The notes beneath the pieces were generated by a model. That model had not been told where the DNA came from. It saw only the letters and a list, made by a program, of their open reading frames with translations, and did not search any database. The position numbers and the translations under genes were made by a program. A stretch of DNA of 52,845 nucleotides from Sedimenticola sp. (lineage in GTDB: Bacteria; Pseudomonadota; Gammaproteobacteria; Chromatiales; Chromatiaceae), in assembly GCA_026983675.1 (NCBI GenBank), contig JALSTP010000117.1, positions 1 through 52,845 on the forward strand, written 5' to 3'. This document shows, piece after piece, positions 1 through 52,845 of this stretch. Within the stretch, counting starts at the first letter, position 1. Every line of letters starts with the position of its first letter.

Positions 1-750
1 GTCCCCGTCGCCGAAGCCGAAACTGACTGTCTCCGGCACCTTCACCTGGGCCACGGTATGGAACAGGTCGATATCGTGACCGGCCACGGGATGAGGGGGA
101 ATTTCGGCCATGCGCAGACAGGCGTCGAGGTATTCCATGGCGTGGCTGACGCCATGAGACTGGCCCACTTTGCCACACTCCAGGGTCACCGCCGGACAGA
201 GCCGCGCCATGGCCTGTGACTGCACCCCCTTGGGGCGCAGAAAGTAGACCACCGTGCGACTGAAGAGGGCGGCGAGTTGCAGGAAGCGGTCCTCGAGGAC
301 ATTGACGCAGGCGTAGTGGGGATTGAAGCCGGTATTGTTGTGCACGTCCACGCTGGCGAACACGCCGCGCGCGGCCATGACCTCCACCACCTCCTGCATC
401 ATGGCGTGTTCCGGGGTGGGCGGCAGTTCACTCCCCGGCCAGACCCGGTTGTAGTCGGGCTGGCCCTCCAGCTTGCGCATCCCTCTGGCGGCGGCGGTCA
501 CGTTGCCGACAAAGAGCGACATCGAGCGCGGCAGATCAAACCGCCCATCTCCCAGCGCATAACGACGCAACAGCGCACGCACCGCATCCCAGCCCACGGT
601 CTCGTTGCCGTGCATGAGGACGGAGACGAACAACGCCGGATCACGCCGCCCCTGCAGATGGATCAACGTTGGGCCGCCGAGAAAGGCGGCCAGATCCCTC
701 GCCCCGGCAGCCAGAAGCGCTTCATCCACGGATGTTTGTTCCCGCCACAT
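1..750 (-). CDS. Succinylglutamate desuccinylase/aspartoacylase family zinc hydrolase (3' end outside window)
   Basis: The frame is open from the ATG at 750 to the window edge, giving 250 residues with the C-terminus missing. It carries the hallmarks of the AstE/AspA branch of the M14 metallopeptidases: HGNE (His47 and Glu50, zinc ligands), DYNRVWPG (residues 99-106, the substrate-binding DxNRxFPG motif) and DVHNNTG with a third probable zinc ligand, His137. Family members hydrolyse N-acyl amino acids or related amides; the substrate here is unknown. An in-frame GTG at 774 is an alternative start. The gene follows the glutamate-cysteine ligase-like gene by about 25 bases and is probably in the same transcript, which suggests, without proving, a link to glutamyl or thiol compounds. 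Confidence 0.85.
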   Translation of the reverse strand, partial: MWREQTSVDEALLAAGARDLAAFLGGPTLIHLQGRRDPALFVSVLMHGNETVGWDAVRALLRRYALGDGRFDLPRSMSLFVGNVTAAARGMRKLEGQPDYNRVWPGSELPPTPEHAMMQEVVEVMAARGVFASVDVHNNTGFNPHYACVNVLEDRFLQLAALFSRTVVYFLRPKGVQSQAMARLCPAVTLECGKVGQSHGVSHAMEYLDACLRMAEIPPHPVAGHDIDLFHTVAQVKVPETVSFGFGDGD

Positions 751-775
751 CGTCCCGTTCACTGCTTTGTCCACC

Positions 776-2191
776 TCATCTCCACGTTGCCACCGGCGTT
801 CCAGAGGCCTGTCTGTCCAGATAGGCCTCGGCGAGCCCTTGCATGTCCGGCCCATGGCGCCTCACCCAGGCTCGCTGCCAGGCGGCTCCGGTCTGGCCGC
901 TCCGCACCCGTTCTTCGATGATCCCCAGCCAGATATCGATCTCGGACGGGTCGATGCCGAGCGCGTTCAATCCCTGTTCGGCCAGCGGCAGGAGGGTGTC
1001 GAGGATCCAGGCGTCGATCCCGCCGCGGGCGCCATCGAATCCCGCCACCCGCGCCTCCAGCCCCGCCCTTGCGGCTGCATAGAAGTTGTCACGCGCCTGT
1101 TCGAAGGGCAGACGCTGTTCCGGTGGGATCTCCATATCCACCAGCGCCCGCGCGGCGCCAAAGTAGAAGGCGGCATTGGCGATCATGTCGGGAATAGTGG
1201 GTCCTGCCGGCGCCACCCGATGCTCGATGCGAAGATGGGGGGCGCCACCGCGGTCGAAACCGATCAGGGGGCGGTTCCAACGCCAGATGGTGCCATTGTG
1301 CAGGCGCAGATGCGCCAACCGCTCCGGAGGTTCCTCCATCAGCTGGGGCAGAATGACCGGATAGCGTGCAAGATTGGCCTCGAAACATTCCATCAGCGAC
1401 CGGTGCGCATAGCGAATACCGAAGGTGACGCGCTTGGTGAGGTCCGAGGCCCCCACCGCCACCGATTGCTCGAACAGAGGAATGCGGGTCTCCTCCCATA
1501 GCGAACGCCCGAACAGAAACGGCGAGTTGGCGGCCAGGGCCACCATTGGCGCCGACAGGATCTTGGAGGCGTTGTAGTAGCGTGCGCCGCGTTCCGCGCT
1601 CACTTTGAGATGGATCTGAAACGAGGTGGCCGCTGATTCGAGCATGACGTCCCGATGTTGCATGCGCAGGTGTTCACGTCCCTGGATATCGACCTCCAGC
1701 GGACGCCCCTGGCGAAGACGCAATACCTGCTCGTTGAGCGCCCGGTAACGCTGCAACGGCGACATGTTGGCCAGACAGAGGTCCGCGGGTGTAACGGTCG
1801 GGAGGATGCCGACCATCGCCAGCCGGGCGTCGAAGTCCCCGGCCACCCGATTGCAACGCCCCCAGGTCGCCGCCAGCTCCTCCGCCATGAGACTCAGCGC
1901 CCTGCCACGCAATGGCTGGGGGCTGCCGTTGATCTCCACATTGAAGGTGGCCAGCTCCGGCACCACCAGCACGCTGTCCAGACGCTCCAGATAGGCCTGG
2001 TTGACACCGGCCGGGCGGGCGTCGCGGTCGACCAGCCAGGCCTCCAGTTCGAATCCGCCCTTGGCCTCGGAAACGGCGAAGCGCCCTTCGTGAAACCAGC
2101 GGTCGAGCAACGCCGTCTCCACGCGCAGGCGTTCCTGGAAGGCCAGAAAGTCGGCCTCGCTGAAACGGCTGTCGCTGATCTCCTGCCCCAT
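776..2191 (-). CDS. Glutamate-cysteine ligase family protein (GCS2-like carboxylate-amine ligase)
   Basis: A 471-residue protein resembling the glutamate-cysteine ligase/carboxylate-amine ligase superfamily, whose members use ATP to join glutamate to an amine such as cysteine. Visible signatures are GGFELEAWLVD (around residue 50) and FNVEINGSPQP (around residue 86), where acidic residues would bind metal and nucleotide, and a central HLKVSAERGARYYNASKIL stretch. Its ATG directly follows the TAG of murU (no spacer), and GAGGG lies upstream as a ribosome site, so translation is probably coupled. It could make gamma-glutamylcysteine or a related peptide; a true glutathione role cannot be told from sequence because no gshB is present in the window. 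Confidence 0.82.
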   Translation of the reverse strand: MGQEISDSRFSEADFLAFQERLRVETALLDRWFHEGRFAVSEAKGGFELEAWLVDRDARPAGVNQAYLERLDSVLVVPELATFNVEINGSPQPLRGRALSLMAEELAATWGRCNRVAGDFDARLAMVGILPTVTPADLCLANMSPLQRYRALNEQVLRLRQGRPLEVDIQGREHLRMQHRDVMLESAATSFQIHLKVSAERGARYYNASKILSAPMVALAANSPFLFGRSLWEETRIPLFEQSVAVGASDLTKRVTFGIRYAHRSLMECFEANLARYPVILPQLMEEPPERLAHLRLHNGTIWRWNRPLIGFDRGGAPHLRIEHRVAPAGPTIPDMIANAAFYFGAARALVDMEIPPEQRLPFEQARDNFYAAARAGLEARVAGFDGARGGIDAWILDTLLPLAEQGLNALGIDPSEIDIWLGIIEERVRSGQTGAAWQRAWVRRHGPDMQGLAEAYLDRQASGTPVATWR

Positions 2192-4139
<1,948 letters not shown>

Positions 4140-4364
4140 TTTGTGGATGTGTTGTTAACAGATGGTCGCTGAAAGGTGGGACAATCGGTGCAGGCAAGTG
4201 AGCCCGCGTAATGTTTTGGGTTCTTTGCTCTGTGTCAGGCGAACGTTTGAGGGTGTCTTTATGAAACAAAGCCAGGGCAGACAGTGCCTCGATCGAGGCG
4301 CCCCTTCCGTCCGCGAGTTTACCAGTCTATCCGGACGCGTCCAACCCTTTCCGCGCATCCGGAG

Positions 4365-4691
4365 TCAGAGGTTGCTGTCGATGAATGCCGTGAGTTGCGA
4401 CTTGGAGACAGCCCCCACCTTGGTGGCCTCGACCTCGCCGTTCTTGAACAGCATCAAGGTGGGGATGCCACGGATGCCATAGCGGGGCGGCGTATTCGGA
4501 TTGTCGTCGATATTGAGCTTGGCGATCTTGACCTTGCCTTTGTATTCCCCTGCAATATCATCGAGCACCGGCGCGATCATCTTGCAGGGACCGCACCATT
4601 CCGCCCAATAGTCCACCAGAACGGGCTCGTTCGACTTCAGCACTTCATTCTCGAAGGAATCGTCGGTCACATGAACGATGTGTTCACTCAC
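4365..4691 (-). CDS. trxA: Thioredoxin 1
   Basis: A 108-residue thioredoxin with the redox motif WCGPC, the cis-proline segment [11 protein letters not shown] and the C-terminal FIDSNL. It reduces protein disulfides in the cytoplasm using thioredoxin reductase. I chose the GTG at 4691 as start: the protein then begins [12 protein letters not shown], aligning with the N-terminus of E. coli TrxA, and GGAG sits nine bases upstream. The ATG at 4700 directly abuts that GGAG and is too close to use. The gene diverges from rhlB and precedes rho, the same neighbourhood as in E. coli and many relatives. Confidence 0.97.
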
Positions 4692-4949
4692 TGGGGTCAT
4701 CTCCAAATCTGTTGTCCGGGATAGAGTGTGGGTGAGGGACAGAGACCGCACTGGCGTCTCGGGCGCTCGAAGGTTTCGGTATGAAAATGTCGATGCAATA
4801 ACACCTGGAATAATGTCAGAACCGGGCGATTATTCTTGTCGGTTCGCCGCGAGCCCACCCTCACCATTCGGCTTGAGGGCTTATTTCAGCCGAATATTCA
4901 GTAATTTGCAAGTCCAATATTGTCTCCAATTCAGGTATGCTAGCGGGTT

Positions 4950-6281
4950 ATGACTCAAAAACATCTGACAGACACACGTTTCGACAGCTTCGATCTCGCC
5001 CCCGAGATCCTTCAGGGCATCAGGGATGCGGGCTTCGAGTATTGCACGCCGATCCAGGCCGCCACCCTGCCGCGGGTCCTGCAGGGCCACGATGTGGCGG
5101 GCCAGGCCCAGACCGGCACCGGCAAGACGGCCGCCTTCCTGGTGGGGACGTTACAACACCTCCTGAACCACCCGGCATCGGAGACCCGGAAGCCAACCCA
5201 GCCGCGCGCGATCATGCTGGCGCCGACCCGGGAACTGGCCATCCAGATCCACAAGGATGCGAAAGTGCTGGCCGCCCACACCGATTTCCGCCTCGGCCTG
5301 GTGTTCGGCGGCACCGCCTACGAGCAGCAGCGCAAACAGCTCCAGGCGGGGGTCGACATCCTGATCGGCACCCCGGGTCGGCTGATCGACTACTTCAAAC
5401 AGGGCATCTTCGACCTGCACGCCATCCAGGTGGTGGTGCTCGACGAGGCCGACCGCATGTTCGACCTCGGTTTCATCAAGGACATCCGTTACCTGCTGCG
5501 ACGCATGCCCAAACCGGCCCGGCGGCTCGGCATGTTGTTTTCCGCCACCCTCTCGTTCCGGGTGACGGAACTCGCCTATGAACACATGAACAACCCGGAG
5601 ACGGTGAAGATCGAGACCGAAAACGTCACCGCCGACAAGGTCAACCAGGTCTGTTATATGACCGCCAATGAGGAGAAGATCCCGCTCCTTATCGGCCTGA
5701 TGCGCCGCATGGACCCAAGCCGCTCCATCGTGTTCGTCAACACCAAGCGCGAGGCGGACCGGGTCTGGGGTTTTCTGGAGGGCAATGGCCTGCACACCGC
5801 CGTGCTTTCCGGCGATGTCCCGCAGAACAAACGCATGCGCCTGCTCAAACAGTTCCAGGAGGGCGAATTGGCGATCCTGGTGGCCACCGATGTGGCGGCG
5901 CGCGGCCTGCATATTCCGGACGTCAGTCACGTCTTCAACTATGACCTGCCGGAAGACGCGGAAGACTATGTACACCGCATAGGCCGTACAGCACGCGCCG
6001 GCGCCAGCGGTGATGCAATCAGCTTTGCCTGCGAGAAATACGCCTTCTCGCTGCCGGATATCGAGGCCTATATCGGCCGCAAACTGCCGATGGAAGCAAT
6101 CACCGACGACATGCTCGCCGATGTCGACCCCGACAGCCGCCTCCATCCCCCAAAACGCCCACGCGGTCCGCGTGGCAAAGGCAAGGGCGGACGCTCGCGC
6201 GGCAAGCCACATGGTCGTCGCCATGGCGCCAAGCCACGCGGCCGCTCCAGACATCGCAAGCCTCCCCAGAAACACGATTGA
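4950..6281 (+). CDS. rhlB: DEAD-box ATP-dependent RNA helicase RhlB
   Basis: A 443-residue helicase with all DEAD-box motifs: the Q motif (FDSF...TPIQ), AQTGTGKT (53-60), PTREL, DEAD, SAT, and the helicase C-terminal [10 protein letters not shown]. RhlB unwinds RNA and in enterobacteria joins the RNase E degradosome. Assignment to RhlB rather than another DEAD protein rests on the opening [11 protein letters not shown], on [13 protein letters not shown], and on its position divergent from trxA. The last 45 residues form an arginine, lysine and glycine rich tail, a likely RNA-binding extension typical of the family. The 258-base gap to trxA must hold both promoters. Confidence 0.95.
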
Positions 6282-6566
6282 CCCGGCAGTGGGCGATGAA
6301 ACCGCCGGCAAGTACGATCATTGCCGATACCCACTGTCGCATGTATATCGCGGAGCCGCCCCCACGCTTCAAGCGGGACCTTGCCCACCGCCCTTGCAGC
6401 ACTGCCGCAAGCGCTTCCGCAGCTGGGGAAAACGGGCGATGGTGCACGTTTTTTTGTTCTTTCGTTCACAATTTCCAACGCGTCCACCGCCCGTTTGGCC
6501 ACCCATCCGCAGAGGGATGTGTATACTTAGCTTCTAATCCGATGGTTCCCAGGTTATTTCACTTCT

Positions 6567-8012
6567 ATGGCACGGAAACGCGCACTCGTCGTCGATGATT
6601 CCAAGACCGCCCGCATGGTGATGGCGCGGCGACTGGAAAAGCAGCAACTGGATGTGGATACGGTGGACTCCGCCGGCGCGGCCATCGATTACCTCTGTGA
6701 CAACATCCCCAATGTGATCTTCATGGATTACCAGATGCCGGGCATGGACGGCTTTCAGGCCCTGAAGGCCATCAAGAGCAATCCGGCAACGGCCACCATT
6801 CCCGTGTTGATGTACACCTCCCAGGAAAACGACGTGCATGTGAGCCAAGCGCGCGCGTTGGGCGCCGTGGGGGTGCTGCCGAAGGCCGCCGAGGCGAAGG
6901 ACCTGGCCGAAATGCTGGAGGAGCTGCATCTGCTGCCCCACCAGGAGCCGCCTGAAATCACCCGGCCCGCACCACAGGAAGAGGCCAACGATCCGGTAGC
7001 CGAAGAATCGGCGACCGGAAGGACGACCACAACCGACTCCGCGGACGAGACGATCCCTGTCTATCCCAACACCATTGGCAAGCTGGAAAACATCGCCCAG
7101 CAGGCGGAGCAGTCGATGAAGGTGGGGCCGGTACTGCGTAAATTGCTGGGCCAGTACCACAAACTGATCCGCCACGACATCGCCCAGCAACATTCCCGGT
7201 TTTCCGGGGCAGTGGAACAGCAGATCGAGGACCTGCACCGGTCGATCGAAAAGGTGGCGGAACAGATCACGCAGCGGCGCTCTGGATGGAGCCGCTGGAA
7301 GTGGCCGCTGGGTCTCGCCCTGCTCCTGATTCCCATGCTGATGCTCTACCGGCAGACGAATGAGATCGGGCACCAGAGACGCGCCATCGACCGCAAGATC
7401 TCCCGCATCGAGGCCCGGCTGGACCGCATGGCCGCCACCAATGCCGGCAGCCGGATCAGCGACCGCCCGGTACTGCCCGTCGGCAGCACTGAAAACGGCT
7501 CGGTAAACGCCTCCACCCTCGACACCCAGGCGGCACTCGATGCCCTCCAGTGGGCGGTGAACCGTGACAACCGGTTTCCGTATGGCGAGCAGGCCTTCAG
7601 CGAGCCGCGCATCCCCTGGTTGAACGGTCTGCTGTCGCGCCTGGCCAACATGCACTTTACCGGCACCGTACGGCTCGTCTCCCATCTCGGTCGTTTCTGC
7701 CTGCGGGAAGGGCAAAACGGCCTCTTGCTGGCGCCGGACGACATGCCGGCGAAAGAGTGCCACTTCCGCCCCTTGAGCGAACAAGAGGCAGTGACGGAAG
7801 GGGCCTTTCAGAGCATCGGTTTCAGCAACTACCTTGCCACCGCCCCGGCCCTGGCGAACGGCAGGATCAAGGTGGAGATCGCTTCTGCGGGACGATCCGA
7901 ACCCCTCGCCCCCTACCCCGATCCCTCCGCAGTAGACACTGCCGGCGAATGGAACCGCATCGCCGCCCGCAACCAGCGGATCGAGGTCGAGATCATTCCC
8001 CGCCGGCAATAG
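6567..8012 (+). CDS. Response regulator receiver protein with a membrane anchor and an OmpA-like C-terminal domain
   Basis: A 481-residue protein of unusual architecture. Residues 1-120 are a REC domain: VVDDS near the N-terminus, the phospho-acceptor aspartate in VIFMDYQMPGMDG (around residue 54) and the conserved MYTS and LPKA segments. A proline/acid/threonine-rich linker and a helical stretch (about 175-235) follow, then one hydrophobic helix (WPLGLALLLIPMLMLY, about 246-261). The remaining 220 residues would be periplasmic. They end with WNRIAARNQRIEVEIIPR, reminiscent of the end of OmpA/MotB peptidoglycan-binding domains, although the usual TD and NxxLSxxRA motifs are not evident. No DNA-binding or enzymatic output is visible. 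Its 3' end overlaps the convergent HAD gene by 20 bases. Confidence 0.8.
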   Translation: MARKRALVVDDSKTARMVMARRLEKQQLDVDTVDSAGAAIDYLCDNIPNVIFMDYQMPGMDGFQALKAIKSNPATATIPVLMYTSQENDVHVSQARALGAVGVLPKAAEAKDLAEMLEELHLLPHQEPPEITRPAPQEEANDPVAEESATGRTTTTDSADETIPVYPNTIGKLENIAQQAEQSMKVGPVLRKLLGQYHKLIRHDIAQQHSRFSGAVEQQIEDLHRSIEKVAEQITQRRSGWSRWKWPLGLALLLIPMLMLYRQTNEIGHQRRAIDRKISRIEARLDRMAATNAGSRISDRPVLPVGSTENGSVNASTLDTQAALDALQWAVNRDNRFPYGEQAFSEPRIPWLNGLLSRLANMHFTGTVRLVSHLGRFCLREGQNGLLLAPDDMPAKECHFRPLSEQEAVTEGAFQSIGFSNYLATAPALANGRIKVEIASAGRSEPLAPYPDPSAVDTAGEWNRIAARNQRIEVEIIPRRQ

Positions 8013-8679
8013 CCGAAGGCGGCATCACCTGACGAAAGTTGCCAATGGCCTCAAACCGCCCCCCCTCCCGTTGCGGCCCGCGGCTGTCGGGCCTGCGTAT
8101 TGCCAGCAGCCAGCGAATACCGTAATCCTCGGCAGACCGCAGCACCGCCACGCTGTCGTCCACGAACAGGGTACGGCGGGAATCGAACGGAAAAACCCCT
8201 TGCAGCGCCTCCCAGAAGCGCGGATCCTCCTTGGGTAACCCCAGATCGTGGGCACAGACCACCTGGTCGAAATATCCGGCCAGACGGGTGCGTTCCATCT
8301 TCAACCGCAGCGCCTTCTGGTGGGCATTGGTCACCAGCGCCAGGCGCTTCCCGTGGCGGCGCACTGCCTGCAGAAATTCGACCACATGGGGGTGGACGGC
8401 GATAAGATGCTCCACCTCCTGTTTCAGCAGCGCAATGTCCAGTCCCAACTCGCGGCTCCAGTGGTCGAGACAGTACCACTCCAGGGTCCCCTCCTTGTCC
8501 CGATAACGCGACAACAGTTCGCGCCTCGCCGCCGCCAGTGGGATGTCATGCGCCTCCGCATAGCGCCGCGGTACATGTTCGAGCCAAAAATGATTGTCGA
8601 AATGGAGGTCCAGCAGGGTACCGTCCATATCCAGCAGCACCGTGTCGACCGACTGCCAGTCGATTTCAGGTTTATCCAT
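7993..8679 (-). CDS. yrfG: GMP/IMP nucleotidase YrfG-like HAD phosphatase
   Basis: A 228-residue haloacid dehalogenase-type phosphatase. Motif I is DMDGTLLD (nucleophile and acid aspartates), motif II is LVTNAH, the lysine is in GLPKEDPRFW and motif IV is FVDDSVAVL. Length and the sequence DNHFWLEHVPRRYAE match the YrfG group, which dephosphorylates purine nucleotides in E. coli. A longer frame to 8844 is open, but the ATG at 8679 has GAGG upstream and starts at the family N-terminus. It diverges from nudE across 76 bases, matching the yrfG/nudE neighbourhood of E. coli. The 3' end overlaps the convergent regulator gene. Confidence 0.9.
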   Translation of the reverse strand: MDKPEIDWQSVDTVLLDMDGTLLDLHFDNHFWLEHVPRRYAEAHDIPLAAARRELLSRYRDKEGTLEWYCLDHWSRELGLDIALLKQEVEHLIAVHPHVVEFLQAVRRHGKRLALVTNAHQKALRLKMERTRLAGYFDQVVCAHDLGLPKEDPRFWEALQGVFPFDSRRTLFVDDSVAVLRSAEDYGIRWLLAIRRPDSRGPQREGGRFEAIGNFRQVMPPSAIAGGE

Positions 8680-8755
8680 GGAGCCTCGGCGGAATTCCGG
8701 GAGTAAAGCTGATAGAGTATACCCCATCGTCGACCAGCCTATCGCCTTGGATCCC

Positions 8756-9319
8756 ATGCCGGAAAAGCCACGCATCCTGAGCAGCAAGATCGTCGCCCAG
8801 ACCCGCATATTTCGCATCGAACAGATGGACCTGGCCTTCGCCAATGGGGAACAGCGCTGCTATGAGCGGCTCAAAGGGGGACCTCGGGGATCGGTGTTAA
8901 TCGTCCCCATGCTGGACGACGACACGGTGCTGCTGATCCGGGAATACGCGGCGGGCTGCGACCGCTACGAACTGGGTCTGCCGAAGGGCCTCATCGAGGA
9001 GGGGGAAGACCCGTTGCAGGCAGCCAACCGGGAGATCATGGAGGAGGTGGGCTACGGCGCCCGTGATCTGCGCGAGCTTCGCACCATGACCATCGCACCC
9101 GGTTACGTGCAACACCATACCCACATCGTACTGGCCCGGGATCTCTACCCTCACCGGGAACCAGGCGACGAACCCGAACCCATCGAGGTCGTCCCGTGGC
9201 GGCTCTCGCGGCTCAAGGAACTCCTGGGTCAGGCCGATCTAACCGAGGCCCGCTCGATCGCTGCCCTTTTCCTGACCCGGGAAACCCTGAACGACAGGAA
9301 AACAATATCCGAAACCTGA
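8756..9319 (+). CDS. nudE: ADP compounds hydrolase NudE (Nudix)
   Basis: A 187-residue Nudix hydrolase; E. coli NudE (186 residues) cleaves ADP-ribose, NADH and Ap3A to limit nucleotide by-products. The Nudix box is complete (GLIEEGEDPLQAANREIMEE, followed by VGYG), preceded by YELGLPKG. The opening KPRILSSKIVAQTRIFRIEQMDLAF is typical of NudE. An upstream frame extends to 8594 but lies over the divergent yrfG coding start, so the ATG at 8756 is preferred. cysQ begins 48 bases downstream on the same strand; both enzymes remove adenosine nucleotide by-products, so co-transcription makes sense. Confidence 0.93.
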   Translation: MPEKPRILSSKIVAQTRIFRIEQMDLAFANGEQRCYERLKGGPRGSVLIVPMLDDDTVLLIREYAAGCDRYELGLPKGLIEEGEDPLQAANREIMEEVGYGARDLRELRTMTIAPGYVQHHTHIVLARDLYPHREPGDEPEPIEVVPWRLSRLKELLGQADLTEARSIAALFLTRETLNDRKTISET

Positions 9320-9367
9320 TTTTTCGGGACGCGGATCCAGCAACCAACGACAACCAATGAAGAAATT

Positions 9368-10168
9368 ATGGATACACTCTCAATCAAACTGAATGACATC
9401 GTGGATCTCGCCCGTCGCGCGGGTGATGCAATCCTGGAAATCTATGACACCGACTTCGAGGTGGAGGAGAAGGCCGACAAGTCGCCCCTCACCGCCGCCG
9501 ACATGGCCTCTCACAACACCATAGTGGCCGGCCTGGAACAACTCACGCCCGAGATCCCGATCCTCTCGGAAGAATCGGCCAAGATCCCCTACGAGACGCG
9601 CCGCGAGTGGCGGCGTTATTGGCTGATCGATCCGCTGGACGGCACCAAGGAATTCGTCAAACGCAACGGCGAGTTTACCGTCAATATCGCCCTCATCGAC
9701 GATGGCCGACCGGTACTCGGAGTGGTCCACGTACCCGTGAAACACGTCACCTACTACGCCGCAGAGGGTGAAGGGGCCTGGCGCAGCGAGGAGGGAGCCG
9801 CCCCCGTCTCCATTCATGTGCGTGACCAGGTGGGACGGCCGATCCGGGTCGCCGGCAGCCGCTCCCATGCCGGCGACAGCCTGAAGAAATATCTGGAAAA
9901 CCTGGGCGAGCATGAGATCGTCAGCATGGGCAGTTCCCTCAAGCTCTGCCTGGTGGCGGAAGGAGAGGCCGACCTCTATCCCCGTCTCGGTCCCACATCC
10001 GAATGGGACACCGCCGCCGCCCAGGCAGTGGTCGAGGCCGCCGGCGGCATGGTGACCGATACGAAGATGCAGCCTTTGCGCTACAACACCAAGGAATCGC
10101 TGCTGAACCCCTACTTCTTCGTCTTCGGCGACAAGGGCATCGACTGGTCACGTCACCTCGCGGAATAA
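9368..10168 (+). CDS. cysQ: 3'(2'),5'-bisphosphate nucleotidase CysQ
   Basis: A 266-residue member of the inositol monophosphatase superfamily. Metal-binding signatures are EESAKIPYETR (motif with Glu-Glu), IDPLDGTKEF (the DPxDGT motif) and WDTAAAQAVVEAAGG near the C-terminus. CysQ converts 3'-phosphoadenosine 5'-phosphate, the toxic by-product of sulfate assimilation, to AMP and phosphate. The length equals that of typical CysQ proteins and GTKEFV distinguishes it from SuhB. It follows nudE in a probable two-gene operon. Confidence 0.95.
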   Translation: MDTLSIKLNDIVDLARRAGDAILEIYDTDFEVEEKADKSPLTAADMASHNTIVAGLEQLTPEIPILSEESAKIPYETRREWRRYWLIDPLDGTKEFVKRNGEFTVNIALIDDGRPVLGVVHVPVKHVTYYAAEGEGAWRSEEGAAPVSIHVRDQVGRPIRVAGSRSHAGDSLKKYLENLGEHEIVSMGSSLKLCLVAEGEADLYPRLGPTSEWDTAAAQAVVEAAGGMVTDTKMQPLRYNTKESLLNPYFFVFGDKGIDWSRHLAE

Positions 10169-10282
10169 CCCTGCCGGGGAGGGCGATGAGTGGCGCCCCG
10201 CTTCCCGGCCTGCGGGATGTCCCGATGGAACGCACGCAGGCGGATGCCACGCCGGGCCATCCGCCTCGGCCTCCGGGCGCGG

Positions 10283-10699
10283 TCAGCGGCAGAACCGCCA
10301 AAGATACTCTTCGTACGCCTCGCGCCTTTCATGCAGCTTCGCGCTGCGGGACGCCCTGTAGCCCCGCCGCATCTGCCATTCCAGATGATCGAGTTGGGCA
10401 CGTTTTTGCTGGCAGTGGCGCGCATCAGGCGCGGAGGCGCGTGTTTTCTTTTTACCTCTGGGGCGTGCCCGCCCACGGCGGGGTGCCGGCATCCGGTGTG
10501 GGCGCACGGAGCCGATACGATAGTCCTCTATCCGAACCGTCTCCTGGTCCGCCGACCTGCATGGTTGCTGGCTGAACTCGACGCGCCCCTGCGGCCCCGT
10601 GCAGCGATAGACCGTGCTACCCGCATGACCGGGTTCCAGCGGCCAACCGCCCGCCAAGCAAACAGTGACAGCCCAGAGACGCCGTTTTTTGAGTTTCAC
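10283..10699 (-). CDS. DUF4124-type small exported protein
   Basis: A 138-residue protein starting with a short basic region and hydrophobic stretch (KKRRLWAVTVCLAGGW), then YRCTGPQGRVEFSQQPC, the pattern of the DUF4124 domain: a small periplasmic module of unknown function with a conserved tryptophan/tyrosine and cysteine pair. The middle is rich in Arg, Lys and Pro, and the C-terminus (CQQKRAQLDHLEWQMRRGYR) looks helical and contains two further cysteines. The signal sequence lacks a clean AxA cleavage site except around EPGHAG. It diverges from the diguanylate cyclase gene; no functional link is evident. Confidence 0.75.
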   Translation of the reverse strand: MKLKKRRLWAVTVCLAGGWPLEPGHAGSTVYRCTGPQGRVEFSQQPCRSADQETVRIEDYRIGSVRPHRMPAPRRGRARPRGKKKTRASAPDARHCQQKRAQLDHLEWQMRRGYRASRSAKLHERREAYEEYLWRFCR

Positions 10700-10833
10700 G
10701 TATCACCTTCCTTGTCTGTCCACAACCCTGTCCGGACAAAGACCCGGACGCCCGATATTCCCGCAACGTGCGCCTCGTCTCAACCGTCATGGCGCCTGTT
10801 TTTTAAAGTTATACAAACCGCGGGGCCGTCGCC

Positions 10834-10863
10834 TTGGGGAAAACCATTAGTTGGGGGTAGAAT
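10834..10863 (+). promoter_or_regulatory. Possible sigma-70 promoter close to the diguanylate cyclase start
   Basis: TTGGGG (10834-10839) and TAGAAT (10858-10863) are separated by 18 bases. The expected transcription start falls at or next to the ATG at 10871, which would make a leaderless or nearly leaderless message. Assigned from sequence pattern only. Confidence 0.35.
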
Positions 10864-10870
10864 AGGGGCC

Positions 10871-12040
10871 ATGAAGGACCTGGAATCAACCATCGAGGCG
10901 CTGCGCGCCCAGCTACAGCGTTTCACCGAGGAAGCGACGCGGAACGAGGCGATGATCCGTCGCTATCACGACCGCGAGCTGATGTTGTTGACGGCCGTCT
11001 CCCTGCCGGAACTCCTGGAGCGCATGACCTGCGGTCTCAAGGACTCCTTTCGGGTGGAAAAGGCCCAACTCCTGTTGAACGATCCACGCCAGGAGTACCG
11101 CAACCTCCTGCACAATGCGGGCATCCACCTCGATCACCTGTCGCAGATCCGGTTTCTGGACAACCTCGAGGACCTCGGACCTCTTTACCGCCACAACCGG
11201 CGGCCCTGGCTGGGCGCATGGCATCCACAGCGGCACGCACCGCTCTTCGAGAACGGCGGGGGCCTCGGCAGCATTGCCGTCCTGCCCCTGGCGAGGGGTG
11301 ATCGATTGCTCGGCAGCCTCAATCTTGGCAGTTGTGATGCATCCAGATTCCAGGCGTCTCACGCACCCGATCTGCTCCAGCACCTCGCCACCGTCGCGGC
11401 GGTCTGCCTGGAGAATACGCTCAACAGGGAACGCCTGATTCTCAGTGGCCTGACCGACGCCCTGACCGGGCTGCACAACCGGCGGTACCTGGAGCGCAGG
11501 CTCAATCAGGAGATCGCCCGCTCGGCTCGCTACCTGCAACCGCTCAGTTGCCTGTTTCTGGACGCCGACCACTTCAAACTCATCAACGACACCCATGGCC
11601 ATGCGGCGGGCGACCAGGTCCTCAGAGAGGTGGCTCGTCGCGTGGTGGCGCAACTGCGCTCCAGCGACATCGCGACCCGCTACGGAGGCGAGGAATTCGT
11701 GGTCCTGCTGCCCCAGACCGGTATGGAGGAGGCCCGGGTGCTGGCGGAGCGCATTCGCGATGCCGTGTCATCGGCGCCCATCGCCCTGGACGACAAACAC
11801 TATATCCAAATTACGGTCTCGATCGGGGTCAGCGAAACCTCACCGCCGACGCATACCCAAAACACCCTGCCCATCGGGGAACAACTGCTCATTCATGCCG
11901 ACAATGCCCTCTACCGGGCAAAGGCGGCGGGGCGAAACTGCGTTGTCTGCGCCCAGGAAGGCGCGCAGCGCATGATCCCCGTCCGGCATGAAGAAGAAGA
12001 GAACCCGCATCCCCAGCAAAAGGATGCCACCGCTTCCTGA
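10871..12040 (+). CDS. DUF484/GAF-like sensor diguanylate cyclase (GGEEF)
   Basis: A 389-residue protein. Residues 1-205 resemble DUF484/GAF sensor modules: an N-terminal coiled coil, then SIAVLPLARGDRLLGSLNLGS. Residues 210-370 are a GGDEF domain with DALTGLHNRRYLERRL, FLDADHFKLINDTHGH and an intact active site YGGEEF, so cyclic-di-GMP synthesis is likely. An inhibitory I-site (RxxD five residues before GGEEF) is not clearly present: the segment reads LRSSDIATRYGGEEF. No membrane helix is seen, so sensing should be cytoplasmic. A much longer open frame runs back to 10190, but the upstream part lies over the divergent DUF4124 gene and has no sensible composition, so the ATG at 10871 is chosen. 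Confidence 0.88.
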   Translation: MKDLESTIEALRAQLQRFTEEATRNEAMIRRYHDRELMLLTAVSLPELLERMTCGLKDSFRVEKAQLLLNDPRQEYRNLLHNAGIHLDHLSQIRFLDNLEDLGPLYRHNRRPWLGAWHPQRHAPLFENGGGLGSIAVLPLARGDRLLGSLNLGSCDASRFQASHAPDLLQHLATVAAVCLENTLNRERLILSGLTDALTGLHNRRYLERRLNQEIARSARYLQPLSCLFLDADHFKLINDTHGHAAGDQVLREVARRVVAQLRSSDIATRYGGEEFVVLLPQTGMEEARVLAERIRDAVSSAPIALDDKHYIQITVSIGVSETSPPTHTQNTLPIGEQLLIHADNALYRAKAAGRNCVVCAQEGAQRMIPVRHEEEENPHPQQKDATAS

Positions 12041-12055
12041 GTCGTTGCCGGGTTA

Positions 12056-13768
12056 TCAAGATTGCAGCCCGAACACCGCCCGCACCCGATTGCCCGGCTC
12101 CTCATAGGAAAACGACTTGCATAGCTCGCGCACCAGACGAATGCCCCGCCCGGCGTAACCGGTGCTGTGTTCCGCATCTTCCAGAAAAGGCCGAAACCTG
12201 AACCCGGACCCGCTGTCTTCGATGAAAATCTCGACATCCTTTCCCTCCGCGGCCGGGGAGACACGCACCCGTATCCTTACATAGCCGTCCTTCAGTTCTG
12301 ACAACAGACGCTCCCGCTCCGCGTAGTAGTGCGCAAACCCCTCGGCGCTCCCCTTCAGGCTGGAATCCAGGCCGAGCACGCCGTGATCGAGCGCGTTGAC
12401 ATAGAGTTCCGTCAGAATTGTAAAGAGCGTACGGCGGTGAACGGCAATCTCATCCATCTCCTGAAGATTGTTGATGATCAACGGCACCGGATCCGCCTGC
12501 GCCAAACGCCGGCCATGCAGAAAAAGGGAGAACTCCAGCCGGCCCTCTCCCGGGTCTTCCGCCTGTTCCTCGGCCGAACGGGACCTGTTCTCGAACACCG
12601 AATCCTCCACCTCCATGGACCATGCCGGAAGGATCTCGGGAACGCAGGGAATTTCCGCCAGGCTGATATCGTCATCCTGTGGGGCGTCGCCGGCAAACTC
12701 ACGGAGTACTTCAGCCAGTCTTTCGACCACGGACTCCCCGGCGGTTGCCTGCTCCAACGCCTCGATGAAACCCGTCTCGCCAAAATAGTCGCCCTGGGGA
12801 TTACGCACATCGGTAACACCGTCACTCACCATCAACACCCGATCCCCCGGCGTGATATCGAGATGGGTCACCAGATGCCCATAGTTGGCATCGGCGGCGA
12901 TCCCCAGAGGCAATGCCGCGGACTGGATACGCTGCTTGATCTCCCCCTCCTTGCCCAACACCAGAATATCCGGCATGCCGCAGTTGCATACCGTGATGTG
13001 GCGAAGGTCATGACTGATACTCACGAACTGGGCCGCCATGAACAGGCTGGTGGGGAGCAGAGCGTACAACTTGCCGCCAATGCCACGGATAATCTGATCG
13101 GCGGAGAACCCCTTTGCAGTCATGGCGCGGAATGCCTCGGAGGCCGGCAACGCCCCCAGCGCCGCCGCCAACCCGTGGCCGGTGAAATCCCCAAGCATGA
13201 CATTCAGGTCACCGGCCGGGGAATACGCCGTCAGCAGCACATCGCCACTGAACAGCGCGGCGGGACGGTGCAGGGTATCGATCCGGTCGAGCGCCACATT
13301 GTTGGCGAGGACGGCATTGCTGAACACCTCCTCCGCGAGCTTCTGCTCCTGCTGGACCTGGCCGTAGAGGGCGTGGATCTGCGCATGCAGCGCGCCGATC
13401 CGTTCCAGGGAGCGTATTTTCGATTCCAGAACGATCCGGCCGACGGGCTTCATGAGAAAATCGTCGCCGCCCGCCTCGATACAGCGCGCCAGTTGGTGCT
13501 CATCCGTCAACGCGGTGAGGAAGATTATCGGCACAAAGCGCTGGCCACAGCGCTGCTTGATGATGGATGCCGCCTGATAACCGTCCATCTCGGGCATCAC
13601 GATGTCCATAAACACCATATGGGGTTCGGTCTCTTCGAAGACCCGAACCGCCTCCAGGCCATTGGTAGCTTCAACCACCGGGTATCCCAGTCCTTCCAAC
13701 TGAGAACGCAGGACGAGTCGCTGAGGCATATCGTCATCGACGATTAGAACGATGCGATTCCCACTCAT
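12056..13768 (-). CDS. REC-PP2C(SpoIIE)-HATPase switch protein
   Basis: A 570-residue fusion of three signalling modules. Residues 1-120 are a REC domain (VDDDMPQR, phospho-acceptor Asp55 in VFMDIVMPEMDGYQ, FLTALTDE). Residues about 165-390 form a PP2C/SpoIIE phosphatase with DVLLTAYSPAGDLNVMLGDFTGHGLAAALGA-type metal motifs (GDFTGHG) and MVSDGVTD. Residues about 420-570 form an RsbW-like ATPase (ELYVNALDHGVLG, IEDSGSGF, GRGIRLV). Known relatives such as HsbR of Pseudomonas act on an anti-sigma antagonist with a STAS domain; no such partner is in this window. It is tail-to-tail with the diguanylate cyclase, 15 bases apart. Confidence 0.9.
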   Translation of the reverse strand: MSGNRIVLIVDDDMPQRLVLRSQLEGLGYPVVEATNGLEAVRVFEETEPHMVFMDIVMPEMDGYQAASIIKQRCGQRFVPIIFLTALTDEHQLARCIEAGGDDFLMKPVGRIVLESKIRSLERIGALHAQIHALYGQVQQEQKLAEEVFSNAVLANNVALDRIDTLHRPAALFSGDVLLTAYSPAGDLNVMLGDFTGHGLAAALGALPASEAFRAMTAKGFSADQIIRGIGGKLYALLPTSLFMAAQFVSISHDLRHITVCNCGMPDILVLGKEGEIKQRIQSAALPLGIAADANYGHLVTHLDITPGDRVLMVSDGVTDVRNPQGDYFGETGFIEALEQATAGESVVERLAEVLREFAGDAPQDDDISLAEIPCVPEILPAWSMEVEDSVFENRSRSAEEQAEDPGEGRLEFSLFLHGRRLAQADPVPLIINNLQEMDEIAVHRRTLFTILTELYVNALDHGVLGLDSSLKGSAEGFAHYYAERERLLSELKDGYVRIRVRVSPAAEGKDVEIFIEDSGSGFRFRPFLEDAEHSTGYAGRGIRLVRELCKSFSYEEPGNRVRAVFGLQS

Positions 13769-13933
13769 GCGTTTCCCCCGGCGACCTGCCTGCCCAACGG
13801 CATCATGTGAAAAAAGTTTACAGAAATAAGACTTGCTGCACGAATCCTGTATCGACGGCCAAGGGCAGGACTTTATTTCCTGGAGAGGGTCAAACCGCCG
13901 GATACGGCTCCCTGTCCTTTACTTTTTTCCGGG

Positions 13934-13959
13934 CAATAAAAAACCGCCCGAGGGCGGTT
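13934..13959 (-). terminator. Rho-independent terminator after the HhH protein gene
   Basis: AACCGCCC (13942-13949) and GGGCGGTT (13952-13959) form an 8-bp stem with a two-base loop region, followed on the minus strand by TTTTTTATTG. It lies about 80 bases after the stop of the helix-hairpin-helix gene at 14038. Confidence 0.85.
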
Positions 13960-14037
13960 GGGTATGGATCGCGGCCTTCGAGACTGGCGGTGGCCGGCCA
14001 AACCCCGCCACCTCCGCCAATCCCCGTCACGAATGCT

Positions 14038-14637
14038 CTATTCCTTGCTGCTTTTCTTCTTTTTACCCTTCTTGGCTTTCTTCTTTTTTTTGTCGCCCCG
14101 CAGCTTGTTGACCACTTTCTTTTTCTTGGCCGTCTTCTTCACCTTTGGCTTGTCCATGTCCTTAGTCAGCACGCCCCTCGCCGGCTTCTTTTTAAGGGTC
14201 TTCCCGGTGGCGCTCCTTTTCACCCTTTTGTTGCCGAAATCCAGGCGCTTTGCCTTTTTCGTACCCGTCGCCGACGAACGCTTGATGCCCGTCTTTGCGG
14301 GACGCACCAGTCCTCGGCTCAACGAGATGTTTCCCTTGTTCTTTTGCAGGATGCCATCACCGATACCCGGCACCTCCTTCAGTTGATCCACGTTCTTGAA
14401 CGGTCCATGTTTCTTGCGGTAGTCGACAATTGCAGCCGCCTTGACCGGCCCGACGCCGTTCAACATCTGCAGTGCCTCCGCATCGGCCTTGTTGATGTTG
14501 ACCATCTCGGCAAACACCGAGAACGAAAACAACAACAGCACCACGCCAAGCAAGAGGTGCAGGCCGGGTTGTCGTCCATTTTTCGCGCCAGTTGCAATTC
14601 TCACCCGGTCAATCCATAACCTCTTTTGACTGTTCAT
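14038..14637 (-). CDS. ComEA-like helix-hairpin-helix protein with lysine-rich histone-like tail
   Basis: A 199-residue protein. A hydrophobic signal or anchor (LHLLLGVVLLLFSFSVFAE, about 26-44) is followed by a ComEA-type helix-hairpin-helix domain (VNINKADAEALQMLNGVGPVKA, 46-67, and LKEVPGIGDGILQKN), which binds double-stranded DNA non-specifically. The last 90 residues are dominated by lysine with Ala, Gly and Ser (for example KKKKVVNKLRGDKKKKKAKK), unlike ordinary ComEA and like the tails of bacterial histone-H1 analogues. Cleavage after VFA would place the DNA-binding protein in the periplasm. The A/T-rich lysine codons make this stretch locally lower in GC than its surroundings. A role in DNA uptake or DNA retention outside the cytoplasm is inference. 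Confidence 0.85.
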   Translation of the reverse strand: MNSQKRLWIDRVRIATGAKNGRQPGLHLLLGVVLLLFSFSVFAEMVNINKADAEALQMLNGVGPVKAAAIVDYRKKHGPFKNVDQLKEVPGIGDGILQKNKGNISLSRGLVRPAKTGIKRSSATGTKKAKRLDFGNKRVKRSATGKTLKKKPARGVLTKDMDKPKVKKTAKKKKVVNKLRGDKKKKKAKKGKKKKSSKE

Positions 14638-15313
14638 AGCTTATATTCCTCTGGTTGATATGCACGAGAGTGGGAGGAGCGAAGCTCGGGTTTACACCTC
14701 ATCAATACCCCCCCGGACGGAAAAATTATAAGCGCCGTACCCCCTGCAATTGAAAATATTTGTTGCACAAACGCTCCGCGTGTGCCCTCCTCCGGAGGCG
14801 CAAAGCGTAAATTGGCATGCGCCTGTCTTACCGATTAACCTGCCAACACTGTGTATCGTATTCAGCCGCGGCGGGCCGGTTCGCAGCAAGGCGCCCCATC
14901 GCCGCTGTAGCCACCCTGCAGCAAGATGGGGCAACGCAGTCTGCGGGCCGGCACGCCGCGGCCTGTCTTTGAATATCATAGGGTTAGGGGCTTCAGGCAG
15001 GCGCCGGACCCGCGCTCCGGCGCTCGACAAGGGAACGACCGTTGCCTGTGCACTGCGCCTTGTTCCGGCGCCTGGCCGAAGCCCGGAATGCGATGGACAG
15101 TGTTGCCGGGTTGATGGGTTTTGCATACATGACGGGGAAATCGAATCACGGCAGGAGGCCGTTCAGACATCCTGCCTCGGCAACGGCAGAGGAAGATCCG
15201 CCGCACCGGCCGCGCCCTTTACCTGTCATGCTTGCACAGGCTCCTGTATTATTTATTGTCCTATTATTGTTTGACAGGGGGCTTTCCTGGGTGCGCCCGT
15301 GGAGAAAACAATC
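14638..15313 (+). other. 676-base intergenic region
   Basis: No supported gene. It holds the upstream region of the HhH gene (14638-14830), a degenerate 280-bp TA-element (14835-15114), and about 200 bases before the DUF4197 gene. Open frames crossing it differ between element copies mainly by amino-acid-changing substitutions and are not credible genes. Confidence 0.7.
14835..15114 (+). mobile_element. TA-inserting miniature element, copy 1 (280 bp, degenerate ends)
   Basis: Full-length copy in the opposite orientation to copy 2 (23210-23489), with exactly the same length. The left end reads TTAACCTGCCAACACTGTGT and the right end ...GTGTTGCCGGGTTGA; both have drifted from the family consensus TTAACCCGGCAACA. 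The flanks are GA and TG rather than TA, which fits an older insertion. The core contains nested inverted repeats: GCCCCATC/GATGGGGC inside a GCCGG/CCGGC outer stem, then a second arm with GGCGCCGGA and TCCGGCGCC. A 7-bp direct repeat GCCGCGG at 14865 and 14955 bounds a 90-bp module that is absent from copies 3 to 5. Confidence 0.9.
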
Positions 15314-16075
15314 ATGACCCTACGCTATCCGATCTTGATCGCCGGCCTTCTCGCTCTACTGCCCCTTCTGCAGGAGGCCCACGCAGGGTGGAAGGATTAC
15401 CTGAAACCCCTCGAAGGGGCGATCGGAAACAAAACCCTTCAGCATGCGGCGGGATCGGCCCTCTCCGGCGAGGAGATGACCCGCGGCCTGAAAGAGGCGC
15501 TGAGCGTCGGGGTCAAAAAGGCCATCGAGTACCTGGGCAAGGACGGCGGCTTCCTCAATGACCGTCAGGTGCGCATTCCCCTGCCAGGCGCACTTCAAAA
15601 GATTGAGAAAGGGTTGCGTGCGATGGGACAGGGAAAGGTCGCGGACGAATTCGTCGCCACCCTGAACCATGCGGCGGAGAAAGCCGTGCCCAAAACCGCC
15701 TCCATCATCGCCGACAGCATAAAAAAGATGTCCATCAAGGACGCGCAGAAGATCCTCAACGGCCCCGACGACGCTGCGACCCGTTATTTTCGCGATACCA
15801 ATGACAAGCAGTTGACAGCGGCCATTATGCCCATCGTCAGGGAGGCAACGGCGAAGACCGGCGTCACCTCGGCCTACAAGAACCTGATCGGTCAGGCCGG
15901 CTTTATGGCGAAATTCATGAACACCGACAATCTCGATCTGGACAAATATGTCACCCGGAAAACGCTGGACGGTCTCTTTCTGAAGCTGGCGCAGGAAGAG
16001 AAGCAGATCCGGACCAATCCGGTTGCCCGCAGCACGGAACTGCTCAAGAAGGTATTCGGGGGGTCGGGCGGATAG
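15314..16075 (+). CDS. DUF4197 family exported protein
   Basis: A 253-residue protein. It begins with a signal peptide (MTLRYPILIAGLLALLPLLQEAHAG) and continues with the DUF4197 pattern GWKDYLKPLEGA, ALSGEEMTRGLKEALSVGVKKAIEYLGKDGGFLND and the family's RIPLPGALQKIEKGLRAMG. DUF4197 proteins are periplasmic or outer-membrane associated and have no established activity. The ATG at 15314 is preferred because GGAG lies nine bases upstream; a GTG at 15299 would put extra charged residues before the signal. A copy of the TA-element ends about 200 bases upstream. Confidence 0.9.
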   Translation: MTLRYPILIAGLLALLPLLQEAHAGWKDYLKPLEGAIGNKTLQHAAGSALSGEEMTRGLKEALSVGVKKAIEYLGKDGGFLNDRQVRIPLPGALQKIEKGLRAMGQGKVADEFVATLNHAAEKAVPKTASIIADSIKKMSIKDAQKILNGPDDAATRYFRDTNDKQLTAAIMPIVREATAKTGVTSAYKNLIGQAGFMAKFMNTDNLDLDKYVTRKTLDGLFLKLAQEEKQIRTNPVARSTELLKKVFGGSGG

Positions 16076-16162
16076 CGGACGGCGTTTTCGCCGCGCAAGT
16101 CCATACAGCGGGAAGACCATTGTGGAACATCCATCATCGTTTGGAAACGACCAGGAGTGACC

Positions 16163-16879
16163 GTGCGAATAGCTTTTTTGGAAGATGATACGGCACAAGC
16201 CGACGTGTTGAAGGACTGGCTGTCCGCAGCCGGATTCAGTTGCATGCACTACCCCGATGCGCGCTCTTTCCTGAAGGAGGTCCATCGGGAAAGCTATGAC
16301 CTGTTCATTCTGGACTGGGAGTTGCCGGACCATTCCGGGATCGAGGTATTGGGCCGTATCCGTAGCCAGGGCGACTGGAATACACCGGTCTTGTTCGTGA
16401 CCCAGCGAGACAGCGAGGACGACGTTGTCCATGCCCTCGAGAATGGCGCCGACGACTACATGATCAAACCGGTCTCCGAGAAGCTCCTGCTCGCCAGGAT
16501 CAACGCCCTGCTGCGACGCAACAAGAAAAACGACAGTGAGAGTGACGTACTGGAATTCGGCCCCTATCGTATCCACACCCAGGAATGCAGTGTCACGGTC
16601 GATGGTGAACCGGTGGATCTGACGGAAAAGGAATACCAGCTCGCCCTGATGCTGTTCTCCAACGTGGGCAGGCTCCTTTCCCGTGACCACCTGCTGGAGA
16701 CCATTTGGGGCGTGGGCCCGGGCCTTGCCACCCGCACCGTGGATACCCACATCAGCCGCCTGAGACGCAAGCTTTCACTGACGCCGGAACACGGGTGGCG
16801 GCTCAAGGCGGTCTATCACCATGGCTACCGGCTGGAGAAACTGCGCTCCCGCGAACCGACGGACAACGCAGAGGCTTGA
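16163..16879 (+). CDS. OmpR/PhoB-type response regulator
   Basis: A 238-residue two-component regulator. The receiver domain (1-115) has LEDDTAQ, the phospho-acceptor Asp51 in LFILDWELPDHSG and the MIKPVSEKLL lysine; the C-terminal winged helix (about 130-230) has LTEKEYQLALMLFSN, GRLLSRDHLLETIWG and RTVDTHISRLRRKL, typical of OmpR-like DNA binding. The GTG at 16163 is chosen because AGGAG sits five bases upstream; a GTG at 16157 overlaps that site. It is followed by the FecR-domain gene (94 bases) and the CHASE2 kinase on the same strand, its likely partner kinase. Confidence 0.93.
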   Translation: MRIAFLEDDTAQADVLKDWLSAAGFSCMHYPDARSFLKEVHRESYDLFILDWELPDHSGIEVLGRIRSQGDWNTPVLFVTQRDSEDDVVHALENGADDYMIKPVSEKLLLARINALLRRNKKNDSESDVLEFGPYRIHTQECSVTVDGEPVDLTEKEYQLALMLFSNVGRLLSRDHLLETIWGVGPGLATRTVDTHISRLRRKLSLTPEHGWRLKAVYHHGYRLEKLRSREPTDNAEA

Positions 16880-16973
16880 GCCGGCCACGGAACCGGAGAG
16901 TTCCGGGTTACAGGGAGCCCCTGCTGCGTTATCATGCGGCAGCGAGGTACCGGCTCCGCTGCGGAGTAAAGAT

Positions 16974-18671
16974 ATGCACATACCCCTCCTTGTTTCGCGC
17001 ACCGCCAAAGCGCCTGCCACTTCGTCATCCCGTCGTCGGCATCTAGGCTGGCTGCTCTGTCTTATCGCCGTCCTGGGCGCGCCCCCTTTGCTGGCGGACG
17101 ATCTCGTCTATACGGTTCGCCCCGGCGACAACCTGTGGAACCTGGCGAAGCACCATCTCAAGGACCTGAGTTACTACCGCAAGTTGCAGGCATATAACCG
17201 GATCGAACACCCCCGCCACCTCAAGCCTGGCTCGATCTTGAAGATCCCGATCGAATGGCTGGTGCGCAATCCAGCCCCGGCGCGAGTGATCAAGGTAAAA
17301 GGTCAAGCGGAATTGATCCGGCGAGGGGGTGGCCGGAAAACCCCCGAACCCGGCGACACACTGACCACCGGCGACACCATCCGGACCGGCATGGACGGCA
17401 GTATCAGCCTGCGCATGGCGGACGACTCCCAGATCATCGTCCAGTCCAACACCGAACTCAAGATGGACACCCTCTCGGCTTACGGTATCAACGGCATGGT
17501 GGACACCCGCATGCGCATGCAGCATGGCCGCGTGGACGCCAAAGTCCCCACCATCAGGAACCCCGCTTCCCGCTACGAGATCACTACCCCGGCGGCCGTC
17601 GCCGCAGTGCGCGGCACCGGATTCCGTGTCAGCGCCGATGCCGACGCACCGAAGGCGCGGACCGAGGTCTTGCAAGGCACGGTAGCGGTCAGCGGCGCCT
17701 CGGTGACCCGCCGCGTGCCCCACGGCTTCGGCACCCTGGCGGAGGCCGGCAAGCCACCGCTGAAACCCCGTCCCCTTCTGCCCCCTCCCGACCTGTCCGG
17801 GATTCCCCAGCGCGTACGCCACTGGCCGTTCACATTGCAATGGAACGCGGTTGCGGGCGCCGTGGACTACCGCCTCCAGATCAGCGGCAGCCCCACCTTC
17901 GAGACCTTGACGCTTGACAAACGGCTTCCGCGACCCCGCCTGGATCTTCCGCGCCTGGAGGACGGCAGTTACCACCTCCGTGTGCGCGCCATCGATGACC
18001 TGGGCCTGGAAGGCATCGACGCAACGCGCCCCCTCGTAATCGATATCGCGCCTCTGCCGCCTGAACCGCTGGGCATCAGCGGCGGTTTGCGGGAGGGGGA
18101 ACACCCACGATTCGCCTGGAAACCCGCGCCGATGGCGGCCCGGTATCACCTTCAGGTCGCCAGGAGCAACGCCTTCTCTCACCCCGTTCTGAACGAGAAG
18201 GCACTGACCGCCACTGAGTTTCAGGGCGCAGACCCGCTTCCCCCCGGACATTACGTCTGGCGCGTCGCGGCCATCGACGCAAAGGGCAAGGAGGGACCAT
18301 TCTCCAGGATAGCGGACCTCACCGTACGCCCCCTGCCCGCGCCGCCGGAACCCACCGAAACCAAGGTAAAGGACGACACCCTCACTATCACCTGGCCAGC
18401 GGCTGCGGAGCCCACCCGCTATCGTATCCAGCTCGCCCGCAGCAAGGACTTCAGTGATCTGCTGCTCGACCAGACCCTGGACACCCCCCGTGTCAAGGTC
18501 CCCGGTCTGCCTGCGGGAACGGTCTTCTATCGTATCCAGCCGATCGACGCCTCCGGCGCCATCGGCCCCTTTGGAGCAACCCATACGGCGGTCATCCCCT
18601 CCGGCTTCTACTGGCCCATCGCGCTTCTGCTGATCGCCCCCCTCTTTCTGTTGATCACCCGCCGCGGATGA
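16974..18671 (+). CDS. LysM-FecR domain surface protein with fibronectin-like repeats
   Basis: A 565-residue exported protein. After a signal sequence (about 19-41) comes a LysM peptidoglycan-binding domain (VYTVRPGDNLWNLAKHHLKD...LKPGSILKIP), then a FecR-type domain with GDTLTTGDTIRTGMDGSISLRMADDS and ITTPAAVAAVRGTGFRV. Three repeats of a fibronectin-like unit follow (LQWNAVAGAVDYRLQISGS; FAWKPAPMAARYHLQVARSN; ITWPAAAEPTRYRIQLARSK), ending in a C-terminal hydrophobic helix (FYWPIALLLIAPLFLLI) and RRG. FecR domains usually sense or relay signals across the periplasm. The gene sits between an OmpR regulator and a CHASE2 kinase, an association seen repeatedly in bacteria, so it probably belongs to that sensing unit. 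GGAG lies eight bases before the ATG. Confidence 0.88.
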   Translation: MHIPLLVSRTAKAPATSSSRRRHLGWLLCLIAVLGAPPLLADDLVYTVRPGDNLWNLAKHHLKDLSYYRKLQAYNRIEHPRHLKPGSILKIPIEWLVRNPAPARVIKVKGQAELIRRGGGRKTPEPGDTLTTGDTIRTGMDGSISLRMADDSQIIVQSNTELKMDTLSAYGINGMVDTRMRMQHGRVDAKVPTIRNPASRYEITTPAAVAAVRGTGFRVSADADAPKARTEVLQGTVAVSGASVTRRVPHGFGTLAEAGKPPLKPRPLLPPPDLSGIPQRVRHWPFTLQWNAVAGAVDYRLQISGSPTFETLTLDKRLPRPRLDLPRLEDGSYHLRVRAIDDLGLEGIDATRPLVIDIAPLPPEPLGISGGLREGEHPRFAWKPAPMAARYHLQVARSNAFSHPVLNEKALTATEFQGADPLPPGHYVWRVAAIDAKGKEGPFSRIADLTVRPLPAPPEPTETKVKDDTLTITWPAAAEPTRYRIQLARSKDFSDLLLDQTLDTPRVKVPGLPAGTVFYRIQPIDASGAIGPFGATHTAVIPSGFYWPIALLLIAPLFLLITRRG

Positions 18672-18780
18672 ACATCCTGACTTCAACACATGGAGCCCCG
18701 CACCGCCGGCAAGGCGCAAACGCCCTCTGCGGGCAGGCGGGGCGCGGCTGAATACGACATATTGGCTAAGCAGGGGACGA

Positions 18781-21426
18781 ATGGCATCAGGACCCAGCAA
18801 GCACCGCGTCATACCGGAATGGATCTTCATCTCCCTTCTCATTACGACGGGGGCCGCCATCATCGCCCACAACAACTGGCTGTGGCGGTGGGATCTGGCG
18901 CTGTACGACTCACAGTTTCAATTCTGGGAGCGTCCGGTGCCAGACGACGTGGTCATCGTCGCCATCGACGACGCCAGCCTTCAGGAACTGGGACGTTGGC
19001 CGTGGGACCGCAGCCTCCATGCCCGGCTGATACGGCGGCTCACCGCGGAAGGGGTGAAGGCAATCGCTATCGATATCGTCTTCTCCGAGGAAAACCGCGT
19101 CCACCCCGAGGGAGATCGCGAACTGATCGACGCCGTCGCCGATGCCGGCAACGTCTTCCTGCCCGTCTTCGTGGAGCAATTGCGACTGGGAGGTCAGTTG
19201 GTGGAGACCCTCCCCATCCCCGACCTGAGCGAAGTCGCAGCGGGACTGGGACATGTGCATGTGGATCTCGACCCGGACGGCATCGCCCGACGGACCTATC
19301 TGAAGGAAGGCGTGGGCAGCGCCTTCTGGCCTGCGCTGCCCGTGGCGCTCCTGCGCTATCTGGAGCCCGGCCAGTGGGACACCCTCCCCGGCGCACGCAA
19401 CCCGAACAAGGCCAGCGGCTCACCCCATATCATCTACCGCGACAACGAGGTCTATATCCCCTTTGCGGGCCCCCCTGGACATTTCCCCCGGCTCTCGTTC
19501 AGTCAGGTCCTCAAGGGCGATTTTCTGCCTGGCGCCTTGAAAGACAAGATCGTTTTCGTGGGCACCACGGCCACTGGCCTCTCCGACAGCCTTCCCACGC
19601 CTGTGTCGAAGGAGTCCCGCCCCATGGCAGGGGTGGAGATCAACGTCAACCTGTTCGACGCCCTGCGCCATCACTCTACCATCGTCCCGTTGGCCCCTGG
19701 CGGACACGTCGTGCTCACCGTCATTCTGGTACTGCTGCCGCTTCTGCTCTACCCCCACCTGCGGCCCCGCAACGTGCTGATCCTGACCCTTGCGATGCTG
19801 CTGTTCGCCATCGGCCTCAGCTTCTATATGCTGCACGGTCTGCATGTCTGGTCCCCTCCCATGGCCATTCTCCTCAGTTTTCTCATCAGCTACCCCATAT
19901 GGAGCTGGCGGCGCCTGGAATACGCCTCCCGTTACCTCGACCAGGAGATGGAACGCCTGCGCCGCGAGCCCTCGCCGATCACCTATCCGCAGGATCTTGG
20001 CGCACTGACACACAGCCTGATCTTTCTCCAGTCCTCGCTGCCGATAGACGGCTGGGTGATCCATGAGGACAAGGCCGGCCCAGTCGCCAGACGCGGCGAT
20101 CTCGCCCCTGAGATCTCCCCGCCTGGAGATCTCGCACCGGGGCAGTGGCGGCCGGCCAACAACGCCTACTGGCTACCGATCCCCCGCAATGGCGCGTCCT
20201 GGGTTCTGGGGGTCCGCTGCACCGCCTGCCATGACGCCTCCGCCCCGCCACTGCGGCTAGTCAGGGATCTCGCCACCCTCTTCTCCCAGCAGGACGACAC
20301 ACCGCCCCGCTCCACCACCGAATTGATGGAACAGCGAATCGGGGAGGTCAGCCGGGCAGTGGAGCAATTGCGCAGCGCCCACGGCCTGCTGTTCCGCACC
20401 CTCGAACAAATGGGCGATGCGCTGATCGTCGCCAACAGCGGAGGCACCGTCCTGCTGGCCAACACCGCGGCCCAGCACTATCTTGCAACCGCGGAAGAGG
20501 AGCCGGAGACCCTTCATCACCTGGGTGAACTCACCCACCACATCGCCATCGAGGGCAGCGACACTTGGGAGACGCTCTTCAAACAGGTCATGCTGGATCG
20601 CCGAAAGGTCCATTTCGAGGGTCGGCACAGTTCGGGCGCCGAGGTCTTCGTCCAGATCTCCCCTTGGGTGGAGGAAGACAACCACCTCTCGGGCATGATC
20701 GTCACTGTCGCCGATATCAGTTTCATGAAACAGAGCGAGCGCAAGCGCGCGGAGGCGCTGTCGTTCCTTTCCCACGACCTGCGCTCCCCCCTCACCTCGT
20801 TGCTGTCACTGGTGGAACTGTATCGACAGAAGAACAGCCATATCGCCCCGGAGGATTTCCCGACCCATGTGGAGCGTTATACCCGGAAGGCGATGAAACT
20901 GGCCGACGGTTTCCTGCAGATGGCGCGCGCCGAAAACGCCACCTCGGACAGATTTCATGAACTGGAATTCATCGGCATCGTCCACAACGCCATCGACGAG
21001 GGGTATTCGAGCGCCCTGAGCAAGGAGATCAAACTGCAACGTCACATCGACATGGACGAGGCGCTGGTGCTGGGCGATGCGGACCTGCTCGAACGCGCCC
21101 TGTTCAACCTCATTCACAACGCCATCCAGTACAGCCCGGAAGGGAGCCGAATCGACATCCGGGTCACCGTGAGCAACGACCGGGTGGAATGCTGTGTCGA
21201 GGACCAGGGGCCGGGAATCGCCCTCGAACACTATGAAAGCATCTTCAATCCCTTTCAGCGCCTGTCGGACGGAAGCCAGATACACAAATCCGGCACGGGG
21301 CTGGGCCTCGCCTTCGTCAAGATCGTCGCCCAGAAACATCATGGCGCCATCTCGGTCGCAAACAGCGGCCAGGGTGGCGCCCGCTTCTGCCTGACGCTGC
21401 CCCTCGCCCCAACCGGCGAAGGCTGA
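18781..21426 (+). CDS. CHASE2-PAS sensor histidine kinase
   Basis: An 881-residue membrane kinase. A first helix (about 14-32) leads into a periplasmic CHASE2 domain (DVVIVAIDDASLQELGRWPWDRSLHARLIRRL, about 53-85, to about 300), then three hydrophobic helices (about 305-385). A cytoplasmic linker and PAS region (GDALIVANSGGTVLLANTAAQHYL) precede HisKA with His665 in SFLSHDLRSPLTSLLSL, and HATPase_c with an N box (NLIHNAIQYSPEG), GPGIA and GTGLGLAFVK. All catalytic motifs are intact. CHASE2 ligands are mostly unknown. The stop codon directly abuts the stop of the convergent DUF937 gene. Confidence 0.93.
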   Translation: MASGPSKHRVIPEWIFISLLITTGAAIIAHNNWLWRWDLALYDSQFQFWERPVPDDVVIVAIDDASLQELGRWPWDRSLHARLIRRLTAEGVKAIAIDIVFSEENRVHPEGDRELIDAVADAGNVFLPVFVEQLRLGGQLVETLPIPDLSEVAAGLGHVHVDLDPDGIARRTYLKEGVGSAFWPALPVALLRYLEPGQWDTLPGARNPNKASGSPHIIYRDNEVYIPFAGPPGHFPRLSFSQVLKGDFLPGALKDKIVFVGTTATGLSDSLPTPVSKESRPMAGVEINVNLFDALRHHSTIVPLAPGGHVVLTVILVLLPLLLYPHLRPRNVLILTLAMLLFAIGLSFYMLHGLHVWSPPMAILLSFLISYPIWSWRRLEYASRYLDQEMERLRREPSPITYPQDLGALTHSLIFLQSSLPIDGWVIHEDKAGPVARRGDLAPEISPPGDLAPGQWRPANNAYWLPIPRNGASWVLGVRCTACHDASAPPLRLVRDLATLFSQQDDTPPRSTTELMEQRIGEVSRAVEQLRSAHGLLFRTLEQMGDALIVANSGGTVLLANTAAQHYLATAEEEPETLHHLGELTHHIAIEGSDTWETLFKQVMLDRRKVHFEGRHSSGAEVFVQISPWVEEDNHLSGMIVTVADISFMKQSERKRAEALSFLSHDLRSPLTSLLSLVELYRQKNSHIAPEDFPTHVERYTRKAMKLADGFLQMARAENATSDRFHELEFIGIVHNAIDEGYSSALSKEIKLQRHIDMDEALVLGDADLLERALFNLIHNAIQYSPEGSRIDIRVTVSNDRVECCVEDQGPGIALEHYESIFNPFQRLSDGSQIHKSGTGLGLAFVKIVAQKHHGAISVANSGQGGARFCLTLPLAPTGEG

Positions 21427-21993
21427 TCAGCGGAACATCTTCCCCGCCATCCCCAGCAGATCGTCCACCACGGAACCATCATGATCGGTATCCAGAAAAC
21501 CGCTCAGCACATCCATCAACCCGCCCGTCGATGATGAGGCTGCACTGGCGGCATCACCGCCACCCAAGGCGCCGGAGAGCACCGTCTTGCCAAGGGAGCC
21601 CATCACCATGGTGGCCACCACCGGCAACATCTTTTTCATGATTCCGCTGGCCAGTCCGGTGCGCGCGCTGGCCTCGCTGGCCACGGCCCGGCTCACCTCC
21701 TTGCTGCCGAAGATATGACCGAGAATGCCATTGCCGTCGTCCGCCGTCTCCGGCCGCCCCAGTATCTCCGGCCGGTCGATGTATTTCGCATGGTCGCCAC
21801 CCTGCAGCGCGCGGATCAGTTGCGCCCTCCGGTCTTCGTCCGACATCTCCCTTTGCAGACCACGCGACACCGCCGGCGCCAGATGCTTGATTGCGTCCTG
21901 GGCCTGGTCCTCGCCGATGCCGAAATGACGCGCCAGTTCTTTGACCGCCTGGCTGTTCTGACCACCCAGAAGTATGTCCATCACGTTCATCAT
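21427..21993 (-). CDS. DUF937 family protein
   Basis: A 188-residue cytoplasmic protein. The N-terminus MDILLGGQNSQAVKELARHFGIGEDQAQDAIKHLAPAVSRGL matches DUF937, a helical module of unknown function. The C-terminus DTDHDGSVVDDLLGMAGKM contains a DxDxDG loop resembling EF-hand or dockerin calcium loops and is typical for the family. GGAGG lies four bases before the ATG at 21993 and seven before the second ATG at 21990, so either can be the start. Its stop directly abuts the CHASE2 kinase stop on the other strand. Confidence 0.88.
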   Translation of the reverse strand: MMNVMDILLGGQNSQAVKELARHFGIGEDQAQDAIKHLAPAVSRGLQREMSDEDRRAQLIRALQGGDHAKYIDRPEILGRPETADDGNGILGHIFGSKEVSRAVASEASARTGLASGIMKKMLPVVATMVMGSLGKTVLSGALGGGDAASAASSSTGGLMDVLSGFLDTDHDGSVVDDLLGMAGKMFR

Positions 21994-22206
21994 GTACCCT
22001 CCACAGGTCGATTCCACAGGGGCGCTCCCCTCTTCCTCCGTCACTCTCATCGACACGCCTGACCCTGTCAATTGCCGACCCACAGCCCATTGTGAAATTT
22101 TGTCAATCGACGGCAGCCAACGGCCGCGTCGTCGTTCTGGACACCGCCGCGCCCTCGACGTGATAATGGACCCTGACGCGCCGACCCCTGCAGCAATGGA
22201 TATCCC

Positions 22207-22920
22207 ATGGAAACCCACACTACTCAACCGTCATCGCCACGACCTGAACGGCGTCTCGGCTGGCTGAAGATTCTGGGCATCGTCCTGCTGACGGTGGTCG
22301 TCTCGGTGGCCGTCACCCTGTGGATAGTAAGAACCTATATCTTCCCTCCGGAGTTCCAACCGGTCACGCTGTCAGCCAGCGAGGAGCGGGTGCTGGATGC
22401 CAAACTGCAACGTATCGCCCCCTTCGCGACCAATCGGCATCAAGGCGGGGCGCAGACATCCGCGGCGGAACCGCCCCCCTCCGGTGACAAGCCGTTGCAA
22501 CCGGAACCCTACAGTGAGGAAGGCGCGAACCGCACCCTCCATTTTTCCGAGCGGGAACTGAACGCCCTGCTGGCAAAAAACACCAATCTGGCCCAGCGGG
22601 TCGCGATCGATTTGTCGGACAACCTGCTCAGCGCCCGGATCCTGGTGCCGGTAAACGAGGATTTTCCGGTCCTGGGCGGCAAGACGGTGCGCGCCCGGGC
22701 AGGCCTGGAGGTGGCCTTCGCCAACGGCCGCCCCATCATCCGATTGAAGGGGGTGTCCATCATGGGCGTGCCTGTACCCAACGCCTGGCTGGGGGGATTG
22801 AAGAACATCGACCTGATCCAGGAGTATGGCGACAGGGAGGGGTTCTGGAAGGCATTCGCCGACGGCATCAAGGCCTTGAAAGTGGAAGACGGACAACTGA
22901 CCATCGAACTCAAGGAGTAG
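22207..22920 (+). CDS. Single-pass membrane protein of unknown function
   Basis: A 237-residue protein that I do not recognise. A short charged cytoplasmic segment is followed by one strong transmembrane helix (ILGIVLLTVVVSVAVTLWIV, about 22-41) and an extracytoplasmic domain of about 190 residues. The domain has a Pro-rich linker (70-100) and then alternating hydrophobic strands (LHFSERELNALLAKN, VRARAGLEVAFANGRPIIRLKGVSIMG, VEDGQLTIELKE) suggestive of a beta-rich lipid-binding-like fold such as the YpmS or DUF2993 groups; that similarity is only by eye. It is divergent from DUF937 across about 210 bases. Confidence 0.7.
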   Translation: METHTTQPSSPRPERRLGWLKILGIVLLTVVVSVAVTLWIVRTYIFPPEFQPVTLSASEERVLDAKLQRIAPFATNRHQGGAQTSAAEPPPSGDKPLQPEPYSEEGANRTLHFSERELNALLAKNTNLAQRVAIDLSDNLLSARILVPVNEDFPVLGGKTVRARAGLEVAFANGRPIIRLKGVSIMGVPVPNAWLGGLKNIDLIQEYGDREGFWKAFADGIKALKVEDGQLTIELKE

Positions 22921-23045
22921 CGCCACGCCGGGTTAATACATCGATGATGAGGCGCGGCATGGCAGCGTCGCGCGCCTCCTGTCGCACCCATGCCTTTTGG
23001 ATCCCGGGCCTTGCCGGGATACGCGTTCCCATGGACATCCCAGCG

Positions 23046-23681
23046 TCATTCCGAAGTTCCGTGAGAATGGGCATGGGGGGGTGGCAGCGGCTTTCCCTCC
23101 AGGACCGCCCTCGCCGCCGCCAGGGGATCCGTTTCACTGGTGGCCACCACCTGCACCCCCCGGGACGCCATTCGCTGAACGAAGCCCGCCCCGCAGCTTG
23201 CGGTGATTATTAACCCGGCAACACTATATATCGCATTCAGGGCTTCAGGCAGGCGCCGGAACAAGGCGCAGTGCGCAGGCAAGGGTCGTTCCCTTGCCAA
23301 GCACTGGAACGCGGGTCCGGTGCCTGCCTGAAGCCCCTAACCCTATGATATTCAAAGACAGGCCGCGGCGTGCCGGCCCGCAGACTGCGTTGTCCCATCT
23401 TGCTGTAGGATGGCTACAGCGGCGATGGGCCGCCTTGCTGCGAACCGGCACGCCACGGCTGAATACGATATATAGTGTTGCCGGGTTAATAGCACATCGA
23501 CGGTATCGAGGGGATGTTCCACACCGTGAAAATTGTGCATGGCCATCGCCTTGGGGAGGTCCAGTCTGTCCGCCTCCCTGAGGTCAGCGGCCGTCTCCCC
23601 CTCGTAGATAAGAAAACGGCGGGTCTTGCCGGCGTGACCGGTCACGGTGCGGAAATTCTGGCTGCATATGGCAATCTTCAT
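23046..23681 (-). pseudogene. NifX/NifB-like iron-molybdenum cofactor-binding domain protein, interrupted by a TA-element
   Basis: The first 64 codons (MKIAICSQNFRTVTGHAGKT...HPLDTVDVL) and the last 53 (ITASCGAGFVQRMASRGVQVVAT...HSHGTSE) are the two halves of a dinitrogenase iron-molybdenum cofactor biosynthesis (NifB/NifX C-terminal-like) protein. Between them lies a 280-bp element at 23210-23489 flanked by TA. Deleting the element and one TA restores a continuous 117-residue frame with DVLITASCG across the junction. As it stands, translation would run 45 codons into the element and stop at 23352, losing the ITxxCGxG segment and the C-terminal histidine tail. Both halves are otherwise intact, so the disruption looks recent. 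Confidence 0.92.
23210..23489 (-). mobile_element. TA-inserting miniature element, copy 2 (280 bp, intact)
   Basis: The best-preserved long copy. Ends read TTAACCCGGCAACACTATAT and ATATAGTGTTGCCGGGTTAA, inverted repeats of about 31 bp, flanked on both sides by TA (23208-23209 and 23490-23491), consistent with target duplication. It is the reverse complement of copy 1 over its whole length. It carries no transposase and no plausible gene. It interrupts the NifX/NifB-like gene. Confidence 0.95.
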
Positions 23682-23835
23682 CGATCTTTTCTCCTTCACA
23701 TCTGCCCAGCGGCATGTGCGCCTCTATTGATGGAACGCCATGCTGTCAGTAATGCCCACAGAAATGCGTTGATATCCGTCAACGATTCACGGGCTTCCAT
23801 TGCGTCATACTGTGCCCGATTTTCGAGAAACGCCG

Positions 23836-24312
23836 ATGCAACGCAAGACATTCAAAGACTTGGTAGCGGAACACGCGGAACACGTCGAGGAACGGTTTCC
23901 CTGGGATCTGGCCGATGAAATGACGCAGAACGAGGATATCCTGTTATTGGATGTCCGCTGTCCCTCGGAATTCGACGAGGTGCATATAGCGGGGTCGATC
24001 AACGTCCCCCGCGGCATCCTCGAAACCGCCTGTGACTACGGCTACGAAGAGACCGTGCCAATACTGGTGGAGGCGCGGCAACGCCGCATCGCCGTCATCT
24101 GCCGGTCGGGGAATCGCAGCGTGCTCGCGGCCTACACATTGAAACAATTGGGCTACGAATCGCCATTCTCACTCAAGACCGGCCTGCGCGGCTGGAACGA
24201 CTACGAACAACCGGTGGTGAACGGCAAAGGGGAAATCATCCCCACGGATGAGGCGGAAAAGCGCCTGACCGCCCACCTCTCCCCCGAACAGATGGGACCG
24301 CCGAAAAACTGA
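23836..24312 (+). CDS. Rhodanese-domain protein
   Basis: A 158-residue single-domain rhodanese. It has LLLDVRCPSEFDEVHIAGSINVPRG and the active-site loop CRSGNRS, whose cysteine would carry the persulfide, then FSLKTGLRGWNDYEQPVV. The N-terminal 30 residues are an extra helix. Such proteins transfer sulfane sulfur to cyanide or thiol acceptors and may serve sulfur metabolism; the true acceptor is unknown. An in-frame ATG at 23800 is possible but lacks a ribosome site; the ATG at 23836 starts at the usual N-terminus. No signal peptide is seen, so it should be cytoplasmic. Confidence 0.9.
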   Translation: MQRKTFKDLVAEHAEHVEERFPWDLADEMTQNEDILLLDVRCPSEFDEVHIAGSINVPRGILETACDYGYEETVPILVEARQRRIAVICRSGNRSVLAAYTLKQLGYESPFSLKTGLRGWNDYEQPVVNGKGEIIPTDEAEKRLTAHLSPEQMGPPKN

Positions 24313-24332
24313 AGGTCTCCTCCTTGCCGACG

Positions 24333-25133
24333 TCACCGCTCGAGGAGGAGCACCCGGTTGTTCAGCGCCTGCAGTGGCCGGCTGTTGTTCCCCATGAGGG
24401 CATGCAACTCCTGGATGTAGACGCGCGGCACGTCCACTGGATTCATCAGCACCAGCCAGCGGACCCCCTCTGAACAAGGGGGAATGGGCAGCGAACCCTC
24501 ATAACTGAGATAGTCTCTGCGCAGAGGCAACAGAAAAGTGGCGTTTATCCCCATCTCGCGGTTGTAGTAGTGTTCGCCCTGGCCGGAGGGCAGTCGCTCA
24601 AGGAGACGGAACAACACATTGTTGTTGCGCCGGCCGCCCCGGACGAAGACGGCCACGATGGCCACATTTCCCGCACGGTCCTCATGCACGAGATGGATCT
24701 CCATATCCTGCCGCTCGCCATACAGCGTATGCTCGCTGGGCGTATGGAAATGAAACTGCTTCAGGTCATAGCGATGGGAGCCGAACAGGATGTAGCTGCC
24801 CGGTTCATAGTCGACCTCCACCGTATTCCCCGTATTGACCATCGACACACGATTGGCGCGATAATGAAATGACAATGGGGGCATGCGTACCGGCAGGGGG
24901 TTGCGGATATCCACCGGCGACTGCGCCTTTCCGCGTGAACACTGACGGAATGCGGCATTCAGTTCCCCCCAGTGCGCGGGACCCTTCTCGCCCTGATAAC
25001 CCCACTCCGCCGCCGGTTCACCCGCCGAGGACAGAAAGTCCCCCCAGCCACCGACCGCATACGACGCCCAGGGGGCGCTGGCGCCACAACCCACCGCCGC
25101 CGCCATCAACCACGCTCGCACATGTGTTCTCAT
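24333..25133 (-). CDS. Alpha-type carbonic anhydrase, exported
   Basis: A 266-residue alpha carbonic anhydrase with a signal peptide (MRTHVRAWLMAAAVGCGASAPWASYA). Zinc ligands His128, His130 and His147 are visible in QFHFHTPSEH and EIHLVHE; QSPVDI and WGYQGEKGPAHWGEL are further family hallmarks. It interconverts CO2 and bicarbonate, here in the periplasm, where it could supply bicarbonate for transport or buffer pH. The frame is open to 25229, but the ATG at 25133 is at the start of the signal peptide. Downstream of it on the minus strand comes the 3' end of the convergent rhodanese gene, 20 bases away. Confidence 0.95.
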   Translation of the reverse strand: MRTHVRAWLMAAAVGCGASAPWASYAVGGWGDFLSSAGEPAAEWGYQGEKGPAHWGELNAAFRQCSRGKAQSPVDIRNPLPVRMPPLSFHYRANRVSMVNTGNTVEVDYEPGSYILFGSHRYDLKQFHFHTPSEHTLYGERQDMEIHLVHEDRAGNVAIVAVFVRGGRRNNNVLFRLLERLPSGQGEHYYNREMGINATFLLPLRRDYLSYEGSLPIPPCSEGVRWLVLMNPVDVPRVYIQELHALMGNNSRPLQALNNRVLLLER

Positions 25134-25225
25134 ACCTTCTCTTCCGTGCACCCATCCGGGACTCTTCAAGTATAGGCGACCCGCGGTCGCGGGATGATGG
25201 CTCACCCCGATCCTCTTTCCCAACC

Positions 25226-25275
25226 TCAAAAAAAAGCCCCCTGCCCTTAACCAAGGCAGGGGGCTCCCCTTTTTT
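25226..25275 (-). terminator. Bidirectional-looking Rho-independent terminator
   Basis: AGCCCCCTGCC (25235-25245) and GGCAGGGGGCT (25255-25265) form an 11-bp stem with a nine-base loop, followed by a T run on both strands (TTTTTTTGAGG on minus, CCCCTTTTTT on plus). It lies downstream of the dihaem cytochrome gene, but an 81-bp TA-element now separates them. Confidence 0.88.
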
Positions 25276-25276
25276 A

Positions 25277-25357
25277 TTAACCCGGCAACAATATATATCG
25301 TATTCAGCCGTGGCCTGCCTGAAGTCCTGAATGCGATATATATTGTTGCCGGGTTAA
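25277..25357 (+). mobile_element. TA-inserting miniature element, copy 3 (81 bp, internally deleted)
   Basis: Almost nothing but the two 31-bp inverted repeats, which match each other with a single mismatch, joined by about 19 bases. It starts TTAACCCGGCAACAATATAT and ends with the reverse complement, flanked by TA at 25275-25276 and 25358-25359. In RNA it would form one long hairpin. It lies between the stop of the dihaem cytochrome gene (25391) and the terminator at 25226-25275, so it is probably transcribed. Confidence 0.95.
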
Positions 25358-25390
25358 TAAAGTCGAGTTTGAACCGTGATCAGTGGCCCG

Positions 25391-25999
25391 TCACTGTTGG
25401 CTGATATAGAACTCGATCAGCTTCTCCACATCACCATCCTTCAGCTTCTTGAATTTCTTCCTCATCTTCTTCGGCACATCGCGTTCACCGGAAGCAATGA
25501 GTTCAAACTGATGTGTCAGATAACCCCGCCACTGACCGGCGAGAATTGCCGCATCGTCGTCGGCATTGGATCCCCCATCGGAGTGGCACTTTTCGCACCG
25601 CTTCTTGTGCACCTTGGCGCCTTTCTTCGCCAGCTTGGCATCGAACTTCTGTTTGTGCGGTGTAAACGTCTGTTTGGCGTAATAGGCTGCAACGGCCTTG
25701 ATGTCGTCTTCCGACAGATCCTTCGAAATGGCCTGCATGTCGGTCTCGTCACCGTCCTTGGGCTTGTATTTCTCCGCCGGGCGGTCGCCTGCCTTGTACT
25801 GATTCAGGATGTCTTCCAGCGCGGCCGCCGAGAAACCGGCGATCGTCGGCACCTTGGTGTCTTCACTGTTGCCGTTCTTGCCGTGGCACTTGTCGCACTT
25901 GTCGGTGAGTTCCGACGACTGGGCCACCAGCGGCGCGAGTGTCAACAAGGCCGCGGCGCTGGCCACGGCGATTACTCTCTTCATGGATGTTGCTTTCAT
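25391..25999 (-). CDS. Dihaem cytochrome c (c4 type)
   Basis: A 202-residue periplasmic cytochrome with two haem-binding motifs, CDKCH (35-39) and CEKCH (135-139), and a signal peptide (KRVIAVASAAALLTLAPLVAQS). Two similar halves, each with a possible distal methionine ligand (TDMQAISKDLSEDDIKAVAAYY in the first), fit cytochrome c4, which carries electrons from the bc1 complex to terminal oxidases. The protein is unusually rich in lysine. GGAGG precedes the ATG at 25999; the ATG at 25984 would still give an acceptable signal sequence. Its probable terminator lies beyond an inserted TA-element. Confidence 0.92.
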   Translation of the reverse strand: MKATSMKRVIAVASAAALLTLAPLVAQSSELTDKCDKCHGKNGNSEDTKVPTIAGFSAAALEDILNQYKAGDRPAEKYKPKDGDETDMQAISKDLSEDDIKAVAAYYAKQTFTPHKQKFDAKLAKKGAKVHKKRCEKCHSDGGSNADDDAAILAGQWRGYLTHQFELIASGERDVPKKMRKKFKKLKDGDVEKLIEFYISQQ

Positions 26000-26221
26000 C
26001 ACTCCTCCTGCATTGTTTGCATTCTTGGACTTTGGGACCGGTTACCGCCTCAACGCGGCGTCTCCCCCACTCAGACTGCGAGAATCATTCCCGGTTCAAG
26101 GAACACCTTACGAAAAACCGGTCCGATTTTCAAAATCCGGGCCTTTTTGACAAAAAATTTCAAATTGCGCCATCATTAGGAATTTCGATCCGCCCAAAGG
26201 CGACTCCATGCCCCCGACACA

Positions 26222-28462
26222 TCAGATCAGCTCGGAATCGGTCGCCACCTCGATCAGCACAGGCCCTTTCGCCTCCAACGCCGATGCCAGCGCCGCCTCC
26301 AGCGCATCCGGCCGCTCGACCCGTAGCCCCGTGCCGCCACTGCTCTCGGCAAAGGCGGCGAAATCGGGGTTCTGCAAAGCGGTCTGCCACACGCTCCAGT
26401 GGCCCGCCCGTTGTTCCTTGGAGATCTTCCCCAACTCGCCGTTGTTGAGCAGGACATGGATGATATCCATGCCATACTTGACCGCCGTGGTGAACTCGGC
26501 CAGATACTGCCCCAACCCGCCGTCGCCACTGATGGCGATCACCCGCCGGCCATGGTGTGGGCCCTCCACCTGGGTCGCAGCCCAGGCGCCCAGCGCCGCC
26601 GGCAGGGCAAAGCCGATGGAACCCAGATAGCCCGACATCAGCACGGTCTGCCGCTTACACTCGAAATAGCGACCGAAGGAGTAGGTGTTGTTGCCCACGT
26701 CCACCGCGATCACCGCGTCTTCGGGACACCACGCCGAAAGCCGGTCGAACAGCAAGGCGGAGTTGAGCCCCTGCCCCCGGTCGCGCCGTGCTCGCCTCGC
26801 CTTCTCGGCCCGCCACTGCGCCCAGTGCGATGCCAGTTCGGGTGTCCGGTCCTCCCATGGGTCCATGCCCGGCAGACGGTCGCACATCCTCCGCGCGGTG
26901 ACGCCGATCTCACCCCACACCGGCACCTCCACGGGATGGAATTTGCCCAACGCCGCCGGATCGAAGTCCACCTGCACGATCGGCTTCTTGGCGCTGATGC
27001 CGGTATGATTGGAAAAGGAGGCGCCGAACACCAGCAACAGATCCGCTTGGTTCATACAACCACTGGCCACCGGCGTACCACTGCGCCCCAACACACCCGC
27101 CGCGAGGGGATGATCGTCGGCGATCTGGCCCTTGGCCTTGAAGGTGGTGAGCACCGGGGCATGCAACCGCTCGGCCAGGATGATCACCGCGTCCATGGCG
27201 TCGCGCGCACCATAACCCACGATCACCACCGGCCGTTTTGCCCGGATCAGGCGTTCAAGCGCCGCCTCCAGCGCCTTCTCCGGCGGGGCGATGGCCGTGG
27301 TCTCCGCCAGACGCCCGCGCGGGCCGGAGGGGGCATCGCCCTCCCCCGCGGGGATTACCTGCACCTCGTCGGGAAAGATGAGGTGGGCCACGTCGCGCTG
27401 CACCACCGCGTGCTTCAACGCCAGCGTCATCAACTCGGGGTGGCGGCTCCCCGGCAGCACTGTCTGGCTGAAGCCGGCGACCGCCTCGAAGGCGGCGGCG
27501 AGATCGATCTCCTGAAACGCCCCCGGGCCAAACACCTGGGTGTTGACCTGGCCCGTGAGCGCCAGCACCGGCGCCCGGTCCACCTTGGCGTCCCACAGCC
27601 CGGTGAGCAGGTTAGTGGCGCCGGGTCCGGCAATGGAGAGGCAGGCCGCCGGCCGCCCGGTGAGCTTGGCATAGCCGGCACAGGCGAAGGCCGCCGCGCC
27701 CTCGTGGCGGATGCCGATGTAGGTGAGACCACCCGCCGCCTCCTGCTCGCGCATGGCGTCCGCCAGCCCCAGGTTGGAGTGACCCACCATGCCGAAGACA
27801 TGGGTCACCCCCCAGTTGACCATCGTCTCCACCATCAGGTCGCTGACAGTGCGGGTACGCTCCAGCCGCTCCACCACCTGCACGTAGACACCATCGTCCC
27901 GCACCTCCAATGGAAACACAGGCACGCCGTCATCGAATCCGCCAGGGGATTTTCCGCTGTGTGGATCGAAGTCCCAGCCGTGCCAGGGGCAGCGCAACCA
28001 GCATTCACCCCCACTTGTGCATTCGATGCTGCCCTCTCCCAACGGGCCACCCTGGTGGGGACAACGGTTGTCCAGCGCCCCGTACCGGCCCTTGTGGAAT
28101 GTCAATGCAATCGCCTGACGGCCCGCCTGTACCGCACGCACCTCCCCCGCCTGCATGTCGCCGGGTTCCGCCACCTTGTACCAGACCCGACGCAGCCCCT
28201 CCGAGGCGTCGAAGTCCTCCTGGGTGAGTCGCTTGTGGCTGCCGTCGCACAGCGGCGGGGTCTTGGTATGCTTGCACTGGCAGAAGAAGTACCTGTCGGC
28301 CTTCTCCGCGGTGAAGGCCACCGGCTCGAATACGGTACCCTTGTGGGAACCGTCACAGAAAGGCTGGCGCTTCGAACGGCCGCAACTGCACCAGTAGACC
28401 GTCTCGCCGGCCTTGAGGTCCACCGGTTTGGGCCGGGTATCCGCGATTCTGGGCGTGCTCAT
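26222..28462 (-). CDS. Fusion of two CDGSH domains, a Rieske domain and a thiamine-diphosphate enzyme
   Basis: A 746-residue multi-domain protein. CDGSH-1: CSCGRSKRQPFCDGSH with Cys25, Cys27, Cys36, His40. CDGSH-2: CQCKHTKTPPLCDGSH with Cys61, Cys63, Cys72, His76. Rieske: CPHQGG and CPWHGWDF with Cys134, His136, Cys158, His161. Each should hold a [2Fe-2S] cluster. From about 203 onward lies a whole acetolactate synthase/pyruvate oxidase-type enzyme: the PYR domain with catalytic Glu254 in GIRHEGAAAFACAGYAKLTG, a central domain (RPVVIVGYGARDAM), and the PP domain with the thiamine motif GDGG (from 646) to NN (673-674). No signal peptide is seen, so it is cytoplasmic. The substrate is unknown; pyruvate or another 2-oxo acid is inferred. 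Electrons from decarboxylation could pass to the clusters. Confidence 0.93.
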   Translation of the reverse strand: MSTPRIADTRPKPVDLKAGETVYWCSCGRSKRQPFCDGSHKGTVFEPVAFTAEKADRYFFCQCKHTKTPPLCDGSHKRLTQEDFDASEGLRRVWYKVAEPGDMQAGEVRAVQAGRQAIALTFHKGRYGALDNRCPHQGGPLGEGSIECTSGGECWLRCPWHGWDFDPHSGKSPGGFDDGVPVFPLEVRDDGVYVQVVERLERTRTVSDLMVETMVNWGVTHVFGMVGHSNLGLADAMREQEAAGGLTYIGIRHEGAAAFACAGYAKLTGRPAACLSIAGPGATNLLTGLWDAKVDRAPVLALTGQVNTQVFGPGAFQEIDLAAAFEAVAGFSQTVLPGSRHPELMTLALKHAVVQRDVAHLIFPDEVQVIPAGEGDAPSGPRGRLAETTAIAPPEKALEAALERLIRAKRPVVIVGYGARDAMDAVIILAERLHAPVLTTFKAKGQIADDHPLAAGVLGRSGTPVASGCMNQADLLLVFGASFSNHTGISAKKPIVQVDFDPAALGKFHPVEVPVWGEIGVTARRMCDRLPGMDPWEDRTPELASHWAQWRAEKARRARRDRGQGLNSALLFDRLSAWCPEDAVIAVDVGNNTYSFGRYFECKRQTVLMSGYLGSIGFALPAALGAWAATQVEGPHHGRRVIAISGDGGLGQYLAEFTTAVKYGMDIIHVLLNNGELGKISKEQRAGHWSVWQTALQNPDFAAFAESSGGTGLRVERPDALEAALASALEAKGPVLIEVATDSELI

Positions 28463-28554
28463 GGTATGCTTTTCCCCGGATTGTCTGCCGTGCCCGCCAC
28501 GATACTGGAGACACGGTGGGAAAGGAACCTTTGCGCCATCTGGGGGCTGAACAC

Positions 28555-29421
28555 ATGGAAGAACACCATCGCCGCCGGTTGTGGCTCGCCCCGCTTCTCA
28601 TCGCGCTGCTTTTCCATAGCGGCACAAGGCCGTGGGCAGACGCTGACAACCCACCCGCGCTGATCCTGGCGCAGGTCTATCACCGTGGCATCGACCTCCG
28701 CCGTTACTGGGTCAGCGAGAAGCTCGACGGCATCCGCGCCTACTGGAACGGAAAACGTCTCATCTCGCGCGGCGGACACGCCTTTTCGGCGCCCGACGGC
28801 TTCACCCGGGGCTTTCCCCCCACTCCCCTGGACGGGGAACTCTGGTGCGGCCGCGGCGGCTTCGAGCGCCTGAGCAGCATCGTACGCGACGGCTCGCCCA
28901 ACCCTGCCGCCTGGTCCGATGTCACCTACATGGTGTTCGACCTGCCCGCCTCCCCCGCCCGCTTCACCGCCCGGCTCGCCACCCTGCGCCGGATGTTCCG
29001 GACACTCGACGCCCCTCACATCGAACTCATCCCCCAGCGCCGGATCACGCGCCATGAGGATCTCATGCAACGGCTCGCGGAGGTCACCGCCGCGGGCGGA
29101 GAGGGGCTGATGCTACACCGTGGCGACAGCCTGTATCGCCCCGGCCGCAGCCGCGATCTGCTCAAGGTCAAGACCTACGAGGACGCCGAGGCGCGTGTCA
29201 TCGGCCATCTCCCGGGCAAAGGGAAGTACCGGGGCATGCTGGGCGCGCTGTGGGTGGAGACGCCGGAAGGGCTCCGCTTCCGCATCGGCAGCGGATTCAC
29301 CGATGCGGAACGCCGCTCGCCGCCGGTCATCGGCAGCATCATCACCTATCGCTTCAATGGCCGGACCCGCAACGGCATTCCCCGCTTCGCCCGCTTTCTG
29401 CGCGTCCGCCACACATTCTGA
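28555..29421 (+). CDS. Exported ATP-dependent DNA ligase (Lig E type)
   Basis: A 288-residue minimal ATP-dependent DNA ligase. The nucleotidyl lysine is Lys57 in EKLDGIRAYWNG; RGG, DGELW, EGLMLH and LLKVKTYEDAEARVIG are the further motifs, and the C-terminal OB domain ends with FNGRTRNGIPRFARFLRVR. It has no zinc finger or BRCT and matches the Lig E group, which is exported and implicated in DNA uptake or biofilm DNA. A signal peptide is visible (RRRLWLAPLLIALLFHSGTRPWADA). A GTG at 28516 with GGAG five bases upstream is a rival start, adding 13 residues. It diverges from the CDGSH-Rieske-thiamine fusion gene, 92 bases away. Confidence 0.9.
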   Translation: MEEHHRRRLWLAPLLIALLFHSGTRPWADADNPPALILAQVYHRGIDLRRYWVSEKLDGIRAYWNGKRLISRGGHAFSAPDGFTRGFPPTPLDGELWCGRGGFERLSSIVRDGSPNPAAWSDVTYMVFDLPASPARFTARLATLRRMFRTLDAPHIELIPQRRITRHEDLMQRLAEVTAAGGEGLMLHRGDSLYRPGRSRDLLKVKTYEDAEARVIGHLPGKGKYRGMLGALWVETPEGLRFRIGSGFTDAERRSPPVIGSIITYRFNGRTRNGIPRFARFLRVRHTF

Positions 29422-29577
29422 CCGCCCTCTCAATATTTTAATTCTCCTGCCGATCTCCTCCTACAGTATGGAGGCCGTGGCCAGGCCACGCGTCTTTTCC
29501 AATGCTCATCGGGGTCCTGCCACGCAGACGGCAGGTATGACCCCGGAACCGTATAACTTGAAGAAACAGGTGAGCCA

Positions 29578-29880
29578 ATGGCCGTTGAGCGACGTTACAA
29601 CAAACGATATCCAGTGGACATGCGCGTGGAATATACCTATCGGGGGCGCCGCAGGCTCCTCTCCCGCGCTCAGGACATCTCTCTCCAGGGCATGATGCTC
29701 AGGACGGAATCGATCACTCCGCCGAAGGGCATGTTGGTGGAACTGCATCTCAAGGTGGGCAGCCGGTATTGGGATATCCCCGCCGTGGTGGCCCACAGCC
29801 GGCCGGGGGGCATGGGGGTGATGTTTCATGAACCCCAGCCCGTATTGTGCCGCCTTGCCACAACGGCGCTCGCCTCGTAG
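29578..29880 (+). CDS. PilZ domain cyclic-di-GMP receptor
   Basis: A 100-residue stand-alone PilZ protein. The cyclic-di-GMP ligand motifs are present: [14 protein letters not shown] (RxxxR) near the N-terminus and [10 protein letters not shown] (D/NxSxxG) around 33-42. Ribosome site AGGTGAG precedes the ATG. It lies 65 bases before a chemoreceptor gene on the same strand and may be co-transcribed, linking cyclic-di-GMP to motility or taxis. Two diguanylate cyclases are encoded elsewhere in the window. Confidence 0.92.
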
Positions 29881-29945
29881 CGAACGCCCCGGCCTGTCCC
29901 GCTGCACAAACCGGCGACCGATGTTGCAAAAACGCGTCAAGGACC

Positions 29946-31847
29946 ATGTCATCCATGAAATCCCCGAAAGCATTCCGACTCACTTCCCTGTTTAGCGGCG
30001 GCACCCTGATCCTGCTCGGAGCCGCCCTTGCCGCCGCCTCCATCGTGACCTCCGTTGGCGTGAATCGTATCGTTCAGTCGGCCCAACGCACCGAACTGGA
30101 GGCCCAGCTAGACGCGATACGCAATACCTTCCGGACGGAAGCGCGCGGCGCGGAGATGATGGCCACGCTGGTGGCCGGAATCCCTTCGATCAGCGCCGCC
30201 ATGGCGCAGGGCGACCGCCAGGCATTGCTGCATGAACTGCAACCCGCCTTCAAGCATCTCAAGGGCGCATACGGCGTCAAACAGTTCCAGTTCCATACCC
30301 CGCCCGCCACTTCGATGCTACGCATCCACAAACCGGAAAAATACGGCGACGACCTGGCCCTGTTCCGCAAGACCGTGGTCGAGACCAATGCCCGCAGGCA
30401 GACCATAGGTGGACTGGAAAAAGGGGTCGCGGGCCTTGGCATCCGCGGGGTGGCGCCGGTATTTCATGACCGGCGGCACATCGGCAGCGTTGAGTTCGGC
30501 TTCGCCGTGAACGCCGCCATCGAGGCCCTCCGAGGCACCAGCCGGTTGCGCGCCCGTATCTATATCATGGACGACGACACCCCCCGTCAGGTCGGCGCCA
30601 CCCAGGACGACCTCCCCCACGGCCTGTCCGGTGAAGACCTGAAAAAGGCGTTCTGGGGCAAACCTCTGTACAAAGCCATAGACACGGACGACGGTACCCG
30701 CGGCACCCTGGCCGCCTCGCTGTCGGACTTCTCCGGCAAGCCCATTGGCGTTATCGAGGTCTTCTCCTCGAACGACCGGATCGCCGGCATGGCGCAAGAC
30801 CTGTCACGTGAACTCGCCGTCATCGCCATCACCATGATGTTGTTCGGCGCCCTCTTCTCCTATCGCCTTTCGCGCGGCGTCTCGGCCACCCTCTCCGCCG
30901 CCGCCCGGGCATTTAGAAACCTTACCACGGGCAACGCCACATCGAAATTGGAACGCCCCGCCCTGGCCTCACGTATCGTGGAGGCGACCCAACTGCTGGA
31001 TGACGTGGAGCATCTGCAGACCCATCTCGGCGCGATCCTGGCGGAAGACAACGACTCCAGGGAACCGCTGCCCATCTCCCTCGCCGAGGACCTGCGGGCC
31101 GCAGCCCATGAAACGGCGCTCATAACGGAACGCCAATCCACTGAACTGGAACGGCTGTCCAGCCAAACCGATGCCATCGGCGCAACCATCGAACGGCTGT
31201 CACCGCGCACCTCTCATACCATCGCCCCCAGTGACGAGGTTACCAGCCAGGTAGAGGAAGGATTGCAAAAAGCGTCCCAGGCGCACCAGGCCGTCGCCCG
31301 GTTGGCGGATGAAATCAAGGGTATCCAGGAGGCCATCCAGGGGCTGAAAGGCAATGCCGACAGCATTTCGCAAGTGCTGGCCTTCATCGCCACGGTCACC
31401 GAACAGACCAATCTGCTGGCCCTGAACGCCGCCATCGAATCCGCCCGCGCCGGCGAAGCAGGCCGGGGTTTTGCGGTGGTCGCCGACGAGGTGCGCACCC
31501 TTGCGCTGCGGACCCAGGAGGCGACGGTGGACATAGAGAAGCGCATCAACGCCCTGCACAACGGGGTGGACACCGCCAGTGCGGAGATCGACGCCATTCA
31601 GGAAAACGCCCTCCAGGGCATCGGCAGGGTGGAAGAGACCCATGCCTTCATCCAGACGATGACCGACCGGCTCGCCCAGGCCGGTGACCCGGAACAGCAG
31701 AACGCGCAACAGGCCGATGATCGGCTGACCGCGGTACAGACCATTGCCACCCAACTCCGTCATCTGGCAGGCAGCGCCCGGAAGGCGCGTGAACTCAGCG
31801 AACATGTGCACGAGATCGCTGAAGAGATGGCAAACCAAAACAGCTGA
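29946..31847 (+). CDS. Methyl-accepting chemotaxis protein with Cache-like sensor
   Basis: A 633-residue chemoreceptor. A first transmembrane helix ([20 protein letters not shown], about 20-40) is followed by a large periplasmic sensor including [29 protein letters not shown], a pattern found in double-Cache-type sensors, and [19 protein letters not shown]. The second helix ([19 protein letters not shown]) lies near 305. A signalling hairpin follows ([45 protein letters not shown]). A HAMP domain is weak. The start at 29946 is chosen over an upstream open frame; 29955 is an alternative. A second receptor gene starts 18 bases downstream. Confidence 0.92.
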
Positions 31848-31865
31848 TAAAAAGAGAACACCGAG

Positions 31866-33896
31866 ATGTTTTCCAGATCCCTGTTACGGCCCGCCGCCGC
31901 CCTGATGGGCAGGCTGAGCTATTCGCGCAAATTCGGCCTCATCTTCGTCATCTTTCTCGTCCCGTTGGTCGGTCTGAGCGCCATGCTCATCAAGAACCTC
32001 GACCACAGCACCACCACCCTGCAGCAGGAACACAGGGGACTGGAATACATCGGCGCCATCCGCGGGCTGCTGGAACACATTCCCCAGCACCGCGGCATGA
32101 CGAACGCCTATCTAAACGGCGACAGGACGTTCAGGCAGAAGATCCTGGACAGGCGCCGCGCCATCGAAAAGGACTTCGTCCACCTGACCGGCATCGACAA
32201 ACGCCTCGGCCAGGGGCTCCACACCGGCAACCGGGTACAGAACCTCCGCGCCCACTGGCGGCGACTGGAGAAGAACGCCCTGGAGATGAACGCCCGGGAC
32301 GCCTTTCAGGCGCACAACCACCTGATGGCGGAGGTGATCGATTTCATCACCTTGATCGCCGACAATTCCCGTCTGATCGTCGACCCTCAGCTCGACACCT
32401 ACTATCTGATGGACATCCTGGTGCGGCGCCTGCCGGGTTTTACCGATACCCTCGGCCGGGCGCGGGGACTGGGCGCCGGCGTCGCCGCGGCCCGGCATAT
32501 CACCCGCGATCAGAGGGTGGAGTTGGTGCGCCTCACGGAAAACATGCGCAACAAGTTGCACGAACTGCAACATGCCCTCGAGATCGCCGCTCGCGAGAAT
32601 CCCGATTTCATCGGCCTGATGAAAGGCCCCGGCCACGACGCGGTGGAAAAAACCGACCGCTTTCTGCACCTTTTGAACAAGGATCTGCTCGATGCCGCGG
32701 CCATCGGCATTCCGGCCACCCAGGTCTTCGACGCCGGGACGCAGACCATCGGCGCGGCCTTCGCGCTGTATGATGCCACGTTTCCCCGCCTCGACAGCAC
32801 CATCGCCGCCCGCCACGCCGCCACCTCGACGACGGAAACCGCCACCATCGTCATCGTACTGCTTCTGGTGCTGGTCCCGGCCTATCTCTTCTCCGGTTTC
32901 TTCGTCAGCGTCACCGACAGCGTACAGCGCATCAACGGCGCCACCCACCGTCTCGCGGAAGGTGACATGGCGGCGCGGGTGGAACTGGATGTACAGGACG
33001 AGATGCGCCAGATCGCCACCAGCTTCAACCAGATGGCGGCGCGCTTCCAGGACACGCTGACACATATCAGCGCCTCCGCCCATCAGGTGTCATCCGCCTC
33101 GGAATCGCTCTCCGGCATCACCGAACAGACCCGCACCCGCAGTCAGGAGCAGCAGGTCCAGACAGAACAGGTCGCCACCGCCATGACCCAGATGAGCAGC
33201 ACCGCCCACGAAGTGTCACGCAATATCGACGACACCACCCAGGCCGCTGGCGAGGCCGAGCAGGAAACCAGAAGCGGCCACGCCGTGGTCAACCAGGCCA
33301 TCGCCGCCATTCAGGCGCTGGCGGCCAGGATCGAGAGTGCCTCCGAGGTCATCCAGGAGGTGGAACGCAACAGCGCCACCATCAACACCGTCATGGAAGT
33401 GATCCAGGGTATTGCCGAACAGACCAACCTGCTGGCCCTCAACGCGGCCATCGAGGCGGCCCGGGCAGGCGAACAGGGCCGTGGCTTCGCGGTCGTGGCG
33501 GACGAGGTCCGCACCCTGGCCAGCCGCACACAGGATTCCACCGAGGAGATCAGCGCCATGGTGGACAAGCTCCAGTCCGGTTCCCGCCAGGCGGTGGCGG
33601 TGATGATGGAGAGCCGCGAACAAACGCGCGCCGTGGTGGAACAGGCGGAACAAGCGGGCGCCTCCCTCTCCGGCATCGCCGAAGCGGTGAGCAGGATCAA
33701 CGAGATGAGTTCACGCATCTCCCAGGCCGCGCAACAGCAGAGCGCCATGGCCGAAGAGGTCAACCGCAATGTGGCGAACATCACCCAGCTGGCGCAGCAC
33801 ACCTCCACCGGCGCGGAACAGACCGCAACGGCGAGCGCCGGCCTGGAATCCCTCGCCGCCGAACTTCAGGGCCTGGTGCGGACCTTCAGGATATAG
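31866..33896 (+). CDS. Methyl-accepting chemotaxis protein with HAMP domain
   Basis: A 676-residue chemoreceptor. Transmembrane helices flank a helical periplasmic sensor of about 280 residues (helix 1 [19 protein letters not shown], about 23-42; helix 2 [18 protein letters not shown], about 325-343). The sensor has two repeated helical segments and includes [12 protein letters not shown] and [17 protein letters not shown], similar to nitrate/nitrite-type four-helix sensors by eye. HAMP is clear ([35 protein letters not shown]), and the signalling tip is [39 protein letters not shown]. Ligand unknown. It forms a pair with the receptor just upstream; no che genes lie within the window. Confidence 0.93.
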
Positions 33897-33899
33897 CGG

Positions 33900-35288
33900 C
33901 TAGCCGCTGTACACCGCATGGGGCAGCCAGGTGGCCAGCGCCGGCCACAGAGCAAGCATGCCCAGCACCAGCAGCTGGATGAGGATGTAAGGTATCACGC
34001 CGCGGTAGATCTGCATCGTGGTCACCTCCTCCGGCGCCACCCCGCGCAGATAGAACAGGGCGAAGCCGAAGGGCGGGGTCAGAAACGAGGTTTGCAGATT
34101 GATGGCGATCATGATCCCAAGCCAGATGGGGTCCAGGCCCATGGCCAGCAGCACCGGCCCCACGATGGGCACCACCACGAATGTGATCTCGATGAAATCG
34201 AGGATGAACCCCAGCAGGAACATGACCAACATCACCACCACCATCGCCCCCACCACCCCGCCGGGCAAGTGAGTGAGCAGGTCCGCCACCAGATCGTCCC
34301 CACCGAACCCCCGGAACACCAGCGAGAAGAGCGCCGCGCCGATGAAGATCAAAAACACCATGCTGGTCACGCGGGTGGTGGAACGCATCACCTCGCGCAG
34401 GGTCTCCAGGCCGAACTGGCGCTGCGCCACCGCCAGCAGAATCGCACCCACAGCCCCCACCGACGCCGCTTCCGTGGGAGTTGCCAGCCCCCCCAGTATC
34501 GAACCCAGCACCGCCACGATCAGCAACAGCGGCGGTACCAACACGCGCAACACCCGGCCCCACAATGCCCGCAGATCCTCTTCCCGCGCCTCTGCGGGCA
34601 TCGCCGGCACCCGCTCAGGCCGCCACCACGCCACTCCCAGCAGGTAGATGATGTAGAAAGAGACCAGTAACAGGCCGGGGATGATGGCGCCGACAAACAG
34701 ATCACCGACGGAGACGGTCTCGGGTGAGAACACCCCCATGTCGAGTTGCGCCTGCTGATAGGCGGCGGAGAGCACGTCGCCCAGCAACACCAGGATGATG
34801 GACGGCGGGATGATCTGCCCCAGGGTGCCCGAGGCGCAGATGGTGCCGGTCGCTATCGCCGGGTCGTAATCGCGGCGCAGCATGGTGGGCAGCGACAGCA
34901 ACCCCATGGTCACCACCGTGGCACCGACGATACCGGTGGAGGCGGCCAGCAACATGCCCACCACCGTCACCGAGATCCCCAATCCCCCCCGAAGGGGACC
35001 GAAAAGGGCCGCCATGGTGTCGAGCAGGTTCTCCGCCACCCGCGAACGCTCCAACATGACCCCCATAAAGATGAACAGCGGCACCGCGATCAGCGTCTCA
35101 TTGGTCATGATGCCGTAGATGCGGTTGGGCAGCGCCTGCAGAAACGCATCGTCGAACAGCCCCCCCAGATCCCCCAGCCAGGCGAAGACCAGGGCCGTGC
35201 CGCCCAGGGAGAAGGCCACCGGGAAACCAAACAGCAGCACCCCACACACGGCGGCGAACATGATCAGCGGCATATACTCCGCCATCAC
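33900..35288 (-). CDS. dctM: TRAP transporter large permease (DctM/SiaM family)
   Basis: A 462-residue integral membrane protein with about 12 hydrophobic helices. Family signatures include FPVAFSLGGTALVFA, LIAVPLFIFMGVMLERS, SGTLGQIIPPSIILVLLGD and FGFALFYLRG near the end. With the small subunit it drives sodium- or proton-coupled uptake of organic acids. ATG and the stop of the small subunit overlap by four bases (ATGA). A periplasmic binding protein (DctP or TAXI type) is missing from the neighbourhood, so the substrate cannot be inferred. Its 3' end is three bases from the convergent chemoreceptor gene. Confidence 0.94.
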   Translation of the reverse strand: MMAEYMPLIMFAAVCGVLLFGFPVAFSLGGTALVFAWLGDLGGLFDDAFLQALPNRIYGIMTNETLIAVPLFIFMGVMLERSRVAENLLDTMAALFGPLRGGLGISVTVVGMLLAASTGIVGATVVTMGLLSLPTMLRRDYDPAIATGTICASGTLGQIIPPSIILVLLGDVLSAAYQQAQLDMGVFSPETVSVGDLFVGAIIPGLLLVSFYIIYLLGVAWWRPERVPAMPAEAREEDLRALWGRVLRVLVPPLLLIVAVLGSILGGLATPTEAASVGAVGAILLAVAQRQFGLETLREVMRSTTRVTSMVFLIFIGAALFSLVFRGFGGDDLVADLLTHLPGGVVGAMVVVMLVMFLLGFILDFIEITFVVVPIVGPVLLAMGLDPIWLGIMIAINLQTSFLTPPFGFALFYLRGVAPEEVTTMQIYRGVIPYILIQLLVLGMLALWPALATWLPHAVYSG

Positions 35289-35836
35289 TTCGCCTCCCCT
35301 GCGGGCAACGGCGCCTCCAGCCGGTCGATCACGCCCCGCAACACCAGCAGGGCGCGCACCGCCAACGCCACCCCTTGCAGAATCATCAGCACCGGCATCA
35401 CCAGGATCATGGTCTTGAGCAGCCAGACGCCGGGCAGGCCGCCTGCCTCACGCGAGCCCTCCTGCAACGACCAGGACTCCGCCACGTAATCCCATCCGAT
35501 AGCGAAGATAAACACACATACCGGCACCAGCAGCAACAGGGTGCCAAGCAGATCCACCCACGCACGCCCCCGCTCGGAAAAACGCCGGTAGTAGATATCC
35601 ACCCGCACATGGCCTTGATGCTTCAGGGTATAGGCCGCCGCGCCAAGAAACAGCACCGCGTGCATATAGGTGATGGATTCCTGCATGGCGATCCAACCCA
35701 GGTCGAAGGCATAGCGCAACACCACCACCAGAAAGGTGACCAGGACCATGAACAGCGTCAGCCAGGCCAGCAGCCGCCCTACCGCCTCGTTGAGCGCCTC
35801 GCAGCCACGCGCCAGTTTGAGCAGAAATCGTTGCAT
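35285..35836 (-). CDS. dctQ: TRAP transporter small permease (DctQ family)
   Basis: A 183-residue protein with four transmembrane helices, matching the DctQ fold: LLAWLTLFMVLVTFLVVVLRY, ESITYMHAVLFLGAAAYTLKHQGHVRVDIYY, GTLLLLVPVCVFIFAIGWDYV and LLKTMILVMPVLMILQGVALAVRALL. The segment from ESITYMHA to HVRVDIYY carries the conserved DctQ motif with Arg-Val-Asp. The ATG at 35836 has GGAGGCGGG upstream. It precedes dctM with a four-base overlap. Confidence 0.93.
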   Translation of the reverse strand: MQRFLLKLARGCEALNEAVGRLLAWLTLFMVLVTFLVVVLRYAFDLGWIAMQESITYMHAVLFLGAAAYTLKHQGHVRVDIYYRRFSERGRAWVDLLGTLLLLVPVCVFIFAIGWDYVAESWSLQEGSREAGGLPGVWLLKTMILVMPVLMILQGVALAVRALLVLRGVIDRLEAPLPAGEAK

Positions 35837-36023
35837 CCCGCCTCCGTCATGGGTGAAACCGGGGCAAGCATAGAGGAAATTTCCTACAGGGAGAAGGGGA
35901 TAGGGAAGAAAATGCCGGACCGGCGGGAAATCGGGCCGCCATGATCCCGACACGGCCCCAACGGCCGGAGTGGAAAACGCGGGACCTCAACCCCAACCGG
36001 AACGCGTGTGTTCCGGGGACACG

Positions 36024-36365
36024 CTACCAGCGAAACAACACCCACTGCGGCACGGAGATATTGCGCGGGTCGTCCTCCCGTGCATCGAGTTCACCATCGC
36101 CGTCGGTGTCGAGCAGGTAGTAGGGCGGACCCACCTGGGGCTGCACCCGAACCATGTAGATCTGGCCGTTGATGCGATATTCGTAGAGCGTGCGGTCCTC
36201 TTCCTTGCGGATCGTCACCTCCGGCTCGAGCGCTTCGTCACCGGTCATGCCCGCCGGCATCGCTGGCGGGGGCGGCAACGTTTCCGCATCCTTGGGCACC
36301 GGTTTGGCCGCATGGGTCAACCCACTGAATAACAGCGCAGCGAGCGCCAGCAACATCGTTCTCAT
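36024..36365 (-). CDS. DUF2782 family small exported protein
   Basis: A 113-residue protein with a signal peptide (MRTMLLALAALLFSGLTHAA), a proline-rich segment (KDAETLPPPPAMP), and the DUF2782 core EPEVTIRKEEDRTLYEYRINGQIYMVRVQPQVGPPYYLLDTDGDGELD. The DTDGDGELD loop resembles a calcium-binding loop. Function unknown. Family members occur mostly in gammaproteobacteria, often near polA, which is not here. AGGAAG lies upstream of the ATG at 36365. Confidence 0.9.
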   Translation of the reverse strand: MRTMLLALAALLFSGLTHAAKPVPKDAETLPPPPAMPAGMTGDEALEPEVTIRKEEDRTLYEYRINGQIYMVRVQPQVGPPYYLLDTDGDGELDAREDDPRNISVPQWVLFRW

Positions 36366-36402
36366 GTGTCTGCTTCCTGTGCCATGTGGCGTTCCAATAT
36401 TA

Positions 36403-37125
36403 TTACAGATCCAGCAGGATTTCCCTCTCCTCGGCGGAGGGTTCGAATCCGCGCGTTTCGTAGTGCGCGAAGATGATGTCCACCACCTCCTGTGGCTCAT
36501 CGCAGATGCGGATCAGATCCATGTCCTCCGGGCTGATGGTCCCCTCGGTGACCAGGGTATTGCGAAACCAACCCACCAGACCACGCCAGAAGGCCTCATG
36601 CACCAGGATGATGGGGATTCTGCGCGATTTGCCGGTCTGCACCAGGGTGAGGATCTCCGCCAACTCGTCCAGCGTACCAAAACCGCCGGGGAACACCACA
36701 TAGGCCGAGGCGTATTTGACAAACATCACCTTGCGGGCAAAGAAATGCTGGAACTTCAGACTGATGTCCTGATAAGGGTTGCCGCCTTGCTCCATCGGCA
36801 ACTGGATGTTCAGCCCGATACTGGGCGCGCTGCCTTCATAGGCCCCCTTGTTAGCCGCCTCCATGATGCCGGGACCGCCACCGCTGACCACCGAAAAACC
36901 GCTGTCCGCAAGCAATCGCGCCGTCTCCTCCGCTGTCTTGTAATAGGCATGATCGACGGGGGTCCGCGCGGAACCGAAGAAGCTCACCGAGGGGGCGATA
37001 TTTGCCAGCCGCTCGAAGCCCTCCACAAACTCCGCCATGATCTGGAAGATACGCCAGGACTCGTGTGTCAACTGGCCATTGGAGATCCGCTGCTGCAGTC
37101 GGACATCCTGATTTTTCCTGTTCAT
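36403..37125 (-). CDS. TIGR00730/LOG family Rossmann-fold nucleosidase-like protein
   Basis: A 240-residue protein of the LOG family (lysine-decarboxylase-like fold). Signatures: VSFFGSARTP, SGGGPGIMEAANKGAYEG and PGGFGTLDELAEILTLVQ, the nucleotide-binding PGGxGTxxE. Characterised relatives are 5'-phosphoribohydrolases that release cytokinin bases or cleave nucleoside monophosphates; the substrate here is unknown. The frame is open to 37245, but AGGCAGG just before 37125 and the family N-terminus favour that start. The gene is divergent from the dehydrogenase gene, 119 bases away. Confidence 0.9.
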   Translation of the reverse strand: MNRKNQDVRLQQRISNGQLTHESWRIFQIMAEFVEGFERLANIAPSVSFFGSARTPVDHAYYKTAEETARLLADSGFSVVSGGGPGIMEAANKGAYEGSAPSIGLNIQLPMEQGGNPYQDISLKFQHFFARKVMFVKYASAYVVFPGGFGTLDELAEILTLVQTGKSRRIPIILVHEAFWRGLVGWFRNTLVTEGTISPEDMDLIRICDEPQEVVDIIFAHYETRGFEPSAEEREILLDL

Positions 37126-37244
37126 CCTGCCTCTTGTTTCCTCTGTTATCCCGGCAACGGGTTCTGCATAATACACGCCCCGTGTACCGATTGAACCGGT
37201 ATACCTGTTTTCGACCGTCAGGGTGACCAAAGAATTTCCATGCA

Positions 37245-38100
37245 ATGAACACAGGCATTATAGGACTCGGCGCCATGGGCGCCGGCATGGCCATCAACCT
37301 GCACCGCGCGGGCTGGCTCACGGCCGCCTGGAACCGCACCCGTGCACGGGCCAACGCCCTCGCCGCCGAACACGGTCTGCCACTGGCCGAAGACCCCGCT
37401 GCACTGGCCGCCACCTGCGACCTGATCCTTCTCTCTGTATCGGCCGATGACGACCTGTTTGAAGTGCTGGAGGCATTGCGGCCGGACCTGCGCCCAGGCA
37501 CCGTCCTCATGGACACCTCCACCGTCTCGGCGGAGAGCGCCCGACGGGCGGCAAAGCTGCTGGAGACACGGGACTGCGCCTTCCTCGATGCCCCCGTCTC
37601 CGGCGGCCGGGAGGGGGCGGTGAAGGGCACCCTGGCGATGATGGTGGGGGGCGACGCAGCGACCCTGGATCGCGTGCGCCCAGTGCTCGCCGCCATCACC
37701 GCGCGGGTGGTGCACATGGGGCCGGTGGGCAGCGGCCAGGCCACCAAGGCCGTGAACCAGATCATGGCCGCCGGCATCAACCAGGCAGTCACCGAGGCGC
37801 TCGCCTTTGGCGCCGCCCAAGGGCTCGACATGGCGCGCGTGATCGAGGTGGTGAGCGGCGGCGCGGCGGGCAACTGGTTTCTGGAGCACCGCGGCCGCAG
37901 CATGCTGACGGGCGACTTCGCGCCCGGCTTCCGCGTCGCCCTGCACCACAAGGATCTTGGCATCTGCCGGTCGATGGCGGAGGCATCGAATGTTCGCCTG
38001 CCACTGGTGGCCAAGACGCTCGCCGACTATGAACGCCTGATGGCCGAAGGTCACGGCGACGAGGACATCTCCGCCCTCTACCGGCTCAAACGCCCCACCG

Positions 38101-38108
<8 letters not shown>
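37245..38108 (+). CDS. NAD(P)-dependent 3-hydroxyisobutyrate dehydrogenase family protein
   Basis: A 287-residue beta-hydroxyacid dehydrogenase. The N-terminal dinucleotide-binding motif is GLGAMGAGMAINLHRAG, the substrate loop is DAPVSGGREGAVKGTLAMMVGG, and the catalytic lysine is in GSGQATKAVNQIMAAG. Relatives oxidise 3-hydroxyisobutyrate, tartronate semialdehyde or succinic semialdehyde; the substrate is unclear. Its stop overlaps the rep start by eight bases, so the two genes are probably translated together even though their functions differ. Confidence 0.92.
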
Positions 38109-40107
<1,999 letters not shown>

Positions 40108-40123
40108 GCACCTCATGGTCGAG

Positions 40124-40152
40124 CGAAAAGAAACGGGGCCTGAGCCCCGTTT
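40124..40152 (-). terminator. Hairpin terminator between rep and the methionine-repeat cytochrome
   Basis: AAACGGGGC (40131-40139) and GCCCCGTTT (40144-40152) form a 9-bp stem with loop CTGA. On the minus strand it is followed by CTTTTCG, so it may end the cytochrome transcript; it could also end rep on the plus strand. Confidence 0.75.
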
Positions 40153-40182
40153 CAACCTTCCCGCCAAAGACTTGAATCCCTG

Positions 40183-40824
40183 TTACCGCGGCTGCTTGCT
40201 CAACCAGTCCGCAATGGCCTCCATCTCCGCTTCGGAAACCGTCGCGACGATGCCCTTCATGATCGCCGTCTGACCATTGTTACGCGCGCCGCTCTTGATA
40301 TCCTTCATCTGTTGCAGCAGGTAGACCTTCTTCTGACCCGCGATCTTGGGATAGACCGTCATCGGCGTGGTCTTGGCATCGGGCCCGTGGCAGGCGGGAC
40401 AACCCTTGGCTTTGTACAGGGCCGCACCGTCGCCCCCCCCTGTGGCTGCGGTCGCCGCCCCTGCACCCGCGGAGGCCGCCGCCCCCGACATGCCACTCAT
40501 TCCCGACATGCCGCCCATCCCGGACATGCCGCCCATCCCCGACATGCCGCCCATCCCAGACTGGCCACCCATCCCGGACATAGCGCCCATCCCGGACATG
40601 CCGCTCATCCCAGACATGCCGCTCATCCCGGACATGCCACTCATACCGGACATGCCCTTCTGGGCACCCCCTGCCGCAGGCGCCGTGGACACCTTACCAA
40701 CCGGCGCAATACGTTCCACGACCTCTGGACGGCTCTCGGCCCACGCCGAACCGGCGATCAGCGCCGAAACCAGCCCCGCCAGCACGAGATGGCGCCTGTT
40801 CAGGCAGTTGGATGCGTTTGTCAT
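40183..40824 (-). CDS. Cytochrome c with methionine-serine-glycine triplet repeat
   Basis: A 213-residue periplasmic protein. A signal peptide (RRHLVLAGLVSALIAGSAWAE, about 10-30) is followed by residues 58-114, in which methionine recurs at every third position: 18 of 19 positions from 58 to 112, the exception being Gln88, with Ser-Gly or Gly-Gly between. A short Ala/Gly linker leads to a class I cytochrome c domain (about 130-213) with CPACH (142-146) and likely distal methionine in AIMKGIVATVSEAEMEAIADWL. GGAGG lies upstream of the ATG. The family of the cytochrome domain is c553/c-551-like. Methionine-rich periplasmic segments in other proteins bind Cu(I); here that is only a suggestion. 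Confidence 0.92.
   Translation of the reverse strand: MTNASNCLNRRHLVLAGLVSALIAGSAWAESRPEVVERIAPVGKVSTAPAAGGAQKGMSGMSGMSGMSGMSGMSGMSGMGAMSGMGGQSGMGGMSGMGGMSGMGGMSGMSGMSGAAASAGAGAATAATGGGDGAALYKAKGCPACHGPDAKTTPMTVYPKIAGQKKVYLLQQMKDIKSGARNNGQTAIMKGIVATVSEAEMEAIADWLSKQPR
40483..40653 (-). repeat. Tandem 9-base repeat encoding Met-Ser-Gly/Met-Gly-Gly
   Basis: Nineteen imperfect 9-base units (ATG-AGT/TCC-GGC and variants) encode residues 58-114 of the cytochrome. The repeat stays in frame and differs in synonymous and Ser/Gly positions, so it is a coding minisatellite that can expand or shrink by three residues. Confidence 0.9.
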
Positions 40825-41108
40825 GGTTTTCCTCCGTCAAATCGATTCTTCTGCAAACACGATCGTCGCTCGAAACCCGCCGGGTATAACCGTCAAACGC
40901 CGACAGCCGTGGATTTGGATCCACTTACAGTGTTAAATCCGACTGGTCCCTGTATCGAGTATACCGGCCTGACCACCAAAATTCGAACCTGGACGCGGCC
41001 TTTCTCCGGGCACACACGCATTTGGAGACCGCCCCATTGGACGAACGCCGTCGGGAACGGTAACATGATGCGCTTCTACCCGGAGTACCCGGGTGGCCGG
41101 AGCGTTTC

Positions 41109-41185
41109 GCGCCCGTAGCTCAGCTGGATAGAGTGTCGGCCTCCGGAGCCGAAGGTCACAGGTTCGAATCCTGTCGGGCGCGCCA
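41109..41185 (+). tRNA. tRNA-Arg (anticodon CCG)
   Basis: A 77-base tRNA including an encoded CCA end. The acceptor stem is GCGCCCG/CGGGCGC, the D loop AGCTGGATAGA, the anticodon stem-loop TCGGC-CTCCGGA-GCCGA with anticodon CCG, and the T loop GGTTCGAATCC. It reads CGG codons. No repeat of its 3' end or integrase gene lies nearby, so no sign of an integrated element. Confidence 0.97.
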
Positions 41186-41410
41186 ACTTCCCCTCGCCAC
41201 GCTTTTTCCGGAACCCCCGATGGATCACGGCTGGCGGAGCCGCGCGGATTTTGCAGTATGCGGCCCAGATACGCCGGTTCCACCTCCCGGGGTTTCATCC
41301 GCATGGCCTGACCCCGACCCCACCGCGTTGACCCCTTCGCCAAGACCGTCCTTCACGCTGGAGATCATGGCTGGACCCGATGTACTGGGTTTCCGGGTCG
41401 AAAGTATGGA

Positions 41411-41866
41411 TTACGGAGAGCCCGCCCCCCGAGCCAATATCCGGTCCAGGTGGTTGGCAAAGCGCTGCCGGTCGTGCTGGCTCATGGGAGGCGGGCCACC
41501 GGTATCGATCCCGCTGGCGCGTAAGGTGTCCATAAAATCGCGCATGTTGAGCCGGGACCGGATGTTGTCGCGGGTATAGAGTTCGCCGCGGGGGCTCAGC
41601 GCCACCCCACCCTTGTCGATGAGTTCCGCCGCCAGGGGGATATCGCTGGTGATCACCAGATCACCCGGCGCCACCCGCCGGACGATCTCGTTGTCGGCCA
41701 CATCGAAACCGGACGCCACGTGCAGCGCATCGATATAACGCGACGGCGGAGTACGCAATGGCTGGTTTGCCACCAGGGTGACGGGGGTGTGCGTGCGTTC
41801 CGCCGCGCGGAACAGGATCTCCTTGATCACCCCCGGACAGGCGTCGGCGTCCACCCATATCTTCAT
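41411..41866 (-). CDS. yaiI: YaiI/YqxD family (DUF188) protein
   Basis: A 151-residue protein matching the DUF188 family in length (E. coli YaiI, 152). It begins [24 protein letters not shown] and has [27 protein letters not shown], with acidic residues typical of PIN/NYN-like nuclease folds. The function is unknown, although nuclease or RNA-processing activity is plausible from the fold. The ATG at 41866 gives the family N-terminus; an upstream in-frame ATG at 41896 comes within ten bases of the inserted TA-element. The element lies just upstream of the gene and could affect its expression. Confidence 0.92.
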
Positions 41867-41905
41867 CTTGGTTCGGCCTCTCGCGTCATCGGCCACAGTA
41901 TATTA

Positions 41906-41988
41906 TTAACCCGGCAACAATATATATCGCATTCAGCCGTGGCCTGTCTTTGAATATCATAGGGTGAGGGGCTTCAGGCCCGCGCCGA
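41906..41988 (+). mobile_element. TA-inserting miniature element, copy 4 (truncated right end)
   Basis: The left terminal repeat starts TTAACCCGGCAACAATATAT after TA at 41904-41905, followed by the short-form internal sequence (ATTCAGCCGTGGCCTGTCTT, GAATATCATAGGG, GGGGCTTCAGGC). Similarity fades at about 41988 and there is no right terminal repeat before the enoyl-CoA hydratase stop at 42019. It lies upstream of yaiI. Confidence 0.88.
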
Positions 41989-42018
41989 GATCGGGGCGCA
42001 AGTGGACCGACGCGGCAT

Positions 42019-42801
42019 TCACAACTGCCAGTCGGGCTTACGCTTTTCGATAAAGGCGTGCACGCCCTCGCGGCCTTCCGGCGAAGTGCGGATCTCGGCC
42101 AGGCGGGCCGCCAGTTTCTGCGGCGAGATCGACTGCGGGGCAACGCAGCAAGCGAACAATGCCTTGGCCTCCAGCAGAGCGGCCGGACCGCCCAGCAAAA
42201 GTTTTTCCGCTTCCCGTTGCACGGCATGGTCGAGCCTCTTTGGCGGCACCCGCTTGTGCACCAGCCCGGCACGCTTGGCAGCGCGCGCATCGAAGTCCAT
42301 GCCGGTCAGGATCCAGCGCTGGGCCTGGCGCTTTCCAACCGCGGTGATGATATAGGGTGCGATCACGGCGGGCACCAGCCCGAGACGCACCTCGCGAAAC
42401 GAGAAACGCGCGGTCGACGCAGCGAGGGCGATATCACAGGCGGCGATGAGTCCGATGCCGGCGCCAAAGGCAGGGCCATTGACGCGCGCCAGGGTAGGCA
42501 CGTCCAGCCCGGCCAGCCGGTCGAGCACACGGGCCAGTTGTTCCGCATCGTCATAGTTGAGATAGAAGTCCGCTTCCGCCATCTTCCGGACCCAGTGGAG
42601 ATCCATGCCACTGCAAAAAACATCACCCGCTCCACTCAATATAAGCAGGCGGACATCAGGATCGGCGCGCACTTGGTCGAGGGCCATCACCAGTCTGCCG
42701 ACCAGCTCGCCATTCAGCGCATTCGCACGTTTGCGACGATTCAGGGTCAGGGTGCAGACACCGCGCGTATCTATGTGCATTTTCAAAGACTTTCCGGCCA
42801 T
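42019..42801 (-). CDS. Enoyl-CoA hydratase/isomerase family protein
   Basis: A 260-residue crotonase-fold protein. The oxyanion-hole segments are LILSGAGDVFCSGMDLHWV (about 51-69) and NGPAFGAGIGLIAACDIALA (about 101-120), and ARFSFREVRLGLVPAVIAPYI follows. Of the two catalytic glutamates of true hydratases, the one in the second segment (A-F-G-A-G-I) is replaced, and the second lies at REVRLG. The substrate is unknown; a methylglutaconyl-CoA hydratase-like role is possible because MDLHWV resembles that branch. GGAGG lies upstream of the ATG at 42801. The gene stands alone, 120 bases before the start of prkA's upstream region. Confidence 0.88.
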   Translation of the reverse strand: MAGKSLKMHIDTRGVCTLTLNRRKRANALNGELVGRLVMALDQVRADPDVRLLILSGAGDVFCSGMDLHWVRKMAEADFYLNYDDAEQLARVLDRLAGLDVPTLARVNGPAFGAGIGLIAACDIALAASTARFSFREVRLGLVPAVIAPYIITAVGKRQAQRWILTGMDFDARAAKRAGLVHKRVPPKRLDHAVQREAEKLLLGGPAALLEAKALFACCVAPQSISPQKLAARLAEIRTSPEGREGVHAFIEKRKPDWQL

Positions 42802-43144
42802 CTTCCACCTCCTTCGGTACCTCTGTGAATCCAGGCAGTTCCCGGCTGCCTCAGTAGTTATGACCGGCAGGGCCGTTTCGTGTTGCCAACGGTTTCACCG
42901 CAGGATTGTGTGCTTGATCGACAGACGCCCGGCACCGCGGCCATTCTTTCATCTACTCCCCTGCCACCGTTCCTTGGCCGACTATACTCGAAGGTAACAA
43001 CCTACCCGTTTGGTGGGCTTTTAGAGAGCCCTGCGACCCGGAAGGACCGGTCGCACAAATTCATCGCGCCCATCGATGAAGAGGAACCAATCCGGATCAA
43101 CCCTTTTCTAATCAAATGAGCGAGCCCATTTTTGGAGCAAAACC
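42802..43144 (+). other. 343-base intergenic region upstream of prkA
   Basis: No gene is supported. It contains the start region of the divergent enoyl-CoA hydratase, a sigma-S-like -10 element CTATACT at 42982-42988, and a 150-base leader with two hairpins (GGGCT/AGCCC and GCGACC/GGTCGC at 43033-43054) before prkA. Confidence 0.6.
42982..42988 (+). promoter_or_regulatory. Sigma-S-like -10 element upstream of prkA
   Basis: CTATACT matches the extended -10 preferred by sigma-S (CTAYACT). No convincing -35 lies 16-18 bases upstream, which is common at sigma-S promoters. yeaG (prkA) is stationary-phase controlled in E. coli, which fits. Confidence 0.45.
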
Positions 43145-45091
43145 ATGAGCACCCAGGAAGCACCGAAGACACCGGGGCACCAGCGATTCATGGATGTGAT
43201 GAAGTCCTACACCCAGGCACACAAGGCGCGCCATTGGGAAGGGACTTTTGGCGAATTTCTCAAAGATATCCTACCTGCGGCGCCCGCCCGGATTGCGCGC
43301 ACGAGCCACCAGTATGTGTGGGACATGCTTCTCTGGCATGCGGAAAAGGATCGCGAATCGACGGCCAATGTCCCCCGCTTGTTCACCCAGGAACTGTTCG
43401 GGATCGATGACGCCCTTTTGCGAGTCGTCGACTATTTCAAGGCGGCCAGTGCGGGGTCGGAGGTGGGACGGCGTCTGTTGCTGTTGCTTGGCCCTCCTTC
43501 GGGCGGCAAGTCGAGCCTGGTGATCCTCCTCAAACGCGGATTGGAGGAATACAGTCACACCGAGGAGGGGGCCATCTATGCCCTGAAGGGCTCTCCCCTG
43601 CACGAATCTCCATTGAACCTCATCCCCTCCAGCCTGCGGGGCGAATTTCGTGAGGACTTCGGCATCGAGATCGAGGGCGAACTGAGCCCGCATTCCCAGG
43701 TCAGGCTGGAAGAGGAGTACGAGGGGGATTTCATGCGCTTTCCGGTGGAACGCATCTTCCTCTCCGAAGCGGGACGGGTGGGCGTCGGCACCTATGCCCC
43801 CCATGACCCCACCACGGCGGATATCGCCGATCTGGTCGGCTCGGTGGACCTCTCCAAGGTGGCCGAGTACGGTGACGAGGGGGATCCCCGGGCCTGGTCC
43901 TGGTCGGGCGCCGTGTATGCGGCCAGCCGGGGGGTGCTGGAGATGATCGAGATCCTCAAGGTGAAACGGGAGTTTCTCTATCTGCTGCTGACGTTGACCC
44001 AGGAAAAGAACGTCAAGGTCGCGCGCTTCCCGCTGATCCACCTCGACGAGACCATCGTAGCCCACACCAACCTGGCGGAGTTCCGCAAGTTTCTGCAGGA
44101 GAAAGAGAACGAGGCTCTGCTCGACCGCATGGTCATCATTCAGGTCCCCTACACCCTCTCGTATCTGGACGAGGCCCGGATCTACACCAAGCTCATCACC
44201 TCGGCGCCCACCTTTCGGGACGCGCACCTGGACCCCCATGCACTCAAGGTGGCCGCTGTCTTCGCGTGTCTGACCCGCCTGAGCGATTCCGAACGCGAAC
44301 AACTGGACCGGAGCAAAAAGGCGCGGCTCTATGCCGGCGAGGAGGTGGAAGGCTACACCCAGACCGAAGTCGAACGTATACGCACCGAAAGCAGGGAAGA
44401 GGGGCTGGGCGGGGTCTCGCCACGCTTCGTGATCAATGCAATCTCCAATGCAATCATCCGCAGCGAGGTGAAGAGCCTCACCTCGATGGAGGTGCTGCTG
44501 GCGATCAAGGAGGCCATCGACACCGACGCGCGCATGGACGAACGCCAGAAGAGCGCCTGGATGGATTTTCTGGTCACCGCGCGCAAGGATTTTTACAACC
44601 GCTGGGTGAAGGAGGATGTCCACAAGGCAATGTTTGCCTCTTTTGAAGAAGAGGTGCAGAACCTGCTGGACAAATATCTGGACGAGGTGGAGGCCGCGCT
44701 CGACAACCGGGAGATCACCGACCCGATCACCGGCGAAAGCCGCAAGCCGGACGAACGCTTCCTGCGCGCAGTGGAGGAGACCATCAATATCTCGGACTCG
44801 GGCAAGGACAGCTTCCGCCAGGAGGTGGTGCGCAAGGCAATGGTGGCCTTCAAGCGGGGCGAGAAATTCACCCTGGACAGCCATGCCCGGCTGCATGAGG
44901 CGATCGAACAGTACCTGTTCGAAGAACGCCGCGATGTGTTGCGCCTGGTGACCTCCGCCGCCCGTCCGGACGAAGAGGCTCAGGCCAAGATTTCGGCCGT
45001 GCAGGAACGGCTGGTGAGCGAATACGGGTATGACGATCACAGTGCGGCAGAGGCGCTGAAATACGTCACCACCCTTTTGTCCCGGGAATAA
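43145..45091 (+). CDS. prkA: PrkA family serine protein kinase
   Basis: A 648-residue AAA-type kinase matching PrkA/YeaG. Walker A is GPPSGGKSS (116-124); the central part includes EVGRRLLLLLGPPSGGKSSLV, LIHLDETIVAHTNLAEF and CLTRLSDSEREQLDRSKKARLYAGEEV, and the C-terminal kinase-like region ends with YVTTLLSRE. E. coli YeaG responds to nitrogen starvation and acts with YeaH. GGAG lies eight bases before the ATG. yeaH starts 16 bases downstream, and spoVR follows. Confidence 0.96.
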   Translation: MSTQEAPKTPGHQRFMDVMKSYTQAHKARHWEGTFGEFLKDILPAAPARIARTSHQYVWDMLLWHAEKDRESTANVPRLFTQELFGIDDALLRVVDYFKAASAGSEVGRRLLLLLGPPSGGKSSLVILLKRGLEEYSHTEEGAIYALKGSPLHESPLNLIPSSLRGEFREDFGIEIEGELSPHSQVRLEEEYEGDFMRFPVERIFLSEAGRVGVGTYAPHDPTTADIADLVGSVDLSKVAEYGDEGDPRAWSWSGAVYAASRGVLEMIEILKVKREFLYLLLTLTQEKNVKVARFPLIHLDETIVAHTNLAEFRKFLQEKENEALLDRMVIIQVPYTLSYLDEARIYTKLITSAPTFRDAHLDPHALKVAAVFACLTRLSDSEREQLDRSKKARLYAGEEVEGYTQTEVERIRTESREEGLGGVSPRFVINAISNAIIRSEVKSLTSMEVLLAIKEAIDTDARMDERQKSAWMDFLVTARKDFYNRWVKEDVHKAMFASFEEEVQNLLDKYLDEVEAALDNREITDPITGESRKPDERFLRAVEETINISDSGKDSFRQEVVRKAMVAFKRGEKFTLDSHARLHEAIEQYLFEERRDVLRLVTSAARPDEEAQAKISAVQERLVSEYGYDDHSAAEALKYVTTLLSRE

Positions 45092-45107
45092 CGGGAGAAT
45101 CCGACAG

Positions 45108-46250
45108 GTGACGACCCAAGGCAACTGGTATGACCTCTTCTCCCGCGGCGCACGCGACTGGCTGCGGCACAACCAGAAGGTGCGCGATGCCGTATGGCGC
45201 AGTCTGCCGGAGACCTTGAGTGGCGCCGACATACTGGGCAACCCCGACCGGCGCACGGTGCGTATCCCGGTCCATCTGCTCGAACACTACCGTTTCCAGT
45301 TGGCCCGCCGCGAATCCGAAACCGGTGTGGGCCAGGGGAGCGATGTTGAACCCGGCGATGTCCTGCGCCCACCGCAAACCGATTCCGGTGAGGCGGGCGG
45401 AGGCAGTGGCGAAGGCGAGGGAGAGCCCCATTTTGTCCTGGAAATGAAGATCTCCGACATCGTCGACTGGCTTTGGGAGGAACTGGAACTGCCCGACCTG
45501 AAACCCAGGGCATCGGGACCGGTCGTGGAGGAAGAGTGGCAACGCGAGGGACTGGATCGCCATGGCGCCCGGGCGAGGCTCGACCGCCGCCTTACCATGA
45601 AGGAATCCATCAAGCGGCGAATTGTGCAGCCGGAAGGCGCCGCTATCACCGACGACGACCTGCGCTACCGTCAGTTGGTGCGCCGACCACGGCCGGCGAC
45701 CGCCGCCGTCGTCATCATGGCGCTGGACGTGTCCGCCAGCATGGACCAACGATCGCGGCGCATGGCCAAACACCTGTTCTTCTGGGTATTGCAGGGCCTT
45801 CGCCGCCGTTACCGGCATATCGAGACCGTGTTTATCGCCCATACCGTCACCGCCTGGGAGTTCGATGAGGCGGCCTTTTTCAAGGTATCCGCCTCCGGCG
45901 GCACCGTCGCCTCGTCCGCCTTCAAAGCGGCCCACGGCATCTTCACCTCGCGCTACGATCCATCACGCTATAACGGTTACCTGTTGTACGCATCGGATGG
46001 AGAAAACTTTCGTGAAGACCGGGAGGCGGCCTTTGCAAGCCTGGAACGCCTGGGAGAACAGATCAACTTCATGGGTTATGTGGAGATACTGCCCGATGTG
46101 CGGGGCGCCACGGACACCGAGACCGGACGGATCTTCGATCGCCTGACCCAGGCCGGGTTGCCCGCGGCGCGCTATGTGCTGATGGACGAGGAGGACCTGT
46201 GGGACGCCATCCGCACGTTCTTCCGGCGGGAAGCGGAGCAGGCCGCATGA
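45108..46250 (+). CDS. yeaH: YeaH/YhbH family (DUF444) protein
   Basis: A 380-residue protein of the DUF444 family. The C-terminal half has a VWA-like fold with the MIDAS-type motif DVSASM, followed by RRYRHIETVFIAHTVTAWEFDE and YLLYASDGENFRED. The N-terminal part contains DVLRPP and FVLEMKISDIVDWLWEELELPDLKP. It starts with GTG at 45108. Function is unknown, but it is always found with prkA and spoVR. Its TGA stop overlaps the spoVR start by four bases. Confidence 0.95.
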   Translation: MTTQGNWYDLFSRGARDWLRHNQKVRDAVWRSLPETLSGADILGNPDRRTVRIPVHLLEHYRFQLARRESETGVGQGSDVEPGDVLRPPQTDSGEAGGGSGEGEGEPHFVLEMKISDIVDWLWEELELPDLKPRASGPVVEEEWQREGLDRHGARARLDRRLTMKESIKRRIVQPEGAAITDDDLRYRQLVRRPRPATAAVVIMALDVSASMDQRSRRMAKHLFFWVLQGLRRRYRHIETVFIAHTVTAWEFDEAAFFKVSASGGTVASSAFKAAHGIFTSRYDPSRYNGYLLYASDGENFREDREAAFASLERLGEQINFMGYVEILPDVRGATDTETGRIFDRLTQAGLPAARYVLMDEEDLWDAIRTFFRREAEQAA

Positions 46251-47617
46251 AACCCCTACCGGAACTGCGCCACTATGAACGCGCCTTCAACCATCTGGCG
46301 CGGGAACTGGGGCTGGATTACTATCCCCTGGAGATCGAGCTGGTGCCGGCCGATTTCATGATGGAGATCTCCGTCTACGGTCTGCCCGTGCGTCTGCCCC
46401 ACTGGTCCTTCGGCGTCCGCTACATCCATCGCCTCATCCAGCACCGCATGGGCCACTCCAAGCTCTACGAAGTGGTCTTTCCAGGTAACCCGGGACAGGC
46501 GTATCTCACCGACACCAACTCCGTGGTGGAGAACACCCTCGTAATCGCCCATGTGCTGGGACATGCGGATTTTTCGAAAAACAATCAACTGTTCCGCAGC
46601 GTTCAGGAACAACAGGGCCACCACATCGTGGAACAGGCCGCCGCTCACGCCCGGCGCATCGAGGCGGCCATCGAGACGCATGGCGCCGAGCACGTGGAAC
46701 AGGCCCTGGATGCCGCCCTCGCCCTGGAGCCCCATATCGACTGGCACAAGGCGTTGCGGCGACCGCGCTACCCCGAACGGCCGGAAGAGGAAACCCGATC
46801 CGAAGCGGCCTCCGATTTCCAACGGCGTTTCGAGGCCCTGACGGGGGAGGTCAGAAAACACGAGATCCCGGCACCCGGACAACGCGCCCCTATCCCTCCA
46901 TATCCCGAGCGGGATCTTCTCTGGTTCATCGCGAACTACGCCCCCGAGATGGAGCCCTGGGAGAGGGACATCTTCCTCACGGTGCGCGAAGAATCCCGCT
47001 ATTTCTACCCGGTGTTCGCCTGCCAGATCATCAACGAAGGCTGGGCCTCCTACTGGCATGCCCGTCTCTTGAGGGAGGCCGATTTCCTCGAGGATCAATT
47101 CTATATCGAGGCGATGAAAACCCATTCCGATGTGGTGCGGCCCTACGCCGCTACGGAGCAGGTGGCCCTCGCCATCAATCCCTACCACCTCGGCTTTACG
47201 CTATGGAACAAAATCGTGGACCAACAGGGAATGGAACAGGCCTGGCGGATCCGGCAGAACGAAGACGACTTCGCCTTCGTTCGCAACCATCTGGATACGG
47301 AGACGGCCAACACGCTTGGCTTGTTTCTGTATTCCAATGACAGGAACGGCAAGGTGACGGTCATCGATTCGGACATCAACGCCTTGCATGAAGCCGTGCT
47401 GGCATCCAAGTACAATTATGCGGCCCCTCATATCGTGGTGGAAGAAATCCAGCGTGACAACGGTCTCATACTGCGTCACGATTACACGGTCGACGGAATC
47501 GGCCTGGATCCGGACAGGACCCGGAAAGTGCTTCAATATATCAAGAAGATCTGGCGCCGGCCGGTGCAGATCCTGACCCTGGACAAGGACGGCCACGAAG
47601 TCAGCATTGCGGCCTGA
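46247..47617 (+). CDS. spoVR: SpoVR family protein (YcgB)
   Basis: A 456-residue SpoVR-type protein. Landmarks: FMMEISVYGLPVRLPHWSFG, RHIQHRMGHSKLYEVVFPGNP-like segment, VIAHVLGHADFSKNN, and CQIINEGWASYWHARLL with conserved His and Glu pairs. SpoVR is needed for spore cortex formation in Bacillus; in gammaproteobacteria it is part of the prkA-yeaH-spoVR stress operon, and its biochemistry is unknown. The ATG overlaps the yeaH stop (ATGA), indicating coupled translation. Confidence 0.95.
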   Translation: MKPLPELRHYERAFNHLARELGLDYYPLEIELVPADFMMEISVYGLPVRLPHWSFGVRYIHRLIQHRMGHSKLYEVVFPGNPGQAYLTDTNSVVENTLVIAHVLGHADFSKNNQLFRSVQEQQGHHIVEQAAAHARRIEAAIETHGAEHVEQALDAALALEPHIDWHKALRRPRYPERPEEETRSEAASDFQRRFEALTGEVRKHEIPAPGQRAPIPPYPERDLLWFIANYAPEMEPWERDIFLTVREESRYFYPVFACQIINEGWASYWHARLLREADFLEDQFYIEAMKTHSDVVRPYAATEQVALAINPYHLGFTLWNKIVDQQGMEQAWRIRQNEDDFAFVRNHLDTETANTLGLFLYSNDRNGKVTVIDSDINALHEAVLASKYNYAAPHIVVEEIQRDNGLILRHDYTVDGIGLDPDRTRKVLQYIKKIWRRPVQILTLDKDGHEVSIAA

Positions 47618-47663
47618 TCGAGCCCGTCCGATCCTTGAAGTCGTCTCAACGGTGCCCAAGAAG

Positions 47664-48194
47664 ATGAAGAAAAACAAAAACCGGGGGGCCAGGTCCGCCT
47701 CGCTCTGCCTGCTCGCAACATTGTTGACCACGCAGCTCCATGCAGCAGAAACGACGGCCTTTGCGGGAGGCGACGGTGAAGATCACGACCTGACCCTCGC
47801 CTATCGAACCGCGCCCTTGTGGCAGACGCAATGGATGCGCCGGCCGGTCACCCTCGGCCTGGAATATTCCCTGGGACTTGTTCATTCATCCACCGAACCG
47901 TATGCCCGCAACCTTTTTCATATCGGGGCCACGCCCGTCGTCCGCTGGTGGATCACCCCGGCTACCGGGGTAGAACTCGGCATCGGCGCCAATCTGTTCT
48001 CCGGCACACATATCGCCGGCAAGCAGATCAGCACCGCCTTCCAGTTCGGCGATACCGTCGGCGTGGTCCATCGGCTGCAAGGCCGTCCCTGGCGACTTGG
48101 CCTGCGCTTCATCCACTACTCCAACGCCGACATCAAACGACCCAACCCGGGCCAAAACTACCTTCAGCTCCATATCGGCTACGCCTTACCTTGA
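47664..48194 (+). CDS. pagL: PagL-like lipid A 3-O-deacylase
   Basis: A 176-residue outer-membrane beta-barrel enzyme candidate. After a signal peptide (SLCLLATLLTTQLHAAE) come alternating strands (TLAYRTAPLW, TLGLEYSLGLVHSS, RNLFHIGATPVVRWW). The PagL active-site signature FIHYSNADIKRPNPGQNYL is present, with His and Ser of the catalytic set. Removal of the 3-position acyl chain would alter the lipid A surface. The ATG at 47664 is chosen; a GTG at 47652 is possible. It follows spoVR by about 45 bases and may be read from the same transcript. Confidence 0.85.
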   Translation: MKKNKNRGARSASLCLLATLLTTQLHAAETTAFAGGDGEDHDLTLAYRTAPLWQTQWMRRPVTLGLEYSLGLVHSSTEPYARNLFHIGATPVVRWWITPATGVELGIGANLFSGTHIAGKQISTAFQFGDTVGVVHRLQGRPWRLGLRFIHYSNADIKRPNPGQNYLQLHIGYALP

Positions 48195-48229
48195 CCCGCC
48201 TTGGCGACGGGCCGGCGCCCGCCCCTGTT

Positions 48230-49579
48230 TCAGTGCCGCGCCCGGCGGGTGACCACGATCTCGGAGTACGGGTCCCCCGATGCGACGCATCGGGTCTGGT
48301 CCACCCAGAAGGAGGTGGGGGAGCAGTTGACCCGCTGATAGTAGTCAGATGTCAGTTCTGGATAACTCACGATGTCCCCCTCGTACATGAGGTTCATGAT
48401 AGAACTGGCCACCCCCGCCATACAGTAATCCACGCCGTGACCGGCGCGGCCGAACCAGCGAAGATAGCCCAACGATTCATAGGGATGCCATGCGCGCAGC
48501 ACCAATCGCTCGTCAGGGATCAGTTCGGCGATCCGCCATACACCCCACCCCAACGCGTTGATGCAGGAGACGATACCCTGGATCCAGTCGTCACGCTCAC
48601 GGATCATGGGCAGCACCAGACCCTTCCACACATCGGAGGTCATGATACCCCCCATGGTGTTGAAGCCGCACACATGACCCGCCTCGATGAGCATGGCCCG
48701 GATCAGTTCCAGCCCCTCGAGCTTGAAGTACTGGCGAAAATGGTAGAGGGTCGGATAATCGTAGACCAGCAGATCCGCCAGATCCGGGAGATCCGCCATG
48801 CGTTTGCTGAGCTGCTGCTCGAAACGGAAGGAGATCAGATTGTAGTAATCGGCAAACATGCGCGTGAGATTGACGCCGAAAGCGGGAATGAGTCCAGTCT
48901 CCGGATCACCCAGCAGTGGCGCCTTGGCAAGCTCGGAGACGATCAGCCGTTCATCGATGTGGTCGGCGAATGTCTTGGAGGGCGCCTCCGCCGAGGCGCC
49001 GGGGGCCTCTTTCCCGTCGGGCTGCGCCGGGTGGAGATCGAAGAGGGCAGCGTCCACTCCGGCGCCGGAGCGGAGATGCAACAGGGTCTGCGGCCTGCCC
49101 ATGGAGATCGCCTGCTCGGTGATCTCTCCGTCGAACGGCCGTTCGAATATGGCCGAAAACGCGCCGATGGCATACCCCAGGTCGAAGTATTCACTGGGTT
49201 CCAGCGGCGGCTCGAAATTGAGACAAAGCGCCTCGCCGTAATGCGACGAGGGCACCACGACATCGATCTCGTCCGACCCTATGTTCTCGGGCACCTCGCG
49301 GAGATTCAGGATGCCGTAACCGCCGGCCCGGAACAGGTCGGCGGCATAATCGAGCCGGTCTCGCCGGTCCATGGCGGGATGTGCCTCGAAGTGCCGGCGA
49401 AGCGCGAGATAGGCGACCTCCGCCGCACTGCGCGTCAGGATCTCCGCACTGCGCACATAGGTCGAGTTCTGGATGGTGTACTGCAACACCCGGTTGTAGT
49501 GGTTACAGTGGAACACCACGGGCTGATCGTCCACGCTCATCACGCCACGACCGGCGTCAAAGGTATATTCGACCTTCAT
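48230..49579 (-). CDS. Protein with two V4R-like domains, function unknown
   Basis: A 449-residue cytoplasmic protein with no signal peptide. The C-terminal third (about 345-449, LVLRAWHPYESLGYLRWF, GVDYCMAGVASSIMNLMYEGD, DQTRCVASGDPYSEIVV) follows the pattern of V4R (4-vinyl-reductase-type) small-molecule sensor domains. A second, more divergent copy is in the N-terminal half (VVPSSHYGEALCLNFEPPLEP, FDLGYAIGAFSAIFERPFDGEITEQAISMG). The conserved V4R cysteine-rich end is only partly kept. The middle region (YPTLYHFRQYFKLEGLELIRAMLIEAGHV) is helical. The start is uncertain between a GTG at 49591 and the ATG at 49579. It is divergent from the zinc-ribbon gene. No photosynthesis gene is in the window. 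Confidence 0.7.
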   Translation of the reverse strand: MKVEYTFDAGRGVMSVDDQPVVFHCNHYNRVLQYTIQNSTYVRSAEILTRSAAEVAYLALRRHFEAHPAMDRRDRLDYAADLFRAGGYGILNLREVPENIGSDEIDVVVPSSHYGEALCLNFEPPLEPSEYFDLGYAIGAFSAIFERPFDGEITEQAISMGRPQTLLHLRSGAGVDAALFDLHPAQPDGKEAPGASAEAPSKTFADHIDERLIVSELAKAPLLGDPETGLIPAFGVNLTRMFADYYNLISFRFEQQLSKRMADLPDLADLLVYDYPTLYHFRQYFKLEGLELIRAMLIEAGHVCGFNTMGGIMTSDVWKGLVLPMIRERDDWIQGIVSCINALGWGVWRIAELIPDERLVLRAWHPYESLGYLRWFGRAGHGVDYCMAGVASSIMNLMYEGDIVSYPELTSDYYQRVNCSPTSFWVDQTRCVASGDPYSEIVVTRRARH

Positions 49580-49650
49580 ATCGAGTGACACACTCCTCTA
49601 TCGTCATCCTCATTGGACAAGGCGCACCCGGACGTGCATAGTCCCCCGCC

Positions 49651-50226
49651 ATGGACAACGGCCAACTCATCCTGCACCCGGACGATCCGGCTTATTCGAC
49701 CGCGCCTGCCACACTATCGAAGGCGCTGGCCGAGACCGGTTTCATTGGCGATGCCTTCGGCAAGCCGGAGGAACAGCGTTTTCTGGCGGGCGAGCGCTTC
49801 CTCCAGCTCATCACCTTTATGGGCTGCTCGCCCCACATCGAACTGGAACCGCAGCCTGACGGCAGCCTGAACTTCTGCCACATTCGCATTCATGGCCCAC
49901 TGGATCAACCCCTTGTGCTGTGGGGTCGCAACACCACCGCCCCCCGCTGTCCCGCATGCCGAAAGCGCATCACCGACTGGCGGGGAAGGATCGGTGAATG
50001 GGAACGGTTGGCCGAAGCGCCGTTCCCCTGCCCCCACTGTCACGAGGCCATTGCGCCGGTCCATCTGGACTGGCGCCGGCAGGCCGGAAGCGGCCGAATC
50101 TTCGTAGCGGTGCAGCAGGTGTTTCCCGGCGAGGCCGTTCCGGTACCGGAACTGATGGAGACGCTGGCCCATGTCAGCCACGGCGAATGGGGGCACTTCT
50201 ATCTTCTGCAGGAAAACGATGATTGA
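49651..50226 (+). CDS. Uncharacterised protein with zinc-ribbon-like cysteines
   Basis: A 191-residue protein I do not recognise as a named family. It has an N-terminal helical part (PATLSKALAETGFIGDAFGKPEEQRFLAGERFLQLITFMGCSPHIELEP), then two cysteine pairs, CPAC (about 119-122) and CPHC (about 147-150), spaced like a rubredoxin-type or zinc-ribbon fold, with DWRGRIGEWERL between. The C-terminus (VQQVFPGEAVPVPELMETLAHVSHGEWGHFYLL) is mixed. It lies 71 bases from the divergent V4R-like gene and is convergent with a diguanylate cyclase gene; the shared position suggests, without showing, a link to the V4R protein. Confidence 0.75.
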   Translation: MDNGQLILHPDDPAYSTAPATLSKALAETGFIGDAFGKPEEQRFLAGERFLQLITFMGCSPHIELEPQPDGSLNFCHIRIHGPLDQPLVLWGRNTTAPRCPACRKRITDWRGRIGEWERLAEAPFPCPHCHEAIAPVHLDWRRQAGSGRIFVAVQQVFPGEAVPVPELMETLAHVSHGEWGHFYLLQENDD

Positions 50227-50283
50227 TTGACCGCCCCCCTGACGGCCTGGGCAGCCGTTGGACCGACAGACCGGGGGGCCGGA

Positions 50284-51831
50284 TCAATCCCCCACCACGC
50301 AGCGATTCTTGCCGTCCGCCTTGGCCTTGTACAGCGCCTTGTCGGCACGCGCAAACACATCCTCCGGGGTATCGCCCCCGCGGAATTCGGAGATGCCGCA
50401 AGAGAGGGTCAGGCGCACCGGCTTGGCGCCCGAGTGGAAACCGGCGTTTTCCACCCGCTGGCGCAGGTCGTCCGCCACCTTCATGGCATTCCTCTCATCT
50501 GTCCCCACCAGCAGCATGGCAAATTCCTCGCCCCCGTAGCGGGCGATGAAATCCGTCTCTCGCAGACGCTGCTGAAACGTGCCGGCTACCACCCGCAGCG
50601 CCTTGTCCCCGGCCTGATGACCGAAACGGTCATTGACCTGCTTGAAATCATCCATATCCCATACCATCAGCGACAGCGGCTCTCCAAACCGGCGCCAGCG
50701 GCTATACTCCTGCGCCAACCGCTCATCCCACGCCATCCGGTTCGGAAGGCCGGTTACCGCGTCCAGCAAGGCCTGATGACGGGCTTGCATCATCCGGCTG
50801 CGCAACTCGTGAGTCTCTCGCTCCACAGTGTCCAACCGTTGCCGGAGCGCTTTTTCCCGTGCGGCATCTTCCTGAATACGGCGTTCATATTCGGCCTGGT
50901 GCTGATCCACGGCATTTTTGATCGCCACCAGACGACGGGACACACTCTGTTTGAGTTGAACCAGATCCTTTGCCGACGAAACGCTTGCCGCAAGTCCCCC
51001 CACCTCGGCATTGACCTGATCGCTCATGGCCTGCCCCATCTCCAGGGCATCCACCCGGCGTTGCTCTCCCCCCTGCAACGATTCATCCAGCTCATTGAGA
51101 TGCTCGGTGAGGGTGGCGAGAAAGCCCTCCGTCTCCCGCAACTCCGTCTCCAGGCTGCCCATGGCGTCGGCCACCATTTTCACCAGCCCGGAAATCACGG
51201 TCTGCCAGGCATCGGGCCTTGCATCGGCGGCCGTCAATCGTTTCTGGTGCGCCTCGATCTCTATCCGCCAGTGGGGAGGCCATTCGATCGTTTGCAGAAG
51301 CTTCGCCAGGGCCAGGTTCGGCGCTTCTCCTTCATCTTCCCCAGGGGGGCCGCCAAAGACACGGTTCAGGAAGCCCCGTTTTTGGGGCGCCGGAGGATGT
51401 TGCGGAGAGAGGAGCGAGAGAAATTCCTTGAGCTGCGCGTCCGTCAGCGCCTCTACAGGTTGGCTGGATAGATCTTGTGACCACTGCCGGACCGCCCTGC
51501 TCTGCGCATCCGGCAAGGCCGCTGCATCGATCAGCCGGTCGATGAAATCTCCCGCAACGGACACCGCGTTTGTGTCGTCGGAGATCCGCATCAGGGTATC
51601 GGAAAGCTCATCGAGACGGGGTTTCAAGGCCGGTGAAACGCCGTTGCGCAAGGTATCCCGCAGCGCCTTGAGATGAGGGTCCAGTAACGGATGGTAGCCT
51701 TCTGCCGCGAGGGTCAGGCGAATGATGATGCGACTGAGCAGGGCTTCGGTATCGGCGTACCGCGCCTCGTCCTGGCGTTGCTGGTCAACCAGACTACGGA
51801 AACGCTTTTCCCAATCTTTCGCGGCAGTCAT
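50284..51831 (-). CDS. GGDEF diguanylate cyclase with long helical sensor
   Basis: A 515-residue protein without membrane helices. Residues 1-330 are largely helical, with coiled-coil segments (for example ETELRETEGFLATLTEHLNELDESL). The last 170 residues form a GGDEF domain with DAVTGLPNRMAWDERLAQEYSR, WDMDDFKQVNDRFGHQAGDKALR, the inhibitory site RETD and YGGEEF five residues later. Both catalytic and feedback sites are intact, so it should make cyclic-di-GMP and be product-inhibited. GAGGAG precedes the ATG. The partial N-terminal motif SDDTNAVSVAGDFIDRLIDAA is not recognised. Confidence 0.93.
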   Translation of the reverse strand: MTAAKDWEKRFRSLVDQQRQDEARYADTEALLSRIIIRLTLAAEGYHPLLDPHLKALRDTLRNGVSPALKPRLDELSDTLMRISDDTNAVSVAGDFIDRLIDAAALPDAQSRAVRQWSQDLSSQPVEALTDAQLKEFLSLLSPQHPPAPQKRGFLNRVFGGPPGEDEGEAPNLALAKLLQTIEWPPHWRIEIEAHQKRLTAADARPDAWQTVISGLVKMVADAMGSLETELRETEGFLATLTEHLNELDESLQGGEQRRVDALEMGQAMSDQVNAEVGGLAASVSSAKDLVQLKQSVSRRLVAIKNAVDQHQAEYERRIQEDAAREKALRQRLDTVERETHELRSRMMQARHQALLDAVTGLPNRMAWDERLAQEYSRWRRFGEPLSLMVWDMDDFKQVNDRFGHQAGDKALRVVAGTFQQRLRETDFIARYGGEEFAMLLVGTDERNAMKVADDLRQRVENAGFHSGAKPVRLTLSCGISEFRGGDTPEDVFARADKALYKAKADGKNRCVVGD

Positions 51832-51850
51832 GCGCCGGCTCCTCGCCCCG

Positions 51851-52657
51851 TCACGTAATGATCGACAAACCCTCCGGCAAATCGACCTCCATGCTCACCG
51901 GAAGATGATCTGACAATGGATAGTCCACGACCTCCGCCTTGCCGATACGCAAGGACGATGAGACGAGGATATGGTCCAGATTGCGCATCGGCCGCCAGCT
52001 GGGAAAGGTTTTCATATCGCATTCCGGCGCGCGGAGATTGGCGCTCTTCACCAGGCCCTTGAGTTCGCGCGCATCGCAGCCGCAGTTGAAATCGCCCATC
52101 ACCACCAGATAGTGGTATTGACTGACCAACTCGGAGACATAGGCAAGTTGCCTGCCTCGCGCCCGGCGTCCAAGCGCCAGGTGCATGATGCACACCGCAA
52201 ACGCCGCATCGGTATTGGTGGCGTACTCCAGCAACATGGCCCCGCGCCCCGGCAGACCCGGGAGTTTGTGCTCGACCACCGCAGTCGGCCGGATACGGCT
52301 CAGCACCCCGTTGCTGTGCTGCGCCAGCTTCCCCAGACTGCGGTTGACCTGTTTGTACCAGAACGGAAAACCGGCAAGCTGCGCGAGATATTCGGTCTGA
52401 TCCACAAACCCGCTGCGCAGACTGCCGGAATCCACCTCCTGCAGTCCCACGATATCGTAGCGATGCAGCATGTGTGAAATGCGATTCAGGTTGACCAACC
52501 GCTCCCGGTGCGGCAAGACCTGTTTCCAGCTCTTGGTCAGGTATTCCCGGAAATGACGGGTATCGACCCCTGCCTGGATGTTGTAACTCAGCAGTCTCAG
52601 ACGCGAAACCGCCTCGCCCGCGGTTTCACGGTAGATGTCTCGTGCGGCTTCGCCCAT
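51851..52657 (-). CDS. Endonuclease/exonuclease/phosphatase family protein
   Basis: A 268-residue metal-dependent phosphoesterase of the EEP fold. Motifs: LSYNIQAGVD (N), DIVGLQEVDSG (E), FAVCIMHLALG (H), YLVVMGDFNCGCD (GDFN) and PLSDHLPVSMEV (SDH). All core residues are present. Relatives include exonuclease III, DNase I and sphingomyelinase-like enzymes; the substrate is unknown. An open frame extends to 52792, but the ATG at 52657 has GAGGG six bases upstream and starts at a sensible point. Its stop is 19 bases before the ATG of the diguanylate cyclase gene, which is on the same strand and upstream of it in transcription. Confidence 0.9.
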   Translation of the reverse strand: MGEAARDIYRETAGEAVSRLRLLSYNIQAGVDTRHFREYLTKSWKQVLPHRERLVNLNRISHMLHRYDIVGLQEVDSGSLRSGFVDQTEYLAQLAGFPFWYKQVNRSLGKLAQHSNGVLSRIRPTAVVEHKLPGLPGRGAMLLEYATNTDAAFAVCIMHLALGRRARGRQLAYVSELVSQYHYLVVMGDFNCGCDARELKGLVKSANLRAPECDMKTFPSWRPMRNLDHILVSSSLRIGKAEVVDYPLSDHLPVSMEVDLPEGLSIIT

Positions 52658-52801
52658 TTTGACCCTCTGTTTGATTCGATGCGGCATCATGCGCCTCACT
52701 GTTGCATCATCCATTGACCGGCAACCCGCGCTATGCACGTCGGGGAGCACCCTGGACGCCCTTGTGCAACAGGCCAATGATCGGAAGCGCAATAATTGCT
52801 A

Positions 52802-52845
52802 TTAACCCGGCAACACTATATATCGTATTCAGCCGTGGCCTGTCT
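52802..52845 (+). mobile_element. TA-inserting miniature element, copy 5 (cut by the window end)
   Basis: The left end TTAACCCGGCAACACTATAT follows TA at 52800-52801. The next bases, ATTCAGCCGTGGCCTGTCT, are the short-form internal sequence shared with copy 4. Only 44 bases are inside the window. Confidence 0.9.

Follow-up and report, generated by a model that had tools for sequence, protein, structure and literature searches.

In Sedimenticola sp. a gene of the Nitro_FeMo-Co (NifX-like) family is interrupted by a 280-bp element. Very probably this is a non-autonomous, TA-targeting element resembling the type II MITEs that has inserted once into the intact gene, with a DDE transposase acting in trans and a maintained hairpin module as the inferred parts of its biology. 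Insertion into the NifX-like gene is itself an ordinary event. The unusual feature of the family is that covarying bulged hairpins are kept across gammaproteobacterial families with a change in the ends that a transposase would read, and it is the conserved hairpin module that merits further attention. Positions given below without a locus refer to the window, i.e. the whole stretch of 52,845 nucleotides that was analyzed.

The interrupted NifX-like gene

The gene lies on the minus strand. Its 5′ part occupies positions 23490 to 23681, with the ATG at 23681 and 64 codons that include one copy of the TA, and its 3′ part, delimited by the open reading frame and by alignment with orthologs, comprises positions 23046 to 23207 and runs to the stop codon. 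A single TA is required at the empty site, and this is now found as two copies at 23208–23209 and 23490–23491. When positions 23210 to 23491 are deleted in silico (280 bp plus one TA) the result is an uninterrupted minus-strand reading frame of 117 amino acids (MKIAICSQNF...EHPLDTVDVLITASCGAGF...HSHGTSE), and both halves are free of further lesions. The product encoded at present (open reading frame 23352–23699) has 109 residues, of which 64 are native and 45 are encoded by the element. The restored frame of 117 residues, the lesion-free halves and the 109-residue product with its 45 element-encoded residues had been claimed in the first-pass annotation, and they are borne out by the analysis. 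The description of the gene as NifX/NifB-like was also right at the level of the family, as the rejoined protein matches Pfam Nitro_FeMo-Co (PF02579) with 31.3 bits against a cut-off of 26.3 (E = 2.6e-7), and a Pfam search with the present 109-residue product gave no match. Nitro_FeMo-Co (NifX-like) is a family-level assignment made from sequence, and the role of the gene in nitrogen fixation is putative. A lone 12-bp end sequence (GCCGGGTTAATA) is present at 22927–22938, directly past the stop codon of the neighboring gene, and might be the remnant of a deleted copy.

A related gene is present in 25 of 55 relatives. It had been suggested that orthologs be compared for an empty site, and we have done this at the protein level. 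Nineteen orthologs from other genera, 52–66% identical, could be aligned, and all 19 are uninterrupted through the junction and lack the element there. At the junction the sequence is DVLITASCGAGF here; the orthologs have DVLITAGCGDGF, DVLITGGCGEGF or something similar. Within its own genome the NifX-like gene exists only as its two halves. Given this, together with the 19 uninterrupted orthologs, the interrupted form is derived and the empty form is ancestral.

The insertion had also been called recent, and this stands in part. A useless gene decays, and as both halves of this one are intact the insertion is young on that scale. Yet this provides no date, and within the family the copy does not stand out as young. 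Compared with the consensus for its own genome it has differences at 8 alignment columns, against 1–8 in the other full-length copies and 24 and 27 in two old ones. By this comparison of sequences the copy in the NifX-like gene is an ordinary member of the recent set, and not its newest.

A second gene in the same genome is interrupted in the same way. The gene for an ammonium transporter (AmtB) carries a 280-bp copy (G000:C130:9586-9869; locus L009, 1501–1784), and taking out 280 bp and one TA restores its frame exactly, joining ...ALFQMTFAI to ITPALIVGGFAERMKF.... The restored protein covers positions 1–399 of the 399 of PF00909, with E = 1.8e-118. In two independent genes, therefore, the empty site must contain one TA and no more, and TA is found on both sides at 62 of the 69 complete copies that were read. 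Between them the NifX-like and AmtB genes establish, without experiment, both the boundaries of the element and the TA duplication, in agreement with what had been proposed for the single gene. We considered a TTAA target duplication of the kind made by piggyBac-like elements and rejected it, because with four duplicated bases the frame would be broken, and both genes call for just a single TA.

The exact restoration of two genes that are otherwise intact, by an element that folds strongly (z = -15.7), is also what would be expected if the element were precisely removed in life, either from DNA, in the manner of the TA-bounded internal eliminated sequences of ciliates, or from RNA, so that normal protein were still made. 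We regard this as very unlikely. The NifX-like and AmtB genes are the only two clear interruptions among 67 assessable element sites in the genome. Only these two were accepted as interrupted genes, on the basis of Pfam; the genome is GC-rich, and the other open frames spanning element sites were judged by eye to be spurious or to start just past the element. Most copies lie outside genes, and the element avoids long open frames, with 20 of 41 sites inside them compared with 948 of 1134 random TAs. The assembly has the filled site only, and young disruptions account for both genes.

Copies of the element lie at the ends of many contigs, and a repeat could in principle have been misjoined into the NifX-like gene during assembly. 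To this we give almost no credence, as a misjoin would not have left the two halves precisely in register around a single TA. The AmtB gene provides the same argument.

Insertion by transposition is the reading that we retain. A DDE transposase supplied in trans would recognize the ends of ~30 bp and join them to the target at a TA. In the NifX-like gene the insertion duplicated the TA and put the 45 foreign residues in place of the C-terminal half of a protein of 117 residues.

The element, its copies and its class

The element occupies positions 23210 to 23489, with ends TTAACCCGGCAACA...TGTTGCCGGGTTAA and TA on both sides. Counting the TAs, its terminal inverted repeats are 33 bp in length (23208–23240 on the plus strand and 23459–23491 on the minus strand), and are 97% complementary, with one mismatch. 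Between them are two internal inverted repeats. Hairpin A (23240–23336, plus strand) contains a 51-nt unit CAAGGCG...GGAACGC at 23262–23312, and hairpin B (23362–23459, minus strand) contains the unit CAAGGCG...CAACGC at 23437–23387. They are separated by a spacer region (23337–23361) that includes CCTAACCCTATGATATTCAAAGACAGG and corresponds to conserved alignment columns. The element lacks a conserved protein-coding gene, having only short spurious open reading frames.

There are six matches to a 23-bp end in the window, compared with none in 100 shuffled sequences, and this is far more than chance would give. The other copies are a shortened one of 81 bp with its TAs (25275–25359), an old diverged copy on the minus strand that is 91% identical and has mutated terminal TAs (14833–15116), a plus-strand copy truncated past its left part (41904–41979), and a plus-strand copy of which the contig, ending there, contains the left end only (52800–52845). 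In the assembly of 3.08 Mb the 14-bp end TTAACCCGGCAACA occurs 368 times allowing at most one mismatch, and the reversed pattern does not occur. The target is AT-rich around the TA, with a preference for A or G at −4, T or A at −3 and A or T at +1. Copies are chiefly 280, 331, 241 or 208 bp long, within a full range of 36–372 bp. In the shorter copies one hairpin, both hairpins or the hairpin tips are missing, and down to 36 bp they look like the products of hairpin loss. Minimal palindromes of ~33–40 bp that consist of the two ends only, flanked by TA, are present in several genomes (L110 2449–2484, L151 3072–3108, L152 2989–3025 and L209 980–1015). These are either deletion products or minimal mobile forms.

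An element under 500 bp, with terminal inverted repeats, a target duplication and a high copy number, has the features of a bacterial type II MITE, using the definition given in PMC10969869. Judged from its sequence it belongs with these elements in its length, its ends, its number of copies and its TA duplication, and its autonomous partner is putative. Two known MITEs were compared with it by their descriptions. According to the review PMC10969869, the Chunjie MITE of Geobacter uraniireducens is likewise short (178–235 bp), non-coding, inverted-ended and present in many copies, and one copy disrupts a phosphate-uptake gene cluster, so that gene disruption by such elements is known (PMC10969869); the section consulted includes no conserved hairpin pair common to several families. 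QMITE1 of Coxiella burnetii (300–400 bp, about 50 copies, with inverted ends of 21–28 nt) resembles our element, again by description, in its very long palindromic fold and in having size variants, which extend down to 39 bp (PMC5896051). It is reported to be unique to Coxiella, and its direct repeats are 2–4 bp of variable sequence (PMC5896051), whereas here there is a fixed TA.

The TA duplication and inverted ends are like those of the IS630/Tc1-mariner group, but a profile search of this genome, the assembly of which is fragmented at repeats, found no match to PF13358 (DDE_3, IS630-type). A search for PF13340 (DUF4096, IS5-type) also gave no match, and there was one weak match to PF01609 (DDE_Tnp_1) with two stops inside. 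Autonomous IS5-family elements such as ISPa67 have a TA-flanked end GGGTCTGTTG that is common to them and to the hairpin-unit element of Azotobacter but is unlike TTAACCCGGCAACA, and this genome is without DUF4096 and without a sound DDE_Tnp_1 gene. No autonomous insertion sequence sharing the end TTAACCCGGCAACA was found, the only similarity being that of the Azotobacter relative with its IS5-type end, and we found no transposase bounded on both sides by the ends of the present element. Among nine carrier genomes only two have IS630 genes. We also looked for an autonomous element between widely spaced ends, and rejected the candidate; a pair 2057 bp apart in L051 holds ordinary genes and no recognized transposase. 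In G331, a complete genome from another family that has the same type of end, two IS630-type transposase loci, one of them degraded, lie ~150 bp or less from such an end (L204 1078–2139 and L258 1127–1870). Neither is bounded on both sides by these ends. They are a possible trace of the helper, to be taken as a lead only.

Conserved hairpins and differing ends

The same 25 specified end bases are found in at least eight named metagenome-assembled genomes, labeled Chromatiales, Thiohalobacter, Thiotrichales and Gammaproteobacteria. Within the family of the host the exact 16-bp end is present in 9 of 210 genomes, and reaches hundreds of occurrences (266) in this genome only. The length of ~280 bp is kept to within a few bases in eleven genomes (this one and ten others), as is the recurring architecture of 33-bp inverted ends and two inverted hairpins. 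A search of phages and plasmids with a 284-bp query gave no match. In viral contigs the 26-bp end was absent, and the 16-bp end gave three isolated matches, none of which continues into an element.

We analyzed covariation using a consensus fold on 18 of the 280-bp elements. The fold has 104 pairs, and compensatory changes on both sides are seen at 57 of them. The fraction of paired cells is 95.6%; shuffling the partners lowers it to 83.6%, and sliding them by one, two or three columns to 44% or less. For the covariation score the values are 0.368 with the true partners and 0.141 with shuffled ones. The compensatory changes and the paired fraction lie above all shuffled and slid controls. Conserved bases are mainly in the bulges, tips and spacer. 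It is likely that there is selection on the fold, and copying from arm to arm within the hairpins could also contribute to the pairing. The count of G-T compared with A-C pairs (p = 0.02, on related sequences) points weakly to selection of A on one strand and of B on the other. As a sign of RNA, or of a single DNA strand, this bias was rejected as too weak and phylogenetically dependent.

Stems that covary strongly and bulges and tips that are conserved might also be expected of a regulatory or structured RNA gene that is selected for the host, its mobility being secondary. However, the two hairpin units are inverted with respect to each other, so that one transcript presents just one of them in the conserved sense, and copies occur in both orientations and with varying hairpin content. 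At the gathering score an Rfam search of the window returned only a tRNA (41109–41182) and no match to the element, and relaxing the threshold gave weak chance matches only. Moreover the ends are mostly absent from related genera. We consider a host RNA gene improbable. For the transposable element that we favor, the two inverted bulged hairpins may be maintained as a module able to fold when single-stranded, either as DNA at replication or as RNA, and would help the element to move or to persist.

The order of the 51-nt unit is CAAGGC, a stem, a GCAGG-like internal loop, a second stem and loop, CAAG, a stem and CAACGC. When a sample of 143 gammaproteobacterial genomes was searched with a covariance model of the unit, 34 of them, counting the present one, gave matches at E ≤ 1e-4, and many of these have 20 copies or more. 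Among the matches listed there are inverted pairs of the unit ~105 bp apart, for example G048:C24:34099-34148 (+) and 34204-34253 (−). Units in inverted pairs, with outer repeats that vary by genome, were also observed in many gammaproteobacterial families (L168–L182 and L122–L143). In different genomes the TA is followed by GTACTCC..., GTGTCCTGTC..., GTGGGCC... or GGGTCTGTTGACG..., and in most the unit-bearing element spans ~250–285 bp. The hairpin unit is present on plasmid pAcX50f of Azotobacter chroococcum, where the outer repeat resembles IS5-family ends such as that of ISPa67. Since the outer repeats differ between genomes around one unit, the same hairpin pair travels with different ends.

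We suggest tentatively, as a possibility that we would not favor at present, that the bulged hairpins form, as an inverted pair, a portable module under selection of its own. Elements would carry it across gammaproteobacterial families, with terminal repeats that might be exchanged to suit different transposases, IS5-type in Azotobacter and another here, and the module might be recognized as folded single strands by a host or transposition protein. If the hairpins are indeed kept while the ends change, the ends and the cargo of such elements would evolve separately, and small 'junk' repeats would carry a conserved folded module with a binding partner that could be found. A search of the literature brought up no relevant paper on the ends, on the hairpin motif or on the family. 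This is weak evidence of novelty, as subscription journals were mostly outside the reach of the search; the modular hairpin superfamily appears to be undescribed in the sources searched.

An apparent case of nesting was seen in G167 (L153 2832–3031), where an element with other ends (TA followed by GGGGGCGTTCTCAAT) and a hairpin of the same class lies at a TA inside a minimal copy.

Follow-up and report, generated by a model that had tools for sequence, protein, structure and literature searches.

To our knowledge, thiamine diphosphate (ThDP)-dependent enzymes of the pyruvate oxidase (POX) fold either pass electrons to FAD, with a quinone or oxygen, or carry out no net redox reaction. A gene in Sedimenticola sp. 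raises the question of whether such an enzyme could release its electrons through iron-sulfur clusters on its own polypeptide. We analyzed this gene within a 52,845-nucleotide stretch of contig JALSTP010000117.1 (the window). A first-pass annotation had described two CDGSH motifs, a Rieske motif and a complete ThDP enzyme fused in one chain, with cluster ligands and catalytic residues intact; the open reading frame, the Pfam domains and an alignment of 97 distinct sequences bear this out.

Domain architecture of the Sedimenticola protein

The gene is a single uninterrupted open reading frame, running from ATG to stop with zero internal stops. A Pfam scan of its 746-residue product found two zf-CDGSH domains (2.5e-17), a Rieske domain and the three domains of a ThDP enzyme, all above the curated cut-offs. 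The features are as follows.

26222–28462, reverse strand: complete gene, 2xCDGSH-Rieske-ThDP enzyme, 746 aa (open reading frame and Pfam; same architecture in 28 family members)
28199–28462, reverse strand: residues 1–88, tandem CDGSH module (phmmer 3.3e-30 to 3tbn, the closest solved chain)
28343–28390, reverse strand: CDGSH motif 1, CSCGRSKRQPFCDGSH, ligands C25, C27, C36 and H40
28235–28282, reverse strand: CDGSH motif 2, CQCKHTKTPPLCDGSH, ligands C61, C63, C72 and H76
27863–28186, reverse strand: residues 93–200, Rieske [2Fe-2S] domain of soluble ferredoxin type (Pfam Rieske, residues 94–171, 7.4e-17)
27980–28063, reverse strand: Rieske ligand stretch, C134-x-H136 ... C158-x-x-H161 (all four ligands in 97/97 distinct homologues)
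27497–27850, reverse strand: N-terminal (Pyr) domain of the ThDP enzyme, catalytic E254 (TPP_enzyme_N, residues 205–322, 9.7e-34)
26888–27271, reverse strand: central (FAD/nucleotide-type) domain, R460 (TPP_enzyme_M, residues 398–525, 6.7e-34)
26246–26701, reverse strand: C-terminal (PP) domain, GDG...NN motif (TPP_enzyme_C, residues 588–739, 2.5e-35)
26411–26428, reverse strand: signature K679-I-S-K-E-Q684 (alignment to 1y9d/4fee/2ez4)

Antisense to the entire ThDP gene runs a 754-residue open frame (26399–28663, forward strand), which looks like a GC-rich mirror frame and not a gene; a simple longest-ORF caller would take it in place of the real one.

Tandem CDGSH motifs characterize the type 6 CISD proteins (Lin et al. 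2011, PMC3174974). The N-terminal module has this form: a spacing of about 20 residues separates its 3Cys-1His motifs (25–40 and 61–76), and its relatives are of type 6, among them the tandem-CDGSH protein 3tbn. Both ligand sets are identical in 16/16 double-CDGSH sequences that have the N-terminus in the alignment, and the only CDGSH matches in the host genome are the two within this gene. The Rieske domain (CPHQGG ... CPWHGW) shares its sequence class with the soluble Rieske-type ferredoxins CarAc, T4moC and BphF, the first two being among its PDB relatives: it has the CxH...CxxH pattern and lacks the disulfide cysteines seen in bc1-type Rieske domains. Those ferredoxins serve an oxygenase, whereas here the domain is fused to a ThDP enzyme, whose own motif residues are E254, G646-D647-G648 and N673/N674.

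The Rieske-ThDP core is the conserved unit

A scan of the genome collection confirmed 574 relatives and retained the 80 best; the weaker matches may lie outside the family. These 80 loci are the most similar of the 574 and are related among themselves, and counts over them are not independent; gene calls are simple longest-ORF picks. By architecture, the tree rows comprise 66 Rieske-ThDP proteins without CDGSH, 28 2xCDGSH-Rieske-ThDP proteins and four of the form CDGSH-Fer4_19-CDGSH-Rieske-ThDP (L040, L050, L054 and L068). The domain order of the Sedimenticola protein thus recurs in at least 28 family members, which rules out both chance and faulty assembly as the origin of the fusion. That separate genes were merged by faulty assembly or annotation can be struck off with near certainty: standalone small double-CDGSH genes do exist close to some loci (L002, L024), but at least 28 members share the same unbroken frame and the Rieske and ThDP parts are fused in 97/97 distinct sequences.

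The spread of architectures identifies the Rieske-ThDP core (~655 aa), not the CDGSH-bearing form, as the conserved unit, and the first-pass annotation overlooked it as such. The CDGSH module is, on the same comparison, a lineage-specific add-on, found in one gammaproteobacterial-type clade, with a different CISD arrangement in four more loci. In the unrooted tree the double-CDGSH forms (SH-aLRT 99) adjoin the CDGSH-Fer4_19-CDGSH forms (92). Rooting was intended to time the gain of CDGSH; the outgroup branches were too long for trust and the tree was kept unrooted. Since the two forms are different CISD arrangements, the gain may have involved two fusions, or equally one fusion followed by replacement. 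The four Fer4_19-containing relatives, such as that at L050 (7452–10085), are longer, with one extra predicted Fe-S cluster per chain.

Hosts include Pseudomonadota, Acidobacteriota, Myxococcota, Gemmatimonadota, Planctomycetota, Nitrospirota and Cyanobacteriota, though many are metagenome-assembled genomes and single placements may therefore be wrong. Acanthopleuribacter pedis and Haloferax larsenii are among the cultured hosts. Plasmids of haloarchaea and mycobacteria carry Rieske-ThDP genes too, with the product labelled only "thiamine pyrophosphate-binding protein". The spread is patchy: the core is present in 26 of 194 genomes of the host's taxonomic family and in five of 299 genomes sampled in its phylum. 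Sequence conservation within the family is strong. Besides the four Rieske ligands, residues H228, E254, F316, Q317, R460, H486, D647, G648, K679, I680, E683 and Q684 are invariant in 97/97 distinct sequences, and a cluster whose ligands are kept so strictly is hard to square with an ornamental one.

The ThDP core resembles pyruvate oxidase but lacks some of its features

The likeness to pyruvate oxidase noted at first pass is upheld: the solved sequences nearest to the ThDP part are E. coli PoxB (3eya) and L. plantarum POX, at ~26–27% identity. The best NCBIfam matches are likewise pyruvate oxidase models, PRK08611 (387.5 bits against a cut-off of 742) and PRK09124 (305.7 against 792), and scores so far under the cut-offs fit a separate family. 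An AlphaFold2 model built on 63 homologues (mean pLDDT 91.2, pTM 0.83) has PoxB 3eya as its best PDB match in Foldseek, with a TM-score of 0.91 over the target. Together with Pfam, this predicted model places the Pyr-middle-PP ThDP fold in the protein; acetolactate synthase 6lpi is nearly as close.

Alignment to L. plantarum POX (1y9d, 4fee and 2ez4, the last an F479W variant) allows the active site to be compared, the roles of the POX residues being general knowledge of that enzyme. POX residues E59, F121, I480 and E483 have their counterparts in E254, F316, I680 and E683, and R264 in R460, which, with the middle domain, makes up the FAD-related features of the sequence. In POX, Phe479 helps to pass electrons to FAD. 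The aromatic residue between ThDP and FAD (Phe479/Phe465) is not kept here: its position is taken by K679, a lysine in 97/97 distinct homologues, which counts against a POX-like FAD relay. Taken together, these residues point to chemistry like that of POX, with the contact between ThDP and FAD altered. Of the 572 residues of PoxB, the alignment reaches no further than residue 529, a point three residues short of the end of the 746-residue protein, and the C-terminal membrane-binding segment of PoxB is absent. Its absence makes an electron exit other than a quinone, as first proposed for this gene, reasonable.

A glutamate-synthase-domain flavoprotein is a recurrent neighbor

The commonest neighbor of Rieske-ThDP genes encodes a protein with a Glu_synthase domain. 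Counting only loci with at least 2.5 kb of flank on both sides, such a gene is nearby in 24 of 56 loci (23 of 45 Rieske-only, one of 11 CDGSH-bearing). Genomes hold about two to three matches to this domain, from which we estimate a chance expectation of roughly one locus in 100. Linked pairs are mostly on the same strand, often with gaps under 150 bp or one gene in between. The partner, whose Glu_synthase domain is of the FMN/[3Fe-4S] kind, has similarity to FMN_dh and retains all three cysteines known from the [3Fe-4S] site in glutamate synthase, and it usually carries an N-terminal Rieske domain of its own; Rieske-bearing partners also lie near the ThDP gene in haloarchaea. At L043 and L095 the linked protein is a different Glu_synthase-domain protein, without a Rieske or like Fe-S module.

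In most cases the Fe-S modules of the two neighbors match, Rieske with Rieske and 2xCDGSH with 2xCDGSH. Matching of CDGSH modules comes from essentially one lineage (L004, L024/G133): in L004 and L024, which are from related lineages, two CDGSH motifs are present in the ThDP enzyme and, in place of Rieske, in its partner, whose layout equals that of a type 5 CISD (2xCDGSH plus glutamate synthase domain, PMC3174974). Across the 194 genomes of the host's family, the partner is present in 15 of 26 that carry the core versus 20 of 168 others (Fisher p = 8e-7, uncorrected for kinship), and all seven Rieske-only cores among them have it.

The Sedimenticola genome itself (99.8% complete) yielded no ortholog of the linked flavoprotein, the best match having 36% identity, and no DUF5996; the partner thus cannot be obligatory. 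The initial description of the gene as isolated from pathway partners therefore holds for the host genome but not for the family, in which about half of the well-flanked Rieske-only loci have the recurrent gene.

DUF5996, a protein of unknown function for which we found no paper in the open-access literature, lies beside or between the ThDP and Glu_synthase-domain genes at at least 25 loci, including L058 (760–1623). Na+/H+ antiporters are near at least 16 loci and ECF sigma factors near at least nine; in Halorarius an antiporter adjoins the ThDP gene. Five loci (L078, at 7215–9077, and L056, L087, L094 and L098) have a ferric-reductase-like membrane protein fused to Rieske near the ThDP gene; a second recurring neighbor there is an uncharacterized membrane-anchored protein of ~260 aa.

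Surroundings of the Sedimenticola gene

A conserved operon around the Sedimenticola copy was considered and rejected. Neighbors were compared over 20 CDGSH-type loci, the Sedimenticola locus itself being unscored, and these show apparent lineage synteny only, such as an AraC/Ada-like gene in ten. The cytochrome c, carbonic anhydrase and DNA ligase genes that flank the Sedimenticola gene do not recur among the 20. The cytochrome c gene (25391–26002, reverse strand; two CxxCH haem motifs) follows the ThDP gene in the same orientation after a gap of 219 bp, and its product could be an electron acceptor. Also in the window are a eukaryotic-type (alpha) carbonic anhydrase (24333–25229, reverse strand; Pfam 1.9e-35) and, divergently oriented, a short ATP-dependent DNA ligase (28516–29421, forward strand) whose hydrophobic N-terminus may be a signal peptide. 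A palindromic repeat consisting of an inverted pair of 35 nt at about 25273–25361 (97%) has copies near 23207–23259 and 23459–23491 (92–97%), within 23207–23491, and resembles a small mobile or REP-like element.

Proposed mechanism and alternatives

We propose, with middling confidence, that the protein, which has the pyruvate oxidase fold, is a soluble enzyme that uses ThDP to oxidize 2-oxo acids, and that its electrons would leave through the covalently attached Rieske cluster and not a quinone. Judging from the fold and the conserved residues, a 2-oxo acid would be decarboxylated by ThDP bound at E254 and the GDG...N motif. The enamine would then be oxidized, with FAD of the middle domain as a possible intermediary (R460 is conserved, but the relay phenylalanine of POX is the invariant lysine), and single electrons would pass to the Rieske cluster. 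In the Sedimenticola lineage they may continue to the two CDGSH clusters as an outlet to a soluble acceptor. The potentials of Rieske ferredoxins are around -0.15 V and those of CDGSH clusters around 0 V, and transfer from enamine to Rieske to CDGSH would accordingly run downhill. In many other genomes the neighboring Glu_synthase FMN/[3Fe-4S] flavoprotein, with its own Rieske or CDGSH module, is the probable acceptor or a co-user of the acceptor.

An unlikely alternative, though the one that survives best, is that the Fe-S modules are regulatory, with Rieske and CDGSH clusters sensing redox state, oxygen or iron and gating a POX-like or decarboxylase enzyme. Acetohydroxyacid synthases, which retain FAD without redox use, offer a precedent. 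ECF sigma/anti-sigma pairs and cation:proton antiporters beside some loci lend it a stress-response flavor, and CDGSH clusters are able not only to pass electrons but also to be transferred themselves (PMC5859297). A regulator would, however, be easier to lose or swap than the strict retention of the Rieske ligands indicates, and regulation leaves unexplained why the linked flavoprotein usually has a Rieske or CDGSH module of its own.

The near equivalence of the acetolactate synthase fold in the structural search raises a second, still less probable reading, a non-redox ThDP lyase or carboligase whose Fe-S domains serve protein docking; K679 could then bind a second anionic group. Acetolactate synthases have a residue other than Glu at the position of POX E483, whereas E683 is Glu in all 97 distinct sequences. 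NCBIfam and phmmer both place pyruvate oxidases above acetolactate synthases, and docking would not need intact cluster ligands.

Electrons might also flow the other way: the Rieske domain could feed the active site for a reduction or a carboxylation, or an amino or hydroxy acid could be oxidized by the linked flavoprotein, which would then be the donor. Rieske ferredoxins are normally donors, and the FMN_dh similarity and Glu_synthase domain of the flavoprotein would suit such a role, but soluble Rieske and CDGSH potentials are too high for reduction of acyl-ThDP and the nearest folds are oxidative or non-redox; we give this little credence.

Relation to described enzymes

The protein can be set beside several known systems. 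With the pyruvate oxidases and pyruvate:quinone oxidoreductases (PoxB 3eya, C. glutamicum PQO 9ev6, L. plantarum POX 1pow) it has in common the three-domain ThDP fold, the catalytic Glu and GDG...N; it differs in its N-terminal Rieske and CDGSH domains, the invariant Lys for Phe479 and the missing PoxB membrane segment. Acetohydroxyacid/acetolactate synthases have the same fold and domain order as the ThDP part, from which they are set apart by its Glu at the E483 position, its Fe-S domains and its separate family by sequence. The 2-oxoacid:ferredoxin oxidoreductases (PFOR/OFOR) are a functional analogy, ThDP enzymes that hand electrons to iron-sulfur clusters. They have another domain set, [4Fe-4S] clusters and CoA dependence (cf. 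PMC5020499), and Pfam detected no PFOR-type or 4Fe-4S domains in the 746-residue protein.

Surveys of CDGSH proteins list fusions with glutamate synthase, Fer4_19/DUF1271 and Rieske_2 (PMC5859297, PMC3174974), and neither text contains the words thiamine or TPP; the types 5 and 6 CISD are described (PMC3174974) without the fusion to Rieske and a ThDP enzyme that the Sedimenticola gene has. No published description of a Rieske- or CDGSH-fused ThDP enzyme was found in the open-access literature, most subscription papers lying outside that search, which agrees with the earlier statement that this is not a described enzyme class. The Rieske-ThDP core is apparently an uncharacterized family of many bacteria and some archaea.

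More tentatively, and with rather more doubt than belief, we suggest an undescribed class of ThDP enzymes that oxidize 2-oxo acids, release the electrons by a covalently bound Rieske domain and work as a pair with a glutamate-synthase-like flavoenzyme bearing a Rieske or CDGSH tag. In bacteria and haloarchaea, matched [2Fe-2S] modules would then connect 2-oxo-acid oxidation with a second reaction at a flavin. The occurrence of the family with a flavoprotein bearing the same kind of Fe-S module suggests a new way to take electrons from such an enzyme. If true, 2-oxo-acid oxidation would have an additional electron exit, and CDGSH clusters, whose function is largely open, would be found in a rare catalytic context.
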